Shown here: piece by piece, positions 1 through 64,000 of the stretch | How positions within the stretch are numbered: position 1 is the stretch's first letter | Layout: each line of letters starts with the position of its first letter | DNA from: Deltaproteobacteria bacterium | GTDB lineage: Bacteria > Myxococcota_A > UBA9042 > DTJE01 | DNA length: 64,000 nucleotides | Direction of reading: 5' to 3' | NCBI GenBank assembly: GCA_029547805.1 | Contig: JAKPOP010000017.1 | Location: 372,001-436,000, forward strand | The notes under the pieces: generated by a model | What the model was told of the DNA's origin: nothing | The model's database searches: none | Seen by the model: only the letters and a program-made list of their open reading frames with translations | Made by a program: the position numbers and the translations under genes

Positions 1-732
1 CAGGTTCTTGAGGATCATCCACTCGGGGCGGTTGCCCGAGTCCCGGAGGGCCTCCACCACCTTCAGACGCTTCGCCAGTTTCTTCCGCTTGGCATCCGAC
101 GCCGATTCCTTCAGTTCCTTCCGGATCTCGCTGGCCATGGTCTCGACGTCCACGTTCTCCAGCAGGATCCGGATGGCCTCGGCGCCCATCCCCACTTCGA
201 AGGCATCGTAGCCATACTGGTCGACCAGTTCCTGATAGCGGTCCTCGCTGATCACCTCGGCCTTCTGGAGGTCCGGCACCTTGCCGGGGTCCACCACCAC
301 GTAGGCGACGCAGTAGAGGACCTTCTCGAGGTCCTTCAGCGTGATGTCCAGGACGTTGCCGATGCGGCTCGGGATGCTCTTGAGGAACCAGATGTGGGCC
401 ACCGGCGACGCCAGCGTGATGTGCCCCATGCGCTCCCGCCGGACCTTGCTCGGGATGACCTCGACGCCGCACTTCTCGCAGACGATGCCCCGGTGCTTGA
501 GGCGCTTGTAGCGGCCGCAGTTGCACTCGTAGTCCTTCACCGGGCCGAAGATCTTCGCGCAGAAGAGCCCGTCCCGCTCCGGCTTGAAGGTCCGGTAGTT
601 GATGGTCTCGGGCTTCTTCACCTCGCCGTAGGACCAGCCCAGGATCGTCTTGGGCGAACTGAGGGCCAGCCGCATCGCGACGATCGAGAGGGGGTCCTTG
701 GGCCGATCGAACATCGTGAACATGTCCTTCAC
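1..732 (-). CDS. rpoC: RNA polymerase beta' subunit, N-terminal part (runs off the window)
   Basis: This is the first ~244 residues of the beta' subunit of RNA polymerase, which forms the active-site side of the enzyme together with RpoB. I chose the GTG at 730-732 because it gives the family-typical start ([11 protein letters not shown]) and has GGGAGG six bases upstream; an ATG at 721-723 is the alternative. The zinc-binding N-terminal region is visible as CNCGRYK followed by [11 protein letters not shown], which supplies the four cysteines of zinc site 1. The gene follows rpoB by 91 nt in the same direction and is the last visible gene of the ribosomal protein/RNA polymerase operon. Its 3' end lies outside the window. 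Confidence 0.98.
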
Positions 733-823
733 GAGGCACCTCCCGTCAGGGTGACAGCACCGGACGGCCCCCGGGCCTCCGGCCTTGCGTCTCGGACTCT
801 CTGGAACCGTCCCGCCATCGGCA

Positions 824-4960
<4,137 letters not shown>

Positions 4961-5320
4961 CCTGTCCCTGCTCCTGGTGAGACGGTTGGAACGAGTCTCC
5001 GAGCGAGGCCCTGCAACGGCATCGTCCCCGGATCCCTGCCGCGGACTCCGCCGGAGCCCGCGGCCTCTGCCCTGGCGTTGGCGGATCGGCAGTGCACCGC
5101 CCACCTACGCGCCCAACCCGGAGTCACGGGCGTGACCACCGGGCCCCCGTCGGGGAGGCAACGGGCACCCGCGTCTCCGCGGATGCCCCCGCACGTGGCG
5201 CGAGCCGGGAGCCTGCATCGCGGACCGGGTCCGGATGTGCACCCCCGCGCACTCGCGTGTCGATCCGCGAACCTCGGCGGGGGCGCCCGAGACGCCCCCC
5301 GAGGCACTCGCGTCCCGACC
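4961..5320 (-). other. 360-nt spacer between rplL and rpoB without a gene
   Basis: No convincing reading frame is present in this spacer on either strand. It holds the hairpin at 5272-5304 and otherwise GC-rich sequence with several short inverted repeats. No good -35/-10 pair for an internal rpoB promoter was found. The length is close to the attenuator-bearing rplL-rpoB spacer of enterobacteria. Confidence 0.6.
5272..5304 (-). terminator. Stem-loop between rplL and rpoB, possible attenuator or processing site
   Basis: A strong GC hairpin starts 16 nt after the rplL stop codon. It pairs CCTCGG-CGGGGGCG with CGCCCCC-CGAGG around a short loop, with one small bulge. No T-run follows on the minus strand, so it is not a textbook intrinsic terminator. 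In E. coli the long rplL-rpoB spacer carries a partial terminator and an RNase III site that lower rpoBC expression. The position here suggests the same role, but this is inference from position and structure only. Confidence 0.4.
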
Positions 5321-5719
5321 TTACTTGATCTCGACCTTCGCGCCGGCGGCTTCCAGCTTCTTCTTGATCTCCTCGGCCTCGGCCTTGGAGACGGCCTCCT
5401 TGATGGCCTTCGGGGCGCTCTCGACGAGTTCCTTGGCCTCCTTCAGGCCCAGACCCGAGACGATCCCCCGGACCTCCTTGATCACCGCCACGCGCTTGTC
5501 CGCCGCCACCTCGACGAGGATGACGTCGAACTCGGTCTTCTCCTCGACTGGAGCCGCCGCCTCGGCGGGAGCCGCCGCCATCGGCATCGCCATCGCCGCC
5601 ATCGGAGCCGCGGCGGTGACGCCCCACAGCGCCTCCAGTTCCTTCGTCAGTTCAGCCAGCTCCAGCACCGTCAACTGGCTCAGATACGCCTTCACCTGGT
5701 CCCGAGTGATCTCCGACAT
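5321..5719 (-). CDS. rplL: 50S ribosomal protein L7/L12
   Basis: The L7/L12 stalk protein, 132 residues, binds L10 as dimers and recruits translation factors. The N-terminal dimerization helix ([21 protein letters not shown]) is followed by an Ala/Met-rich hinge (about residues 35-55). The C-terminal domain starts at [11 protein letters not shown] and contains the [12 protein letters not shown] and [12 protein letters not shown] segments. The ATG at 5719 has AGGAG seven bases upstream. It follows rplJ by 61 nt in the standard beta-operon order, and a hairpin lies just after its stop. Confidence 0.98.
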
Positions 5720-5780
5720 CGCACGCTCCTTTGTGTGATTCCCTGGCGCACCCCTTCCGGCCACTCCATCGGCCGCACGG

Positions 5781-6308
5781 TCACGCCGCCTGCTCCGTCA
5801 ACTGCCGCTCCCGGGCCTTCAGCACCCCCAGGAAGTCCCGGGCCGGGGCCTGCAAGAGCCCCAGGAACTTCCGCGGGACGCCTCCGAAGGTCCCGAGCAG
5901 CATCGCCCGAAGCACCTCGGCCGACGGCAGAGTCGCCAACGCCTTCAGTTGGGCCTCGTTCATCGACCGGGTGCCCAGCACCCCGACCACGAATTGAAGT
6001 CCCTGGACGGACTTCAGGATTCCCACGAGGGCCTTCGCGAGACCCACCGGATCGCCGTCGGTGTAGGCCACCGCCAGCGGACCGGCCAGTTTCTCGCCCA
6101 GAAAGGCCAGGGGCGTCCCTTCCACCGCCCGCCCGAACAGGGTGTTCTTGATGACCTGGAACCGACCGCCCTCCTTGCGAAGGGTGGCCCGGAGCCCCGT
6201 GGTCGTCTCCATGTTCAGGCGGGTCATGGACACCAGCACCATGGCCCTCGAGGAGGTCAGGATGCCCTTCAACTCCTCGACGACTGCCTGCTTCTGTTCC
6301 CGATTCAT
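5781..6308 (-). CDS. rplJ: 50S ribosomal protein L10
   Basis: L10 forms the base of the ribosomal stalk and carries the L7/L12 dimers. The product is 175 residues, the usual length. The N-terminal rRNA-binding domain begins [16 protein letters not shown]. The conserved block [20 protein letters not shown] follows, and the C-terminal helical tail binds L12. It lies 181 nt downstream of rplA and 61 nt upstream of rplL. In many bacteria L10 represses its own operon through a leader in this upstream spacer. I could not identify a defined L10-leader fold here. Confidence 0.97.
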
Positions 6309-6489
6309 CGGATCTCTTCTCCCATCCGAAGTACTTCAGGGCAGCCCGAGAAGGAATGGAGGGCCGGAGCCGGAACCACTCCTGTCTTCCACCGCCTCCG
6401 CCGGACTTCTGGCCCGATCCCGGGACCTGCCGACATCTCGGGCAGCACCGTTCCCCACGGGGTGTCCCGACCCCGTGGCCGTTCCCTGT

Positions 6490-7206
6490 CTAGCGTGCGG
6501 CGCCCTTCAGCGCCGCGTCCACGTCCGCCGGATCGACGCGGATCCCCGGACCCATCGTCGTGCTCAGCGTGATGCTCTTCACGTAGGTTCCCTTCACGGT
6601 GGAGGGCTTCAGCTTGATCAGGGTCTCCATCAGGGCCAGGAAGTTCTCGCGGATCTTCCCCGCCTCGAAGGACTTGCGCCCCAGGGTGGTGTGGATGATC
6701 CCGTTCTTGTCCACCCGGAACTCCACCTTGCCGGCCTTGGCCTCCCGGACCGCCCGGCCCACCTCCATCGTCACGGTGCCGACCTTCGGGTTGGGCATCA
6801 GGCCGCGAGTTCCCAGCAACTTGCCCAGCTTGCCCACCAGGCCCATCATGTCCGGCGTCGCGATGGCCTTGTCGAACTCGAACCATCCTTCCTTGATCTT
6901 CTCGGCCAGGTCCTCGGCGCCGACGTAGTCCGCCCCCGCCTCCCGGGCCTCCTTCTCCTTGTCGCCCTTCGCGAACACCAGCACCCGGGTGACCTTCCCG
7001 GTCCCGGCCGGCAGCACGCAGGCGCCGCGGACCATCTGGTCGGCGTGCTTCGGGTTCACGTTGAGACGGACCGCGATGTCCACCGACTCGTCGAACGAGG
7101 CGTAGCCGGTCTTGCCCACCAGCGCACAGGCCTCGTCCACCGGGTAGCGACGCTCCCGGTCCACCTGGCTCAACGCCGCCTTGTACTTCTTGCCCACGGT
7201 ACCCAT
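6490..7206 (-). CDS. rplA: 50S ribosomal protein L1
   Basis: L1 is the mobile stalk protein at the ribosomal E site and often a translational repressor of rplK-rplA. The start [16 protein letters not shown] at 7206 has GAGGAG eight bases upstream and gives the usual 238 residues. Family blocks present are [33 protein letters not shown] and the [10 protein letters not shown] motif. The C-terminal [18 protein letters not shown] block is also there. It is 43 nt downstream of rplK. Confidence 0.98.
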
Positions 7207-7249
7207 TCGACGACTCCTCGCCTCCCTCAAGCCGGCCGTCGCCGACGGG

Positions 7250-7675
7250 TCAATCCACCACCTCGAGGCCCATGCTCCGGGCCGAGCCAGCCACGGTCCG
7301 GATGGCGCCCTCGAGGTCGACGGCGTAGAGGTCAGGCATCTTCTTCTGCGCAATCTCCGCGACCTGAGCCCGGGTCACCTTTCCGGCCTTGGTCCGCCCA
7401 GGCGTGGACGATCCCTTCTCGATGCCGGCGGCCTTCCGGAGCATCTCGGAGACGGGCGGCGTCTTCGTGATGAACGTGAAGGACCGGTCCGAGTAGACCG
7501 TGATGATCACCGGGACCGTGGAATCCCCCATCGACGCGGTCCGGGCGTTGAAGGCCTTGCAGAACTCCATGATGTTGACGCCCGCCTGGCCCAGGGCCGG
7601 ACCCACCGGGGGCTGAGGAGTGGCCTTCCCCGCCTTGATGTGCAACTTGACCTGCCCGACGATTTTCTTTCCCAT
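7250..7675 (-). CDS. rplK: 50S ribosomal protein L11
   Basis: L11 is part of the GTPase-associated centre and is needed for stringent-response activation of RelA. It is 141 residues, the standard length. The start [18 protein letters not shown] and the [18 protein letters not shown] segment are classic L11 sequence. The C-terminal 23S rRNA-binding domain includes [16 protein letters not shown]. It lies 40 nt after nusG and 43 nt before rplA. Confidence 0.98.
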
Positions 7676-7715
7676 GGCGTGTCCGTCTCCTCCGCCGGGT
7701 CCCGTCCCGGGGCCC

Positions 7716-8252
7716 TCAGCCCTTCTCCACCTGGTTGAAATCCAGCTCCACCGGCGTCGCGCGCCCGAAGATGGTCACGAGCACCCGGAGCTTGCGCTTC
7801 TCGGCCTTGACCTCCTCGATGCGTCCCGCGAACCCGACGAAGGGACCGTCCTTGATCTTGACCGAGGCCCCCTCCTCGAAGAGGACCTCCGTCTCCACCT
7901 GGGCCGGCCCCTGGCTCATCTGCTGCCGGATCTTCTCGACATCCTTCTCGGGAATGGGGCGGGGCCCCTTCTCATTGCCCAGGAATCCGGTCACGCTGGG
8001 CCGATGCCGGATGAAGTGGTGGGCCGCGTCGGTCATCTCCATCTGGACCAGGATGTAGCCGGGGAAGAACTTCTTCCGGCCTCCCGGACGCCTCGGGGCC
8101 CCCTCCGGCGGCGGGGGCTCCATGGGCACGATGATCTCCCCGAACAGGTCCGCCAGCGAGGCGAATTCGTTCTTCAACGCGTGCTCGATGTCCGCCTTCA
8201 CCTTCTGCTCGAAGCCGGAGAAGGTGTGGACCACGTACCACTTCATCGCCAT
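7716..8252 (-). CDS. nusG: Transcription termination/antitermination factor NusG
   Basis: NusG binds RNA polymerase and links it to Rho and to the ribosome. The product is 178 residues. The NGN domain covers about residues 4-115, starting [15 protein letters not shown] and including [11 protein letters not shown]. The KOW domain is near the C-terminus ([19 protein letters not shown]). A small Pro/Gly-rich insert ([16 protein letters not shown]) lies inside the NGN domain. Either of two ATGs (8252 or 8246) could start it; the first is closer to the GAGGGGG ribosome site. It follows secE by 16 nt, the usual secE-nusG pair. Confidence 0.97.
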
Positions 8253-8268
8253 CGCGAAACGAGCCCCC

Positions 8269-8646
8269 TCAAAGGCGATAGATCAGGCCCGACAGGCCTC
8301 CCATGATCAGGTCGAAGAGCCCCAGGATCAGGGAGATGACCACCGTGGTGACCAGCACCACGATCGTCGAGACCCGCGTCTCCGGCCAGGAAGGCCAGGT
8401 GACGTTCCGGAGCTCCGAGGCCACCTCCAGGCCCAGCCGGTTGGCCGCCTCGTGGAACCAGAGCACGACGGCCGTCGCAACGCCACAGATCATCCCGAGC
8501 GCATCGCTCACCGGGAACCGGGCCCCCAGCAGGGACCGGTCCAGGTCGGGACTGATCCAGTTCATCACGGTGGCGAAGAAACTGGCCATCACGACCCAGA
8601 CCAGGAGCCCGAGGACCACGAACGACAGCCGAACGTACTTTTCCAC
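8269..8646 (-). CDS. secE: Preprotein translocase subunit SecE
   Basis: SecE stabilizes SecY in the inner-membrane translocon. This is the long, three-helix form (125 residues), as in E. coli, rather than the ~60-residue single-helix form. Hydrophobic segments lie at about residues 7-28, 48-65 and 93-118. The conserved cytoplasmic hinge before the last helix is EVASELRNVTWPSWPET. The start is a GTG at 8646 with GGGAGAGGT upstream. It sits between tRNA-Trp and nusG. Confidence 0.95.
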   Translation of the reverse strand: MEKYVRLSFVVLGLLVWVVMASFFATVMNWISPDLDRSLLGARFPVSDALGMICGVATAVVLWFHEAANRLGLEVASELRNVTWPSWPETRVSTIVVLVTTVVISLILGLFDLIMGGLSGLIYRL

Positions 8647-8680
8647 CGCCGACCTCTCCCGGGACCTCGCCCGGCGCTAC

Positions 8681-8756
8681 TGGCAGGGCAGGAGGGATTC
8701 GAACCCCCAACCCGCGGTTTTGGAGACCGCTGCTCTACCGTTAGAGCTACTGCCCT
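8681..8756 (-). tRNA. tRNA-Trp (anticodon CCA)
   Basis: The 76-nt gene folds into a full cloverleaf. The acceptor stem is AGGGCAG/CTGCCCT and the anticodon loop is CTCCAAA with CCA. The T arm contains GGTTCGAATCC, and the 3' CCA is encoded. It lies between rpmG and secE, where tRNA-Trp is found in many bacteria, and is probably cut from the operon transcript. Confidence 0.97.
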
Positions 8757-8801
8757 GTCGGGAGGCAACCTCCGTTCCCTCCCCGTGAAGGCCCACCCCG
8801 C

Positions 8802-8984
8802 TCACTTCACTTCCTTGAACTGGGTGTGCTTCCGCTCGAACTTGCAGTACTTCCGCAGCTCGAGGCGGGCCGTGGTCTTCTTCTTGTTCTTCTGGGTCAC
8901 GTACCGGGCGACGCCAGGCAGCCCGCTCTTCCGGCAGGACTGGCATTCCAACTGGATGTTGACCCGGTTCTCTTTCTTCGCCAT
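8802..8984 (-). CDS. rpmG: 50S ribosomal protein L33
   Basis: L33 is a small large-subunit protein, here 60 residues. It has one complete CxxC pair (CQSC, about residues 14-17). In place of the second pair it has only one cysteine (KYCKFERKHTQ). It is therefore an intermediate between the zinc-binding and zinc-free forms and probably does not bind zinc fully. The C-terminal block RLELRKYC-FERKHTQFKEVK is typical. It lies 85 nt after tuf and 45 nt before tRNA-Trp. Confidence 0.95.
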   Translation of the reverse strand: MAKKENRVNIQLECQSCRKSGLPGVARYVTQKNKKKTTARLELRKYCKFERKHTQFKEVK

Positions 8985-9069
8985 GGCAGCCTCGCCTTCC
9001 AGCTGCGGAACACCAGGCCCGGCGGGTCCTCTCGGACTCCGCCGATGCCCGGGTCACCCGCCCGCACGG

Positions 9070-10263
<1,194 letters not shown>

Positions 10264-10350
10264 GACCGATCCTCCTTGACTTTCAACGACTCCCCTTGCC
10301 AGCGCAACTGCCACATCCCGGCCACCCGACCAGGACCGGACCATCGCCCC

Positions 10351-10425
10351 TGGAGCCTTCGAGCAGATTTGAACTGCCGACCCCCTCCTTACCAAGGAGG
10401 TGCTCTACCCCTGAGCTACGAAGGC
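10351..10425 (-). tRNA. tRNA-Thr (anticodon GGT)
   Basis: The 75-nt cloverleaf has the acceptor stem GCCTTCG/CGAAGGC and the anticodon loop TTGGTAA. The 3' CCA is encoded. It is the last of four clustered tRNAs and lies 87 nt before tuf. Confidence 0.96.
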
Positions 10426-10453
10426 CTCGTCCAGGCAATCCCCGAACCCAAAG

Positions 10454-10526
10454 AGCGGGAAACGGGATTCGAACCCGCGACGTCGAGCTTGGAAGGCTCG
10501 CGCTCTGCCAACTGAGCTATTCCCGC
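10454..10526 (-). tRNA. tRNA-Gly (anticodon TCC)
   Basis: The 73-nt cloverleaf has the acceptor stem GCGGGAA/TTCCCGC. The anticodon loop is CTTCCAA (TCC). The T arm GGGTTCGAATCCC is intact. CCA is not encoded, unlike in the neighbouring tRNA-Thr(GGT). Confidence 0.96.
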
Positions 10527-10582
10527 CCACCCGACTCGTCCCCATCTCGGGGGGCTTGCCAATCTTCAAAGAACCGCACCGG

Positions 10583-10665
10583 TGGAGGGGGGAGGATTCG
10601 AACCTCCGAAGCCATCTGGCAGCAGATTTACAGTCTGACCCCTTTGACCGCTCGGGAACCCCTCC
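10583..10665 (-). tRNA. tRNA-Tyr (anticodon GTA)
   Basis: This is a class II tRNA of 83 nt with a long variable arm. The acceptor stem is GGAGGGG/CCCCTCC and the anticodon loop is CTGTAAA (GTA). The T arm GAGGTTCGAATCCTC is intact. CCA is not encoded (the gene is followed by CCG). Confidence 0.96.
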
Positions 10666-10692
10666 AGCACCAAAGTCCCCCAACCGGCGCAG

Positions 10693-10765
10693 AGCTGGCG
10701 ACGGGAATCGAACCCACAACCGCCTGATTACAAATCAGGTGCTCTGCCGATTGAGCTACGCCAGC
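10693..10765 (-). tRNA. tRNA-Thr (anticodon TGT)
   Basis: The 73-nt cloverleaf has the acceptor stem GCTGGCG/CGCCAGC and the anticodon loop TTTGTAA (TGT). CCA is not encoded. It is the first gene of the tRNA-tuf-rpoBC locus and begins about 32 nt downstream of a strong promoter. Confidence 0.96.
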
Positions 10766-11131
10766 GTGCAAAGAACACGGCCCCTCAAGGGCGCCTGATT
10801 ATGCTCAGGCAGGGCGTTCCTGTCAATAGGGTTTTTCCGTCCCGCCCAGGACCGCGCCGCGGGGCGGAACCGTACCGGATCCGGGGCCCTGCTGTCAACC
10901 GGGATCGCCGTTTCAGAGAAGGGCGACCGGCCTGGACCGCCCGGGAGACCCGGAGGTCCCGGCGAGAGGGGGTCCCGACGGCAGGGCCCGGATCGGGCGG
11001 TCCACGCCCCAAGCGCATCCCGGGTCCCGGAAGGCACCCCCTCGGTCCCGGGTTCCAATCACGACCGGCATCTGAGGCAATCAGCTGGAAATACGGGGAG
11101 TTCAGTGTTGCAAATCGGTGACTGTCCCCGA
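10766..11131. other. 366-nt spacer upstream of the tRNA-tuf operon
   Basis: The right end is the 3' side of the minus-strand LTXXQ-protein gene. The left part holds the promoter(s) of the tRNA-tuf operon. No credible gene is seen on either strand, and I did not find a clear intrinsic terminator for the upstream gene. Confidence 0.6.
10798..10826 (-). promoter_or_regulatory. Strong sigma70-type promoter for the tRNA-tuf-secE-rpo operon
   Basis: On the minus strand a perfect -35 (TTGACA, 10821-10826) is separated by exactly 17 nt from CATAAT (10798-10803), which matches the -10 consensus at five of six positions. Transcription would start about 26-28 nt upstream of tRNA-Thr(TGT). A second, weaker pair (TTGACA at 10893-10898, 18 nt, TACGGT at 10869-10874) lies farther upstream and could be a tandem promoter. 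Confidence 0.8.
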
Positions 11132-11626
11132 TCACTCCTCGTCGGGGGGGCCGCGGAACCGGGGAGCCTGGCAGGCAGGGATGGTGGCCATCTTGCCCAG
11201 TTGTGCGGGCGTCAGCACCGCCCGGGCCTCGAGCATCCGGTCGAGCATCCGGTCCCGGGCCTGATCCATCGCGTCATGGAGGGCCTTCGCCCGGGCGCGG
11301 ATCTCTTCGGGGGACGCCTTGGGGTCCAGCAGGGCCTGGTGCATCTCCCGGCGAAGTGCCTGAATCGCCTGCCGCTGCCCGGCGGCCGCCTCCCGGCCCG
11401 AGTCCCGCAGGGCGTCCAGGCGCGCCTTCTGGTCCGCCGTGAGGCCCAGTTCCGGCGAGGCGAGACACGCGGCGAAGAAACGCCCGGGTCCGCCACCGGG
11501 TCCCCCCGCCGGTCCGCCTCCATGGCGCCCCCCGGGACCCCTGCCACAGGGGCATTCCTGGGCCAGCGCCGGAGCGGAGGCCAGCAGCCCCGCCAGGATC
11601 ATCCACGTCCAACGGTTCTTGATCAT
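11132..11626 (-). CDS. Periplasmic LTXXQ-motif protein (Spy/CpxP/ZraP type)
   Basis: This is a 164-residue secreted protein of the Spy/CpxP/ZraP family, which are periplasmic chaperones or metal-responsive sensors of envelope stress. The ATG at 11626 has AGGAGGT upstream and starts a clear signal peptide (MIKNRWTWMILAGLLASAPALA). The mature N-terminus carries ECPCGRG and a Gly-rich stretch with one His, which could bind metal. The family's LTXXQ motif occurs twice, as LTADQ and LTPAQ, on either side of a long charged helical region. Upstream lie a sigma54 promoter and then a kinase/NtrC-regulator pair transcribed in the same direction. This context resembles zraP with zraSR. The specific metal or stress is not known. 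Confidence 0.85.
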   Translation of the reverse strand: MIKNRWTWMILAGLLASAPALAQECPCGRGPGGRHGGGPAGGPGGGPGRFFAACLASPELGLTADQKARLDALRDSGREAAAGQRQAIQALRREMHQALLDPKASPEEIRARAKALHDAMDQARDRMLDRMLEARAVLTPAQLGKMATIPACQAPRFRGPPDEE

Positions 11627-11686
11627 GGGATACCTCCTGTCTTTCCATGGCCACGAGGCCCGTCTCCGGGCCCCGGACTCCCCATT

Positions 11687-11702
11687 TGCATTGCCCGTGC
11701 CA
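11687..11702 (-). promoter_or_regulatory. Sigma54 (-24/-12) promoter of the LTXXQ-protein gene
   Basis: The minus strand reads TGGCAC-GGGCA-ATGCA, which matches the sigma54 consensus TGGCAC-N5-TTGCW at all but one position, with the invariant GG and GC correctly spaced. It lies about 60 nt upstream of the ATG at 11626. The regulator encoded immediately upstream has the GAFTGA loop needed to activate sigma54 polymerase. Confidence 0.75.
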
Positions 11703-11844
11703 ACCCGGGGGTACCCGGAGCAGGTCCCCGGCCCTCGGCCCCGATTGGCCCTGCCGCAACCACGATCCCTTCCCGACGGCCGGGGACCGCCGGGACGCAG
11801 CCGGTCCCGGCCGGCCCGGAGATGCAAGAGATGCGTCCGGTGAA

Positions 11845-11857
11845 TGCAGGTCCTGCA
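11845..11857. promoter_or_regulatory. Palindrome, possible upstream activator site
   Basis: A perfect inverted repeat (TGCAGG-T-CCTGCA) lies about 145 nt upstream of the sigma54 promoter. That is the usual distance for an enhancer bound by an NtrC-type regulator. Whether the neighbouring regulator binds here is inference. Confidence 0.4.
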
Positions 11858-11990
11858 CCTCCCGGTCCCTCCCGGAAGTCCCGACAGGGAATCCGGGGGG
11901 CCCCGATCGATCCCGCGCCGAGTCGCCGCCGAATCCCCAAGGACCTCGTTGGGAAATCGACGGGGGCCCGGAGGGGAGTCGCAACGCCCC

Positions 11991-13322
11991 TCATCGCTCG
12001 ACCAGGCCGTACTCCTTGAGCCGATACTGAAGGGTCCGGAGGCTGATTCCGAGGCGTGCCGCCGCCGCCTTCCGGTTGCCCCCGACCTCCCGCAGCACCC
12101 GGAGGACCGTCTCTCGCTCCTGCCGCGCCAGCAGGCCCTCCTCGGACTCCGGCAGGCGCACCGGCAGCCCCAGGTCCTCGGGGAGGATCACGGGGCCCTC
12201 GGCCAGCACGCAGGCCCGCTCGATGGCGTTGCGCAACTCCCGGACGTTTCCGGGCCAGTCGTAGCGCGTCAGCAGGTCCCGGGCCTCGGGGGACAATTGC
12301 AAGTCCAGGCGCCGGGTCCGCCGCCGCTGGCGTTCCAGGAAGTGTTCCGCCAGGGCCTCGACGTCTTGGGGGCGCTCCCGGAGCGGCGGAATGCGCAGGG
12401 GCAGCACCTCCAGCCGGTAGTAGAGGTCCTCCCGGAAGGTCCCGGCCCGGACCGCCTCGGCCAGATCCCGATGGGTCGCAGCGACGAACCGGGCGTCGGT
12501 CCGCAGGGTCCGGGTGCCGCCGACCCGCGTGAACTCCCGCGTCTCGAGCACCCGCAGCAGCTTCGGCTGGAGAGACAGGGGCATCTCCCCGATCTCGTCC
12601 AGGAAGAGGGTGCCGTCGGAGGCCGCCTCCAGCAGGCCGATGCGCCGCTCCCCGGCCCCGGTGAAGGCACCCTTCTCGTGCCCGAAGAGTTCCGACTCCA
12701 GCAGGTGTTCGGGAATCGCGGCGCAGTTCACCGCGACGAAGGGGGTCCCGGATCCCAGGCGCAGGCGGTGCAGTTCCCGGGCGAAGACCTCCTTGCCCGT
12801 GCCGCTCTCGCCAAGCAGGAGCACGGTGGCGTCCGAAGCGGCGACTCGACGCAGCCGCTCCAGCAGCGACCGGGTGGAGGCGTCGGCGGCCACCACCTCC
12901 GCCTCCCCCTCCCGGGGCCGCTGGCCCGCCCGGAGCCGCTCCACGTCCCGGGCCAGGCGCCGGCGCTCCAGTGCCCGTTCCACGACGATCCGGAGGGCCT
13001 CCGGACCAGGAACCGGTTTCTCCAGAAAATCGAAGGCCCCGGCCTTGATGGCCTCCACGGCCGCCGAGACGGTCCCATGGGCCGTCAGCACCACGACCTC
13101 CGGAGGATCCGCCAGGGCCCGGACGTCCCGGAGCAGATCCAGGCCCGATCGGCCGGGCATCTTCAGGTCCGTGATCACCACGTCGACGTCCTGGCCCCGG
13201 ACCCGTTCCAGGGCCGTCGCCGCCTCCCCCGCCTCCTCGACCCGGTGTCCCGAGGCCCGCAGGGCATCGGCCACGAACGACCGGACGGGAACGTCGTCCT
13301 CGACCACCAGGATCCATGCCAT
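11991..13322 (-). CDS. NtrC-family sigma54-dependent response regulator
   Basis: This 443-residue activator has the three standard domains. The receiver (about 1-120) has the acidic pair D9-D10, the phosphoacceptor D52 (VVITDLKMPG) and the EKP lysine. The AAA+ domain (about 140-370) has Walker A GESGTGKE, the sigma54-contacting GAFTGA loop and Walker B DEIGEM, plus the WPGNVRELRN block. The C-terminus is a Fis-type helix-turn-helix (NRKAAAARLGISLRTLQYRL). It follows the histidine kinase gene by 6 nt and is the likely activator of the sigma54 promoter at 11687. It could be called ZraR-like by context, but the signal is unknown. Confidence 0.93.
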   Translation of the reverse strand: MAWILVVEDDVPVRSFVADALRASGHRVEEAGEAATALERVRGQDVDVVITDLKMPGRSGLDLLRDVRALADPPEVVVLTAHGTVSAAVEAIKAGAFDFLEKPVPGPEALRIVVERALERRRLARDVERLRAGQRPREGEAEVVAADASTRSLLERLRRVAASDATVLLLGESGTGKEVFARELHRLRLGSGTPFVAVNCAAIPEHLLESELFGHEKGAFTGAGERRIGLLEAASDGTLFLDEIGEMPLSLQPKLLRVLETREFTRVGGTRTLRTDARFVAATHRDLAEAVRAGTFREDLYYRLEVLPLRIPPLRERPQDVEALAEHFLERQRRRTRRLDLQLSPEARDLLTRYDWPGNVRELRNAIERACVLAEGPVILPEDLGLPVRLPESEEGLLARQERETVLRVLREVGGNRKAAAARLGISLRTLQYRLKEYGLVER

Positions 13323-13328
13323 CGGGAT

Positions 13329-14660
13329 TCACTCCTCGGGAATCCGGGCCTCGAACCGGGCCCCACCCAGGTCCTCCGATCGTCCCGCCGTCAGGGTGCC
13401 TCCATGGGCCTCGGCGACCCGCCGCGCGATGAAGAGTCCCAGCCCCGTTCCTCGAGCCTTGCCGGTCACGAAGGGTTGAAAGACCCGATCGGCCTCGGCC
13501 TCCGGCAACCCCGGCCCCGTGTCCTCGACCAGGAACCGCACGGCCCCATCACCCCGGAGGATGGTCAGTCGGATCCGGCCTTCGGGCCCGGCGGCCTCCC
13601 GGGCATTCTGGATCAGGTTGCCGATCATTCGGGGCACCCGTTGGACATCGACCCGCACCGTGCCGAGATCGTCTCCCTGGACCTCGAGGGTCGGCCCCGG
13701 GACCTCGCCGGCCAGGTCCAGGGACGCGGCCACCACCTCGCCCAGCGGCACCTCCTGGCGGTCCGCCGGGCGGTCCGACGTGGACTCCAGCAGGTCCCGC
13801 ACCAGGGACTCCAGCCGGGCGGTCGCCCCGAGCACCACCTCGAGCCGCTTCCCACGCCGGTCATCGCCAGCCAGGTCCTCCTGGAGCAGTTGCAGGTGGC
13901 CCTTGAGCGCCGCCAGGGGATTACGAACCTCGTGGGCCAGCACCGCCGACATCTCCCCCAGGCGAGCCAGGACCTCCCGCCGCCGGGACTCCCGCTCCAG
14001 GGCCTCGTAGGCCGCCACCGCCCGACGGGCCCGGCGCCGTGTCGCCTCCAGGGCCAGGACGATGGCCAGCGAGGCGATTCCCTGGGCCCAGAGCCACCGG
14101 CGCAGCGGCGCCCCCAGGGCCGGGTCCACGTCCACCAGCATCACGACCCCGGGCCGGCGGTCCTCGCCCGCGTCCCCTCTCCCGGGACCGCCCGCCCATC
14201 CAGGACCGGGACGACCGGGCGGGGGGGGCCTGGGCATCGCGACCCGCAGGGCCCGGGCGCCACCCCGAGAGACCACCTCCCGACTTGTCACGGCGTGGTC
14301 CTCCATCGCGGCCCGGGCCATCGCCGCCGCCGACTCGTCGAAGACGCCCTCCTCGGTCGCCGCCATGAGGTGGCCGTCGCCCCGGAACAGCGCCGCCGCC
14401 AGCACGCCCTGGAACTCGAACTCCTGAAAGGCCTTCCGGAGACGCTCCGGACCCGGAGGCCCCGCCTCCCGGAGGAGTCCCTGGAGGGCGACGGTGCCCT
14501 GGAAGGCCACGGCGTGGAGGTGCTCCCGAATGGCCCGCTGGACCATCGCAAAGGCCGCGAGCCACAGCAGTGCCAACGTGGCCGCCAGGACCCCGACCAC
14601 CGCGGCCGAGAGGGGTCGCGGCAGGGGGAACGAGGCCGTCTGTCGGTCCCATGGACTCAT
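13329..14660 (-). CDS. Membrane sensor histidine kinase
   Basis: This is a kinase of about 443 residues, partner of the downstream NtrC-type regulator. The start at 14660 (MSPWDRQTASF) is chosen because it leaves room for the divergent MATE gene; an upstream TTG at 14717 would add 19 residues. The first membrane segment is near residues 17-42. A variable extracytoplasmic region with a long Pro/Gly-rich stretch follows, then a second membrane helix (WLWAQGIASLAIVLAL). The HisKA motif is GEMSAVLAHEVRNPLAALKG, with the phosphorylated His. The ATPase domain has the N box (NLIQNAREA), VEDTGPGLP and GTGLGLFIARR. Periplasmic sensing is inferred from the topology. Confidence 0.9.
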   Translation of the reverse strand: MSPWDRQTASFPLPRPLSAAVVGVLAATLALLWLAAFAMVQRAIREHLHAVAFQGTVALQGLLREAGPPGPERLRKAFQEFEFQGVLAAALFRGDGHLMAATEEGVFDESAAAMARAAMEDHAVTSREVVSRGGARALRVAMPRPPPPGRPGPGWAGGPGRGDAGEDRRPGVVMLVDVDPALGAPLRRWLWAQGIASLAIVLALEATRRRARRAVAAYEALERESRRREVLARLGEMSAVLAHEVRNPLAALKGHLQLLQEDLAGDDRRGKRLEVVLGATARLESLVRDLLESTSDRPADRQEVPLGEVVAASLDLAGEVPGPTLEVQGDDLGTVRVDVQRVPRMIGNLIQNAREAAGPEGRIRLTILRGDGAVRFLVEDTGPGLPEAEADRVFQPFVTGKARGTGLGLFIARRVAEAHGGTLTAGRSEDLGGARFEARIPEE

Positions 14661-14749
14661 GTTCCCGAGTCTAGCAAGAATCGCGCCTGTCCGGGGTGGC
14701 CAGCGACCACTGGACAAACGAGGAACAACCTGGATAGGCTTCGCCCGCG

Positions 14750-16240
14750 ATGAAGGGACGCCTCCTCGGAACGATCCTCCCAGACCCCTCCCGGTCCCGG
14801 ACCATCCTCCACATCGCCTGGCCCGTGATGGCGGCCATGCTGACCCAGACCTTCATCAACCAGCTGGACACGATCCTGGTGGGGTTGCTGCCGAAGGAGC
14901 ACTCCATCGCCGGACAGGCGGCCCTGGGGTACTCGGTGCTGCTCCACTGGCTGATCGGGGGATTCGTCGGAGCCATCTCGGTGGGCACCCAGGCGCTGAC
15001 GGCCCGCCGCGTCGGGGAGAATGACCCCGCCGGGGCCGGAACGGTGGCCTTCAACTCCCTGGTGCTGGGGCTGGCCGCCGGCACGGTGGTGACGATCCTG
15101 GCGGTCGTCTTCACGCGGCCGATCTTCCGCCTCTTCACGGACAACGAGGCGGTGCTGGCCGAGGGGGTCCCTTACGCCCGGGCCCGGTTCGCGGGCATCC
15201 TGGCCATGGTCGCCACCCTGTCGGTGAAGTCCTTCTTCGACGGCCTCGGAAAGACGCACTACCACCTGATCACCGCGGTGTTGATGAACCTGGTCAACGC
15301 CGGCCTGGCGGCGGTGCTGGTCTTCGGGCTGCTGGGGGCGCCCCGGATGAACGTCCTGGGAGCCGGGGTCGCGGCCCTGGTGGCCTCCTACTTCGGGCTC
15401 GCGATCATGGTCGGGTTCGTGCTTCGGGAGCGATACCGGAAGACCTACGCGATCTTCCACGGCCGCAACCTGGATCGGAGGGTCCTCTGGGGAATCGCCC
15501 GTCTCTCGCTTCCGTCGGGGGTGGCCACGGCGGTGCTGATGCTGGGAATCCTGGTGACCTACCACTGGGTGGGGTTGCTGGACCGGCAGGCCGCCGAGGC
15601 CACCTCGGGTCTTGCGGCGGCCCGGCTGGAGTGGATCCAGGCCCTGGCCCCCTTGCAGGCGACCCCCGAGGCCTGGAGGGCCCTGACGGCAGGCCATGCG
15701 CCGATCCACGCGGCGGCCACCAAGGTGATCTTCGACCTCCTGTTCCTGAACATCATGGCCTGCATGGGCCTGGGAATCGCGACGGCCACGCTGGTGAGCC
15801 AGAACCTGGGTCGAGGTCATCCCGAGGAGGCACGCCACTACGCCTGGACCTCGGTCCGGATGGCGACCCTCTTTGCAGGCACCGTGGGCCTGCTCATGGC
15901 CCTCTTCCCGGACCAGGCCATGGGCATCTTCTCTCACGACATCGAGGTGCTGGACGCCGGGCGGACCTCGATGCGGATCGTCGGGGTCTTCTCCTTCGCG
16001 ATGGGATTCGGTCTGGTGCTGGCCCAGGCCCTCTTTGGCGCCGGGGCCAACCGGTTCGTGATGTGGGTCGAGATCAGCCTCCACTTCCTCTGTCTGGTGC
16101 CGCTCTCCTGGCTGCTGGCCCTGCCGCTGGGCCTGGGCCTCACGGGGGTCTTCATCGCCGCGGTGGTCTACATCCTGGGACTCGCCACGGCGATGACCTG
16201 GAAGTTCCTGTCGGGGACCTGGCAGGGAATCCGGATCTGA
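14750..16240 (+). CDS. MATE-family multidrug/polyspecific efflux transporter
   Basis: This is an integral membrane protein of 496 residues with about twelve hydrophobic helices, typical of the MatE family, which exports drugs or metabolites using Na+ or H+. The two homologous halves can be seen: WPVMAAMLTQTFINQLDTILVG in the first, and ATKVIFDLLFLNIMACMGLGIATATLVSQNLG in the second. An unusual hydrophilic insert (about residues 265-325) lies between the halves. It is divergent from the kinase gene and convergent with the DUF59 gene. The substrate cannot be predicted. Confidence 0.9.
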   Translation: MKGRLLGTILPDPSRSRTILHIAWPVMAAMLTQTFINQLDTILVGLLPKEHSIAGQAALGYSVLLHWLIGGFVGAISVGTQALTARRVGENDPAGAGTVAFNSLVLGLAAGTVVTILAVVFTRPIFRLFTDNEAVLAEGVPYARARFAGILAMVATLSVKSFFDGLGKTHYHLITAVLMNLVNAGLAAVLVFGLLGAPRMNVLGAGVAALVASYFGLAIMVGFVLRERYRKTYAIFHGRNLDRRVLWGIARLSLPSGVATAVLMLGILVTYHWVGLLDRQAAEATSGLAAARLEWIQALAPLQATPEAWRALTAGHAPIHAAATKVIFDLLFLNIMACMGLGIATATLVSQNLGRGHPEEARHYAWTSVRMATLFAGTVGLLMALFPDQAMGIFSHDIEVLDAGRTSMRIVGVFSFAMGFGLVLAQALFGAGANRFVMWVEISLHFLCLVPLSWLLALPLGLGLTGVFIAAVVYILGLATAMTWKFLSGTWQGIRI

Positions 16241-16261
16241 CCCCGGCGGCCCGAGGGGCCG

Positions 16262-16879
16262 TCAGAGGCCCAGGTCCATCTTGACGTCCTCGGAGGCCAT
16301 TGTCCGGGGGTCCCAGGGAGGGTCCCAGACCAGTTCCACCGTCGCATCCTGCACCCCTCGGGCGAGCAGCGCCGCATGGCGCACCGCATCCATCAGGTAG
16401 GGCCCGACGGGACACATCGGGGAGGTCAGGGACATCCGGATCCGGGCCGTGTGCCCCTCCGGGTCCAGTTCGACACCGTAGATCAGCCCCAGGTCGGCCA
16501 GGGAGTACCCCAGTTCCGGGTCCAGGACCTCGCCGACCAGTTGCCGCACCTCGTCGACCTCCGCCGGGGGCCTCGGGCGCTGCTCGGCCTCGGCCAGGGC
16601 CCGCCGGGCCTCGGGGGTCGCCATCACCTCCGGCAGCCAGGGCGGGTCCCGGACGAACTCCAACCGGCCATCCTCCAGGTCCCCCAGGGCCTCCAGGGCC
16701 TCCCGGACCTGCCGGACCAGGCGCCGGGCCAGGGGCACCTGGGCCATCTTCACCACGGCACTCCGCCCGGCGGAGTCCACGTCCACGTCCAACACCAGCC
16801 CCAAGTCCGTGAGGGAGCAGCCGGTCTCCGGCTCCGTCACCCGGGACAGGGCGTCATAGATCGCCTCACGCGTGGCCAT
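16262..16879 (-). CDS. Tandem DUF59 (MIP18/SufT-like) iron-sulfur assembly protein
   Basis: This 205-residue protein contains two DUF59 domains. Proteins of this family (SufT, PaaD, MIP18) help mature Fe-S proteins. The C-terminal copy (about 105-205) keeps the conserved cysteine (TSPMCPVGPYL) and the DPPWDP motif. The N-terminal copy (about 1-100) keeps DPPWLPEVM but has MAQVPLARRL in place of the cysteine segment, so it looks degenerate. The start overlaps the end of the SufS-SufU gene by 14 nt, making it the last gene of the suf operon. The duplication itself is visible; function is inferred from family and context. Confidence 0.85.
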   Translation of the reverse strand: MATREAIYDALSRVTEPETGCSLTDLGLVLDVDVDSAGRSAVVKMAQVPLARRLVRQVREALEALGDLEDGRLEFVRDPPWLPEVMATPEARRALAEAEQRPRPPAEVDEVRQLVGEVLDPELGYSLADLGLIYGVELDPEGHTARIRMSLTSPMCPVGPYLMDAVRHAALLARGVQDATVELVWDPPWDPRTMASEDVKMDLGL

Positions 16880-18605
16880 CGGACACCTCCCCTGCGGTCC
16901 GGGGAACCTCCGCCCCGGCGTGGTCCAGTCCCTCCTCGGCGGTCGTCCAGGCCAGCAGGGCACACTTGACCCGGACCGGGAGGTCCCGGACCTTCTCGAG
17001 CACCTTCACGTCCCCCAGGTCCAGGTCCCCGGGTAGCGGCTCCCCCCGGAACATCGCCCGGACCGCCGAGAGCAGCCGCCTGGCCTCCTCCAGCGTGCGA
17101 CCCCGCAGGTGCTCCGCCATCATGGACCCCGACGCCACGCTGATGGAGCAGCCCTCGCCGTCCACCTGGAGCCCGGCGATTCGCCCGTCCTCCAGTCGCA
17201 TGCGCAGGTGGACATGGTCCCCACAGAGGGGGTTGCGTCCCTCCCACTCGACCGTGGCCTGCTCCAGGGGTTCCCGGCCCGCGGGGTGCAGGTAGTGGTC
17301 CATCACCACCTCCCGGAACAGGGCGTCGGCGGGCTCCGCATCCCGGGCCGTCCCCGGGGCCCCGGCGGCCGGGGCGGTCATCTCCCGCCGGACCTCCACC
17401 AGGGCCTCCACCAGGGCGTCCACGTCGTCCTCGCCGTTGAAGACGTGGAAGGAGGCCCGGGTCGTGGCCACGAGTCCCAGGCGCCGGTGCAACGGCTGGC
17501 AGCAGTGATGGCCCGCCCGGACCGCGATGCCTCGCCGGTCCAGTCCCTGGGCGATGTCGTGGGGATGCACTCCCGGCAGGTCGAAGGTCACCACGCTCCC
17601 GGTGGCCGCCGGCCCGGGGACGGGCCCCAGCAGTCGGATCCCCGGCACCTCCTCCTGGAGGCGCCGCCGGGCGTAGGTCCCCAGGCGCATCGCGTGGTCC
17701 GCCACTGCCTCGATGCCCAGGGTCTCCAGGAACTCCACCGCGGCCCGCAGGCCCACGGCTCCGGCCACGTCGGGGGTCCCCGCCTCGAAGCGGTGCGGCG
17801 GGTCCGCAAACGTCGCCCCTTCCAGCGTCACCTCCCGGATCATCTCCCCGCCGCCCAGGAAGGGGTCCATCCGGTCATGAAGGTCCCGGCGGACCAGCAG
17901 CCCCCCGATCCCCATCGGACCCAGGGCCTTGTGGCCCGAGAAGGCCAGGAAGTCCGCTCCCGACTCCTGGAACCGGATCGGCAGGTGGGGAACCGCCTGG
18001 GCCCCGTCGACCAGCAGCAGGGCCCCGGCCTCGTGGGCCCACCGGGCCACCTCCGGGATGGGGTTCCGGGTCCCCAGCACGTTGGACACCGCCGTGAGGG
18101 CCACCAGCCGGACCCGGCCCTCCCCGAGCGCCTCCCGAAGCGCCCCCAGGTCCAGGATCCCCTCGTCGGAGATCGGGACGGCCCGGACCCGGGCACCGGT
18201 GCGCCGGGCCAGCAGGTGCCACGGAACCAGGTTCGAGTGGTGCTCCATCTCCGAGACGAGCACCTCGTCCCCAGGTCCCAGGTGGCGATCCCCGTAGGCA
18301 TGGGCCACCAGGTTGACGGCCTCGGTCGCGTTGCGCACGAAGACCAGTTCGTCGGGCCCCTGGGCACCCAGGAACCGGGCGATCACCCGCCGGGCCCCCT
18401 CGTAGGCCTCGGTGGACTCCTCCGAGAGGCGATGCACCCCCCGGTGGACATTGGCGTTGGACCGTTCGAAGTGGTTTCGGATGGCCTCCAGCACCACCCG
18501 GGGCTTCTGGGAGGTCGCCGCGTTGTCCAGATAGACCAGACGCCTTCCCGCCACCGTCCGCCCCAGGATCGGGAACTCCCGCCGGATTGCCTCCAGGTTC
18601 CACAT
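16866..18605 (-). CDS. sufS: Fused cysteine desulfurase SufS and SufU-like sulfur acceptor
   Basis: A single 579-residue frame joins two Suf proteins. Residues ~1-405 are a SufS-type PLP cysteine desulfurase, with the PLP lysine in SGHKALGP, the EMEHHSNLVPW block and the catalytic cysteine in RAGHHCCQPLHRR. After a short Ala/Gly linker, residues ~425-579 are SufU-like. They have the three zinc/sulfur cysteines in PLCGDH, DGEGCSIS and RVKCALL, plus the FREVVMDHYLHP start of the family. In Firmicutes SufU is a separate protein that takes sulfur from SufS; here the pair would act within one chain. It follows the Rieske gene by 6 nt. No stop codon separates the two parts. Confidence 0.93.
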   Translation of the reverse strand: MWNLEAIRREFPILGRTVAGRRLVYLDNAATSQKPRVVLEAIRNHFERSNANVHRGVHRLSEESTEAYEGARRVIARFLGAQGPDELVFVRNATEAVNLVAHAYGDRHLGPGDEVLVSEMEHHSNLVPWHLLARRTGARVRAVPISDEGILDLGALREALGEGRVRLVALTAVSNVLGTRNPIPEVARWAHEAGALLLVDGAQAVPHLPIRFQESGADFLAFSGHKALGPMGIGGLLVRRDLHDRMDPFLGGGEMIREVTLEGATFADPPHRFEAGTPDVAGAVGLRAAVEFLETLGIEAVADHAMRLGTYARRRLQEEVPGIRLLGPVPGPAATGSVVTFDLPGVHPHDIAQGLDRRGIAVRAGHHCCQPLHRRLGLVATTRASFHVFNGEDDVDALVEALVEVRREMTAPAAGAPGTARDAEPADALFREVVMDHYLHPAGREPLEQATVEWEGRNPLCGDHVHLRMRLEDGRIAGLQVDGEGCSISVASGSMMAEHLRGRTLEEARRLLSAVRAMFRGEPLPGDLDLGDVKVLEKVRDLPVRVKCALLAWTTAEEGLDHAGAEVPRTAGEVSDGHA

Positions 18606-18611
18606 CGTGCC

Positions 18612-18923
18612 CTACTCCACTTCCAGCACCAGGCGGCCCTCGACCTCCCGGACGGGGAACGTGGCCACCGGCGCCACCACCGGCATCCCGCCTGGGGCCC
18701 CGGTGGACAACACGACCCGCCCCCCGTGGTGGGGACACTCCCAGAGGTCCTCGCCCACCAGGGATCCCCCCTCCAGGGGCAGGTCCTCATGGCTGCAGAA
18801 GGCCCCCACCGCCACCAGCCGATCTCCCACCCGGACCACGAGCACCTCGTCCTCCCCGGCCGAGACCCGCCGCCCCTCGCCCACGGCCCAGTCGTCCAGC
18901 GTTCCCAGGTCGATTCGCTTCAT
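18612..18923 (-). CDS. Small Rieske-type [2Fe-2S] protein in the suf operon
   Basis: This is a 103-residue protein of the Rieske ferredoxin type. The ligands are visible as C-x-H (FCSHEDLPLEGG) and C-x2-H (ECPHHGG). It begins [19 protein letters not shown] and has no signal peptide, so it is cytosolic. Its ATG overlaps the stop codon of sufD (ATGA), so the two are probably translationally coupled. Rieske ferredoxins occur in some suf operons, where they may donate electrons for cluster assembly. That role is inferred from position. Confidence 0.9.
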   Translation of the reverse strand: MKRIDLGTLDDWAVGEGRRVSAGEDEVLVVRVGDRLVAVGAFCSHEDLPLEGGSLVGEDLWECPHHGGRVVLSTGAPGGMPVVAPVATFPVREVEGRLVLEVE

Positions 18924-20110
18924 GCCGCCCCTCGCGGTTCCTCGCGCGACAGGAGGCCCCAGGCCCGATCCAGCCACTCCTCCCCCCGAGGATGGTCCTC
19001 CAGGACCCCCCGGAGGAACCCCTCCAGGAGCAGACGGCGAGCCGTCTGGGGGTCCAGGCCACGACTCTCCAGATAGTACCGGGCCTCCTCGTCCAGGGGG
19101 GCCACCGCAGCCCCGTGGGAGCACTGGACGTCGTGGTTCCGGATCTCCAGTTCCGGCAGGAGGTCCACTGCGGCCGTCGGGTCCCAGAGCAGGCCACGAG
19201 CCTCCTCGTAGGCCTCGCTGTTCCGGGCCCCCGGGGCAATCTCCAGCAGTCCCGTGAAGGCCGCTCGGGCCTTCCGGGCCGCCGCCGCCCGAACCGCCTG
19301 CCGACTCCGGGTGTTCCCCTCCCGGTGTTCCACCGTGACCCGCCAGTCCGCCCGGGCCCGCTCCCCCGCGACAATCAGGGCGTTGCCCCGGACCTCGGCC
19401 CCGGCCGCCCCCAGGACCGCGGCCGCTTCCGATTTCAGCACGCCTCGGGACAGGACTCCGTGGCCGTGATCGAGGAAGGCCTGACCCTCCAGGACCCAGT
19501 CCGCCCGGGCGAAGGCCGAGGCCCCCATCGCCACCTCCTCGACCCGTCGATGGACCAGCCGGGCCCCCCTGGCCAGGACCGCCTCGGAGGCCCACCCGGC
19601 ATGACCGGACAGCACCTGCAAATCCTCGTCCACCTGGGCCTGGGCCCCCTCGCCCAGCACGAGCAGGGTCCGGCCCATCACGGCCCCTCCGTCGGGCGCC
19701 GTCGCCTGGACCTGGACCCGAATCGGGTCCTCCAGCCGGAGGCCGGCCGGGACCCGAATCGCAACGCCCCCCCGGAAGGTCCCCAGGATCAGGGCGAGCC
19801 ACGGGTCCTCCCGGACCGGCGACAGGCGACCCAGGAACTCCCCCACGAAGGACGGCTGGTGGTCCAGCGCCAGGTCCCCCACCTCGACCCCCTGCTCCCG
19901 GGCCCCGGGCGGCAGGACGACCTCCACCAGGGGGGCCGTCCCGGCGACTCCGGCCGCCGCCGCGAGGCTGCCTTCCGGCAGCAGGGTCGCCGGGTCCGTG
20001 AACCGCCACCGATGGGTCGCCCGGGTCGGCATCTCCAGGCGGCCCAGGGCCTCCAGGGCCTCCCGGCGACGAGAGTCCCGCCACTGCTGCTCCAGAAGCA
20101 TCCCGTTCAT
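18920..20110 (-). CDS. sufD: Fe-S cluster assembly protein SufD
   Basis: SufD is the 396-residue partner of SufB and SufC in the cluster-building SufBC2D complex. The N-terminal helical region is followed by the right-handed beta-helix core and the C-terminal [24 protein letters not shown] segment, which is typical of SufB/SufD. The ATG overlaps the sufB stop by 4 nt, and the stop overlaps the start of the Rieske gene. The order sufC-sufB-sufD then sufS is a common arrangement. Confidence 0.95.
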
Positions 20111-21516
20111 CCGACGGCCCCCTCCATCTCCAGCGCGATGAGGCGGTTCAGTTCCACCGCGTACTCCATGGGCAGTTCCTTCACGAAGGGCTCGATGAAC
20201 CCGTTCACGATCATGAGCGTCGCCTCGGCCTCCGTGAGGCCGCGGCTCCGGAGGTAATACAACTGCTCCTCGCTGACCTTCGAGACCGTCGCCTCGTGGC
20301 CCACGGCAGCCCGCGCCTCCCCGATCTCCATCGTGGGCCAGGTGTCCGACCGGGAGTCTTCATCGAGGAGCAGGGCATCGCAGCGAACGTTCACCCGGGC
20401 CCCCCGGGCGCCCGGGTACACCTTCACGAGGCCCCGGTAGGAGGCCCGACCGCCGTCCTTGCTGATGGACTTCGAGGTGATCGACGACGTCGTGTCCGGC
20501 GCCGCATGGATCACCTTCGCCCCGGCGTCCTGGTGCTGTCCGGCCCCGGCGAAGGCGATCGAGAGGACCTCCCCGTGGGCCCGGGGCCCCACCAGGTGAA
20601 TGGCGGGATACTTCATCGTGAGGCGGCTGCCCAGGTTGCCGTCCACCCACTCCACCGTGGCGTCCTCGTGGGCCACCGCCCGTTTCGTCACGAGGTTCAG
20701 CACGTTCTTGGACCAGTTCTGGATGGTGGTGTAGCGGATCCGGGCGCCTTTCCGGGCGACCAGTTCCACCACCGCCGAGTGAAGGCTGTCCGACGACCAG
20801 ATGGGGGCCGTGCATCCCTCGATGTAGTGCACGCTGGACCCCTCGTCGGCGATGATCAGGGTCCGCTCGAACTGGCCCATGTCCCGGGTGTTGATGCGGA
20901 AGTAGGCCTGGAGCGGTACCCGGACCTGGACCCCCGGCGGCACGTAGACGAAGGACCCGCCGGACCACACCGCCGAGTTCAGGGCCGCAAACTTGTTGTC
21001 GTTCGGGGGAATCACGGTCCCGAAGTACTGGCGCACCAGATCCCCGTGGAGGCGCAGACCCGAGTCCATGTCCAGGAAGATGACCCCCTGCTGCTCCAAC
21101 TCGGCCTGGATCGAGTGATAGACCGCCTCGGAGTCGTACTGGGCGGTGACTCCCGCGAGGAACTTCCGCTCGGCCTCCGGGATCCCCAGGCGGTCAAAGG
21201 TCCGCTTGATCCCCTCGGGAACCTCCTCCCAGGTCCGCCCCTGGCCCTCCATCGCCCGCACGTAGTAGATGATCCGGTCGAAGTCGATGGCGTCCAGGAC
21301 CTCCGTGTTGCCCCACCGGGGCATCGGGCGGCCCTGGAAGAGCCCGAGGGCCTTGAGCCGAAACTCCAGCATCCAGGCGGGCTCGTTCTTGAGGGCGCTG
21401 ATCTGCCGCACGACGTCGGCGTCCAGTCCCCGTCGGGTCTGGAACACGCTGCGCTCCTCGTCATGGAACCCGTACTGGTAGTCGCCGACCAGGGATCCGG
21501 CGCCGCTCGATTCCAT
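20107..21516 (-). CDS. sufB: Fe-S cluster assembly scaffold SufB
   Basis: SufB is the scaffold on which Fe-S clusters form, in complex with SufC and SufD. The product is 469 residues, the usual length. The start [21 protein letters not shown] has AGGAGG upstream. Hallmarks are [44 protein letters not shown], the EGCTAP cysteine, and the C-terminal [14 protein letters not shown] segment. It follows sufC by 28 nt and overlaps sufD by 4 nt. Confidence 0.97.
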
Positions 21517-21544
21517 GTCCCGCCTCCTTTCCGGCCCGATGCCC

Positions 21545-22318
21545 TCAGGCCTGGGGCGCATCGATCCAGTCGTATCCCCGTTCCTCCAGCACCCGGGCCA
21601 GTTCCGGGCCCCCGCTCCGGGCCACCCGCCCGTCGAGGAAGACGTGCACCAGGTGGGGATGCACGTACTGGAGGATCCGCTGGTAGTGGGTCACCAGGAC
21701 CACCGACACCCCGTCCCGGATCGATGCGTTGATGCCCTCCGAGACGACCTTCAGGGCGTCGATGTCCAGCCCGCTGTCCGTCTCGTCCATGAGGGCCAGG
21801 ACCGGCCGCAGCAGGCGCAACTGGAGCACCTCCAGGCGCTTCCGCTCGCCGCCGGAGAAGCCGTCGTTGAGGGAGCGGCCTGCGAACTCGTCGGCAATGC
21901 CCAGTTCGTCGAAGGCCTTCCGGAGGATCCCCCGGAACTCCCGGGCCGGCAGGTCCCGTCCCCGACTTCGGAGCACGCTTCGCAGGAAGTGGGTCACCGT
22001 CACGCCCGGCACCGCAACCGGTTGCTGGAAGCCCAGGAAGAGGCCCGCCCGGGCCCTCTCGGTGACGTCCATCTGGAGCAGGTCCCGACCCAGGAAGCGC
22101 ACCTCACCGCCGTCCACCCGGTAGGCCGGGTGGCCCATCAGCACGTGGGAGAGGGTGCTCTTGCCGCTGCCGTTGCGTCCCATCACGGCATGGACCTCCC
22201 CCCGGCGCACGATGAGGTCCACGCCCCGAAGGATGGCACGATCCCCCACCGACGCCCGGAGGTCCCGGACCTCCAGGATGGGGTCCCCCTGCACCTGCTG
22301 GTTCCGGTCCGCCTCCAT
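21545..22318 (-). CDS. sufC: Fe-S cluster assembly ATPase SufC
   Basis: SufC is the soluble ABC-type ATPase that drives SufB-SufD. It has 257 residues with Walker [10 protein letters not shown], the signature [14 protein letters not shown], Walker [15 protein letters not shown] and the H-loop VTHYQRIL. The DETDSGLD motif is the SufC-specific form. The start at 22318 has GGGAGG upstream. It lies 148 nt after the Rrf2 regulator and is the first structural gene of the suf operon. Confidence 0.97.
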
Positions 22319-22466
22319 CTTGCCTCCCTCGAGCCTCGGCCTCGACCGAGGCGCCTGTCCCGCCGATGTTCCCCGCAAGAAAGGAAGGGATCCGCCCCCT
22401 CCCCCTCGCCGCCTCACGGGTCGCGGCGCGTCCTTTCCCCGGGCTTCACGCGCGGGCCTCCGGCCG

Positions 22467-23015
22467 CTACGCTCCCGCGGCCCGCCCTTCCGGGTGGGCG
22501 ACGATTCCACCGTGACCGCAACGCCCTTCCTCCGACCGGGTGGCGGAACCCTCGTCGGCAACATCGTCCCTGGGCCGCCCAAAGCGCCGGGTGGCCTCCA
22601 GGCGTCCGTTCCGGACCAGGTCCGCCAGGGAGATGCCACCCAGGATTCCGTCCAGGGCCTCCTCGACCCGCATCCAGACCGGGCGCAGGCCGCACGAGGC
22701 GGCCTGGCCGCAGGGCTGCTCCCGGTCGTCGAGGCACGGGCCGGTACGGACGGCCCGCCCTGCCAGGGCCGCCAGGGCCTCCGCCACCGAAATCTGCCCG
22801 GGGTCCCGGGCCAGGGCGACGCCTCCCCGGGAACCCCGAATGCTTCGAACGAGCCCTGCATTCCGGAGGATCGACATCAACTTCGCCACGTAGGCCTGGG
22901 TCAGCCCCTCGTCCCGGGCCACCTCCCCGAGGGTGGTGTCCCGGCCAGCCTGCCAGCAGACGGCCAGTCGCATCAGGCACCTCAGGCCGTGTTCCTCGGT
23001 GGCGCTCACTCGCAT
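22467..23015 (-). CDS. Rrf2-family Fe-S-sensing repressor of the suf operon
   Basis: This 182-residue transcription factor belongs to the Rrf2 family (IscR, NsrR, SufR-like). The N-terminal winged helix starts MRVSATEEHGLRCLMRLAV and includes the GSRGGVALARDP wing. Three cysteines (C-x7-C-x5-C, in PCLDDREQPCGQAASCG) are in the right place to bind an Fe-S cluster. The C-terminal ~25 residues are low-complexity and variable. The start at 23015 has AGGAG upstream. It heads the suf operon and probably controls it and itself through the inverted repeat at 23058. Confidence 0.92.
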   Translation of the reverse strand: MRVSATEEHGLRCLMRLAVCWQAGRDTTLGEVARDEGLTQAYVAKLMSILRNAGLVRSIRGSRGGVALARDPGQISVAEALAALAGRAVRTGPCLDDREQPCGQAASCGLRPVWMRVEEALDGILGGISLADLVRNGRLEATRRFGRPRDDVADEGSATRSEEGRCGHGGIVAHPEGRAAGA

Positions 23016-23057
23016 CGGTGGCTCCTGCCGCCGTCCACCCGATACGATGGGGAAATA

Positions 23058-23071
23058 TGACTTAGTTGTCA
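23058..23071. promoter_or_regulatory. Inverted repeat overlapping the -35 of the Rrf2-suf operon
   Basis: The repeat TGAC-TTAGTT-GTCA overlaps a perfect minus-strand -35 (TTGACA, 23067-23072), about 43 nt before the rrf2-like start codon. The surrounding ~15 bases are AT-rich and stand out from the GC-rich region. The -10 is weak (CATCGT at 23044-23049 with 17-nt spacing). The form, two TGAC half-sites around an AT-rich centre, resembles Rrf2/IscR operators. Autoregulation is inferred. Confidence 0.6.
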
Positions 23072-23168
23072 AGTTTATCCCGGAAGGACGTTGCGGCCCA
23101 GGAGTGCGGCGCTTGGGAGGGACGGGATGCCGTGCAACCCCCGGGACCTCGAGGGTCCCCGGGGTCGG

Positions 23169-24239
23169 TCAGGACTCCGGGACTCCCGGAAGGCCCCGGA
23201 GGATCACCCGTCCGGTGGTCTTGAGGCCTTCCAGGTACTCCCGGTAGAGGCGCGAGAAGGCGGCCTCCGAGAGGTCGAACCGGATCCGGCGCCGGGCCTC
23301 CTCGGGGTCCGCCAGGGGCGCCCGGCGGCGCTCCAGCACCTTCAGGATGTGGAACCCCAACGCTGACTGGACCACCGGCGAGACCTCTCCCACCTCCAGT
23401 GCGAAGGCGACGTTCTCCAGCGCCAGTTGCAGCTTCCCCCGGGTGAACCAGCCAACATCGCCCCCCCGGGGAGCGCTGCCGTCCTGGCTGTAACGACGAG
23501 CGTACTCCTCGAAGGGAGCCGACCCGGTCGCGACCTCCTTCTGGACCTCGTCGGCCTTCCTGGCCAGGGCCTCCAGGGCCGGCAGGTCCGCGTCCTCCGG
23601 CACCAGGAACACGATGTGGGCCAGGTGCACCTCGTCCTCGGCGTTGTCCGGGTGCCGGCGCTGGAACTCCTCGTCCACCTCCCGGTCCGTGATGTGGACC
23701 TTGGACCCCACCTTCACCCGGAGGACCTGCGTCTTGAGCAGCTCCATCCGGGCATGGGCCCGGTAGGCCTCCATCGTCGGGAATCCCAGCATCCGGATGG
23801 CCTGGGCGAAGTCGCTCTCGCTCCACTGGTTCTGGCTGCGGATCTGTTCGATCTGGCGGTCCACGTCGGCGTCGGAGACCGTCAGGGAGAGGCGGCGGGC
23901 CTCGGCCAGCAGCAGCCGCTCGGCCACGAGGTCGTCCAGGGCAGCCCGCAACTCCGCGGGCGTCGGCACTGCGGCCTCGCTCCCCGTCGGTCGGGGACCC
24001 CCGGACATCCGGACACGGTCCAGCACCTCCCGGAACGTGATGGCCTCGGCCCCCACGGAGGCCACCACCCGATCAATCTCCCCCGCGGGAATCGCCGCGG
24101 CGGCGGAACTGCCCTGCCCGAGAGGGGAGGCGACGGCCTTCCCCGCCGGGGGCTCCGGAGGAGACTCCTGCCCCCTCGCCGGAATCCCCAGGGCCAGGAC
24201 CAGACCACCCGCCAGCACCACGGACCGTCCGTTCCTCAT
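23169..24239 (-). CDS. Periplasmic SurA/PpiC-type peptidyl-prolyl isomerase
   Basis: This is a 356-residue secreted chaperone/isomerase for proteins crossing the periplasm. The N-terminal signal peptide is MRNGRSVVLAGGLVLALGIPARG. A SurA-like N-terminal helical domain (about 55-190) follows, then a parvulin domain (about 205-310) with the VHLAHIVFLVPED and GGDVGWFTRGKL segments and GFHILKVLERR. The start at 24239 overlaps the stop of the upstream PpiC gene by 4 nt, so the two are coupled. Likely substrates are outer-membrane proteins, inferred from the SurA resemblance. Confidence 0.9.
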   Translation of the reverse strand: MRNGRSVVLAGGLVLALGIPARGQESPPEPPAGKAVASPLGQGSSAAAAIPAGEIDRVVASVGAEAITFREVLDRVRMSGGPRPTGSEAAVPTPAELRAALDDLVAERLLLAEARRLSLTVSDADVDRQIEQIRSQNQWSESDFAQAIRMLGFPTMEAYRAHARMELLKTQVLRVKVGSKVHITDREVDEEFQRRHPDNAEDEVHLAHIVFLVPEDADLPALEALARKADEVQKEVATGSAPFEEYARRYSQDGSAPRGGDVGWFTRGKLQLALENVAFALEVGEVSPVVQSALGFHILKVLERRRAPLADPEEARRRIRFDLSEAAFSRLYREYLEGLKTTGRVILRGLPGVPES

Positions 24240-25249
24240 GGCGATTCTCCCTCCGGGCGTGGCCGCTCCGCCCATTCCCGGCGCGCCTCTTCCGCCACCC
24301 GGTCGGCCACCTCCTGGTGCACCGTCACCCCGGACTCCCGGCGAACCTCCTCCAGGAAGGCCCGGCGCAGCGCCTCCTGGCGGGCCGCCACCAGCCGTTC
24401 CAGCACGGCGGGCCGGGCCTGGGCCAACGTCAGGTCCACGGCCTCCCGGGACTCTGCCCGGAAGAGAACGTGGAAGCCCAGGGGGGACTCCACGGGCCCC
24501 TCCCAGGTCCAGTCCTCGCGCATCCGGCCCAGGGCCTCCCGCACCGAGGGCGGAAGGGCGGCATCCTCCGGCGTGGGGCGCCATCCCAGGTCCCAGTCCC
24601 ATCCGGAGGCGTCGGGTCCCGATCGATACCGCTCCGCCTGCTGGCGGAAGGTCCGCACCGGGTCCACCGCCGAGGACTCCAGTGCCGCCCGGAGCCGCAG
24701 CAGCACCCGCTCCCCGAACTGCCGGTCCTTCACGACGACCTGCAGGAAGCGCCCCTGGGCAGGGCGATGGAACTCCCCGGGATGGGCCTCGTAGTACCGA
24801 CGGACCTCCTCATCGGGAATGTCGGAAGACCGGACCCAGAGGTCCTCCCGTTCCCGGAGGAACCGCTCCACCGCCTCGGCCTTCAGGCGCTCCACGACGA
24901 CCGGATCCCGGCCGTAGCCCTCCTCGGCGGCGTGGGCCGCCAGGGCCAGCACCTGGAGGTAGGCCTCCAGGAAGTCCCGGCGTCGGTCGTAGGACTGGTA
25001 GCGGACCCGGGCATGCACCGGCAGGGACTGGATCACCCGCTCCAGTTCCCCGAAGGTCACCTGCCGGTCCCCGATGCTCCCGACCACCCAGTCATCGGCC
25101 GCATGGGCCGTCTCCCCGGGAGCCGGTGCCGGCACCGCCGCGTCCTCCTGCCGGGGCTTCTGGGGCCGGATGCCCCAGGAAATCGCCAGGCCGGCCAGCA
25201 GCACCGGCAGCGCCCACCACCCCCGGTTCCTTCCGCGTCCCTCGGCCAT
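24236..25249 (-). CDS. Membrane-anchored PpiC-type peptidyl-prolyl isomerase
   Basis: This 337-residue protein has one N-terminal transmembrane helix (WWALPVLLAGLAISWGI) and no evident cleavage site, so it is probably anchored in the inner membrane facing the periplasm. A helical chaperone part follows. The parvulin domain is divergent (RFLQVVVKD, DLGWRPTPEDAALPPSVREALG, ESPLGFHVLFRAE). It overlaps the next PpiC gene by 4 nt and follows mfd by 108 nt. Catalytic activity is uncertain because the domain is degenerate. Confidence 0.82.
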   Translation of the reverse strand: MAEGRGRNRGWWALPVLLAGLAISWGIRPQKPRQEDAAVPAPAPGETAHAADDWVVGSIGDRQVTFGELERVIQSLPVHARVRYQSYDRRRDFLEAYLQVLALAAHAAEEGYGRDPVVVERLKAEAVERFLREREDLWVRSSDIPDEEVRRYYEAHPGEFHRPAQGRFLQVVVKDRQFGERVLLRLRAALESSAVDPVRTFRQQAERYRSGPDASGWDWDLGWRPTPEDAALPPSVREALGRMREDWTWEGPVESPLGFHVLFRAESREAVDLTLAQARPAVLERLVAARQEALRRAFLEEVRRESGVTVHQEVADRVAEEARREWAERPRPEGESP

Positions 25250-25357
25250 CGTCTCCGCCCAGCCTGTTCGGCCCCTTTCTACCCCATTCCCGCCGTCGGG
25301 AAAACTCCCCCGACCGCCTGTCCTTCCCTGGGGAAACACGCCTTCGAGGTCAGGGGG

Positions 25358-28300
25358 TCATCCGGGAACCCTGGAGATGTTGGAACCGTCGCCGCTCCCC
25401 AGCAGCGATTCCAGCATCGCCACCACCCCCACGGTCCTGGGGATGGGCACCTCCAGGATGCCGGGTCCCGGCCGCGACAGGCCCCTCAGGCCCCGGGAGA
25501 CCCCGGCCGCGGCGACCTGATCAAGCCCTGCCTCCCGGCCTGGCGCCGCGACGAGTCGCACGGACGTCCCCTTCTCGATCACCTGCTGGATCCCCAGGGC
25601 CCTGGCCAGCACCTTGACCCGGATCAGCCCCAGGAGCCGCTCCACGGGAGGCGGCGGGCGCCCGTACCGGTCCGCCAGTTCCCCGGCCGCCCGAGTCACC
25701 TCCCGGAGGTCTTCGGCCCGGGCCAGGCGCCGGTAGGCCCGCAGGCGCAGCGTCTCGTCCGGGAGATACTCGGGCGGAATCCGGGCATCGACCCGCAGCC
25801 GCACCTCCGTGTCCAGCCGCTCGGGGGGCTCCTCCCCGGAGGCCTCCCGCAGGGCGTCCTGGAGCATCTCCAGGAAGAGGTCGAGCCCCACCGCCGCCAG
25901 ATGCCCCGACTGGTCCGCCCCCAGCAGATCCCCGGCGCCCCGGATCTCCAGGTCCATCGACGCCAGATGGAAGCCCGAGGCCAGGTCCGAGAAGCGCTCG
26001 ATGGCCTCGATGCGTCGCCGGGCCTCCTCGGTCATCCGGGAGGGGTCGGGCACCAGCAGGTAGCACCATGCCTGCTCGGAACTCCGGCCGACCCGTCCCC
26101 GCAACTGGTACAACTGGGCCAGGCCCAGGGTGTCCGCCCGGTCGACCAGAAGGGTGTTCGCGGTGGCGATGTCGATCCCCGACTCGATCAGGGTCGTGCA
26201 GACCAGGGTATCCTTCTCTCCCCGGACGAAGGCCCCCATCACCGACTCCAGGTCGTCGGCGGACATCGCCCCGTGGGCCACCGTGACCCGGGCCTCCGGG
26301 ACCAGGCGCTGCACCCGGTCGGCGAAGTCGTAGATGTCCTCGATCCGGTTGTGCACGAAGAAGGTCTGCCCCTGGCGCCCGATCTCCCGGAGGATGGCCG
26401 ACCGGATCAGGTCCGGGGCAGGCCGCGCCACGAAGGTCCGGACCGCCAGGCGATCCTGGGGCGGGGTGGCGATCACCGACAGGTCCCGGATGCCCGCCAG
26501 GGCCATGTGAAGGGTCCGGGGGATGGGAGTCGCCGTGAGCGTGAGGGTGTGCACCGCCGTGGAGATCTCCCGCAGGCGCTCCTTGTGGACCACGCCGAAG
26601 CGGTGCTCCTCGTCCACCACCAGGAGGCCCAGGCGCCGGAACCGGACGTCCTCGGAGAGGATCCGGTGGGTCCCGATCACGATGTCCACGGACCCGTCCG
26701 CGAGTCCGTCCAGTACCCGTCGGGCCTCCCGAGGCCCCTTGAACCGGGACAGGGACTCGATCACCACCGGAGTCTGGCGAAACCGGGCCAGGAAGTTCAG
26801 GCGATGCTGCTCGGCCAGCAGGGTCGTCGGGACCAGCACCGCCACCTGGAGGCCCTGCTGCACCGTGAGCCAGGCCGCCCGGATGGCCACCTCGGTCTTG
26901 CCGAACCCCACGTCGCCACAGACCAGCCGGTCCATCGGACGATCCCGGAGGAGGTCCTCGATCACCTCCTCGATGGCGCGCTCCTGGTCCGGCGTGGTCT
27001 CGTAGGGGAAGGTGGCCTCGAACTCCCGGTAGTCATTGTCGGGCGGATCCAGCGCCCGGGCCGAGGCCGCCATGCGCCGGGCATAGAGGGCCTTCAGGCG
27101 ACCGGCGATGTCCCGGGCCGCCTTGCGGGCCCTGGCCTTGCGACGGGCGAAGACGGGGCTCCCCAGACGGTCCAGCGTCCCCGGAGTCCCCTCCCCGGCC
27201 CCGATGTACTTCTCCAACTGGTCCGATCGGTCCACCGGGACGTAGAGGCGATCCCCCGCGGCGTAGCACAGCACCAGGCAGTCCACGGTGCGCCCCTGGA
27301 GGTCCATCGGGACGAGGCCCTCGAAGCGCCCGATCCCGTGTTCCCGATGCACCACCAGGTCCCCAGGACGCAGGTCCCGCCACTCGGTCAGGGCCCGGGC
27401 ACCCCTTCGCTCCCCCTTGCGGACCGAGAGGACGTCCTTGACGCCGAAGACGGCCTCCGTGGGGATCACCAGCAGTCCCGTGGCCTCGATGCCGAAGGGC
27501 CGACGGGTCCTGCCGACTCCGATGCGGACCTCTCCCCGGGGCCCCGGAGCCCTCCAGACCTCCAGCAGTCCGTCCCGGAGGGCCCGGGTGGAGGGAACGT
27601 CCTCGGAGGCCAGGATCGTCCGAACGCGGTCCGCCTCGTTCTCCGAGGGGGCCAGCAACAACACCCGCTTTCCGGCCTCCAGGGCCCCGGCCAGGAGGTC
27701 CCGCATCCCCCGGACCCGGTCGGCTACCGGGAGGTCCGCCGCCGAGGCCCGGGTCCAGGTCGGAGACGCCAGTTCCCCGGGACTCGGGCCCAGGATGCCA
27801 TCGGTCCCGATCCGGAGCGTCCAGGTGCCCGGACGAGCTCGCAGCGCCTCGATCATCCGCTGCCCCGGCACCGCCAGGTCCTCGGGGTCCGCTGCCAGCC
27901 GCGGAGGACCACCGTAGGCCCGCACCTGTTGTCGCAGGTCCTCCAGGGCCCCGTCGGCGCCGTCCCGACAGGCCTCGGGGTCCAGCACGACGACCAGGGC
28001 CTCCTCCCGCAGGTAGTCCAGGGGAAGATCCAGGGGACCGTGAAGCAGCGGCAGCATCGCCGGAAAGCCCGGGGCGGTCCGCCCGGCGGCGATGGCCTCC
28101 TCGACCTCCGCCACCCGGGTCCCGGAAACCCCGCGGGCCGCGGCGAAGTCCCGCAGTCGAATGAGGGCCTCCCGTTGCGCCCCCGGATCTCCCGGGACCT
28201 CCCAGACCGGCACCACCCAGGTGCGGTGCAGGGGCCGCTCGGCCCGCTGGGTCGCCGGATCGAAGAGCCGCATCCGGGCGATGCGGTCCCCGTCCCACTC

Positions 28301-28903
28301 GGCCCGGACCGGGTCCTCCTGGAGCGGCGTGTAGAGGTCCACCACCCCGCCCCGGACCGCGAACTCCCCGATTTCCGAAACGGTCTGTACCCGGCGATAC
28401 CCGGCCTGGGCGAGGGTTTCCACCAGCGCGGTCAGGTCCGCATCCTGGTCCACCTCCAGCCGGAAGACCCCTTCGCAAAAGACCCGGAAGGGCAGCACCC
28501 CCCGGGCGGCAAGGGCCCCGTCCACGGCCCAGAAGAAGGGCTGGTCGGAAAAGGCCAGGAAGCCCAGGGTCCCCAGGCGAGCCGCCGCCAGAAAGGGGCC
28601 TTCCACCACCTCCTCGTAGGGGGACTCGGCGCTCCGGACCCACCGGGGGAAGGCATGGGGAGTCGGCCCTCCCTGGAGAATCCAGCGGGCCACCTGGGCG
28701 GCCCGTTCCGCCAGGTCCGGTCGCGGGGCCACCAGCACCAGGGACCGCCCGTGGATGCCAGCCAGGGTGGCCGCCACCAGGGCCGCCTGCTCCAGGCCCG
28801 CCACCGGGACGTCCCGGTGCCCCGGTCCCTCCAGCATCTCCTCGACGCTCCGAGGCAGTCCCCCGATGCCTCGTCGCCGCGCCAGGTCCCCGCCGCTGCC
28901 CAC
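25358..28903 (-). CDS. mfd: Transcription-repair coupling factor Mfd
   Basis: Mfd removes RNA polymerase stalled at DNA lesions and recruits UvrA. The product is about 1181 residues. The GTG at 28903 is preferred because GGAGG lies five bases upstream; a TTG at 28957 would add 18 residues but lacks a ribosome site. Domains in order are the UvrB-like N-terminal part, the CarD-like polymerase-interaction domain (LRPGDLVVHREHGIGRFEGL) and the RecG-like helicase with GDVGFGKTE (Walker A), VVDEEHRFG (DEEH box), GTHRILSEDV and QLRGRVGRS. The C-terminal TRCF domain follows. It is followed by the two PpiC genes. Confidence 0.96.
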   Translation of the reverse strand: MGSGGDLARRRGIGGLPRSVEEMLEGPGHRDVPVAGLEQAALVAATLAGIHGRSLVLVAPRPDLAERAAQVARWILQGGPTPHAFPRWVRSAESPYEEVVEGPFLAAARLGTLGFLAFSDQPFFWAVDGALAARGVLPFRVFCEGVFRLEVDQDADLTALVETLAQAGYRRVQTVSEIGEFAVRGGVVDLYTPLQEDPVRAEWDGDRIARMRLFDPATQRAERPLHRTWVVPVWEVPGDPGAQREALIRLRDFAAARGVSGTRVAEVEEAIAAGRTAPGFPAMLPLLHGPLDLPLDYLREEALVVVLDPEACRDGADGALEDLRQQVRAYGGPPRLAADPEDLAVPGQRMIEALRARPGTWTLRIGTDGILGPSPGELASPTWTRASAADLPVADRVRGMRDLLAGALEAGKRVLLLAPSENEADRVRTILASEDVPSTRALRDGLLEVWRAPGPRGEVRIGVGRTRRPFGIEATGLLVIPTEAVFGVKDVLSVRKGERRGARALTEWRDLRPGDLVVHREHGIGRFEGLVPMDLQGRTVDCLVLCYAAGDRLYVPVDRSDQLEKYIGAGEGTPGTLDRLGSPVFARRKARARKAARDIAGRLKALYARRMAASARALDPPDNDYREFEATFPYETTPDQERAIEEVIEDLLRDRPMDRLVCGDVGFGKTEVAIRAAWLTVQQGLQVAVLVPTTLLAEQHRLNFLARFRQTPVVIESLSRFKGPREARRVLDGLADGSVDIVIGTHRILSEDVRFRRLGLLVVDEEHRFGVVHKERLREISTAVHTLTLTATPIPRTLHMALAGIRDLSVIATPPQDRLAVRTFVARPAPDLIRSAILREIGRQGQTFFVHNRIEDIYDFADRVQRLVPEARVTVAHGAMSADDLESVMGAFVRGEKDTLVCTTLIESGIDIATANTLLVDRADTLGLAQLYQLRGRVGRSSEQAWCYLLVPDPSRMTEEARRRIEAIERFSDLASGFHLASMDLEIRGAGDLLGADQSGHLAAVGLDLFLEMLQDALREASGEEPPERLDTEVRLRVDARIPPEYLPDETLRLRAYRRLARAEDLREVTRAAGELADRYGRPPPPVERLLGLIRVKVLARALGIQQVIEKGTSVRLVAAPGREAGLDQVAAAGVSRGLRGLSRPGPGILEVPIPRTVGVVAMLESLLGSGDGSNISRVPG

Positions 28904-28958
28904 CCGGACCTCCGTTCCGAGGCCGGGAAGCCTACTCCGCCCCCCGCCCCCCGACAAG

Positions 28959-28988
28959 TTGACAAGGGGCGACCGGAGGCATGATCAT
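28959..28988 (+). promoter_or_regulatory. Predicted promoter of the transketolase/RuBisCO-like operon
   Basis: A perfect -35 TTGACA (28959-28964) is followed after 18 nt by GATCAT (28983-28988), matching the -10 consensus at four of six positions. It would start a transcript about 25 nt before the ATG at 29019. The same bases lie next to the 5' end of mfd, so the two units are divergent. Confidence 0.45.
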
Positions 28989-29018
28989 TCCGTCGCCCGA
29001 ACGGCATGGGAGGTCCCG

Positions 29019-29276
29019 ATGGGGTTCGACTGGTGGTCCCCGAAACGAAACGAGTCCTGGGAACGAAGACTGTCGGGGCGCTTCGAGGAGGCCATCCGGC
29101 GGGAGATCCTGGAGCGGGCCTCCCTTCTGGCCCGCCTCGGCTGGTCCCGGGACGCCGCCCTCAAGCGGCTCCAGGACCGGGTTCGCTGGGACTTCGAGAT
29201 GAGCAAGGTCCCCACGGCCGTCTGGAAGGAGATCCCGTCACTCGTGGACCAGGCCTTCCCCCGAGGCGCGAAGTAG
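29019..29276 (+). CDS. Small conserved-looking protein of unknown function
   Basis: This 85-residue protein was not recognised. It is rich in Trp, Arg and Glu and largely helical (RRLSGRFEEAIRREILERASLLARLGW), with no signal peptide, membrane segment or cysteine motif. The ATG has GGGAGG six bases upstream. It is the first gene of the unit with the split transketolase, 52 nt ahead of it. The clean ribosome site and codon use make it a real gene; I would not assign a function. Confidence 0.7.
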   Translation: MGFDWWSPKRNESWERRLSGRFEEAIRREILERASLLARLGWSRDAALKRLQDRVRWDFEMSKVPTAVWKEIPSLVDQAFPRGAK

Positions 29277-29328
29277 CGGGAGGAGCCCGGACCAGGACCG
29301 GGTCGGCTCCCGGGAAGGAGGTCTGCCC

Positions 29329-30189
29329 GTGACGTGGAACCGATCCCTGTTTCGTCCTCTGGACCTCCCGGAACTGCACCAGAAGACCCAGGCCCTCCGT
29401 GACCTCATGATCGAGGTCGCCTGGCGGACCGGGGGAGCCTATCTCGCCCAGGCCCTCTCGGGCATCGACCTGCTGGCTGCGGTCCATTACCGCTATGCCG
29501 CCGGTGATGCCGCAGCCCCCGAGGCCGCGGATCGGGACCGGGTGCTGCTGTCTCCGGGGCACTATGCCCTGGCCCTCTACGCCATCCTGGCCGACCGGGG
29601 CTACTTCCCGAAGGACTGGCTCTGGACCTTCAAGGACGACGGCTCCCCTCTCGAACTGGCGACCCATCGGGGCACGGTCCCGGGGGTCGAGGTCAGCGGC
29701 GGCTCCCTCGGGCAGGTCCTCTCGTTGGGCGTCGGCATGGCCCTGGCGGCCCGCCGTTCCGGGCGGACCCACCGGGTCTTCGTGCTGATGAGCGACGGGG
29801 AACAGGACGAAGGGCAGGTCTGGGAGGCGGCGGCCAGTGCGGCCCACTTCCGCCTGGGCTCCCTGGTGGCCCTGATCGACGCCAACGGGTTCCAGGTCGA
29901 CGGACCCACGGCCGAGGTGATGAACATGGAGCCCCTGGGGGACAAGTACCGGGCCTTCGGCTGGGATGTCGAGGAGGTGGACGGGAACGACCTGCCGGCG
30001 GTCTGCGCCGCCCTCGATCGCCTGACGATGCCGGAACGGGACCGGCCGGGACTGGTGCTGGGACGCACCATTCGTGGCAAGGGGGTCTCGTTCATGGAGG
30101 GCCACCCGGGCTTCCACTACGCGCGCCTCGACGCCTCGATGGCCGACCAGGCCCGGAGGGAACTCCAGGCGGATACCGACGCGGTCTGA
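29329..30189 (+). CDS. Transketolase, N-terminal (thiamine-binding) subunit
   Basis: This 286-residue protein is the first half of a split transketolase. It carries the thiamine diphosphate motif in GDGEQDEGQVWEAAASAAHF-type sequence (here SDGEQDEGQ ... DANGFQVDG). GHYALALYAIL and VSGGSLGQVLSLGVGMA, which contact the cofactor and substrate, are also present. The start is a GTG with AAGGAGGT six bases upstream. The C-terminal subunit follows after 25 nt. Split transketolases move two-carbon ketol units between sugar phosphates, but some relatives act on other substrates. The next gene, a RuBisCO-like protein, hints at a special pathway. Confidence 0.92.
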   Translation: MTWNRSLFRPLDLPELHQKTQALRDLMIEVAWRTGGAYLAQALSGIDLLAAVHYRYAAGDAAAPEAADRDRVLLSPGHYALALYAILADRGYFPKDWLWTFKDDGSPLELATHRGTVPGVEVSGGSLGQVLSLGVGMALAARRSGRTHRVFVLMSDGEQDEGQVWEAAASAAHFRLGSLVALIDANGFQVDGPTAEVMNMEPLGDKYRAFGWDVEEVDGNDLPAVCAALDRLTMPERDRPGLVLGRTIRGKGVSFMEGHPGFHYARLDASMADQARRELQADTDAV

Positions 30190-30214
30190 GGCATCCGGGA
30201 CCAGGGAGGACTTG

Positions 30215-31177
30215 ATGGAAGACCTGCTGCTGGCGCAGCCCCAGGAGGAGACGGGACCCTACCGGCGGACGCTGGTGGCGGTGGGCGAGGCCCGGCCCGA
30301 GGTCGTCGTCCTGGGGGCCGACCTGGGGAATTCAACGGAGATCGACGCCTTCCAGCAGCGCTTCCCGGACCGTTTCTTCAACGTGGGATCGGCGGAGCAG
30401 AACGAGGTGGACATCGCGGTGGGAATGGCCTTCGAGGGCCAGGTCCCCTTCGTCCACTCCTTCGGGGTCTTCCTGACCCGGCGGGCCTACGAGCAGGTCT
30501 GCGTCCAGGTGGCGATGCACGGGGCCAACGTGAAACTGGTCGGGATGATCCCGGGCCTCACCTCCCGGCTGGGCCCCACCCACCAGGCCATCGAGGATCT
30601 CTCATTGATGCGCACGCTGCCGGGCATGACCGTGCTGGACCCCGCCGACGCCACGGAGATCGAACAGGCCGTCTGGGCGATGGCGGACCACCGGGGACCG
30701 GTCTATGCCCGCATGATGCGCCGGGAGGTCCGACGGGTGCTGGACCCGGAACGCCACCGCTTCCAGATTGGCAAGGCCGTGCCCCTGGCCGCGGGCCGGG
30801 ACGTGCTGCTGGTCTCGACGGGCCTGGTCCTGGAAACGGCATTGCAGGCCGCCGCGATGCTCCGCTCCGAGGGGGTCTCGGCGGCGGTCCTCCACATGCC
30901 GACGCTGAAACCCCTGGACCGGGAGTGCCTGCTGGATCTGGCCCGGGACGCCGGGGCCGTCGTGACCATCGAAAACCACCTGGTGACCGGGGGCCTCGGA
31001 AGCGCCGTGGCCGAGGTCCTGGGGGAGGCGCTGCCGCTTCCGCTGGAGCGCGTGGGGTTGCGGGACACCTTCGCGGTGCCCGGAACCCCGGAGTTCCTGT
31101 TCCGCCGGTACGGGATCACCCCCGAGGCGGCGGTGTCGGCGGCCCGGCGTGCCGTGACCCGGAAGAGCCCCCGATGA
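30215..31177 (+). CDS. Transketolase, C-terminal subunit
   Basis: This 320-residue protein is the second half of the split transketolase. It covers the pyrimidine-binding domain (GADLGNSTEIDAFQ, FFNVGSAEQNEVDIAVGMAFEG with the catalytic Glu) and the C-terminal domain (VLLVSTGLVLETALQAA, TIENHLVTGGLGSAVAEVL). It resembles the C-terminal subunits that also look like DXP synthase. The ATG at 30215 has GGGAGG upstream. Its stop codon overlaps the start of the RuBisCO-like gene (ATGA). Confidence 0.92.
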   Translation: MEDLLLAQPQEETGPYRRTLVAVGEARPEVVVLGADLGNSTEIDAFQQRFPDRFFNVGSAEQNEVDIAVGMAFEGQVPFVHSFGVFLTRRAYEQVCVQVAMHGANVKLVGMIPGLTSRLGPTHQAIEDLSLMRTLPGMTVLDPADATEIEQAVWAMADHRGPVYARMMRREVRRVLDPERHRFQIGKAVPLAAGRDVLLVSTGLVLETALQAAAMLRSEGVSAAVLHMPTLKPLDRECLLDLARDAGAVVTIENHLVTGGLGSAVAEVLGEALPLPLERVGLRDTFAVPGTPEFLFRRYGITPEAAVSAARRAVTRKSPR

Positions 31178-32571
31178 CCCTCCCCGACGATTCCTCCAGG
31201 GTGGATGACGCCACCGGGGAGAATGAACGGCGACGCCGCCATGGCCGAGCCGTCGGCCGCCCGGATGGACGAGCCGCTGGAGCGGAGCGACCCAGGGGCC
31301 GCGAGCGAGGCACCGGGAAGGGGGCGCGCCGCGACCTCGACGCGGCGTGCGACGAGGAGCGGATCCCTCCCGTCCATGAAGACGACCCGTCCTCGACCGG
31401 CCAGGAGGAACCCCTGCTGGAGGTCCTCTACCGACTGGAGGGCAGCCAGGAGGAGTGCCGGGACCGGGCGCGACTGCTGGCCATCGAGGAGACCGCCGAG
31501 GTCAGCCCGGACCTCTGCGACACCCCCTTCTTCCGGGATCGGGTGGTGGGTCGGGTCGGCCAGGTCTCGCCGCTGCCGGGCCGGCGGGCCTGCAGGGTCT
31601 CCATCTCCTATCCCGGAGCCGTGGGAGGCCGGGAGATCCCCCAGTGGGTCAGCGTGCTGTTCGGAAACGTGAGCCTCTGGCCCGGGGTGCGGGTCGAGGC
31701 GGTACGGCCCTCCCCCGCCCTGCTGCGGTCCTTCCCGGGACCGGCCTTCGGCATCCCGGGCCTCCGGCGACTGCTGGGAGTCCCTGATCGCCCCCTGGTC
31801 CTGTCGGCGGTGAAGCCCCTGGGGCGCACCGTGGCCGAACTGGCCCGGATGGCCGAGGAACTGGCCCTGGGAGGCATCGACATCCTCAAGGACGACCACG
31901 GCATCACGGACCAGGACTTCGCCCCCTTCCGGGAGCGGGTCGCGGCCTGTGCCGAGGCGGTGCGCCGGGCTTCGGACCGGACGGGCCATCGCTGCCTCTA
32001 CTTCCCGACCGTCACCGGCCCCGCCGACGAGATGGCGGCCCGGGCCCAGTGGGCGCTGGACCATGGGGCCGGCGGCCTGCTGGTCTCCCCGTGGGTCGCG
32101 GGGTTGGACTGGGTCCGGGCCCTGGCCCGACAGACGGGCCTGCCGGTGATGGCCCATCCAGCCCTGGCCGGGGCCTTCTTCTCCCACCGGGATCACGGCA
32201 TCGCAATGCCCGTGGCGATGGGAACGCTCGTACGCCTGGCCGGGGCCGACCTCGCGATCTTCCCGGGGCCCGGGGGACGGTTCGCCCCGGCCCCGCAGGA
32301 GGTGGCAGCCTGGGACCGGGCCCTCAAGGAGGACCTCCCGGGCGTGGCGCCCACGATGCCGGTCCCCGCCGGGGGACTGCCCCTGGAGGGACTCGGGTCC
32401 CTGCTGGAGATCTTCGGCCGGGACGTGGCCTTCCTGGTAGGGTCCTCCCTCTACCGCCACTCCCCGGACCTGTCTGCGAACGCCGCCCATCTGCGGCGCC
32501 TGGTCGAGGAGGCCCTGGAGGCCATTCCGCCGACGCCCGCCCCGAGGCGCCGATCCCCTTCCCCCACCTGA
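31174..32571 (+). CDS. RuBisCO-like protein (form IV) with an odd N-terminal extension
   Basis: This 465-residue protein matches the RuBisCO large-chain fold but is not a true RuBisCO. The loop holding the activating lysine is GGIDILKDDHGITDQDF: the Lys and first Asp pair are kept, but the metal-binding Glu is His. The KPKLGL motif is SAVKPLGRT, HxxLxGAF is HPALAGAFF, and the loop-6 lysine region (IFPGPGGRF) lacks the lysine. Such form IV proteins act as isomerases, enolases or transcarboxylases in sulfur or sugar-acid salvage. The first ~70 residues are Arg/Asp/Glu-rich and unlike the family; no other start codon is available. The ATG overlaps the transketolase stop. Confidence 0.85.
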   Translation: MTLPDDSSRVDDATGENERRRRHGRAVGRPDGRAAGAERPRGRERGTGKGARRDLDAACDEERIPPVHEDDPSSTGQEEPLLEVLYRLEGSQEECRDRARLLAIEETAEVSPDLCDTPFFRDRVVGRVGQVSPLPGRRACRVSISYPGAVGGREIPQWVSVLFGNVSLWPGVRVEAVRPSPALLRSFPGPAFGIPGLRRLLGVPDRPLVLSAVKPLGRTVAELARMAEELALGGIDILKDDHGITDQDFAPFRERVAACAEAVRRASDRTGHRCLYFPTVTGPADEMAARAQWALDHGAGGLLVSPWVAGLDWVRALARQTGLPVMAHPALAGAFFSHRDHGIAMPVAMGTLVRLAGADLAIFPGPGGRFAPAPQEVAAWDRALKEDLPGVAPTMPVPAGGLPLEGLGSLLEIFGRDVAFLVGSSLYRHSPDLSANAAHLRRLVEEALEAIPPTPAPRRRSPSPT

Positions 32572-32638
32572 CCCGGTCCCGGGTTCCCGAAGGCGGATCC
32601 CGACCAGGGTGGCGGACCTGGATGAGGGAGTTTTCGCC

Positions 32639-32668
32639 TTGACGGAAAGGACGCGTTGCCAGTAGAAG
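32639..32668 (+). promoter_or_regulatory. Predicted promoter of the outer-membrane protein gene
   Basis: TTGACG (32639-32644) is followed after 18 nt by TAGAAG (32663-32668). It lies 26 nt upstream of the ATG at 32694, which has GGGGGAAG as a ribosome site. Confidence 0.45.
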
Positions 32669-32693
32669 GGGGCGGGACCGGGGGGAAGACATC

Positions 32694-34508
32694 ATGGCCG
32701 GCAGACCCACCAGTCACTGGATTCGGGGCCATTGGTTCGCGGCGGGCCTTCTGGTCCTGGGCGCCTCCGGCGCCGCGACGGCGCGTCAGGCGCCTCCCGA
32801 GGAGACCCCAGAGGTCTCTCCCGGAACCCCCGGTCAGAGTCTGGACGTCCGGCTGGTCCCCGAGGGAGGCCTGCCGGACCGGGCCGCCAGCCCCGAGGAG
32901 TCCCTGATCCCCCCGGGACCCGGGACGCCCGAAGCGGAACCGGGATCCACCGGGACGCCCGAGCCCTCGCCGCCGCCACCCGAGACGTCCGTGGCCGCCC
33001 CCGAGGCCCCCGCTCCTGCCCCGGCGGCTCCCGAAACCGCCGACGGCAGCATGGGGTCGCTGCTCAAGACCGACAAACTGAAACTGGACGGCTACTGGTG
33101 GCTCCACTACCGCAAGGTGGCCTCCTTCCCGATGGACCCCAACGGGGGTCGCGACGGGCTCAACCAGTCCCTGGATCACCGGCTGCGGCTCCGTCCCCGC
33201 CTGATGCTGGCCCGTTCGGTGGACATCGTGGCGAATCTGGACCTCCTGGCGGGGCAGGTCTACGGGGACACCTCCCAGGCCGCCGTCGAGGCCCTCTGGG
33301 TCCCCCGGGACCGCAACGCCTTCTCGGGGCGCTCGGCGCTGCGGGAACTCTACCTGGAGTGGCGGTCCGTTGCGGGGGTGCTCCGGGTGGGCCAGATGCA
33401 CTCGAACTGGGGCCTGGGCCTCGTGGCCAATGACGGCGAGGACCGACCGGACAACTTCCAGGACACCTTCCACGGCGATCGGGTCGAGCGGGTCCAGTTC
33501 ACCTTCCGCCCCGCCACCTGGGGCACCCAGGCGGCCTGGGCCCAGGGGCTGCACGTCTCGGTGGCCGGGGACCTGGTCTTCCGGGACGACAATGCGGACC
33601 TCGTGGCCGGGGACAAGGCCTGGCAGGTCATCGGGGCGGTCTTCTGGAAGGGACCGGCCCTGCCCCGCTGGGACGCCTTCGGGGGCGTCTATGTCGCCTA
33701 TCGGAACCAGCGCTACGACAACGGGGACCGCCTGGAGGCGACCCTGGTCGACGTCGCCACGCGGCATGACGTCGAGGTGGGGGACGCCGGGGTGCACCTG
33801 GTGGCCGAGGCCGAGGGGGCGGCCCTGGTGGGCCACACGAACCGCGTCGTGATGGAACGGGCCCCCGACGGCGTGGACGTGAGGTCCTACGCCCTGGTAG
33901 GGCGCCTCTCGACCCTCGTCCCGAAGGCCCGGCTGACGGGGTCGCTGGAGGTGGGCTTCGCGTCCGGGGACCGGGACCCCCGGGACGACCGGGCCCGGGC
34001 CTTCACGATGGACCCCGATTATCAGGCGGGCATGATCCTGTTCCAGGAGGTCCTGGGGCGCAGCAGCGCCTGGGCGGCCTCCCGCATCTCGGACCCGGGC
34101 CTGGTGGCGGTGCCCCCGAGAGGCTGGGATCGGGTGCCGACCCAGGGGGGCATCACCAACGCCATCTACCTGTATCCTCGGGTCAAGTGGTCCCCCTTGC
34201 AGGGCCTGAATCTCCACCTGGCATTCCTCTGGGCCCGGGCCCCGGCATCCGTGGTGGACCCTTACAGCGCAAACGTCCAGAACGGGGGCTATCCCCGGTC
34301 CTTCCGCAATGGGGCCCCCTCGAAGGACCTCGGCTGGGAGGTGGACGGCGGGATCACCTACGACACGCCCAAGTTCTTCGGTCCGTTCTTCATGCGCCTG
34401 GGGCTGATGGGGGGCTGGTGCCGGCCGGGTTCCGCCTTCGACGATGCCCAGGGCAATTCCCTGCCGGGGATCTACGCGGTCCGGCTGATGGCCGACCTGC
34501 GATTCTGA
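32694..34508 (+). CDS. Outer-membrane beta-barrel protein with a Pro-rich N-terminal linker
   Basis: This 604-residue protein has a signal peptide (HWFAAGLLVLGASGAATA), a ~85-residue Pro/Glu/Ala linker (about 32-118) and a long barrel-like region of alternating hydrophobic strands. It ends in MADLRF, and a terminal Phe is the usual signal for outer-membrane assembly. Strand-like stretches include SVDIVANLDLLAGQVYG and ALRELYLEWRSVAGVLRVGQM. Similar large barrels occur in myxobacteria and relatives. Porin or exporter function cannot be decided. The linker may span periplasm or bind peptidoglycan (inference). A TM protein gene follows 76 nt downstream. Confidence 0.75.
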   Translation: MAGRPTSHWIRGHWFAAGLLVLGASGAATARQAPPEETPEVSPGTPGQSLDVRLVPEGGLPDRAASPEESLIPPGPGTPEAEPGSTGTPEPSPPPPETSVAAPEAPAPAPAAPETADGSMGSLLKTDKLKLDGYWWLHYRKVASFPMDPNGGRDGLNQSLDHRLRLRPRLMLARSVDIVANLDLLAGQVYGDTSQAAVEALWVPRDRNAFSGRSALRELYLEWRSVAGVLRVGQMHSNWGLGLVANDGEDRPDNFQDTFHGDRVERVQFTFRPATWGTQAAWAQGLHVSVAGDLVFRDDNADLVAGDKAWQVIGAVFWKGPALPRWDAFGGVYVAYRNQRYDNGDRLEATLVDVATRHDVEVGDAGVHLVAEAEGAALVGHTNRVVMERAPDGVDVRSYALVGRLSTLVPKARLTGSLEVGFASGDRDPRDDRARAFTMDPDYQAGMILFQEVLGRSSAWAASRISDPGLVAVPPRGWDRVPTQGGITNAIYLYPRVKWSPLQGLNLHLAFLWARAPASVVDPYSANVQNGGYPRSFRNGAPSKDLGWEVDGGITYDTPKFFGPFFMRLGLMGGWCRPGSAFDDAQGNSLPGIYAVRLMADLRF

Positions 34509-34584
34509 TCGACGGCCGACCCCGTCGAGCAGGCACGGGGTTGGTGGTATAACAGGCGACAGGTCCGGTGGAGGGAGGTGCCAG

Positions 34585-35694
34585 ATGAGCGACGACAGCA
34601 AGAAGGAAGGCCAGGACGAGGCAACGGCCGGGAAGTTGTCCGCCGAGGAACTCAAGGCCCGACTGGGCCTCAAGCCTCGGGCCCGGGAGGAACCGGCGGC
34701 CCCGGCAAAACCGAAACCCGAGGACTTCGGCCTCCCGGCGACCCCGCAGCCTGCCGCGGCACCCCGTCCGACAGCCCCCGAGACCTCGACGATCACCGTC
34801 ACCGAGGACCTGTCCCCGGAGGTCGCCCCGGCGGTCCGGAAGAAGTGGATGTGGGCCGGGGTCGCGGTGGCGCTGGTGACGCTGCTGCTGGGCCTCATGC
34901 TGGGCGGGGTGATGAAGGGCCGAGCCATCGAGAACCTGAAGACCAAGGAGGCCCGCCACCTGCTGGAGTACTTCCAGGAGACCCGGGTACAGACCACGGG
35001 GGAGGTGAAGGCGGTCCTCGACGTGGTGGAGGAGATGCGGGGGGAGGTCGCCCGGGTGACCGACGTCCTGGCGAAGGCCGCCGAGTCCGAGGACCCGAAG
35101 GTCCGGCTGGACGCCGAGAAGGAACTGGAGGGGTTCTTGAAGCGGGTCCAGGCCTACCGGGACGTGAAGCCCCTCTTCGACCTCCGCCAGGCCTACCCGG
35201 GAGTGGTCTTCAACGGGGAACTCGCGGCGGACGTGGTGGCCTTCATCGAGGCCGTGCAGCGCCTCCATGACGAGGCGGTGGCCCTGGCCCTGGAGGCCGA
35301 CACCCTCGAGACCCTGACCCTGCCCGAGGAAAAGGGCGTCACGACCCGCCGGACCATCTTCATCGCTCCCCCGGATGCCGAGGGGATTCGCAAGGCCGAG
35401 TGGATCCAGGCCGTGGACAAGGAGAACGTCCAGAACGGGCCTGCCGGCCCCTCGGTGGCGGTGCTGCCGGTGGGCGGTCAGAACGCCTTCATGGCCCCGG
35501 TGTCCTCGCTGGCGGAGATTGACATCTCCCTGGTCGGCCGCGAGAAGGCGGCCCTCTACAAGGGCACGATCTACGCCCGCATCCGGGCCCGGGTCGCCCA
35601 GGTCAAGATGGCCGCGGACCTGATCCGCTTCGCTCCCTTGAAGGAAAAACTCCAGCGATTCGCGAACCGCAGCCGCTACCTCACGATCTTCTGA
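34585..35694 (+). CDS. Single-pass membrane protein of unknown function
   Basis: This 369-residue protein was not recognised. The N-terminal ~90 residues are polar and Pro/Ala-rich (KLSAEELKARLGLKPRAREE). One transmembrane helix follows (MWAGVAVALVTLLLGLMLGGVM, about 93-114). The rest is a helical, probably coiled-coil extracytoplasmic part (EVKAVLDVVEEMRGEVARVTDVL) ending in a beta-rich domain. The topology suggests an inner-membrane protein reaching into the periplasm, perhaps working with the barrel protein encoded just upstream on the same strand. The ATG is 9 nt after GGAGG. Confidence 0.7.
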   Translation: MSDDSKKEGQDEATAGKLSAEELKARLGLKPRAREEPAAPAKPKPEDFGLPATPQPAAAPRPTAPETSTITVTEDLSPEVAPAVRKKWMWAGVAVALVTLLLGLMLGGVMKGRAIENLKTKEARHLLEYFQETRVQTTGEVKAVLDVVEEMRGEVARVTDVLAKAAESEDPKVRLDAEKELEGFLKRVQAYRDVKPLFDLRQAYPGVVFNGELAADVVAFIEAVQRLHDEAVALALEADTLETLTLPEEKGVTTRRTIFIAPPDAEGIRKAEWIQAVDKENVQNGPAGPSVAVLPVGGQNAFMAPVSSLAEIDISLVGREKAALYKGTIYARIRARVAQVKMAADLIRFAPLKEKLQRFANRSRYLTIF

Positions 35695-35740
35695 CGGGCC
35701 CCGACCCCCGTGGACACGGGGTCGCTCCCGACGCCCGGAT

Positions 35741-36127
35741 TCAACCCGAAGATTCGTTGCGGTCGCTGACGACGCCCTCGAGCCGGGCGGCCCGGGCCAC
35801 GTAGCGGTCGACCTCCTGGATCACCCACTCCTCGGCACCCTCGAAGGTCAGGGCAGCCCCCACGTCCTCCGGAGGAACCTCCGGAGACGGCCGCTGGACC
35901 CGGACGACGATGCCCTCCAGCACCAGGTAACTGGACGAGGAGGGCAGCAGGAACCGGATGCTCACCCGATCCCCGATCTCCCAGGGACTCAGGGTCTGCA
36001 GGAACATGCCCCGGACCGAGATGTCCCGGGCCATGGCCACGCCGGTCCGCCCCCGAACCTCTTCCAGCACCTCCACGGAGCCCCGGAAGCGCCTGCGCCG
36101 GGCCCGTCTGCGATCGTCCTGGCTCAT
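35741..36127 (-). CDS. PilZ-domain c-di-GMP-binding protein
   Basis: This 128-residue protein is essentially one PilZ domain. The c-di-GMP ligands are visible as the RxxxR run at the start (RRRARRRRFRG) and D-x-S-x-x-G (ARDISVRGMF). GGGAGGG precedes the ATG at 36127. The start overlaps the stop of the GH114-like gene (ATGA), so the two are expected to be co-translated. This suggests c-di-GMP control of a polysaccharide-related process, which is inference. Confidence 0.9.
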   Translation of the reverse strand: MSQDDRRRARRRRFRGSVEVLEEVRGRTGVAMARDISVRGMFLQTLSPWEIGDRVSIRFLLPSSSSYLVLEGIVVRVQRPSPEVPPEDVGAALTFEGAEEWVIQEVDRYVARAARLEGVVSDRNESSG

Positions 36128-37059
36128 CGTCCCTCCCGGGGTGGAGTCCCGGGGGCAAGTATATGCCCGATCGTGTCCAGGGAGGGGGTCGAGGCGTGGC
36201 ACAGGAACCCCTCCTGTCGGCAGAGTTCCGTCAGGTCCCGGCGACCGGCCGCGGTCCGAGGGTACTCCAGGACCAGGATGGCCAGTCCCCCCCGACGGGC
36301 CTCCCGGAGCGGCGACAGGGCCTCCTCCAGCGCCCTGCCCCGGATCATCCGCCCCCCCCGGAAGAACCGGTCCTCGGACATCGCGCCCGTCAATGCCCCC
36401 CGGATCCCTGGCTGGTCCCAGATCGGAAAGGGATTGTTCGCCACCACCACCAGGTCCCGGCGCAGCGACCGGCCGTGACGGGCCAGATGCCGGACCAGGT
36501 CCGCCATCTCGCCGCAGGCCCCGATCCGCCCCTCCTGCTCCCAGACCTCGCAGGAATCCACCGTGTCCAGGAACAGCCCGTCGAAGCCCCGATCGACCAT
36601 CCGGTCCACGAAGGACGACGGGGTGCCGAAGATCACCCGGTGCCAGGCGGGGGTCCAGTGGCGAACCCGGTGGTTGCCCGGCCACCGGGGGTTTTCCGGA
36701 CCGGCAAAGGAGGGGGGCGATCCCTGCCGGGGCCAGTAGGACCGATAGTCCTCCGCCTCTCCGATGCTCAGGTAGGCCAGCAGGATCCGCGAAGTGCCGT
36801 CGGGCCGCTCTCGCAGGCGAGCCACCTCCGCCCGGGTCCACTCCCCGGCCCCCGATCCGTCCCGGCTGGAGTCCACGATCAGGACGTCCGGGTCCGCCTG
36901 ATCGAGGTCCCGGAGGTCCAGGTGCTGGTACTGCACCACGAGTGTCCGGGCCCGGGCCATCCGGACCCGGGCCAGAAGGTCCCCCGGGAGGAGGGGCCCC
37001 GGGTCGGGCCGTCCCAGGAGCCAGTGAAGGGCCAGCAGGGAGAGCAGGGTCCACGGCAT
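36124..37059 (-). CDS. GH114/TM1410-family protein, probable secreted polysaccharide hydrolase
   Basis: This 311-residue protein fits the endo-alpha-1,4-polygalactosaminidase-like (GH114, TM1410) family, a TIM barrel related to the N-terminal part of PelA. Visible family blocks are LLAYLSIGEAEDYRSYW, FDGLFLDTVDS with the catalytic-type Asp, and the aromatic start YQHLDLRDLDQADPDVLIVDSS. A weak hydrophobic N-terminus (MPWTLLSLLALHWLLG) may be a signal peptide. The start at 37059 has no good ribosome site; it is chosen because the peptidase gene diverges just upstream. It overlaps the PilZ gene by 4 nt. Confidence 0.78.
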   Translation of the reverse strand: MPWTLLSLLALHWLLGRPDPGPLLPGDLLARVRMARARTLVVQYQHLDLRDLDQADPDVLIVDSSRDGSGAGEWTRAEVARLRERPDGTSRILLAYLSIGEAEDYRSYWPRQGSPPSFAGPENPRWPGNHRVRHWTPAWHRVIFGTPSSFVDRMVDRGFDGLFLDTVDSCEVWEQEGRIGACGEMADLVRHLARHGRSLRRDLVVVANNPFPIWDQPGIRGALTGAMSEDRFFRGGRMIRGRALEEALSPLREARRGGLAILVLEYPRTAAGRRDLTELCRQEGFLCHASTPSLDTIGHILAPGTPPREGR

Positions 37060-37104
37060 GACCGGAGGATCGCATTCCCCGGCCGCCGAGGCAAACGGCC
37101 CCGA

Positions 37105-37132
37105 TCGACGCCCGCGGGATGCGTTGTAGAAT
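37105..37132 (+). promoter_or_regulatory. Possible promoter of the S8 peptidase gene
   Basis: TCGACG (37105-37110) is spaced 16 nt from TAGAAT (37127-37132), which matches the -10 consensus at five of six positions. The -35 is weak. It lies 28 nt before the ATG at 37161. Confidence 0.35.
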
Positions 37133-37160
37133 GCCGGGGCCAGAGGCGAGGGCAAGACGG

Positions 37161-40007
37161 ATGAGACGGATTCTTCTCTTGGTTGCCCTGATGCTGTCGG
37201 CCTCGCCGGTCCTGGCCGGAGAGGGCCTCTCCTTCGACGGCCTGCTGGACCTCCAGGCCCTGGGCGTCCGAAAGTTCCTGGGCCGGCACCCCGCCTGGGA
37301 CGGCCGGGGAGTTGCCATCGCGGTGCTGGACACAGGCGTGGACGGAACCGTCGAGGGGCTCGAGCGGACCAGCACCAGCGCCGTGAAGGTCATCGAGGCC
37401 CGGGACTTCACCGACGAGTGCGTGGTGGAACTGGAACCGGCCCGGCGCTCCGAGACTCCCGAGGAGGGTGTCCTCTGGCGCGCCCGGGGGTCGGCGGTGA
37501 AGGGCCTGGACCAGGTGCCGGGACGCTCCCCCGACGGGCCCATCTACCTGGGCTTCCTGGAGGAATTGACCTTCCGGAACACCCCCGTCCCGGACCTGGA
37601 CGGCGACCGGCGCACCGACGGGCGGATCGCCCTCGCGGTCTTCCAGGGTCCCGGGGGGGCCTGGCAGGCCGTCGTGGACCCGAACGGCGACCAGGACTTC
37701 CGGGACGGGGAGGTGCGGCGGACCTTTGCCGAGGACCCCCGCTTCGTGCTGCTGGGAGGCGCCGGGGACCCCTCCCGTTCCTCCCCGAAGGTGCCCCTGG
37801 CGGTGAACCTGGAGGATGCCCCGAACCGGGTGCACCTCCACGTGGTCACCGGCAGCCATGGGACCCATGTCGCGGCCATCGCGGCAGGACATCGTCTGAA
37901 GGGTCGGGAGGGCTTCGACGGCGTGGCTCCGGGCGCGGTGGTGCTGTCCCTCAAGATCGGCCACAGCGGACTGGCCGGCGGCGCGACGGTCACGGGAAGC
38001 ATGAAGAAGGCCCTGGAATTCGCCGCCCGGTGGGGCCGGGAGCACCGGATGCCCGTGGTGGCGAACCTCTCCTACGGCGTGGGGTCCGGGGTCGAGACCG
38101 ATGCCGACATCGACCGCTTCCTGGAGGACTTCCTGGTCCAGAACCCCCAGGTGGTCGTGGTCTGCTCGGCAGGCAACAACGGTCCCGGTCTCTCCACGGT
38201 GGGGACGCCGGGCGCTTCCCGAGGGGCCCTGGGCGTCGCGGCAGTGCTGACGCCGGAACTGGCCCGGGAACTGGTCGGCAATGCCCCTCCCCGAGCCCAG
38301 GTCTTCTTCTTCAGCAGCCGGGGCGGTGAGGCGGCCAAGCCGGACCTGGCGGCGCCGGGGATCGCCCTGTCCGAGGTCCCCCGGTGGGAGCGGAAGGACC
38401 TGATGCGGGGCACCAGCATGGCCGCCCCGGCTGCCAGCGGCGTCGCGGCCCTCGTGTTGTCGGGTCTGATGCAGCAGTCCCCGACCACGCCCTGGCACGC
38501 CGGCCAGGTGATGCAGGCCCTCCGCCAGGGCAGCCGACCCCTCCCGGGATACACCCCGCTGGACCAGGGGGCCGGGCTCCTGGACGTCTCCAGGGCCTGG
38601 GAGGCCCTGGCAGGCCTGGTGGCGAGGCCCGAGGGCCGCTGGCTCTCGACCCTCGTCGCCCGGGTCCCGGTCCCGACCCTCCAGGGACGCCCGGGGTCCG
38701 GGGCCTTCTGGCGAGCCGGAGGCCACGTCCCGGGTCCCGGAGACCCCGGGGAGATCAGCCTTCAGGCACGCTACCTCGCGGACGCCCCGGCGACGACCCG
38801 ACAGACCGGTTCCCGGAGGGTGACGCTCCGGGGCGAGCCGTCGTGGGTGCGCCTGTCCCGGACGGCCCTGACGCTCCGGGGCGAGGACCCGGTCCCGGTC
38901 TCCTGGTGGCTGACCCCCCAAGGACCCCGGACGCCGGGGCTGCACACGGGCATGATCACCGCCCGGGACGATGCCTCGGGGCTGGAGGCCCGGATCCCCG
39001 TCGGGATCGTGATCCCGGACACGCTGGACCAACGAGGCCTCCCGACCCTGACCCGGAAGGGCCTGATCCTGGGCCCCGGGGAGGTCCGGCGCTTCTTCCT
39101 GCTGCCGCCCCCGGGGTCCGCGACCATGACGGTCCGGGTCTCGGCGGCCGCAGGACATCCCGCAGAGGTCCGGGCGATGCTCTACGACGGGTCCGGGGAT
39201 CGGATCCCCCTCCCGGCCACGGTCAGCGCCACGGGCGGGACCGAGGTCGCCTGGGTCCTGTCCCCCGGGGACCTCCTGGGCCAGGGAACCCTGGAACTCT
39301 GTCTCGTGGATGGCCTGCACCCTGGCGGCGACTCGACCGTGGACCTGGAGGTCCGCTTCGGGGGCCTGGCCCCTGCCCAGCCTCCCCGGCTGGTCCTCCA
39401 GGCCGGGAAGGGCCTGGCAGGAGAGGTCGTTCTGGAGAACCGCTTCGGAGTCCCCTTCGACGGAGCGGTCCTGGGAGAGGTCCTGGGCTACGAGCGCCGC
39501 TCGGTGCGCCGACTGGACCGGGAGGTCCTCCGGGTTCCCCTGGGCCTGGGCCCGGACCTGGAGGGAGTCGAGGTGGAACTCTCCTTGTCGCCGGAGGACT
39601 TCGGGCGATTCACCGACATCGCCGTGAACGTCCTGGATGCCCAGGGAAAGGCCGTGGTCCAGACCGGCTTCTCGACGCCCGCACTGAAGTTCATGGTCCG
39701 ACCCCAGGCCGGGTCCCCGGACCTGACGATCGAGGTCACCGGCGGCCGGACCGAGGCCCACGGGACTCCGGTGGACGTCGTGCTGGTGGAACGGTATCTC
39801 TGGCGGCAGAAGGTGTCGCTGGAGGGAACCGTCGAGGGCAGTTCCCGGGTCCGCCTGTGGCCCTCGGTGCGCACCCGGGTGCGCCTGCAGGGATCCGCCG
39901 CGCCGCCGGCCGCCCCTCCGGGGTTCGCCTGGTCCGCCCGGATCGAGTGCCGCCAGAAGGGAGACCCGGCCCCCTGGCTGTCGTTGCCCTTCACCGTGAG
40001 CCCCTGA
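37161..40007 (+). CDS. Large secreted S8 (subtilisin/tripeptidyl-peptidase II-like) serine protease
   Basis: This 948-residue protease has a signal peptide (MRRILLLVALMLSASPVLA). The catalytic triad is complete: Asp in VAIAVLDTGVDG, His in GSHGTHVAAIAAG and Ser in RGTSMAAPAASGVAAL. The oxyanion Asn is in SAGNNGPG. A ~130-residue insert separates the Asp and His, as in tripeptidyl-peptidase II. The second half (about 480-948) is beta-rich and has no recognisable domain. It is exported, probably to the periplasm or surface. It is followed by rdgB after 8 nt, starting a chain of tightly spaced genes. The upstream ATG at 37119 is less likely. Confidence 0.9.
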   Translation: MRRILLLVALMLSASPVLAGEGLSFDGLLDLQALGVRKFLGRHPAWDGRGVAIAVLDTGVDGTVEGLERTSTSAVKVIEARDFTDECVVELEPARRSETPEEGVLWRARGSAVKGLDQVPGRSPDGPIYLGFLEELTFRNTPVPDLDGDRRTDGRIALAVFQGPGGAWQAVVDPNGDQDFRDGEVRRTFAEDPRFVLLGGAGDPSRSSPKVPLAVNLEDAPNRVHLHVVTGSHGTHVAAIAAGHRLKGREGFDGVAPGAVVLSLKIGHSGLAGGATVTGSMKKALEFAARWGREHRMPVVANLSYGVGSGVETDADIDRFLEDFLVQNPQVVVVCSAGNNGPGLSTVGTPGASRGALGVAAVLTPELARELVGNAPPRAQVFFFSSRGGEAAKPDLAAPGIALSEVPRWERKDLMRGTSMAAPAASGVAALVLSGLMQQSPTTPWHAGQVMQALRQGSRPLPGYTPLDQGAGLLDVSRAWEALAGLVARPEGRWLSTLVARVPVPTLQGRPGSGAFWRAGGHVPGPGDPGEISLQARYLADAPATTRQTGSRRVTLRGEPSWVRLSRTALTLRGEDPVPVSWWLTPQGPRTPGLHTGMITARDDASGLEARIPVGIVIPDTLDQRGLPTLTRKGLILGPGEVRRFFLLPPPGSATMTVRVSAAAGHPAEVRAMLYDGSGDRIPLPATVSATGGTEVAWVLSPGDLLGQGTLELCLVDGLHPGGDSTVDLEVRFGGLAPAQPPRLVLQAGKGLAGEVVLENRFGVPFDGAVLGEVLGYERRSVRRLDREVLRVPLGLGPDLEGVEVELSLSPEDFGRFTDIAVNVLDAQGKAVVQTGFSTPALKFMVRPQAGSPDLTIEVTGGRTEAHGTPVDVVLVERYLWRQKVSLEGTVEGSSRVRLWPSVRTRVRLQGSAAPPAAPPGFAWSARIECRQKGDPAPWLSLPFTVSP

Positions 40008-40015
40008 GGAACTCC

Positions 40016-40708
40016 ATGTCGACCCTGATCCCCCTGGTGCTGGCCACCTTCAACCCCGGAAAGGTCCGGGAGTACCAGGCCCTCTTCCAGCACCTGCCGG
40101 TCCGCCTGATGGGTCTCAGGTCCCTGGGCATCGAGACCCTCCCGCCGGAGACGGGGGACACCTTTGTCGAAAACGCCCGGCTCAAGGCCCAGGCGGTCTT
40201 CGACGCCACGGGGCTCCCGGCCCTGGGGGACGACTCGGGGCTGGAGGTCCGGGCCCTGGGAGGGGCCCCGGGTGTCCATTCCGCCCGCTTCGCCGGACCG
40301 GCCCAGGACGCCCGGGCCAACCTGGACCTGCTGCTGCGGCGCATGGAGGGCATCGACGATCGGCGGGCGCGCTTCGTCTGCGCCCTGGTCGGGGTGTTTC
40401 CCGCAGGCTGGCTCCCGGCAGACCTCTCGCGGGAACTGGGGCACCCGCACCTGGAGGTCCTGGAGGATCGGGACCGGAGGGCCTGGATGGTCACTGCCCT
40501 GGGGACCGTCGAGGGAATCCTCCTCCAGGAGCCCCGGGGAGAGGGGGGCTTCGGCTACGACCCGATCTTCTACCGGGAGGACCTGGGGGGGACCTTCGGC
40601 GAGGCCCCGGAAGATGTGAAGAACCGTCTCTCCCATCGGGGCCAGGCCGCTTCCCGGATGGCCCTCGTGCTGGCGCGACTCATGCCGCCCGGGGACGTGG
40701 CCCCATGA
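40016..40708 (+). CDS. rdgB: RdgB/HAM1-family XTP/dITP diphosphatase
   Basis: This 230-residue house-cleaning enzyme hydrolyses non-canonical purine nucleotides (dITP, XTP) to prevent their incorporation. Motifs are LVLATFNPGKVREY, the TFVENARLKA block, LGDDSGLEVRALGGAPGVHSARFAG, GFGYDPIF and the C-terminal LSHRGQAASRM. A stretch after residue ~125 is longer than usual (PADLSRELGHPHLEVLED). The radical SAM gene starts within its stop codon (4-nt overlap). Confidence 0.95.
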   Translation: MSTLIPLVLATFNPGKVREYQALFQHLPVRLMGLRSLGIETLPPETGDTFVENARLKAQAVFDATGLPALGDDSGLEVRALGGAPGVHSARFAGPAQDARANLDLLLRRMEGIDDRRARFVCALVGVFPAGWLPADLSRELGHPHLEVLEDRDRRAWMVTALGTVEGILLQEPRGEGGFGYDPIFYREDLGGTFGEAPEDVKNRLSHRGQAASRMALVLARLMPPGDVAP

Positions 40709-41754
40709 CCCCAGAGACCGACACCCAGGACCTCCCAGGCTGGGCCCGACTGGCCCGGAGCGGGGACCTGGAGGACCGGATCGGCCGCCTGCGGGAACTG
40801 GCCTCCCCCTGCCGCCTCTGCCCCCGGGATTGCCGGGTTCCCCGCCTCCAGGGGGCCCTGGGCCACTGCCGGACGGGCCCCGGAGCCCCGGTGGCCAGCG
40901 CCACGGCCCATTTCGGCGAGGAGCCGGAGATCTCGGGCACCCGGGGATCGGGAACGGTCTTCTTCACCGGGTGCTCCCTCCGGTGTCTCTACTGCCAGAA
41001 CCACCAGATCAGCCAGGGAACGGACATGGCCCGGAAGGACCCTTCCTCGCCGGGCGGCCTGGCCCGGATCTACCGGTCGCTCCAGGACCGGGGCGTCCAC
41101 AACCTGAACTGGGTGACGCCCTCCCACGTGGTGCCCTGGGCCCTGGAGGGACTCCTGGAGGCCGCCTCCCTGGGCGTGGACCTGCCGCTGGTCTACAACA
41201 CCTCGGGCTACGACGCCCTGGCCACCCTGCAGGTCCTCGAGGGAGTCGTGGACGTCTACCTGGCGGACCTCCGTTACGGTGACGACGAGGCGGCCACGAT
41301 CTGCAGCGGGGCACCGGACTACGTCCCGGCATCCCGGGCGGCAATCCGGGAGATGGCCCGACAGGTGGGCACGGAGAACTCCCTGGGACCCGACGGCCTG
41401 CTTCGGCGAGGGCTCGTGATCCGCCTGTTGGTGCTGCCCAACGATCTGGCCTCGATCCGGGATTCCCTCGCCTTCTTGAAGGCCGAGTTGGGCACCGGGG
41501 TCCGGATCGCCCTGATGGCCCAGTACTTCCCGGCCCATCGGGCTGCCGAGGAGCCCCTCCTCTCGCGGCCGGTCTCGGCGGGGGAATACTGGCGGGCCGT
41601 GGAGTGGGCCGACCGCATGGGATTCCACAATGTCCTGGTCCAGGAATTCGAGGCCCAACGGTTCTACCGGCCCGACTTCCAGCGACCCCAGGAGCCCTTC
41701 GAGGACAGCCGGCACTTTGCCATGCCGGTTTCCCGGGAGGATGCCGAACGATGA
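40705..41754 (+). CDS. Radical SAM protein of the PflX/PFL-activase-like family
   Basis: This 349-residue protein has the radical SAM cluster motif in TGCSLRCLYCQNHQIS (C-x3-C-x2-C). An N-terminal cysteine segment (CRLCPRDCRV ... GHCRTG) is typical of the PflX-like group related to pyruvate formate-lyase activases. NTSGYDALATLQ and DVYLADLRYG are conserved family blocks. No partner glycyl-radical enzyme gene is nearby, so the substrate is unknown. It overlaps rdgB and the dipeptidase gene by 4 nt each. Confidence 0.88.
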   Translation: MTPETDTQDLPGWARLARSGDLEDRIGRLRELASPCRLCPRDCRVPRLQGALGHCRTGPGAPVASATAHFGEEPEISGTRGSGTVFFTGCSLRCLYCQNHQISQGTDMARKDPSSPGGLARIYRSLQDRGVHNLNWVTPSHVVPWALEGLLEAASLGVDLPLVYNTSGYDALATLQVLEGVVDVYLADLRYGDDEAATICSGAPDYVPASRAAIREMARQVGTENSLGPDGLLRRGLVIRLLVLPNDLASIRDSLAFLKAELGTGVRIALMAQYFPAHRAAEEPLLSRPVSAGEYWRAVEWADRMGFHNVLVQEFEAQRFYRPDFQRPQEPFEDSRHFAMPVSREDAER

Positions 41755-42728
41755 CCGATCCCCTCTGCGTCGATCTCCATAGCCACTGGCTGCTGAACGG
41801 CCACTACCTGCGGAGGCGCCTGGAGCGCCTCCGGCCGGACCCCCTGGCCCTGGGTCCCCTGGGGAACCGGTTCGGCCTGGAGATGGCCCTGGAGGGCCAC
41901 GTCCATGGGGTCGCCTTCACGGCATACAGCCCGCTCCTGTCGGGGGCCCTGGCCCTGCAGGACCTCCGGGCCCAGTTCCGGACCCTCCGCCGGGCCGCGG
42001 CGGCATCCGAGGGCCGACTGCGCCTCGTGCGGACCGGAAAGGAGGTCCGCGAGGCCCGGCGCGACGGCGTCGTCGGGGGCTTCCTGGCGGTCGAGGGCGG
42101 CGCCTGCCTCGCCCGGGGCATCCCCGCCCTGGAGGAACTGGCCACCGAGGGGGTCCGCATGGTCACCCTGGTCCATTTCGTGCCCAACGCCCTCGGGGAC
42201 CCGGGGGAGTTCCCGGTCCATCCCCATCGGGGCCTCTCGCCCCTGGGAAGGCGACTGGTCCCGGAGATGGGCCGCCGGGGCATTCTCCCGGACGTGGCCC
42301 ACCTCTGTGACGAGGGGGTCCGACAGGTGCTGGACCTCGCGGAGGGACCCGTGGTCTGCTCCCACACCGGGATGCGGGCCCTCTGCGACCGCCCCCGGAA
42401 CCTCCCCGACGACCTGGCCCGGGGCATCGCCCGGACCGGGGGCCTGGTGGGCATCCTCTGGTTCCCGCCCTATCTGGCCCGCAATCCCCGGGGCGTCGGC
42501 CTGGACCGCGTGGTGGACCACATGCGCCACGCCGCCTCCGTGGCCGGTCCCGATCACGTCGCCGTGGGGACCGACCTGGACGGCTGGACCTGGCCTCCCC
42601 GGGGCCTCGAGGGGCATCATCGACTGCCGGCGCTGGCCGAGGCCCTGGCCCGGGCGGGCTTCTCCGACGCCGAGGTCCAGGGGATCCTGGGCGGCAATGC
42701 CCTTCGCGTGATCGGGGATGGGGACTAG
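41751..42728 (+). CDS. Membrane-dipeptidase-like (peptidase M19) amidohydrolase
   Basis: This 325-residue enzyme belongs to the renal-dipeptidase (M19) family of zinc hydrolases. Metal-ligand regions are DLHSHWLLNG (H-x-H-like; the family usually has D-G-H-N-D), FLAVEGGACL with the bridging Glu, VVCSHTGMRAL and the GTDLDG Asp. No signal peptide is present, so it is cytosolic, and likely cleaves dipeptides containing D-residues or dehydro residues. It overlaps the radical SAM gene by 4 nt and ends the S8-rdgB-radical SAM chain. Confidence 0.88.
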   Translation: MTDPLCVDLHSHWLLNGHYLRRRLERLRPDPLALGPLGNRFGLEMALEGHVHGVAFTAYSPLLSGALALQDLRAQFRTLRRAAAASEGRLRLVRTGKEVREARRDGVVGGFLAVEGGACLARGIPALEELATEGVRMVTLVHFVPNALGDPGEFPVHPHRGLSPLGRRLVPEMGRRGILPDVAHLCDEGVRQVLDLAEGPVVCSHTGMRALCDRPRNLPDDLARGIARTGGLVGILWFPPYLARNPRGVGLDRVVDHMRHAASVAGPDHVAVGTDLDGWTWPPRGLEGHHRLPALAEALARAGFSDAEVQGILGGNALRVIGDGD

Positions 42729-42731
42729 AAT
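42703..42731 (+). promoter_or_regulatory. Possible promoter of the HD-GYP regulator gene
   Basis: TTCGCG (42703-42708) is 17 nt from TAGAAT (42726-42731). The -10 is good but the -35 is weak. It lies at the very end of the M19 gene, 21 nt before the next ATG. Confidence 0.35.
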
Positions 42732-42752
42732 GCCTCGACGAAGGAGGTCCCG

Positions 42753-43835
42753 ATGACCCTGGCCCTGCCCGAGATCACCGCTCCGGAGGTCTTCCTGGTC
42801 GATGACGAGGAGGTGAACCTGACCCTCTTCCAGCGCGCCCTGGCGGGGCAGTCCTACCGATTGCGGTTCTTCCGGGACGGGGCCGAGGTGATGCGATCCA
42901 TCGAGGCGGGCGACCTCCCGGACCTCGTCGTCAGCGACGTGATGATGCCGACCCTCGATGGCTTCACTCTCTGCGAGCGCATCAAGGGCGACCCGAGGAC
43001 CCGACGGATCCCCATCGTGCTGGTGACGGGCCTGGAGGGGGCCAAGGACAAGTTCCGTGGGCTGGAGGCCGGGGCCGACGACTTCCTGACGAAGCCCTTC
43101 CATCCCCTGGAACTCCAGGCCCGGGTCCGCAACCTGGTGCAACTGAAGCACCTGACGGACCAACTGGAGGCCCGGAATCGCCTGCTGGCCGACAGCAACC
43201 TGCTGCTGGAGGAACGCGTCCGGGACCGCACCCGGGAACTGGAGGCCCTCACCATCGGGATCGTCGCCGCGCTGGAGAAGGCCAATGCGTTGAAGGACGG
43301 CGACACGGGCCTGCACATCCAGCGCGTGAGCGCCTACTCGTACGCCCTGGCCCGGCACATGGGCCTGCCGGGGGACGTGGCCTCGGCCATCCGCCGCTAC
43401 GCGCCCCTCCACGACGTCGGCAAGGTCGGCATTCCGGACGAGATCCTCAAGAAGGAGGGGAAGTTGACCCCGGAGGAGTACCGGGTGATGCAGCAGCACA
43501 CCCTCTTCGGATGGGAACTGCTGGGCCTCGCCCGGGCCGAACCGATGGCCCGGAACGTGGCGCGCTTCCACCACGAGCGGTGGGACGGCACCGGCTATCC
43601 CGATGGCCTCGCGGGGGAGGCGATCCCGATGGAGGCCCGGATCGTGGCCCTGGCAGACGTCTATGACGCCCTGACCACCCGCAGGTGCTACAAGGAGGCC
43701 TACTCCACCGACCAGGCGGAGGAGATCCTCCGGCAGGAGTCGGGGCGCCACTTCGACCCCCTGGCCACCGAGGCCTTCTTCGGCGCCATCGGGGAAATTC
43801 ACGACATCCGTCAAACCTACTCGGACCCCGAGTGA
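42753..43835 (+). CDS. Response regulator with an HD-GYP output domain (c-di-GMP phosphodiesterase)
   Basis: This 360-residue regulator has a receiver domain (about 12-135) with acidic residues D17-D18, phosphoacceptor D62 (VVSDVMMP) and TKPF. A short coiled coil follows, then an HD-GYP domain (about 165-345). The HD pair is in LHDVGKVGIPDE and the GYP signature in HHERWDGTGYPDGL, both intact, so c-di-GMP hydrolysis is expected. AAGGAGG precedes the ATG. It is followed after 9 nt by the ArsA-like gene. The cognate kinase is not certain; the hybrid kinase at 47.6 kb is the nearest. Confidence 0.93.
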   Translation: MTLALPEITAPEVFLVDDEEVNLTLFQRALAGQSYRLRFFRDGAEVMRSIEAGDLPDLVVSDVMMPTLDGFTLCERIKGDPRTRRIPIVLVTGLEGAKDKFRGLEAGADDFLTKPFHPLELQARVRNLVQLKHLTDQLEARNRLLADSNLLLEERVRDRTRELEALTIGIVAALEKANALKDGDTGLHIQRVSAYSYALARHMGLPGDVASAIRRYAPLHDVGKVGIPDEILKKEGKLTPEEYRVMQQHTLFGWELLGLARAEPMARNVARFHHERWDGTGYPDGLAGEAIPMEARIVALADVYDALTTRRCYKEAYSTDQAEEILRQESGRHFDPLATEAFFGAIGEIHDIRQTYSDPE

Positions 43836-43844
43836 GGAGTCCTG

Positions 43845-44813
43845 ATGCCTTCCCGGCGCCCTCGCCCCCCGGTGCTTCCCCCCCGCCTGGCGGTCGTGGT
43901 GGGCAAGGGAGGCGTCGGCCGGTCCAGCGTCTCGGCGGCGATGGGGATGGTGGCGGCCCGCCGGGGGCGGCGAACGCTGATCGTCGAGGTGACCGACCGC
44001 CCCGTGATGCCCTCCTGGTTCGGGGTGCCGGACCTGGGCTACGCCCCGTCCCGCATGGACCCGGGCCTGCCCCTCTGGAGCCACCGGGTCTCCTGGCCCG
44101 AGGCCCTGCGGGAATACGGCCTGATCAAGTTGCGGGTCCAGGCCCTCTACCATCTGGTCTTCCAGAACCCCTTCGTGCAGCGACTGCTGCCGGCCATCCC
44201 CGGCATCGCCGAGATCGTGATGATGGGGAAGATCGAGTGGTCGGCCACCCGGGGGCTGAAGGAGATCGGCCCGGTGGACACGGTCGTGCTGGACGCCCCG
44301 GCCACGGGACACGGCGTCTCCCTGCTGACCTCCCCGGAGGTGATCGCCGAGTCGGTCCCCGCCGGCCCCCTGGCGGAGGATGCCCGGCGACTGCGGGACT
44401 TCCTGAAGGACCCGCGACAGACCCAGTTTCACCTGGTCACCCTCCCGGAGGAGATGCCGGTCCGGGAGGCCGAGGACCTCTGGCGCCTCCTGGGCCAGGA
44501 ATCGGGAATGCCCTTCGCGTCGCTCTTGGTGAACCAGCACCGGGACGGGGACCTGCCTCCGGACGGAGAGTCGGCCCTCGGTCCGCTGGTCCGGTCCCCG
44601 AACCTGGCCCCCGAGGTCTGCGCCAGCGTCGCGGCGGCCCTGCGGACCGCCGTCCGGGCCCGGCAGGAACGGGAGTACCTGAAGCGGCTGGAGACCCGAG
44701 TCCCCCTGCCCCGATGGTCCCTTCCGGAGGTCCCCGGGGCCCGGACCCACCGGGACCGCGTGGAGGTCCTGGCGGATCACCTGGACGCCTTCCTCTGGCG
44801 GGAGGAGCGATGA
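43845..44813 (+). CDS. ArsA/MinD-type ATPase
   Basis: This 322-residue protein belongs to the ArsA/GET3-like deviant Walker ATPases. The P-loop is VVGKGGVGRSSVSAA (the family lysine signature is GKGGVGKS; here an Arg replaces the second Lys). The switch regions LIVEVTDRP and DTVVLDAPATGHGVSLL match ArsA-like proteins. It lacks the cysteines of arsenite-binding ArsA and no arsenic genes are near. A role in protein targeting or envelope assembly is possible. It overlaps the M16 peptidase start by 4 nt. Confidence 0.85.
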   Translation: MPSRRPRPPVLPPRLAVVVGKGGVGRSSVSAAMGMVAARRGRRTLIVEVTDRPVMPSWFGVPDLGYAPSRMDPGLPLWSHRVSWPEALREYGLIKLRVQALYHLVFQNPFVQRLLPAIPGIAEIVMMGKIEWSATRGLKEIGPVDTVVLDAPATGHGVSLLTSPEVIAESVPAGPLAEDARRLRDFLKDPRQTQFHLVTLPEEMPVREAEDLWRLLGQESGMPFASLLVNQHRDGDLPPDGESALGPLVRSPNLAPEVCASVAAALRTAVRARQEREYLKRLETRVPLPRWSLPEVPGARTHRDRVEVLADHLDAFLWREER

Positions 44814-46117
44814 CCCGGTCCGACGAGGTCGAGGGCGTCCGGGTCGAGACCGTCGCCGGGTCCTCCCCGGGCCTCCGGGCGGTCCGGGGACGCCTGGCCA
44901 ACGGCTTGACCCTGCTGGCGATGGAGGACCACTCGGCCCCGGTGGTGGCGGTCCAGGTCTGGATGCGAGTCGGGTCCGCCCACGAGGTCCCGGGCCAGAC
45001 GGGTCTGGCCCACCTGCTGGAACACCTCATGTTCAAGGGCACGCCCCGGCACCCCAAGGGGGTCTTCGACCGGCTGCTGGAGCGGGCCGGGGCCCAGTCG
45101 AACGCCGTCACGTCCTTCGACTGCACGACCTACTACGAGACCCTCCCGGTCCAGCACCTGGACCTCGCCCTGGGACTGGAGGCGGACCGCCTCGTGAACC
45201 TCACCCTGGACGCCCGGTCCCTGGATCAGGAGCGGGAGGTGGTCCGGAGCGAGCGTTCCCTCCGGGTCGAGGACGACCCTGACGGACACCTCGAGGAGGT
45301 CCTCTACGGCCTCCTGTTCCCGGATCACCCCTACGGCCGTCCCGTGCTCGGAGTGCCCGAGGACCTGGATCGCCTGACCCTCGACGACTGCCTCGCCTTC
45401 CACCGGCGATGGTACTGCCCTCCCCAGGCGGTGCTCGTCGTGGTCGGGGACCTGGACTGGCCGGAGATCGCCCGGGCCGTGGCCCGGCATTTCGGTCGCA
45501 TCCCCGGCCCCCGGGAGGCGCCTCCCGCCGGGGCGCAGGCGCCGCTGCCCCCGGCCCCCAGAGGCCGCCGGGAGGTGGTCCGCCTGCCCCTCCAGGCCGA
45601 ACGCCTCCGCATCGGGTGGCGCACCTTGCCCATCGGCCTGGACGCGGTCTTCCCGCTGGAGTTCCTGCACGTGGTGCTCTTCTCCAACGAGGCCTCCCGG
45701 GTCCACCACCGCCTGGTCGAGAAGGAGGGGCTGGCCTCCCAGGTCGAGGGGGCCTCGGACCCGATGGCCCTGGACGGGGCCTTCTGGGTGGACGTCGCAC
45801 TCACCCGAGGAGCCCGGGCCCCGGAGGCCTGGGCCGTCATCTGCGAGGAGATCCGCCGGCTGGCCCGGGAGGGACCGCATCCCTCGGAGATGCGCCGGGC
45901 CCAGAACCACCTGGAGACGGCCTTCCGGCGGTCCATGGCGTCCGCCGAGAGCCGGGCGACCCAGTTGGGGGCCTTCGAGGTGACGGCGGGGGATTTCCGC
46001 CGGGCATTCCGGTTCCTGGACCACCTGGGGCGGGTGACCCCCGAGGACGTCCGGCAGGCGGCCGCCCGGTGGATCGACCCGGAACGGGCCGTGGTGGTCG
46101 TCGGGCGGCCGAGGTGA
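44810..46117 (+). CDS. M16-family zinc peptidase, catalytic subunit
   Basis: This 435-residue protein is an M16B (mitochondrial-processing-peptidase-like) protease. The inverted zinc motif H-x-x-E-H is present in AHLLEHLMFKGT. Typical flanking blocks follow, such as NAVTSFDCTTYYETLP and the EREVVRSERSLRVEDDPDGH segment carrying the third zinc ligand. No signal peptide is seen, so it may be cytosolic. The next gene encodes a second, non-catalytic M16 protein. Such pairs form heterodimers. Confidence 0.93.
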   Translation: MTRSDEVEGVRVETVAGSSPGLRAVRGRLANGLTLLAMEDHSAPVVAVQVWMRVGSAHEVPGQTGLAHLLEHLMFKGTPRHPKGVFDRLLERAGAQSNAVTSFDCTTYYETLPVQHLDLALGLEADRLVNLTLDARSLDQEREVVRSERSLRVEDDPDGHLEEVLYGLLFPDHPYGRPVLGVPEDLDRLTLDDCLAFHRRWYCPPQAVLVVVGDLDWPEIARAVARHFGRIPGPREAPPAGAQAPLPPAPRGRREVVRLPLQAERLRIGWRTLPIGLDAVFPLEFLHVVLFSNEASRVHHRLVEKEGLASQVEGASDPMALDGAFWVDVALTRGARAPEAWAVICEEIRRLAREGPHPSEMRRAQNHLETAFRRSMASAESRATQLGAFEVTAGDFRRAFRFLDHLGRVTPEDVRQAAARWIDPERAVVVVGRPR

Positions 46118-46147
46118 GCGGAACAGGCCCGGCAGGCAGGAGGCATC

Positions 46148-47464
46148 GTGTTCCCGATCCGACACCTGGGAGCGGTCCGCTGGGTCCACGTGCCGGAACC
46201 CGGCCTGGGCCTGGTGCATCTGGCCGTGCTGATCGAGGGAGGCGCGGGCCTGGATCCCCCGGGGCTCGAGGGGCTCGCAGACCTCGCGGGTGCCATGCTG
46301 ATCCGGGGCACCCGCCGGCGGACCCACCGGCGGATCCTGGCCCGGATCGCGGACCTCGGCGCGAGCATCGAGACCCGGACCACCCATGACGGCATCCTGC
46401 TCATCGGCGAGGTGATGCCCCGGCACCTGGACCCCTTCCTGGATGTCATCACGGACTGCCTCGGGTCCTCCCGGGTCCCGGAGGCGGCCTTCCGCCGCGA
46501 GAAGGCCCTGAGCCTGGAGGATCTCGTCGCCCGACGGGAGGACGACGGCGACCTGGCGTGGCACTTCTTCCACCGCCTGGCCTGGCAAGGCCATCCCCTG
46601 GAGCGTCCGACCTCCGGGTGGCTGGACTCGGTGGAGCGGATCCGGGCCGACCACTGCCGGGACTTCCTCCGGGACCGGGTCCACCGGGGCCACCTGGTCG
46701 TCGGACTGGCCGGGGACCTCGACGAGGCCTCGACCGAAGCCGCTGTCGCCCGGATTGCCGAGGCCCTTCCCGACGGGAACCGGGACGTCCCGACGCTGCC
46801 CCCCCCTCCCGATCGCCGGGGGCTCCGCCTGCTGGTGGTGGACAAGCCCGGGCGGTCTCAGGTGCAGATGGTGATCGGTCACCCCACCATCGGCTGGAAC
46901 GACCCGGACCTTCCGGCCCTGCTGGTCGCCAACACGATGATCGGCGGGACCTGGAACTCGCGCCTGAACCAGGAGATTCGCGAGGTCCGGGGATGGTCCT
47001 ACGGAGTCCACTCGTCGATCACCGCTGGCCGGGAGGTGGGCGCCTTCGCAGTGCACTTCTTCCCACAGATGCGAGACCTGCGGCCCGCCCTGGACCTGAC
47101 GATGGACCTCCTGTGCCAGGTGGCCGATCAGGGCCTCTCGGAGGAGGAGGTGGCCTTCGGGGAGGACATCCTCGTGAACCAGTTTCCACTGCTGCTGGCC
47201 ACGGCCCAGGACCGCCTCGAGGAGGCCCTGGCCAATCTCCACTACGGCCGTCCGGCGGACTACCTGGACCGGTTCCCGGAGCGGGTCCGTTCCCTGGATG
47301 CCCGTGACATCGCCCGGGTGCTGGCCCGGCACCTGCGGCCCCGAGACCTGGCCATCGCGCTGGTGGCGCCGGCCCGCCAGGTGCTGCCTCTGGTCCGGGA
47401 CCTCCCGGGCCTGGTCTCCCTGCAGGTCGTTCCCCACGACCAGGACCGGCTGCCCACCGGATGA
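46148..47464 (+). CDS. M16-family peptidase-like protein, non-catalytic subunit
   Basis: This 438-residue protein matches the M16 fold but lacks H-x-x-E-H; the position reads GLEGLADLAGAMLIRG. It keeps the C-terminal substrate-binding signature (GGTWNSRLNQEIREVRGWSYGV), with the Arg and Tyr that complete the active site of the partner. It starts with a GTG behind AGGAGG, 30 nt after the catalytic M16 gene. The two probably form an active heterodimer. Confidence 0.9.
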   Translation: MFPIRHLGAVRWVHVPEPGLGLVHLAVLIEGGAGLDPPGLEGLADLAGAMLIRGTRRRTHRRILARIADLGASIETRTTHDGILLIGEVMPRHLDPFLDVITDCLGSSRVPEAAFRREKALSLEDLVARREDDGDLAWHFFHRLAWQGHPLERPTSGWLDSVERIRADHCRDFLRDRVHRGHLVVGLAGDLDEASTEAAVARIAEALPDGNRDVPTLPPPPDRRGLRLLVVDKPGRSQVQMVIGHPTIGWNDPDLPALLVANTMIGGTWNSRLNQEIREVRGWSYGVHSSITAGREVGAFAVHFFPQMRDLRPALDLTMDLLCQVADQGLSEEEVAFGEDILVNQFPLLLATAQDRLEEALANLHYGRPADYLDRFPERVRSLDARDIARVLARHLRPRDLAIALVAPARQVLPLVRDLPGLVSLQVVPHDQDRLPTG

Positions 47465-47521
47465 CCTCCCGGGCGCCACCAGGCCCATCGCGAGCCCTCT
47501 CCCACGGCAGGTCAGGCTCCC

Positions 47522-47550
47522 TTGGTTTGCGCCGGAAGTTCCGGTATGAT
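47522..47550 (+). promoter_or_regulatory. Promoter of the hybrid kinase gene with a palindrome in its spacer
   Basis: TTGGTT (47522-47527) is 17 nt from TATGAT (47545-47550), a five-of-six match to the -10 consensus. The last 13 bases of the spacer (47532-47544) form a perfect inverted repeat, CCGGAA-G-TTCCGG, abutting the -10. A repressor bound there would block polymerase. The start codon lies 51 nt downstream. Confidence 0.5.
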
Positions 47551-47601
47551 GGACCGTTCTCCAGAGAAACGACCCGCCGGGTTTCCGTCGGAGGAGGAAC
47601 C

Positions 47602-49722
47602 GTGTCCTTGACCGTTCCGGGGTCGGTCCTCGAGTCCATGCGGATCGGCGTGCTGGTCACCGACCTCCAGGGGCGCCCTCTCTACCGCAATCGGATCGCC
47701 ATCGACCTGCTGGGGGAGGAGGAGGTGCCTCTCCCCGAGTGGTCGATCCACCATGGCCTCTGCCATCCAGATACCCGAGAGCCGATCGACGCATCCTTCT
47801 TCTCGGTCCCCGCCTTTCCCGGGAATCTGACCGGGGCGGAACGGGTCTTTCTGGTTCCGGGTGAAGCCGACCGGCCCGACCGCTATGTGTCCATCCTTGC
47901 CCACCCCTGGACGGTCGATTCCGCCGGGGCCCCCGGCGTCGTCCTGCTGCTCCAGGACGTCACCGATCGTCACCTGGCGACCCGGGAACTGCTTCGGGAC
48001 CGGGCCTTCCTGGAGTCGATCGTCGAAAACGTCCCGGCGATGATCTTCGTGAAGGAGGCCTCGGAACTGCGCTTCGAGCGGTTCAATCGCGCGGGGGAGG
48101 AACTCCTGGGCCTGCCCCGGGAGACCCTGATCGGGCGCAATGACTACGACTTCTTCCCCAAGGAACAGGCCGATTTCTTCACCCGGCTGGACCGGGAGGC
48201 CCTCCGGTCCGAGACGCCGGTGGACATCCCCGAGGAACCCATCCAGACCGCCCGGGGCCAGCGATGGCTCCATACCCGGAAGGTCCCGATCCGGGACGCC
48301 ACCGGGGTCCCGGTGTACCTGCTGGGAATCTCCGTGGACATCACCGAACAGAAAACCGCGGTGGAGGCCATCCAGCGGGCCCGGGAGGAACTGGAGGTCC
48401 GGGTGGCGGAGCGCACCGCCGACCTGGCCCGGGCCAACGAGGAACTCCGACGCGAGGTCGCCGAGCGGCAGCGGGCCGAGCAGGCCCTGCGGACCAGCGA
48501 GGCGATGCTGCGCCAGGCCCAGAAGATGGAGGCCATCGGCCGACTGGCCGGGGGAGTCGCCCACGACTTCAACAACATGCTCACTGTGATCCTCAGTTAC
48601 GCCCAGATGATCCAGGAGGCCCCGGTGGCCGGCACCGAATCCTCCCAGGAGGTCGGCGAGATCATCGCTGCCGCCCAGCGGTCCGCGGCCCTGACCCGGC
48701 AGTTGCTGGCCTTCTCGCGGATGCAGGTGCTGGAACCCGTGCCGATGGACCTGGCCCAGGCCATCGACCGGATGGAAGGGATGCTGCGGCGGTTGATCGG
48801 CGAGGACATCGTGCTGCGGACGCACCACGCGCCGGATCGGATGCGGGTGATGGCCGACCCGGGGCAGATCGAGCAGGTGATCCTGAACCTGGCGGTCAAC
48901 GCCCGGGACGCGATGCCCGAAGGCGGCGAGATCTCCATCAGCACGGCCAACGAGTACCTCGACCATCCCCTCGATACCTCCGGCGGCACGCTGGCTCCGG
49001 GCCCCTACGTCACCGTGACCGTGTCGGACACCGGCGTGGGCATGGACGCGGCGACCCTGGAACACCTCTTCGAACCGTTCTTCACCACGAAGCCCACGGG
49101 CAAGGGCACCGGACTGGGCCTCTCCACCTGCTACGGGATCATCCGCCAGTCAGGGGGGGACATCGTGGTCCAGAGCGCCCCGGGCCAGGGGTCCACCTTC
49201 CGCATCTACCTCCCGGGAATCCCCGCCGATACCGCCGCGAAACCCCAGGACCGGAAGGCCGGGCCGGAACCCTGGGTCCCGACGCCTGGCAGTTCCTCCG
49301 TCACCGTCCTCCTGGTCGAGGACGAGGAACTGGTCCGGGCGGCCACCGACCGGATCCTCCGGGCCGCCGGCTGCGCCACGCTGTTGGCGAAAGGACCCGG
49401 CGAGGCCATGGACCTCTGCGAGTCGCACCCCGGGGCCATCGACCTGTTGTTGACGGACCTGGTGATGCCCGAGATGAACGGCCGGGAACTGGCCGAGCGG
49501 ATCTCCGCCCGGAGGCCCGGCATCCGGGTGCTCTACGTCTCGGGCTACACCGACAACATCGTCGCCCACCACGGGGTGCTGCACCAGGACGTCTCCCTGC
49601 TCTCGAAGCCGTTCACTCCCGAGAGCCTGGTCCAGCGTGTCTGGGAGGTGCTGGGCCTGGGCCCCGCCGGCCCGTCCGGGGAGGGGATGCGAAGGGAACG
49701 AGAGCCGGGAAGTGCTCAGTAG
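47602..49722 (+). CDS. Hybrid histidine kinase with PAS domains and C-terminal receiver
   Basis: This 706-residue soluble kinase starts at a GTG behind GGAGGAGG. The order is a divergent PAS-like region (about 8-125), a clear PAS/PAC domain (about 130-255, [19 protein letters not shown] ... [10 protein letters not shown]) and a coiled coil. A HisKA domain follows with His in [14 protein letters not shown], then the ATPase domain ([36 protein letters not shown]). The C-terminal receiver (about 570-690) has VEDEELVRA and phosphoacceptor Asp in [13 protein letters not shown]. No membrane segments are seen. It overlaps the convergent dehydratase gene by 7 nt. Confidence 0.93.
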
Positions 49723-50714
49723 GCGAAGCGGTCGGGCCGCTGGGGAGGCGGGTGGCGCCGCAGAAAGTCCGCCGTGCGCGCCAGGCCTTCCTCCAGGGTC
49801 ACCCGGGGCATCCAGCCCAGCAGGTTCCGGGCCTTCGATGCGTCCCCGACCAGGCGCTCCACCTCGCTGTCCGCAGGTCGCAGGCGGACCTCCTCGGTGG
49901 CAATCGGAGCCTGGCGGCCGGTGACCTCCATGCACAACTCCGCCAGCCGACCGATCGAGACCTCCCGCCCCGTGGCCAGTTGGAGGACCTCCCCCTCGAT
50001 GCCGTCCCGCCGGGCCGCCCCGAGGAACCCCGCCACCGTGTCCTCGACAAAGACGAAGTCCCGAGTGGGGTGCAAGGCCCCGAGGCGCAACTGGGGCAGA
50101 CCTGCCAGCAACTGGCCCAGGATCGACGGGATCACGGCCCGGGGGGACTGGCGGGGCCCGAAGGTGTTGAAGGGACGGACGGTCACGGCGGGAACCCCGA
50201 AGGACCGGTGGAAGGACTCCACCAGCACGTCGGCGGCGATCTTCGACGCCGAGTAGGGCGACTGCCCCTGGAGGGGATGGCTCTCGTCGATGGGAACGCG
50301 CCGGGCCGTGCCGTAGACCTCGCTCGTGGAGGTGTGCACCAGGCGTCCGACGCCCAGGTCCCGGCAGGCCTCCAGGACGTGCAGGGCCCCCAGTACGTTG
50401 GTCTGGAGGTAGGAAGCCGGCGCCTGGTAGGAGTACGGGATCGCGATGAGGCTGCTCAGGTGGAAGACCACCTCGCACCCCTCGACCGCCTGCCGGACCC
50501 GTCCCGGGTCCCGGATGTCCCCCAGGAAGACCTCGATCTTCCGCAGGGTCTCCGGGGACAGGAACGGCTCCTCGAGCCAGCCCTGCCGCCCCCAGGAGTT
50601 GTAGTAGCAGAAGGCCCGGACCATCGCTCCCTCCCGGACCAGGGCCTCCACCAGGTGGCTCCCGATGAAGCCGTCGGCCCCGGTCACCAGCACGCGGCAT
50701 CTCCTCAGGTCCAT
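49716..50714 (-). CDS. NAD-dependent sugar-nucleotide 4,6-dehydratase (LegB-like SDR)
   Basis: This 332-residue short-chain dehydrogenase acts on an NDP-sugar. The Rossmann motif is VTGADGFIGSHLVEAL; the catalytic Ser/Tyr/Lys lie in HTSTSEVYGTA and SPYSASKIAAD. The DESHPLQGQSPYSASKI and VRPFNTFGPRQSPRAVIP blocks resemble LegB-type UDP-GlcNAc 4,6-dehydratases used for legionaminic-acid-like sugars. The substrate is inferred from that resemblance. The gene overlaps the upstream epimerase gene by 10 nt, and both belong to the surface sugar cluster. Confidence 0.88.
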   Translation of the reverse strand: MDLRRCRVLVTGADGFIGSHLVEALVREGAMVRAFCYYNSWGRQGWLEEPFLSPETLRKIEVFLGDIRDPGRVRQAVEGCEVVFHLSSLIAIPYSYQAPASYLQTNVLGALHVLEACRDLGVGRLVHTSTSEVYGTARRVPIDESHPLQGQSPYSASKIAADVLVESFHRSFGVPAVTVRPFNTFGPRQSPRAVIPSILGQLLAGLPQLRLGALHPTRDFVFVEDTVAGFLGAARRDGIEGEVLQLATGREVSIGRLAELCMEVTGRQAPIATEEVRLRPADSEVERLVGDASKARNLLGWMPRVTLEEGLARTADFLRRHPPPQRPDRFAY

Positions 50715-51670
50715 GACACCTCCTTCCCTTCCAGCGATGCCAGGAGGTCCGCTGCGCTCCGGTCCGGGTCCACCTCGGCCCGAAACCCCAGTGCCCGCAG
50801 TCGGGAGACGTCGGCCACCGCCACCGGCACGTCTTCGGGCCGGACGCGCTCCGGGACCGTCTCGACGGCCACCCGGCGACCGGAGGCCCGCACCAGCCGC
50901 CGGACCCGGTCTCCCACGGACTCCCCGACTCCCGATGCGACGTGGAGGACCTCTCCGGACGGTCCCCGATCCATGAGCAGCATCAGGGCCCTGGCCGCGT
51001 CCCGGACATCCAGGAAGTCCCGGACCGTGTCGGTCCTTCCCAGCCGCAGCACCGAGGCGCCCTGGGCCAGTTGCAGGGCCGCGGCCCCAGTCACCGACCC
51101 GGGCCCCTCCCCGGGCCCTGTCACGTTGAAGAGGCGTCCGATCACCGCCTCCAGGCGCCCCAGCCGGACCTCCCGGCGCACGATCTCCTCCTGGGCCGCC
51201 TTCGCGACCCCGTACAGCAGCCGGGGGGCCACCGGGTCCGTCTCCCGGACTCGTCCGTCGCCCGATGCCGGCACGCCATAGACCGCAGCCGATGACGCCA
51301 GCACCAGCCGGGGACGGGATTCAAGGCCACCGATCCACTCCAGCAGCCCGAGGGTGCCCTCGAGGGTGTCCCGGAGCATCGCCCTCCGCTGGTCCCCGTC
51401 CCGAGGCTCGCCGACCCGGCCCGCCAGGTGGAAGACCCCCCGGATGCCCGGGGCCTCCATGGCGGATCGCCAGGACTCCGGCTCCCCCAGGTCGCCGACC
51501 CGGTCGTCGGGATGAGGTCCGGGAAGCCGATCCAGTCCCAGCACCCGGTGCCCCTGGTGCCGGAGCATCCCGGACAGGACCCTCCCCAGGAACCCCTGGG
51601 CCCCCGTCACCACGAAGACGCCCGCCACGGCCCTTTCCCCCCGCCGGTTTTCCCATTCGGGTGCCGTCAT
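50705..51670 (-). CDS. NAD-dependent epimerase/reductase for a nucleotide sugar
   Basis: This 321-residue SDR protein has the NAD motif VVTGAQGFLGRVLSG, the ASSAAVYG serine and the Y-x3-K in LLYGVAKAAQEE. FNVTGPGEGPGSVTG and the FLDVRDAARAL block resemble GDP-6-deoxy-hexulose reductases and related epimerases. The exact sugar is unknown. The ATG at 51670 lies close to the divergent glycosyltransferase gene. It is the first of the two minus-strand sugar genes. Confidence 0.85.
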   Translation of the reverse strand: MTAPEWENRRGERAVAGVFVVTGAQGFLGRVLSGMLRHQGHRVLGLDRLPGPHPDDRVGDLGEPESWRSAMEAPGIRGVFHLAGRVGEPRDGDQRRAMLRDTLEGTLGLLEWIGGLESRPRLVLASSAAVYGVPASGDGRVRETDPVAPRLLYGVAKAAQEEIVRREVRLGRLEAVIGRLFNVTGPGEGPGSVTGAAALQLAQGASVLRLGRTDTVRDFLDVRDAARALMLLMDRGPSGEVLHVASGVGESVGDRVRRLVRASGRRVAVETVPERVRPEDVPVAVADVSRLRALGFRAEVDPDRSAADLLASLEGKEVSWT

Positions 51671-51705
51671 GTTACATCAATGGGGAAGCCGACCGGGAGC
51701 ATCGC

Positions 51706-52983
51706 GTGATCGCCCGCTCGAGGGACTGTCGGTTGCCCACGGTGATGTTCGTCGATTCCATCGACGACCCGAACCTGCTGGAGGCCGGCTCCAGGACCGT
51801 GCTCCGGGACCTGATCGGCGGGCTGGTGCCCCGAGGATTTCGCTGTCTCGCGGTGGTTCGAGGCGAGGGGCGCTTCCCCTCGACCCTCCGGTCCCTGGGC
51901 GCCGAGGTCATCCCACTCCGGGCCCCCCGGGGCCTTCCCCTCTATCGTCGGATCGGAGACTCCGCGGTGCCCTCCCCGGAAGGCTTCCTCTCCCAGGCCT
52001 TCCTGGCCCCTCGGGCCGTCTCCTACTGGCAAGACCTCTTCCAGGACGTCCGCCCGGATGTCGTCTACATCGCCCATCCCCTGGCCCACGTGCTGGCGGG
52101 CCTCGGGGCCTGGCGAGCCTCGGTGCCTGCGGTGCTGCACCTTCAGGGGATCCCCCAGTCCTCGCACCGCCTGAAACTGATGCTCCCCCTCTACCGGGGC
52201 CTCTGCGACCTGTCCGGAGCCACGATCGTGGCCATCTCCCGGGCCGTGGCCGATGCCTATGGAGGCCCGCCGGGGCGGCGCCCCCGGGTGATCCCCAACG
52301 GGGTGGACACGAACCGCTTCCATCCGAATCCACCCATCCCGGGGCGCATCCCGTTCCCCGAGGGCACTCCCGTGGTGGGCTGGGTGGGCAGCCTGGACGT
52401 CCTCAAGGGCGTGCAGCATCTGCCGGCCCTGGTCCGGGAGGTCCGGCAGCGGGTTCCGGCGGCCCGGTTCCTGGTCCTGGGGGCCGAGCCCCATGAGGAT
52501 CGGGGCCTCGCCCCCACCCACTCCGAGGCCCATCCCTCGCCGCTGCTGCGGTCGGTCCTCGGGGCCCTCGACGAGGCAGGAGACCTCCCGGCCGTGGCCT
52601 TCCTGGGCCGTCGGCCCGACGTCCCGGAACTCCTCCGGGGGATGTCGGTGCTGGTTCATCTCTGCCAGCAGGAGGGCTTTGGCCTCGCGGTGGCCGAGGC
52701 CGGGGCGACGGGCATCCCTGCGGTGGCATATGCCACCGGGGGACCGGCGGAGGTGATCGATCCCGGGGCGACCGGCCTGCTGATCCCTCCGCAGGCGGGC
52801 ATTCAGGGGATGGCCGACGGCGTCGTCGGCCTGCTGGAGGACCCGGATCGGCGGCGGAGAATGGGCGATGCCGCCGTGGTCCATGTCCGCCGGCACTACT
52901 CCCGGGAGGCCTTCCTCCAGGCCTTCGCCGACCTCTTCCTGGAGATGGTCGGACCGGACCGCCAAAGGGCGAAGGAGGCTTGA
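51706..52983 (+). CDS. Glycosyltransferase family 4
   Basis: This protein of about 425 residues is a GT-B retaining glycosyltransferase. The GTG at 51706 with GGGAG upstream is preferred; an ATG at 51745 gives MFVDSIDDPNLLEAG and is the alternative. The C-terminal donor-binding domain shows VGWVGSLDVLKGVQHLP and the E-x7-E motif in QQEGFGLAVAEAGATGIPAVAYATGGPAEV. The N-terminal part contains the SRAVADAYGG segment typical of GT4. It adds a sugar to a surface glycan (family inference). It is followed by the nucleotidyltransferase after 1 nt. Confidence 0.9.
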   Translation: MIARSRDCRLPTVMFVDSIDDPNLLEAGSRTVLRDLIGGLVPRGFRCLAVVRGEGRFPSTLRSLGAEVIPLRAPRGLPLYRRIGDSAVPSPEGFLSQAFLAPRAVSYWQDLFQDVRPDVVYIAHPLAHVLAGLGAWRASVPAVLHLQGIPQSSHRLKLMLPLYRGLCDLSGATIVAISRAVADAYGGPPGRRPRVIPNGVDTNRFHPNPPIPGRIPFPEGTPVVGWVGSLDVLKGVQHLPALVREVRQRVPAARFLVLGAEPHEDRGLAPTHSEAHPSPLLRSVLGALDEAGDLPAVAFLGRRPDVPELLRGMSVLVHLCQQEGFGLAVAEAGATGIPAVAYATGGPAEVIDPGATGLLIPPQAGIQGMADGVVGLLEDPDRRRRMGDAAVVHVRRHYSREAFLQAFADLFLEMVGPDRQRAKEA

Positions 52984-52984
52984 G

Positions 52985-53713
52985 ATGCAGGCAGTCGTGC
53001 TGGCCGGTGGTCGGGGGACGCGTCTCCACCCCTTCACGGTCTCGTTTCCGAAACCCCTCGTGCCGATTGGCGACCACCCGGTGCTGGAGGTGCTGCTGAC
53101 GGGGCTCCGGTCCGACGGCGTGGACCGGCTGGTCCTGGCCGTCGGGCACCTGGCACCCCTGATCGAGTCGTACTTCCAGGACGGGTCCCGCTGGGGCGTT
53201 CGGATCGAGTACCACCGCGAGGACCAGCCCCTGGGGACCGCCGGGCCCCTGGGGACCATCCCGGATCTGGACCCCGAGTTCCTGGTCGTCAACGGCGACC
53301 TGCTGACGGACCTCTCCTTCCAGGCGCTGGTGCGGCATCACCAGTCCACCAGAGCCGCCGTGACGGTGGCCCGGCACCAGGTGGACCACCAGGTCTCGCT
53401 GGGCGTGCTGGAAGTGGACGAGGAAGGCCGCCTGGTGGGCTACCGGGAGAAGCCCGTGATCCGCTACTGGGTCAGCATGGGGGCCTACGTCTTCCGCCGG
53501 GAGGTGGTCCAGGAGTTCGTGCCGCCGGGGCAGCGCCTGGACCTGCCGGACCTCCTCCAGCAGGTGGTGGCCGCCGGGAGGCCGGTCCAGACCTACGCCC
53601 ATCCCGGCACCTGGATGGACATCGGGCGCCCGGAGGACTACGCGGCGGCCCAGGATTTGTTCCAGCGGAATCCCGACCTGTTCCTGAGACCCCCCCGGGA
53701 GCCCGTGGGATAA
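52985..53713 (+). CDS. Sugar-phosphate nucleotidyltransferase
   Basis: This 242-residue enzyme activates a sugar phosphate with an NTP. The signature is at the N-terminus (QAVVLAGGRGTRLHPFTVSFPKPLVPI). The metal-binding Asp is in FLVVNGDLLTD, and the Lys in GYREKPVIRYWVSMG. It has no C-terminal acyltransferase domain. It resembles glucose-1-P or mannose-1-P type enzymes, including those for heptose and legionaminate. It lies between the glycosyltransferase and the polymerase gene. Confidence 0.92.
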   Translation: MQAVVLAGGRGTRLHPFTVSFPKPLVPIGDHPVLEVLLTGLRSDGVDRLVLAVGHLAPLIESYFQDGSRWGVRIEYHREDQPLGTAGPLGTIPDLDPEFLVVNGDLLTDLSFQALVRHHQSTRAAVTVARHQVDHQVSLGVLEVDEEGRLVGYREKPVIRYWVSMGAYVFRREVVQEFVPPGQRLDLPDLLQQVVAAGRPVQTYAHPGTWMDIGRPEDYAAAQDLFQRNPDLFLRPPREPVG

Positions 53714-53731
53714 CGGAGGTCGTCCACGCCG

Positions 53732-56260
53732 ATGCCCTCGATGCACTCCGACCGGATCGCCGTGGCGGCGACCCTGCTGGCCACCGTGACCCCCGCCCTG
53801 GCACTGGGGGGAGGACGTCCCGACTGGCAGGTGGCGGCCCTGGCCCCGGTTTCCCTGGTGGGTCTGGCCCTGGCCTGGAGGACCTCGCGCGGCCACGGAC
53901 TGGCGATCCCCTGGGCCCCCCTGTCCTGGGTCCTGGCGCTGGGAGTCCTGGCGATCCTCCAGGCCCTGCCGCTGGGGGAGTGGGCCCCGGCGATGATCGG
54001 AGGACCCGGCCACCGGCGGGCCGACGAGATCCTGGCCTTGCTGGGTGCTCCCCAGGGCCACCGGGCCCTCTCCCTGGACCCGCCGGGGAGCCTGGCCTCG
54101 GCGGCACGGTCCCTGGGAGCCACCGGGGTGCTGCTGGCCGCCGGTGCCCTGTCCTGCCGGAAGGGGTTTCGCCGGACCCTGCTGATCGCCATCGGGGGCC
54201 TGGGCGTCCTGGAGGTCCTGGTGGGGGTCCTCCAGGGTCCCCTGAATCTCCTGGACCTCAGTCCCCTCTTCGACCATCCCTTCGGGGAGGGAATCCGCAC
54301 GACCCTTCGAAATCCCAATCACGCGGCGGCCCTGCTGAACCTGGCGACCTTCTGCTGGATCGCCTGGGCCCTGGACCCCGGCCGTCCGGGCCTCAAGCCC
54401 CTCGGGGCCCTCTTCGCGGCAATCACGGGCCTCGGGTCCCTGACCACCTGGTCCCGGGCCGGGGGTGCGGTGCTGGGGACGCTGCTGCTCCTGTTTCCCC
54501 TGGCCCTGACCCTTCGCAAGAACCGCGTCACCGGCCACCGAGGGCCCGGGCGCCTCGACGTCCTGCGGCTGCTGGCCCTGGGCCTCCTGGCCCTGCTCCT
54601 GCTCGCGGCCTTCCAGCAGGCCCTCTCGGCCGTCCACCAGGGGTCCCTGCTGCCGGAACGCCCCGAGACCAAGAACCTTGCCTGGGGGCAGGTCCTGGCG
54701 ATGATCTGGGACCACCCTCTGGCGGGGGTCGGCCGGGGGGCCTTCGGGATGGCCTTCCAGGCCTACAACGACATCGCCCCGGGCTTCTTCTTCGACTTCG
54801 CCGAAAACGGCCTCCTCCAACTGCTGGCGGACCTGGGGATTCCCCTGGGCCTGGCCCTGGCGCTTTGGGGACTGGGGATCGGGGCGATGCTGGCCCGTCG
54901 AGCCCTGGTCACCTCCTCGCTGCTGGCGGTCTGGTTCGGCCTGCTCGCCGTCGCCCTCCAGAACCTGGCAGACTTCAGCCTGGAGATCCCCGGCGTGGCC
55001 CTGCCCTTCGCCGCCCTGGTCGGCCTGCTGGCCGGCCGGTCGCCACCGGAGCCTCGCGTCCCCCGGGCGGACCCGAAGTCCCTCCCCCGGTCCTTCCGGG
55101 TCGGAGTGCCTCTGGCCCTGGCGGTCCTCGGGATCCTCCCCCCGGTCCTGGCGGCCCGGGTCCTCCCGGAACAGCCCCCGGCGGCCCGGCAACGACTGGC
55201 CCGGGCCCTCCTGGAACCGCGCGCTGACGAGGACTTCCAGGCGGCCCTCCAACGGGAGGCGGCGGCCCATCCCGCCGATCCCGAAATCCCCCGCCTGGCG
55301 GCCCGGCGGGCCTTCCTGTCCGGGGACCTCGAGGCCGCCCTCCTGCTGGACGACGCGGCGCTGCTGCTGGCCCCCTGGCACCCCGGGGCCCGGCGGGACC
55401 GGATCCGGGACCTCCGGGCGGCCGGACGCCTCGAAGAGGCCCTCCAGGAGGTCCGGATTCTCTGGTTGCAGGACCCGGCGCAACGAGCCTGGGCGATCGA
55501 CACGCTGCTCTCCTGGTCCGTCCCGGCGGACCTCCTGGCCCGCCAGTTCTCGACCCCTCCGGAACTGCTGGGGGACCTCCGGGGCGCGATGAAGCGTCGG
55601 GGACTCCGGGGCCCCCTGGTGGCCCTCCTGACGGCCCTCCGGGACCTGGACCCGGATCGGCCGGAGGCCTGGGAGGCCCTGGGACGGGAGGCCGTGGAGG
55701 CCTCGGACCTCGCCGTGGCCGAGGAGTGCGGCTGGTGGCTCGTCTCCCGGGAGCCGGACGCCCCTGCCGGGTGGTACCTCCTGGGCCGGGTGGCCTGGGA
55801 ACGGGGCCAGACGATCGAGGCCCTGGCGCTGTTCCGGCAGGCTGCCGAGGACCCCACCGGGGACGCGGGCCTCTTCGAGGCTCGATGCCTCCTGGCCCTG
55901 CGGCGCTACGACGACGTCTCCCGCCACCTCGACGCCCTGCGTCCCCGCCTGGCCCGGGACCCCCTCCGACTGGCCCGGTGGCACCTCCTCCAGGCCTCCC
56001 TGGCGGAGCGCCTCGGTGCCCCGATCCGGGTCCTGGAGTCCCTGAACCAGGCCATCCGATCCTGCCCGGGCCTGGCCGAGGCCCGCATCCGGAAGGCGCG
56101 CCTGCTCCAGGAGATGGGCCGGGTCGAGGAGGCCCGACGGGAGTTCCAGGAGGCCCGGCGCCTCGAACCGACGAATCCGGCCATCGAGGAACTCCGGAGG
56201 GCCCTGGGATGTGACGACTCTCCGGCGCCCCGGGGCTGCGATGCCCCGACGGCGCCCTGA
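53732..56260 (+). CDS. O-antigen polymerase/ligase (Wzy/WaaL-like) with TPR-like C-terminus
   Basis: This 842-residue protein has about ten hydrophobic segments (1-450) and a soluble C-terminal half. The Wzy_C-type motif region is RTTLRNPNHAAALLNLATFCWIAWAL and GVGRGAFGMAFQAYNDIAPGFFFDFAENGLLQLLADLGI, which matches O-antigen ligases. The C-terminal ~380 residues are Ala/Leu/Arg-rich helical repeats of TPR type (for example PGLAEARIRKARLLQEMGRVEEARREFQEARRLEP). Such fusions occur in large O-antigen ligases of several phyla. It is the last gene of the surface-polysaccharide group. Confidence 0.88.
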   Translation: MPSMHSDRIAVAATLLATVTPALALGGGRPDWQVAALAPVSLVGLALAWRTSRGHGLAIPWAPLSWVLALGVLAILQALPLGEWAPAMIGGPGHRRADEILALLGAPQGHRALSLDPPGSLASAARSLGATGVLLAAGALSCRKGFRRTLLIAIGGLGVLEVLVGVLQGPLNLLDLSPLFDHPFGEGIRTTLRNPNHAAALLNLATFCWIAWALDPGRPGLKPLGALFAAITGLGSLTTWSRAGGAVLGTLLLLFPLALTLRKNRVTGHRGPGRLDVLRLLALGLLALLLLAAFQQALSAVHQGSLLPERPETKNLAWGQVLAMIWDHPLAGVGRGAFGMAFQAYNDIAPGFFFDFAENGLLQLLADLGIPLGLALALWGLGIGAMLARRALVTSSLLAVWFGLLAVALQNLADFSLEIPGVALPFAALVGLLAGRSPPEPRVPRADPKSLPRSFRVGVPLALAVLGILPPVLAARVLPEQPPAARQRLARALLEPRADEDFQAALQREAAAHPADPEIPRLAARRAFLSGDLEAALLLDDAALLLAPWHPGARRDRIRDLRAAGRLEEALQEVRILWLQDPAQRAWAIDTLLSWSVPADLLARQFSTPPELLGDLRGAMKRRGLRGPLVALLTALRDLDPDRPEAWEALGREAVEASDLAVAEECGWWLVSREPDAPAGWYLLGRVAWERGQTIEALALFRQAAEDPTGDAGLFEARCLLALRRYDDVSRHLDALRPRLARDPLRLARWHLLQASLAERLGAPIRVLESLNQAIRSCPGLAEARIRKARLLQEMGRVEEARREFQEARRLEPTNPAIEELRRALGCDDSPAPRGCDAPTAP

Positions 56261-56303
56261 CCGTCCTCCGACGATGGGGGTCCGCATCGCCCGGGAAGGG
56301 GGG

Positions 56304-58175
56304 TCACCGATCCGCCGGTTCCCGGCCACAGGACGGGATGGGAAGGCCCTCCAGCACCGCCAGCGCCGTCTCGTATCGCTCGAAGGGCGGCATCAGGTAG
56401 AGCCCCTGGACCCGGGAGAGGAAGAGGCGGGCCATCTCCTGGGCGATGCGGACGCCCTCGGCCCGGGCCTCGGCGCCACTTCCCGCCTTCCGCATCCGCT
56501 CCCGGACCTCCTCGGGGATCGTGACCCCCGGGACCTCGTGGTGCAGGAACTCGGCGTTTCGATAGGAGGCCAGCGGCAGCAGGCCCATCAGCACCGGGAC
56601 CCGGATGCCGTCGATGGCCTTCAGGAACCGGTCCAGCACCTCCGGGTCGAAGACCGGCTGGGTCATCACGAACTCCGCCCCGGCGTCCACCTTGGCCCGG
56701 AGACGGGCGACCTCCCGCTCCAGGTCCAGGGCCGCCGGCTCGGCGCCGCAGCCCTTCACGAAGGCCGTGGGCGTCTCGAGCCGACGCCCCGAGGGGTCCA
56801 CGCCCCGGTTCAGGTTCGAGATCAGGCGCAGCAGCCCCACCGAGTCCAGGTCATAGACCGTCGTCGCGCTGGGATAGTCCCCCAGTTTGGCCGGGTCGCC
56901 CGTGATCACGAGCAGGTCCGACAGGCCGAGGCTCTGGGCCCCCAGGAGGTCCGCCTGGAGCCCCAGCAGGTTCCGGTCCCGGCAGGTGACGTGGAGGATG
57001 GGGTCCAGTCCCAGGCGTTCCTTCAGGATCACCCCCAGGGCCAGCGGCGACATCCGGACCGTCGCCCGGGGTCCGTCGGCGATGTTGACGAACCGGACGC
57101 CCCCATCCCGGAGCAGCCGGGCCCCCTCCAGGGCCCGGGCCGGGTCCGTCCCGACGGGCGGGTCCACCTCGACGCTGACCACGAAGGACTCGGCCAGGCA
57201 ACGGCCCAGGGCCGATCGCCTCTCCAGGGGGACCGGGGCCCGGACCTCGGAGTCCGCGGCCACGTCCCGGGCGATTGCCGTGGTCATCTCGATGCGGCCG
57301 CCCCGGACCATCCGCACCTCCGAGGAGATCTGGCGGATGTGGTCCGGCGTGGTCCCGCAGCACCCCCCGACTCCCCGGATCCCCTCCCGGACCCAGCGTT
57401 TCGCGTGCTCCCCGAAGTACTCCGGAGTCGCCATGTACATGATCCGGCCTTCGATACGGCGTGGCATCCCGGCGTTGGGCTGCACAAGGACCGGGCGTCC
57501 GGCACCGGTCATCCGCGGCGCCACCTCCGACAGCACCGCCGGCCCCTCGCCGCAGTTCGCCCCGACCACGTCGGCCCCCCAACGGGCCATCCGGTCCGCC
57601 GCGACCTCCGGCGTCAGGCCGTCGCCCGTGTGTCGGTCCTGGTCGAAGACCATCGTGGCCAGCAGAGGCATTCCGGGTGCGGTGGCCCGGGCCATCGCCA
57701 GCGCGATCTGCATCTCCAGCGGATGTCGGAACGTCTCCAGCAGGATCCCATCGACGCCCGCCCCGACGACCGCCTCGAGGGTCTGCCGGAAGGTCTCCCG
57801 GATGTCCTCCAGGGAGGCCGGGTCCGTCGGGTCCGGCACGAGCCCGCTGGGTCCCACCGACGCCACCACGAAGGCCCGTCCCCGCCCGACCTCCCGGGCC
57901 AGCGCGACACCCGCCTCCACGATCTCCTGCAGGCGTGCCTCCAGCCCGTGGCGGGCCAGTCGGTTCGGGTTGGCCCCGAAGGTGTTGGTGGCGAGCACCT
58001 CGGCCCCGGCCGCCAGGTAGTCCTCGTGGATCTTGCGAATCAGGTCCGGGCGCGAGAGGTTCAGTTCCTCGAAGTTCCGGTTGATATAGATCCCCCGGGC
58101 ATAGATCTGGGTTCCCATTGCCCCATCGAAGACCACCGGTCCCCGGGCCATCCGTTCCAGCAGTCCCTCGGCCAT
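56304..58175 (-). CDS. Fused homocysteine S-methyltransferase / methylenetetrahydrofolate reductase
   Basis: This 623-residue fusion resembles YitJ of Bacillus. The N-terminal half (about 1-290) is a zinc-dependent methyltransferase with cysteine ligands in GANCGEGP and GGCCGTTP. The C-terminal half (about 320-620) is MetF-like, beginning SFVVSVEVDPP and including LLVITGDPAKLGDYP and EFVMTQPVFDPEVLDRF. It would make 5-methyl-THF and move a methyl group to homocysteine. The start at 58175 (MAEGLLERMARG) has GGGAG upstream; an upstream start at 58316 would add 47 low-complexity residues. No riboswitch was recognised upstream. Confidence 0.93.
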   Translation of the reverse strand: MAEGLLERMARGPVVFDGAMGTQIYARGIYINRNFEELNLSRPDLIRKIHEDYLAAGAEVLATNTFGANPNRLARHGLEARLQEIVEAGVALAREVGRGRAFVVASVGPSGLVPDPTDPASLEDIRETFRQTLEAVVGAGVDGILLETFRHPLEMQIALAMARATAPGMPLLATMVFDQDRHTGDGLTPEVAADRMARWGADVVGANCGEGPAVLSEVAPRMTGAGRPVLVQPNAGMPRRIEGRIMYMATPEYFGEHAKRWVREGIRGVGGCCGTTPDHIRQISSEVRMVRGGRIEMTTAIARDVAADSEVRAPVPLERRSALGRCLAESFVVSVEVDPPVGTDPARALEGARLLRDGGVRFVNIADGPRATVRMSPLALGVILKERLGLDPILHVTCRDRNLLGLQADLLGAQSLGLSDLLVITGDPAKLGDYPSATTVYDLDSVGLLRLISNLNRGVDPSGRRLETPTAFVKGCGAEPAALDLEREVARLRAKVDAGAEFVMTQPVFDPEVLDRFLKAIDGIRVPVLMGLLPLASYRNAEFLHHEVPGVTIPEEVRERMRKAGSGAEARAEGVRIAQEMARLFLSRVQGLYLMPPFERYETALAVLEGLPIPSCGREPADR

Positions 58176-58577
58176 CTCCGCCGCTCCCAGCAGACGCCCG
58201 GGAGTGTAGAGGCGACCGCGGGGCAGGGTCAAACCGACGCCGCCGAAGGGCGCACCGGAGGTTCCCTGTTCATTCGGGAGGGCTGTCCCTGACCCGCGCC
58301 CCGATTTCTCAGACATGACCTTGGGGGAATGATCCCAGGTTCACGTCCAAGGGAACCGGGTGCAGGTCACGTGAAGCAACACGCGATGGGGAGACACCGA
58401 TCGACCTTGTGGACGGGGACCTGCTCTCGGACAATCTTCGCGAGCTGAATCTTGGGGTCAACGTCGAGACCATTGAGCGAGTTACCGTCGCCCCTTCTTG
58501 GTTCCATAGCTTGTAGTTGATGCGGCCAACAATCGATTGAACGGTGTTATCATCCGGTCGTTCCCGGGAGGGTGAGC
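58176..58577. other. 402-nt spacer at the island border, no gene seen
   Basis: The right half (from about 58,320) is clearly lower in GC than the left half, so the composition border of the island lies here. Short frames on the minus strand overlap the 5' end of the methyltransferase gene but have no ribosome site or family features. A small inverted repeat with TTCACGT and ACGTGAA lies at about 58,339-58,374. Confidence 0.5.
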
Positions 58578-59072
58578 ATGTCTGGGACAACCATCGACGA
58601 CTACATTAAGGGGCGAGTTGCGCAACAACTCGACTACTTCGAGAAGAAGGCCGCTGTTAGCCAGCAGAACTATGCCCGACTCAAGGGCACCGCGATTGCA
58701 TGCAACATCCTCACAACGATGTCGATTGCCCTCGCATTCACGGTGCCCCCCCCCTATCAGACCTATATGGGAATCTTGTCCCTGGTCCTCTCAACGGTCG
58801 TTCTCGCGACGTATCAGTGGGAGGAGTTCAAGAACTACGGTTCGAACTGGAGTAAGTTCCGGCTTGTAGCCGAGCATCTGAAGTCAGAGATTGTTATGTT
58901 CCGACACGGTGTGGGCAAGTACTCCGTCGCCACGCCCGAGGAACGTGAGCGGCGCTTCATTGAGGCAGTAGAAGGGCTCATTCAGGGAACAGATCTTAAC
59001 TATTTCTCGGTCATGGTTGAGCCTGGAAGTAGAACAGAAACAAAGATTCAGAACTACGTACCAGGATCCTAA
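58578..59072 (+). CDS. SLATT-superfamily (DUF4231) two-helix membrane protein
   Basis: This 164-residue protein matches the DUF4231 branch of the SLATT superfamily: a charged N-terminal helix (DYFEKKAAVSQQNYARLKG), two close transmembrane helices (about 38-56 and 63-80) and a C-terminal helical part with WEEFKNYGSNWSKFRLVAEHLKSEIVMFRHGVGKY. SLATT proteins are predicted pore-forming effectors of nucleotide-signalling or other conflict systems. No cyclase or SLOG gene is adjacent here. The ATG at 58578 has GGGAGG at the right distance. The IS element at 59072 supplies the last base of its stop codon, yet leaves the protein full length. Confidence 0.8.
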   Translation: MSGTTIDDYIKGRVAQQLDYFEKKAAVSQQNYARLKGTAIACNILTTMSIALAFTVPPPYQTYMGILSLVLSTVVLATYQWEEFKNYGSNWSKFRLVAEHLKSEIVMFRHGVGKYSVATPEERERRFIEAVEGLIQGTDLNYFSVMVEPGSRTETKIQNYVPGS

Positions 59073-59088
59073 GAGCGTCTAACAAAAC
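59072..59088 (+). repeat. Left terminal inverted repeat of the IS
   Basis: Seventeen bases, AGAGCGTCTAACAAAAC, identical to the reverse complement of 59937-59953. The last base belongs to the transposase stop codon (59088-59090 on the minus strand). Confidence 0.9.
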
Positions 59089-59887
59089 TATTCTCCCAGC
59101 AGGTGGTTGAGGCAGACGAGGGCGCAGGCGATATGGAGGAATGCCTCGTGGATGTCGGCCCTGCGCTCCCACCGCATGGCGAGGCAGCGGTGGACGTGGA
59201 TCCAGGCGATGGAGCGCTCCACGACCCAGCGGTGCTTGCCGAGGCGCTCCTTGGAATCGACGCCGCGGCGGGCGATGCGGGGCTGGATGCGCCTGCGGCG
59301 GCAGGCCAGACGGCACCGCCGGTAGTCGTAGCCCTTGTCGGCGTGGAGTTTGTCGGGGCGCTTCCGGGGGCGTCCCCGTCGGCCCCGGACGGGGCGAACC
59401 CGGTCGAGGAGCGGCTCCAGTGCCATGCTGTCGTGCTGGTTGGCCGGGCCGATCATCGCCGCGAGTGGGATGCCCTGGCCATCGACGAGGATGTGGTGCT
59501 TCGTCCCGAGTTTCCCCCGGTCCGTAGGATTCGGGCCAGTTTCAGGGCCCCCTTTTTTGCCCGGATGCTGCTGGAGTCCAAGCAGGCCCGGGCCCAGTCG
59601 ATGCGCTCGTCCTGCCCCAACTCGTCCAGCAGAACCTGGTGGATGCGCGCCCAGACCCCAGCCTCGTGCCAGTCCCGAAGGCGACGCCAGCAGGTCATGC
59701 CAGACCCGCAGCCCATCTCCTTGGGCAGGTACTCCCACGGGCATCCCGTCTTCAGCAAGAAGAGGATGCCCGTCAGCGCCATCCGGCTGTCCAAGCGCGG
59801 CCGCCCGCCCTTCGGCTTCGGCGGCTCGGGCGGCAGCAGCGGTTCGATCCGGGTCCACAACTCGTCGGGAAGGAGGGGCTTTGCCAT
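59088..59887 (-). CDS. IS5-family DDE transposase made by programmed -1 frameshift
   Basis: The first frame (59887 down to 59453) starts MAKPLLPDELWTRIEPLLPPEPPKPKGGRP and carries the first catalytic Asp in ACLDSSSIRAKKG. The second frame, -1 relative to the first, continues with GTKHHILVDGQGIPLAA, the second Asp in LHADKGYD and the Glu in WVVERSIAW. The join is at the slippery heptamer A_AAA_AAG (plus-strand 59552-59558). The full product is about 266 residues, the normal size for IS427-type transposases. If no shift occurs, a 144-residue truncated protein forms, which may act as a regulator. Confidence 0.88.
59552..59558 (-). promoter_or_regulatory. Slippery heptamer A_AAA_AAG for -1 frameshifting
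   Basis: In the first transposase frame the codons read GCA-AAA-AAG; slipping back one base gives AAA-AAA-GGG in the second frame. The downstream sequence is GC-rich (GGGGGCCC) and could form a stimulatory structure. This type of site is known in the IS427 group. Confidence 0.8.
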
Positions 59888-59936
59888 GCCCCCTCATGTA
59901 ACCCCCCTCACCAACGACCGCCAAGCTCACGACATG

Positions 59937-59953
59937 GTTTTGTTAGACGCTCT
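59937..59953 (-). repeat. Right terminal inverted repeat of the IS
   Basis: The mate of the left repeat, perfect over 17 bases and located 49 nt upstream of the transposase start codon. Confidence 0.9.
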
Positions 59954-60076
59954 TAGGTCATGCCGCAGTATTTGAAACCGCACACGCCTGTAGACGAGCA
60001 ATCGCGATAATGCAAAAGAACGCGACAGGTTGGGCAGTCCTCCCGTGATCACCCAGCACCAATCGAAGCGACGATG

Positions 60077-60508
60077 CTAGGCGGCCAAGAACTTCACGCG
60101 TGTCTCTCCACGATATTTGTAGACAACGATTTGCGCAATCGGTGTAGCCGCAGCTCCCACTAGAGCACCAACAATCGCTCCAAGCCCTGCCGCCACAAGA
60201 ACGGGGCCTAGGGTGACGGGATTGCCCGCAAGTATGGCAGTGGCAACGGCGGCACCAGCTCCAACTCCTGCCCCAACAGCGGCACCAGTTCCCGCGTTCA
60301 CCAAATACTCTTGGAGAGCAGCATGTCGAACCACGATTTTGACATCGTAGTCACCTACCGTGGCCCCGATTATCTTCAGCACCCGTTCAGGAGCAACACC
60401 ATCTCGAAAGCGGAGTATTACGTCCCTACCATCGTCAGCGTAGCGATTCACAGCCTTTGCGAGGGTGTCGGCCCTTCTACCATGTGCGTCCATCAAGACC
60501 TGCGACAT
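60077..60508 (-). CDS. Small membrane protein with a glycine-zipper hairpin, unknown function
   Basis: This 143-residue protein was not recognised. The N-terminal half is soluble (DAHGRRADTLAKAVNRYADDGRDVILRF ... GDYDVKIVVRHAALQEYLVN). The second half is a glycine-zipper-like hairpin of two hydrophobic stretches (about 75-97 and 100-125) rich in G-x3-G (AGTGAAVGAGVGAGAAVA, AGLGAIVGALVGAAATP). Such hairpins occur in pore-forming or membrane-disrupting proteins. It starts 206 nt after the attC-like site, ends 42 nt before a lone GTTGGGC box, and is the nearest cassette gene to the SLATT gene. The start at 60508 has GGAG upstream; an in-frame start at 60628 is less likely. Confidence 0.6.
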   Translation of the reverse strand: MSQVLMDAHGRRADTLAKAVNRYADDGRDVILRFRDGVAPERVLKIIGATVGDYDVKIVVRHAALQEYLVNAGTGAAVGAGVGAGAAVATAILAGNPVTLGPVLVAAGLGAIVGALVGAAATPIAQIVVYKYRGETRVKFLAA

Positions 60509-61072
60509 CGGACTGCTCCGAAGAAAAGCCGTACAGATTTTCTTCTGACTTGAGTCGAGATGCAACCGATCTGCCTTGTTTGCCGACGAGAAGGTGACAA
60601 ACATGCGAGCGTAAGCGTGATTGCCCAAGTGGAACCAAGGAAGAGCAAGCCAAGCACGACGCGGCTTCTGGGGCTCCGGTGGTTCTACCCGGAGCAGGGG
60701 CTTTTCTTGATCCGCCCAACGGCTTCGCAGTTGACCTGCAAAGTCCGGTGGCTGGCCCCGGGGAGGGCCGAGGCGCGACGCTTGCTGGCCGGCCCTGCCC
60801 TGCTGGAGCCGCTCGCGCTACTGCCCGGCAGGGCCGGCCGTGCGAGCGGCGTGTCGGGCCCGGACGGGGCCTGGCCAGGCGGCGCGGTCCCTGCAGGCCC
60901 GCCCAATTCCCACGCACCGAAACGCCCCAGGTGCAGATCCAAGCGGGCCGCGTGCAGGGACCGTGACGACAGGTGTTTGTCCGTTCAAGCCGCTGGTTGG
61001 GCCGCCACCTGGGATTGTTTTCTTCTCATTGAAGCTCAGCTGTTTCCAGAAGGCTCTCGACCGGCAGTGTAT
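60509..61072. other. 564-nt gene-free stretch with an attC-like site
   Basis: This stretch holds attC-like site 2 (60714-61002) and the upstream region of the 60077-60508 gene. Frames crossing it on either strand are Pro/Gly/Arg-rich artefacts of the GC-rich palindromes. A possible -35/-10 pair (TTGCAT, 17 nt, GAAAAT) on the minus strand just upstream of 60508 is weak. Confidence 0.5.
60714..61002 (-). other. attC-like recombination site 2 (289 bp)
   Basis: The element is bounded by GCCCAAC (60714-60720) and GTTGGGC (60996-61002), which fit the attC boxes RYYYAAC and GTTRRRY and pair perfectly. The inner arms pair only in part. The centre holds further inverted repeats, such as GCCGGCCCTGCC with GGCAGGGCCGGC and CGGTCCCTGCA with TGCAGGGACCG. 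It starts 71 nt after the stop of the GIY-YIG-like gene. The length exceeds the usual 57-141 bp of attC, so this call is tentative. Confidence 0.5.
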
Positions 61073-61417
61073 CTAGACGTTGCGACGCTTGATCACGACA
61101 TAGAGAAAGTAGGGAGGTTCTCCAAAATTCCCGCCACCACCGGCATTGATGTTCCTGCAGAGTTGATACGGCTGGTAGTGTTTAACGAGTCTGGTTTCGG
61201 CTTGCCTCACGAAGTTCAGAGAACGTGTGCGGTAAAGCACAATCATTTCGTCGTAATGTTCACTGTAGTCGGGTTGCGCGGCTCTCGCCTTGGGCTTGTT
61301 CGTGATCCCAATTTTGAATCGTCGTACACGGTCGCTACGTGTGAGCGCAGACAGTCTTCTGATGAAATCCATATTCTTCGGCCAACCAGTATCGTGCTCC
61401 ATCCGAAGTTTCAACAT
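61073..61417 (-). CDS. Small GIY-YIG-like protein
   Basis: This 114-residue protein seems related to the GIY-YIG nuclease fold. The start of the core looks like RFKIGITNKPKARAAQ (compare K-I-G-x-T-x-x-P-x-x-R). A catalytic-type Glu is in RQAETRLVKHY and an Asn in CRNINAGGGG. The first GIY strand is not clear, so activity is uncertain. The ATG at 61417 is close to AGGGG; a GTG lies directly upstream. It follows the 103-residue gene by 40 nt, and an attC-like site follows 71 nt after its stop. Confidence 0.5.
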   Translation of the reverse strand: MLKLRMEHDTGWPKNMDFIRRLSALTRSDRVRRFKIGITNKPKARAAQPDYSEHYDEMIVLYRTRSLNFVRQAETRLVKHYQPYQLCRNINAGGGGNFGEPPYFLYVVIKRRNV

Positions 61418-61457
61418 CACACCCCTTTAGGTTGCGCGTGTGTTTAGAATCGCGGGA

Positions 61458-61769
61458 CTATTCGCTCGCGCGTCGCGCGCGGAGGTCAATCATTGTCTTA
61501 TAAGCTGAGACGAACTGGCAAGCCTCAAGTTCAGAACGTAGTGAGACAACAGCACGGTCGAGTTCATCACCCTCAACAATTGGATTTCCAAACCAATACG
61601 TACCTTTGCTGAACTTCAAACTCAACGCCTGGAATCGCTCACACTTGACCATTATCGTACCGGGTCCGCCCTTCTCGTTGAAATCGACGGTCACGATCCC
61701 TTCGTATCCATCGAGAGACTGAAGAATTTTCCGAATGCGGTTCTCTTGATTTTTCGTCAGCGTAGCCAT
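61458..61769 (-). CDS. Small protein of unknown function in a putative cassette
   Basis: This 103-residue protein was not recognised. It is soluble and mixed alpha/beta by eye (TKNQENRIRKILQSLDGYEGIVTVDFNEKGG), with no cysteine motif or membrane segment. I prefer the ATG at 61769, which has GGGGGAAT upstream; an earlier ATG at 61784 lacks a ribosome site. A near-consensus promoter lies about 36 nt upstream, so it leads the two-gene unit with the GIY-YIG-like gene. Confidence 0.6.
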   Translation of the reverse strand: MATLTKNQENRIRKILQSLDGYEGIVTVDFNEKGGPGTIMVKCERFQALSLKFSKGTYWFGNPIVEGDELDRAVVSLRSELEACQFVSAYKTMIDLRARRASE

Positions 61770-61804
61770 TTTGTATTCCCCCATGCCGTAGAACCAGCGC
61801 GCTA

Positions 61805-61833
61805 ATTATGCCAGTCGCCCGGAAAAGTGACAA
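61805..61833 (-). promoter_or_regulatory. Cassette-borne sigma70-type promoter
   Basis: On the minus strand TTGTCA (61828-61833) is exactly 17 nt from CATAAT (61805-61810); both hexamers match the consensus at five of six positions. It lies about 36 nt before the ATG at 61769 and inside the putative cassette, so the two genes need no external promoter. Confidence 0.7.
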
Positions 61834-61995
61834 GCACCCCAATACTTACTGAATTGAAACGGCGAATCATGAGGTGACCACTGCGTTATCGCCAACGGCC
61901 TATGGCCACCTCTATCCAACTTCTTCGGCCAGGAGAAGTGGCGGTGCCACTTACGTCTCACGGTTGTGGCTCAACGCGAAGGCTGTTCTCGGTCG

Positions 61996-62192
61996 GCCCA
62001 ACGGGTCGCGGATAAGCTGCAAAGCCGACCCCCGAAGGGGGTGGCACGGGGCTTGCCCGCGCGAGTAGCTTCGACGGCGAGGGCCGCGACCGCCGTCCTG
62101 ACGAACGACTTGTCTCGGGACGCCCGCCTGCCACAGGACCGCGGTGCAAGCCTTCGTGCCAAGGCTTTGTCAGCTTCATCCGCTTGTTAGGC
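61996..62192 (-). other. attC-like recombination site 1 (197 bp)
   Basis: Bounded by GCCCAAC (61996-62002) and GTTAGGC (62186-62192). The arms pair well: the left arm reads CGGATAAGCTGCAAAGCC, while the complement of the right arm reads CGGATGAAGCTGACAAAGCC, so the right arm has two unpaired bases like the extrahelical bases of attC. Pairing continues with GGCACGGGGCTTGC against GGCACGAAGGCTTGC. A small hairpin (ACCCCC-GAA-GGGGGT) is inserted in the left arm. The asymmetry puts the cassette genes on the minus strand. It lies 67 nt after the stop of the ATPase gene. Confidence 0.65.
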
Positions 62193-62258
62193 GGCGCCGG
62201 GGACGTTCGGGTGGGGGACGGCGGTTAGAAGGAGTGGGCGAGCGAAAAGAACCTGACC

Positions 62259-63833
62259 TCACGCTCCTTCCGGCGACTCGTCGGCGAACTCATCCTCGTC
62301 CAACTCGTACTCAGCGCCCAGAGAGAGGGTTCGGTCGATGAGGCGCCGAACACGCTGGTCGACGACAGAATACTCGTGGGCAGGCTTGCCTCCGACACCG
62401 CCTTCAGCAGGGCGGGATCCGGTGAGGGTTACGATTCCAGTATCGGTCCAGGTAGAGATTCGGTTTCGCGCGGAATTGGGGTTCATCTTGAACGCGACCT
62501 GGAGATCTCGATTCGTGAAGAGGTTCTTGCCGAGCCGAAGAATCTGCTGGAGGACGACCTTGGAGTTGGAGTACATCCGCTTGGCGGTGTCGATCGCATA
62601 CTGGTCCAAGGCTGCCTCAATGGAGGCGGGCGAGAGAAGGGGTGGCGGTTCGATGTCGGTCGTCAGTTCATCATGCTCCCGGACGACCGTGTCCAGAATC
62701 CTGATGAGTTCCCGAGGCGACTGCATCGAGATCTCCACGATCTCCCGCAAGGCAGTGTTGGAATCAACCGTCGGATCGCATAGTTGAGCGAAGGAGACAA
62801 CCTTCTTATCAGAGAAGTAGCGCAAGCGCTCGTTCACGAGATTCTGAAGGTAAATGGTAGTCCACGAAATCTCCGCGTTGGCGATCTTGTCGAGACGGAC
62901 GGGGAACTGGTCGTTCGAATATTGCTCGCGAACGCGGTCCCAAAGGAAGAAGCTCCACCCGAATCCGTCCACTTCGAGAAGTTGAGTGTTGGCCAAGATT
63001 GGGAACAGCACCTGGGCAGTGCTCGTGGCTGAATTGCTGGTAAGAGGCGTTTCGTCGACCTTATCGACGAGAACAGTCACCCCAGAGAAGCCAAATGCCT
63101 GCGCAAACTCGACGTATCGCTGTAGCAGGGCTCGCGCGAAGTGAGCCTCGTTCCAGGTCTCTTGAGGTGCGGCAAGCATCGCCTTAAGAGATTCGTCAAC
63201 AGGCACGTCTACGTCGGCTTCCGTGCGGGCCAGAGCCTTCGCGATTTGGCCGATGACCTCGACGATCGAGGTCCATCGCTTCTGAATCCAGAGGCTGCTG
63301 CGACCCGTCCACGCCTGATTGAGCAGTTTGAGTGCTTGGGTCGCAGAAATATCGCGGGTTACTTGAGGGCGAGACAAGTAGAACTTATCGACCAGGGTGA
63401 CGGCAAGCTTCTCTTGATCCTTATTGAGCGCACGCACGCAAACGTGCCTCTCCTCGTCGTTGAGACCGGAAAGCCAGACAAGTACCGCCTCGACAACCAA
63501 GTAGCCGAGGTCGAAAAGGAATTCACGTGTTGAAACGCCCCTGAGTCCCCGAACCAGGATTCGCGAGAAGTCGTCTAGGGTGATCGTCAGGGGGGCGGAT
63601 TCATGGCGCTCGACCGCGTTCCAGACCTGCTTGAACAAGGCGAGCCGTGTTGCACTTTTTCCTGCGCCCCGCGCGCCGAATAGAATGAATGACTTTGACG
63701 AGAAGCCCCGTTCCCTAACAGTTGTGTAGTACGGAGGGCGAACGAAGTACTCGTCGATATTCGGCTCGTTTTCGGCGACGTAATTCGCGAATGGATTTTC
63801 TCTGAACCCACGATGATCCAGAAAACGCGACAT
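62259..63833 (-). CDS. P-loop ATPase (Sll1717-like) with C-terminal winged-helix region
   Basis: This 524-residue protein is a P-loop NTPase. Walker A is GARGAGKSATR at about residues 53-63. A Walker-B-like strand VTVLVDKVDE lies near residue 255. The N-terminal FRENPFANYVAENEPNIDEYFV and FILFGARGAGKSA resemble the Sll1717-type P-loop ATPases found in many genomic islands. The C-terminal part (about 420-500) looks like a winged helix (NLFTNRDLQVAFKMNPNSARNRISTW). The ATG has AAGGAGG upstream. It is a single-gene cassette between two attC-like sites. A defence or regulatory role is inferred from the context. Confidence 0.75.
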   Translation of the reverse strand: MSRFLDHRGFRENPFANYVAENEPNIDEYFVRPPYYTTVRERGFSSKSFILFGARGAGKSATRLALFKQVWNAVERHESAPLTITLDDFSRILVRGLRGVSTREFLFDLGYLVVEAVLVWLSGLNDEERHVCVRALNKDQEKLAVTLVDKFYLSRPQVTRDISATQALKLLNQAWTGRSSLWIQKRWTSIVEVIGQIAKALARTEADVDVPVDESLKAMLAAPQETWNEAHFARALLQRYVEFAQAFGFSGVTVLVDKVDETPLTSNSATSTAQVLFPILANTQLLEVDGFGWSFFLWDRVREQYSNDQFPVRLDKIANAEISWTTIYLQNLVNERLRYFSDKKVVSFAQLCDPTVDSNTALREIVEISMQSPRELIRILDTVVREHDELTTDIEPPPLLSPASIEAALDQYAIDTAKRMYSNSKVVLQQILRLGKNLFTNRDLQVAFKMNPNSARNRISTWTDTGIVTLTGSRPAEGGVGGKPAHEYSVVDQRVRRLIDRTLSLGAEYELDEDEFADESPEGA

Positions 63834-63958
63834 CGTGCCTCCTTCCAGGTTTCACGTGAGCGCACAGAAGCCGGCCGGGACTTTAGCATGAGCCTGATGT
63901 TTGCTGAAGAGCAGGTTGCGAATGAAGCTTCCTGTTGCTGAGCTTGGGGCTTGCGCCC

Positions 63959-64000
63959 GCCTAACGGCTTGTGGCTGAGCGGCGGACCCCGGTGCCTGGC
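63959..64000 (-). other. Start of a third attC-like site, cut by the window end
   Basis: GCCTAAC (63959-63965) followed by GGCTTGTGGCTGAGCGGC closely resembles the left ends of sites 1 and 2, which begin GCCCAACGG. The partner GTTRRRY box would lie beyond the window. It is about 126 nt upstream of the ATPase start codon, as expected if it ends the preceding cassette. Confidence 0.45.

Follow-up and report, generated by a model that had tools for sequence, protein, structure and literature searches.

In the MTA-isoprenoid shunt of Rhodospirillum rubrum and R. palustris, a RuBisCO-like protein (RLP) of the DeepYkr clade (Rru_A1998/RPA2169) is paired with a cupin, the MTXu-5P methylsulfurylase Rru_A2000/RPA2170. 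The DeepYkr protein RLP1 of R. palustris, whose gene adjoins the cupin gene, converts 5-methylthioribulose-1-P (MTRu-1P) to 1-methylthioxylulose-5-P (MTXu-5P) and 1-methylthioribulose-5-P in a 3:1 ratio, both in vivo and in vitro (PMC5893883). The nearest solved structure to both halves of the split transketolase considered here is the split-chain enzyme of Carboxydothermus hydrogenoformans (PDB 6yaj, 6yak), which is encoded by two genes. A further described route, the DHAP shunt, consists of MtnK/MtnP, MtnA and the class II aldolase Ald2. It is, to our knowledge, largely unsettled how most anaerobes recover the methylthio group of 5'-methylthioadenosine (MTA), a sulfur-containing by-product of S-adenosylmethionine, when the ARD step, which depends on oxygen, is not available. 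The gene set described below is a concrete candidate for oxygen-free MTA salvage in genomes of many phyla, among them that of Clostridium ljungdahlii, an acetogen in culture.

We analysed a 64,000-nucleotide stretch of DNA from a Deltaproteobacteria bacterium (hereafter, the window), in which four genes form an operon spanning positions 29019-32571, with intergenic gaps of 52, 25 and -4 nt in gene order (Table 1). An earlier note on this DNA had described the close spacing, the single ATGA overlap and a promoter candidate, all of which were found in place. The overlap of tktC with the RLP gene is also kept in a relative of the same genus (G001). The promoter-like site agrees with the consensus at 10 of 12 positions, lies 31 bp 5' of the 85-aa gene and is the sole one in the region, where shuffled sequence gave an expectation of 0.1. 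In Pfam, tktN matched Transketolase_N (1e-34), tktC matched Transket_pyr and Transketolase_C (4e-34 and 1e-29), and the RLP matched RuBisCO_large (4e-29).

Table 1. Features of the operon region, in window coordinates.
Feature	Position	Strand	Basis and remarks
Sigma-70-like promoter candidate, TTGACA-18-GATCAT	28959-28988	+	Consensus match only
85-aa ORF	29019-29276	+	ORF call; helical protein, no match in Pfam, NCBIfam or a fold search
tktN, N-terminal half of split transketolase-like ThDP enzyme (H26Y, SDG variant)	29329-30189	+	GTG start; Pfam
tktC, C-terminal half of split transketolase-like ThDP enzyme (E411 kept, D469L)	30215-31177	+	Pfam
DeepYkr-clade RLP (KDDHG), predicted 5-methylthioribulose-1-P 1,3-isomerase	31174-32571	+	Motifs, tree, fold match
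Dispersed-repeat copy, in-frame insertion at 5' end of RLP gene	31209-31371	+	Repeat search, comparison with relative

The first gene encodes a conserved protein of three helices that had no match in Pfam, NCBIfam or a fold search; throughout the bacterial family to which the genome belongs, it stays next to the RLP gene, also in genomes whose transketolase pair has relocated. Homology does not reach the start of the RLP ORF, the conserved part beginning near residue 79 (about 31408). Residues ~12-66 correspond to a copy of a GC-rich dispersed repeat of ~160 bp, which occurs at least 17 more times in the genome at 70-80% identity (at least 18 in all), one of them in the window at 22383-22545. 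This copy is missing from the RLP gene of G001, where a tail of 22 aa stands at the start of the protein versus 78 aa in the window RLP. Elsewhere in the window (59088-59887), two neighbouring minus-strand ORFs resemble, from their sequence, the halves of an insertion-sequence transposase.

The earlier note had correctly read that the RLP carries KDDH in place of KDDE and lacks the loop-6 Lys (FPGPGGRF). Its view of these as odd losses did not hold, since both are standard in the DeepYkr isomerase clade, across which KDDH is nearly invariant. None of the NCBIfam models of named RuBisCO forms reached its cut-off with this protein, the form III model included (156 bits, cut-off 497). By both sequence and fold, the nearest solved structure was R. 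palustris PDB 3qfw, which has KDDHG and the GGRF loop in common with the window RLP. 3qfw is most likely RLP1, because R. palustris has two RLPs and 2qyg is RLP2. A maximum-likelihood tree of 107 RLPs, with SH-aLRT support only and with the R. rubrum RLP left out, placed the window RLP inside a KDDHG clade (SH-aLRT 98) together with 3qfw and the cupin-linked RLPs, separate from MtnW (99), OiaX-like, Photo and form I sequences. Comparison with the form IV clades thus led to DeepYkr, whose known reaction is related to the one proposed here. There is a strong case for predicting that the window RLP is an MTRu-1P 1,3-isomerase. A true RuBisCO was ruled out, as the HMM scores fall short, KDDH stands at K201-D203-E204, the loop-6 K334 is absent and the tree sets the protein apart.

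The transketolase pair and the RLP gene recur far beyond this genome. Same-class relatives have tktN-tktC-RLP in identical order, and a scan of GTDB genomes returned more than 500 related stretches, the best 80 of which came from Bacillota, Chloroflexota, Nitrospirota, Planctomycetota, Spirochaetota, Actinomycetota, Pseudomonadota and candidate phyla. The trio is therefore widespread, and these relatives rule out an orphan RLP unique to one genome. Among 98 loci with a DeepYkr-type RLP, a transketolase lay within 8 genes in 66, a figure inflated because the scan query was built from mostly transketolase-linked RLPs; a cupin was found in 8, both in none and neither in 24. At unannotated loci, genes were called by a simple codon-usage script, and individual boundaries are rough. 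In family f37, five genomes that encode a DeepYkr RLP lack both partners (for example, loci L190-L192 in G183, G195 and G278).

Rru_A2000-like cupins beside the same RLP type matched PDB 3jzv (E 3e-51 and 1e-38), which is Rru_A2000, the R. rubrum MTXu-5P methylsulfurylase. The tree neighbour of 3qfw, a Terrarubrum RLP, also adjoins a cupin matching 3jzv, and two of the eight cupins are divergent (L092 and L134; 32-38% identity to the Terrarubrum cupin). In three of the eight cupin loci, RLP and cupin are fused into one protein of ~530-570 aa (L095, 6926-8527; L096; L144, 6881-8602). Cupin-linked RLPs are scattered over the tree, some nested among transketolase-linked ones; they may have a single origin. 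No locus had both a cupin and a transketolase beside the same RLP type, so that the two seem able to replace each other as the step that follows a single RLP reaction. On a Vibrio nigripulchritudo plasmid (L148), the RLP of the trio is divergent, with KEDD and a long branch, and an FGGY kinase replaces MtnK/MtnA; this trio perhaps acts on another substrate.

We compared residues of the RLP-linked transketolases with E. coli TktA, Dxs and the C. hydrogenoformans split enzyme. The subfamily retains D155, G156, N185, H261, S385, E411, H473 and R520, among which D155, N185, E411 and H473 are the ThDP/metal and catalytic residues of transketolase (EC 2.2.1.1). H26 is replaced by Tyr in 59 of 59 proteins and D469 by Gly or Leu in 61 of 61, and GDG is mostly SDG; the H100 region is also changed, less certainly, as the alignment is gapped there. 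In transketolase, H26 and D469 contact oxygens of the substrate; a changed substrate is therefore expected here, with the ThDP chemistry remaining. A second split transketolase is encoded in the window genome, so that the copy in the trio is a paralogue and not the sole pentose-phosphate enzyme. The RLP-linked split transketolases form a distinct subfamily, likely functioning in the salvage proposed here.

The genomic context of the trio was also surveyed. Plasmids of Agrobacterium, Shinella and Pararhizobium have the order sugar ABC transporter, mtnK, mtnA, tktN, tktC, RLP, and the set from mtnK to RLP also occurs in C. ljungdahlii, C. drakei, Actinomycetota and others; mtnA or mtnK adjoined just 18 of the 98 loci. 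In one genus (g5), tktN-tktC lies away from the RLP gene and is followed by metY (above the curated cut-off), with cysK added in one genome, and in two genomes of family f41, where the pair is likewise apart from the RLP gene, it adjoins a DeoD-type (purine) nucleoside phosphorylase. Across 284 genomes of the window's phylum, 25 had both the RLP and this transketolase type, 7 the RLP only, 2 the transketolase only and 250 neither (Fisher p about 2e-27, uncorrected for kinship). Among 53 relatives, MetY was found in 10/21 genomes with the RLP versus 1/32 without it, and ARD in 4/21 versus 21/32. The window genome encodes MTA phosphorylase (MtnP), MtnA and MetY; searches of it for MtnK, ARD and a Rru_A2000-like cupin found no match.

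We propose that the operon is probably the middle of an oxygen-independent MTA/methionine-salvage shunt, in which a split ThDP enzyme replaces the cupin and methanethiol is freed. MTRu-1P would come from MTA phosphorylase and MtnA, whose genes lie outside the operon. Judging by its clade and motifs, the RLP would shift the position of the carbonyl, with 1-methylthioxylulose-5-P and/or 1-methylthioribulose-5-P as product, and the split enzyme would cut the C2-C3 bond of the ketose phosphate, yielding glyceraldehyde-3-P and a ThDP-bound methylthio two-carbon unit. Phosphoketolase expels water, and sulfoacetaldehyde acetyltransferase sulfite, from a ThDP-bound unit. On the model of these two enzymes, we speculate that methanethiol is most likely expelled from the bound unit, and the acetyl group left would go to phosphate or water. 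MetY, the gene for which is present, would recapture the methanethiol as methionine. The split enzyme would thus take the position of the cupin methylsulfurylase in the R. rubrum shunt, and we infer with good confidence that it acts after the RLP in salvage. That it is specifically a methylthio-phosphoketolase, converting 1-methylthio-ketose-5-phosphate to glyceraldehyde-3-P, methanethiol and acetyl phosphate in a phylum-wide, undescribed pathway, is put forward tentatively. The earlier note had suggested sugar or sulfur salvage and a keto-sugar phosphate that passes between the transketolase and the RLP. The sulfur option, with the RLP handing the keto-sugar phosphate on, is now well supported by the clade, by the genes that share the operon, by the cupin that stands in for the transketolase at other loci and by what else the genome encodes. 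Counting against the proposed shunt are the small share of loci with mtnA or mtnK alongside and the f37 genomes that have the RLP without either partner. The trio enzymes may also handle 5'-deoxyadenosine sugars.

It is possible, though rather unlikely, that the main substrate is instead 5-deoxyribose from 5'-deoxyadenosine, a waste product of radical SAM enzymes. The RLP would then convert 5-deoxyribulose-1-P to 1-deoxyxylulose-5-P or its epimer, and the split enzyme would give glyceraldehyde-3-P and an active acetaldehyde unit, released or transferred. MtnK/MtnA-type enzymes also act on 5-deoxyribose in known shunts, TktC scores well against DXS, the neighbouring DeoD phosphorylase fits this substrate, and some clusters carry LsrF, a class II aldolase/SDR, RbsD and sugar importers. 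However, metY beside the transketolase pair and its co-occurrence with the RLP point to the methylthio group, and MTA phosphorylase is present in the window genome. The trio clusters that add LsrF thiolase, an aldolase/SDR fusion, RbsD mutarotase or SorC regulators (L112, L132, L128, L087 and L097) suggest a 5-deoxy-sugar or AI-2-like side branch.

A doubtful alternative of similar standing keeps the RLP as the isomerase and has the split enzyme either work as an ordinary transketolase, with an aldose phosphate as acceptor of the methylthio-C2 unit, or release 2-methylthioacetaldehyde, another enzyme freeing methanethiol. The transketolase fold, the kept ThDP residues and the kept phosphate residues S385 and R520 are consistent with this, but the substrate-side H26 and D469 are lost in all members and no dedicated downstream enzyme recurred in the neighbourhoods. 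2-Methylthioacetaldehyde is also an intermediate of the DHAP shunt (PMC6302742). A sugar route of an unrelated kind, for instance apionate catabolism with OiaX and an AptAB-like transketolase, is very improbable and was rejected on HMM cut-off, motifs and tree: the RLP scored 82 bits against the OiaX model NF042437 (cut-off 700), and OiaX-like plasmid RLPs are distant in the tree and adjoin a four-carbon acid sugar kinase without a transketolase. Apiose routes do include both a split transketolase and an RLP. Least probable of all is MtnW, the enolase of aerobic methionine salvage, which was likewise rejected, since the HMM matches to MtnW models are weak and below the cut-offs (223 bits vs 409, 180 vs 514), the motif is KDDH, not KDDE, ARD is absent from 13/13 genomes of the family and the tree places the RLP apart.

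The salvage shunt proposed above would give a large group of orphan RLPs a likely function and suggests a biological source of methanethiol. A literature search, outside which most subscription journals fell, found no report of a transketolase joined with an RLP or methylthio-sugars; the proposed step, a split ThDP enzyme after the RLP, is absent from this searchable literature, and an earlier description is possible. With the MTA-isoprenoid shunt, the window genome has MtnP, MtnA and a DeepYkr RLP in common, as well as the predicted re-assimilation of methanethiol by a MetY/Met17-type enzyme. It differs in that a split transketolase-like ThDP enzyme stands in place of the cupin, so that DXP is not an expected product here. 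The proposed route resembles the DHAP shunt in the oxygen-free salvage of MTA or 5'-deoxyadenosine sugars, with C5 going to C3 and C2. In that shunt, the aldolase cuts MTRu-1P directly, whereas here the RLP would isomerise first and the ThDP enzyme is the predicted cutter. The split transketolase of C. hydrogenoformans keeps H26, GDG and D469, all three of which are changed in the RLP-linked subfamily.

Follow-up and report, generated by a model that had tools for sequence, protein, structure and literature searches.

Cassette excision and insertion by the integrase IntI take place on the folded strand of the attC site, as is established for integrons generally. In the chromosomal integron of Vibrio cholerae the attC sites, named VCR, are about 123-126 bp long, and in 'reverse' integrons, as in Treponema, intI is oriented in the same direction as the cassettes. 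The attC sites published range in length from 57 to 142 nt, and their definition includes two extra-helical bases, six nucleotides apart, on the R''-L'' arm (PMC2727003). The terminal part of the site, a structure of 65 nt in VCR (PMC2727003), is regarded as variable and all but dispensable, and sites with a long version of it recombine poorly unless they are delivered as single strands (PMC2727003, PMC8946536). Clusters of attC sites lacking integron-integrases are named CALIN (PMC9024848). Sedentary chromosomal integrons with anti-phage cassettes, the work of Darracq et al. and Kieffer et al., are referred to in PMC13092281, which also reports DS-41.

Here we analyzed a stretch of 64,000 nucleotides, referred to below as the window, which forms the right end of the 436,103-base contig C23 in the 4.08 Mb draft genome of an uncultured Myxococcota species. 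Its last part almost certainly represents the distal portion of a cassette array, that of a chromosomal (sedentary) integron with lineage-specific, long attC sites. Like VCR, these sites are mutually similar and restricted to a lineage, have a large branched terminal structure and lie in a chromosomal array; they differ from VCR in being about 160-290 bp long and in having two conserved arms. The array resembles the integrons with anti-phage cassettes in having a likely defence gene, and differs from them in its Myxococcota host, in an assembly without integrase and in a defence role assigned by homology to DS-41 alone. As in CALIN, at least two attC sites are found in an assembly without intI, but the array of the window is cut by a contig end. 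A likeness to 'reverse' integrons is seen in three genomes of the same family (G011, G031 and G176), in which the sites lie 3' of intI on the same strand, whereas other Myxococcota families display both arrangements.

Results

The 64 kb were scanned blind for R'' and R' boxes that are at least 6/7 complementary, with aligned arms and a spacing of 40-330 bp. The scan returned exactly two attC-like sites, at 60714-61002 and 61996-62192, both on the minus strand, with scores of 9.4 and 16.4. Ten dinucleotide shuffles (640 kb in total) gave three matches at score 8 but no match that reached 9, and a chance match was therefore rejected. These two are the only complete sites in the window; contig C23 stops 103 bp beyond the window, within a third one. 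The putative sites, and the arms of site 1, are as follows.

60714..61002, minus strand: attC site 1, 289 bp; R'' GCCCAAC and R' GTTGGGC, 7/7 paired; nhmmer E 1.9e-11
60880..60968, minus strand: arm A of site 1, conserved hairpin of the terminal structure, CGGTCCCTGC / GCAGGGACCG
60750..60875 (approximate limits), minus strand: arm B of site 1, a GC-rich hairpin of enlarged size
61996..62192, minus strand: attC site 2, 197 bp; R''-L'' arm with a pair of extra-helical bases, spaced six nt apart
63959..64000, minus strand: attC site 3, R'-L' half only; runs on to the contig end at C23:436103

The RYYYAAC boxes that the preliminary description had placed at 60714, 61996 and 63959, and the GTTRRRY boxes, are indeed present. 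Site 2 has R boxes that are 6/7 complementary and site 3 shows R' only. The cleanly paired stem and its two bulged bases, which had been ascribed to site 1, belong to site 2 instead: L'' of site 2 (GCGGAT[G]AAGCTG[A]CAAAGCC) faces L' GGCTTTGCAGCTTATCCGC, and its fold has a z of -5.2, whereas the L''/L' arms of site 1 match poorly despite its perfect R boxes. Extra-helical bases about 6 nt apart, together with an L''/L' stem, are thus a feature of site 2 and of the family consensus, and are unconvincing in site 1. Because its L arms are poor and one of two covariance models (R2, see below) misses it, site 1 may be degenerate and perhaps inactive. It keeps arm A of the family terminal structure, and its arm B carries a further insertion; an enlarged arm B is common to site 3 and a 234-bp site of G031. 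Both complete sites exceed the published attC range, length being descriptive here and not a functional criterion, and none of the window sites has a match in Rfam at the gathering threshold.

That minus-strand genes end shortly before each complete site, as had been pointed out, is confirmed by the spacing measured, since sites 2 and 1 start 66 and 70 nt past the gene ends. The genes, and the cassettes predicted from the expected G^TT cut points, are listed below; for the limits of cassette 1 the cut point was taken from known integron biology.

62002..63964, minus strand: predicted cassette 1; DS-41-like gene and site 2
62259..63833, minus strand: cassette gene, P-loop ATPase of 524 aa; full-length match to the DS41_1 family, above the cut-off of the Sll1717 ATPase family
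60720..62001, minus strand: predicted cassette 2; two small genes and site 1
61458..61784, minus strand: cassette gene, 108 aa, without family match
61073..61420, minus strand: cassette gene, 115 aa; MUG113/T5orf172-type (GIY-YIG-like) domain, just above the Pfam cut-off
60077..60628, minus strand: last gene past site 1, 183 aa, with a glycine-rich stretch; behind it a lone GCCCAAC box (60029-60035) and no complete attC site
59072..59962, minus strand: element of the IS5 family, on the left margin of the islet described below; 97% identical copy in G011

The product of gene 62259-63833 aligns with positions 1-447 of the 448 of the DS41_1 profile (NCBIfam) and scores 364.7 bits, missing the curated cut-off of 370. 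By this cut-off it is a homologue of DS-41 and not a member of the family, and its homology makes an anti-phage function probable.

We then compared the locus with other genomes of the family. Six of the 13 contain intI, namely G011, which belongs to the same genus as the window's genome, and five others. Several homologous long sites are arranged head to tail directly beside intI on contig C57 of G031, eight lie about 1 kb apart with ORFs between them on contig C231 of G060, and contig C95 of G011 carries intI, one cassette gene and one long site. The contigs of G060 and G191 that carry intI break off shortly after its 3' end, which is what a broken array would give. Judged by eye, the cassettes in the arrays of G060 and G031 (loci L064 and L058) include HigA-type and HicB-type antitoxin lookalikes and a MarR-type regulator lookalike. 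The G011 integron (positions 1682-3907 of locus L056, G011:C95) adjoins holB, a chromosomal place different from that of the window array, and the platform may therefore have moved. An integron platform near holB in the window's genome was rejected, as the holB locus there has a SNF2-type helicase gene and no attC.

The similarity of the window to G011, whose compared stretch is identical to the public sequence JAGOKF010000016.1 (Myxococcota bacterium Go_SlDig_bin_299), ends at position 58216. In G011 the SMT/MTHFR gene directly adjoins pdxA, and the islet with its cassette genes is absent; in the window's genome pdxA is located near the start of contig C22, where a ParB-like gene and a small ORF precede it. 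Because the similarity stops at 58216 and pdxA lies near the start of C22, the array most likely fills an islet between SMT/MTHFR and pdxA that has an unassembled gap inside, and from synteny we infer that C23 and C22 are neighbours. The ParB-like gene, which the contig start truncates, and the small ORF occupy C22 1-1135 (locus L183, G000:C22), and both are missing at the G011 locus. A ParB-like gene adjoins intI in G011, in the opposite orientation compared with C22, which hints that the integrase end may lie in the gap. As a general integron neighbour the ParB-like gene was rejected: only G011 and the window's genome have it, and the intI genes of the other family genomes lack such a neighbour.

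On the left margin of the islet, 51 bases (58319-58369) are similar to a sequence of 125 bp that three G011 contigs (C73, C85 and C158) share without a difference at their ends; these 51 bases probably represent one end of a mobile element present in several copies. The plus strand at 58572-59072 encodes a SLATT-domain protein (NF033634, 80.2 bits versus a cut-off of 41), which may be truncated, as its stop codon is located at the border of the IS5 element. The long perfect inverted ends of the latter hold GTCTAAC/GTTAGAC, which mimic attC boxes. Further to the left, five tRNA genes, four of them clustered, are present on the minus strand at 8684-10765.

The absence of an integrase, noted before for the window, extends to the whole assembly (96.7% complete), in which the best matches to intI are Xer-like and far under the cut-off; an integrase elsewhere in the genome was rejected for this reason. 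We infer that the integrase is either located in the unassembled gap to the right of the contig end or lost; the former is possible because the array breaks off at this gap, inside an attC site. An attI site and a cassette promoter would be expected in this gap as well. Loss would make the array a CALIN, that is, a remnant with cassettes that are immobile unless an integrase acts in trans, and we give this reading nearly an even chance. It agrees with the lack of intI in the assembly and in the right flank (C22:1-1200, holding the ParB-like gene and the small ORF), with the degenerate appearance of site 1 and with the IS5 element at the array end. Arguing against loss, attC sites are a common fragmentation point of arrays and the contig breaks inside one, intI lies in relatives on the side of this break, the ParB-like gene at the C22 start has intI as its neighbour in G011, and G011, the sole other genome of the genus examined, contains intI.

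An alignment of 21 family sites (165-178 bp) made with MAFFT revealed two subtypes and long conserved stretches past the L stem, and RNAalifold gave a consensus consisting of the L stem and two arms, A and B, RNA energies being applied here to the fold of what acts as DNA. Compensatory changes were found in 18 of 37 pairs; the values observed were reached in 0 of 500 shuffles, and the signal was lost when pairing partners were slid as a control. Among 43 distinct sites found with the model such changes affect 27 of the 37 pairs, a figure that leans towards the structure because this alignment was fitted to it. The alignments show that a predicted two-armed terminal structure, instead of a small loop, is conserved beyond the L stem.

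The long type is present in eight of the 13 family genomes: all six with intI, and two of the seven without it, the window's genome included (Fisher p 0.02). The suggestion that the sites are unusually long and possibly of a divergent type therefore holds family-wide. Of 284 genomes of the phylum, 12 have the long type, including the eight of the window's family, and it was rejected as a phylum-wide feature; in other Myxococcota families attC sites are mostly 115-153 bp.

These sites could be true attC sites whose two-armed structure has no function, the compensatory changes resulting from palindrome mutation (template switching, hairpin repair) and from the inheritance of two subtypes. We regard this as quite conceivable, though it falls somewhat short of probable. 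Three of the strongest pairs (34-126, 46-110 and 61-99) do split largely by subtype, and swapping the large terminal structure of the Vibrio VCR site barely affected recombination (PMC2727003). However, each subtype taken by itself still shows compensatory changes, in 11 and 10 pairs counted over the entire structure, and some of these pairs belong to arms A and B; long stretches of the site sequence are also kept across genera. The opposite reading, that selection maintains the terminal structure as a functional component of the family attC, unlike the dispensable one of VCR, is put forward tentatively, as a possibility with a little less than even prospects.

Two covariance models were applied to the sites. 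Model R1 was built from the window's own family with the window sequences left out, and model R2 only from attC sites of other Myxococcota families, 20 in number and all near intI, with stem pairs backed by compensatory changes. R1 detected sites 2, 1 and 3 in the window at E 1.9e-9, 2.7e-7 and 0.003 (0.0028), corresponding to 52.7, 42.1 and 22.4 bits, and returned sites 1 and 2 only when run genome-wide at E <= 0.01; these E-values, like those of R2, are rough because calibration was short. R2 detected site 2 (E 5.4e-11, 52.1 bits), which was its sole good match genome-wide, and the fragment of site 3 (E 7e-4, 23 bits). Thus, an attC covariance check of the proposed array bears out all three sites with R1 and sites 2 and 3 with R2, but not site 1 with R2. 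Three lines of sequence evidence, the tandem homologues in the family, the match to R2 and the extra-helical bases of site 2, indicate that the long sites of the window are attC. Palindromic intergenic repeats (MITE- or REP-like) that are unrelated to integrons and resemble attC by chance would account for strong palindromes with conserved hairpins between small genes, but are hardly credible and were rejected on intI adjacency and the independent model R2, since the homologues adjoin intI in tandem with ORFs, every family genome with intI carries long sites (6/6), and the R boxes and the two extra-helical bases six nt apart sit at attC positions.

Discussion

The results support the view that the right end of the window is a genuine integron cassette array with a new type of attC. 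The preliminary description had read this region as an array or attC cluster, which agrees with the homologous sites arranged head to tail beside intI in relatives, with the R2 match to site 2 and with the islet that G011 lacks. Two further leads that it gave were productive in part: beyond 64 kb, site 3 continues to the contig end and no intI appears in the assembly, and in the comparison with relatives one genome, the same-genus G011, lacks the entire islet, cassette genes included, at this locus.

Each minus-strand cassette has an attC site behind its gene or pair of genes, and in single-stranded form this site would fold via R''/R' and L''/L'. By analogy with known integrons, the tyrosine recombinase IntI would cut R' at G^TT, thereby excising or inserting cassettes; the mobility of the window's copy would depend on an integrase absent from the assembly. 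Homology suggests that the cassettes probably provide accessory functions, including anti-phage defence.

By default, IntegronFinder caps attC length at about 200 bp. Long sites such as these may be missed or clipped by finders with a length cap, and Myxococcota integrons and defence cassettes in uncultured lineages may therefore be under-counted. This lineage keeps an unusually large terminal structure with compensatory changes in its arms, which makes the role of that structure directly testable. If it is indeed a working part of the site, it might serve in recognition by the lineage's own IntI or by a host protein, or might keep the site folded during replication.
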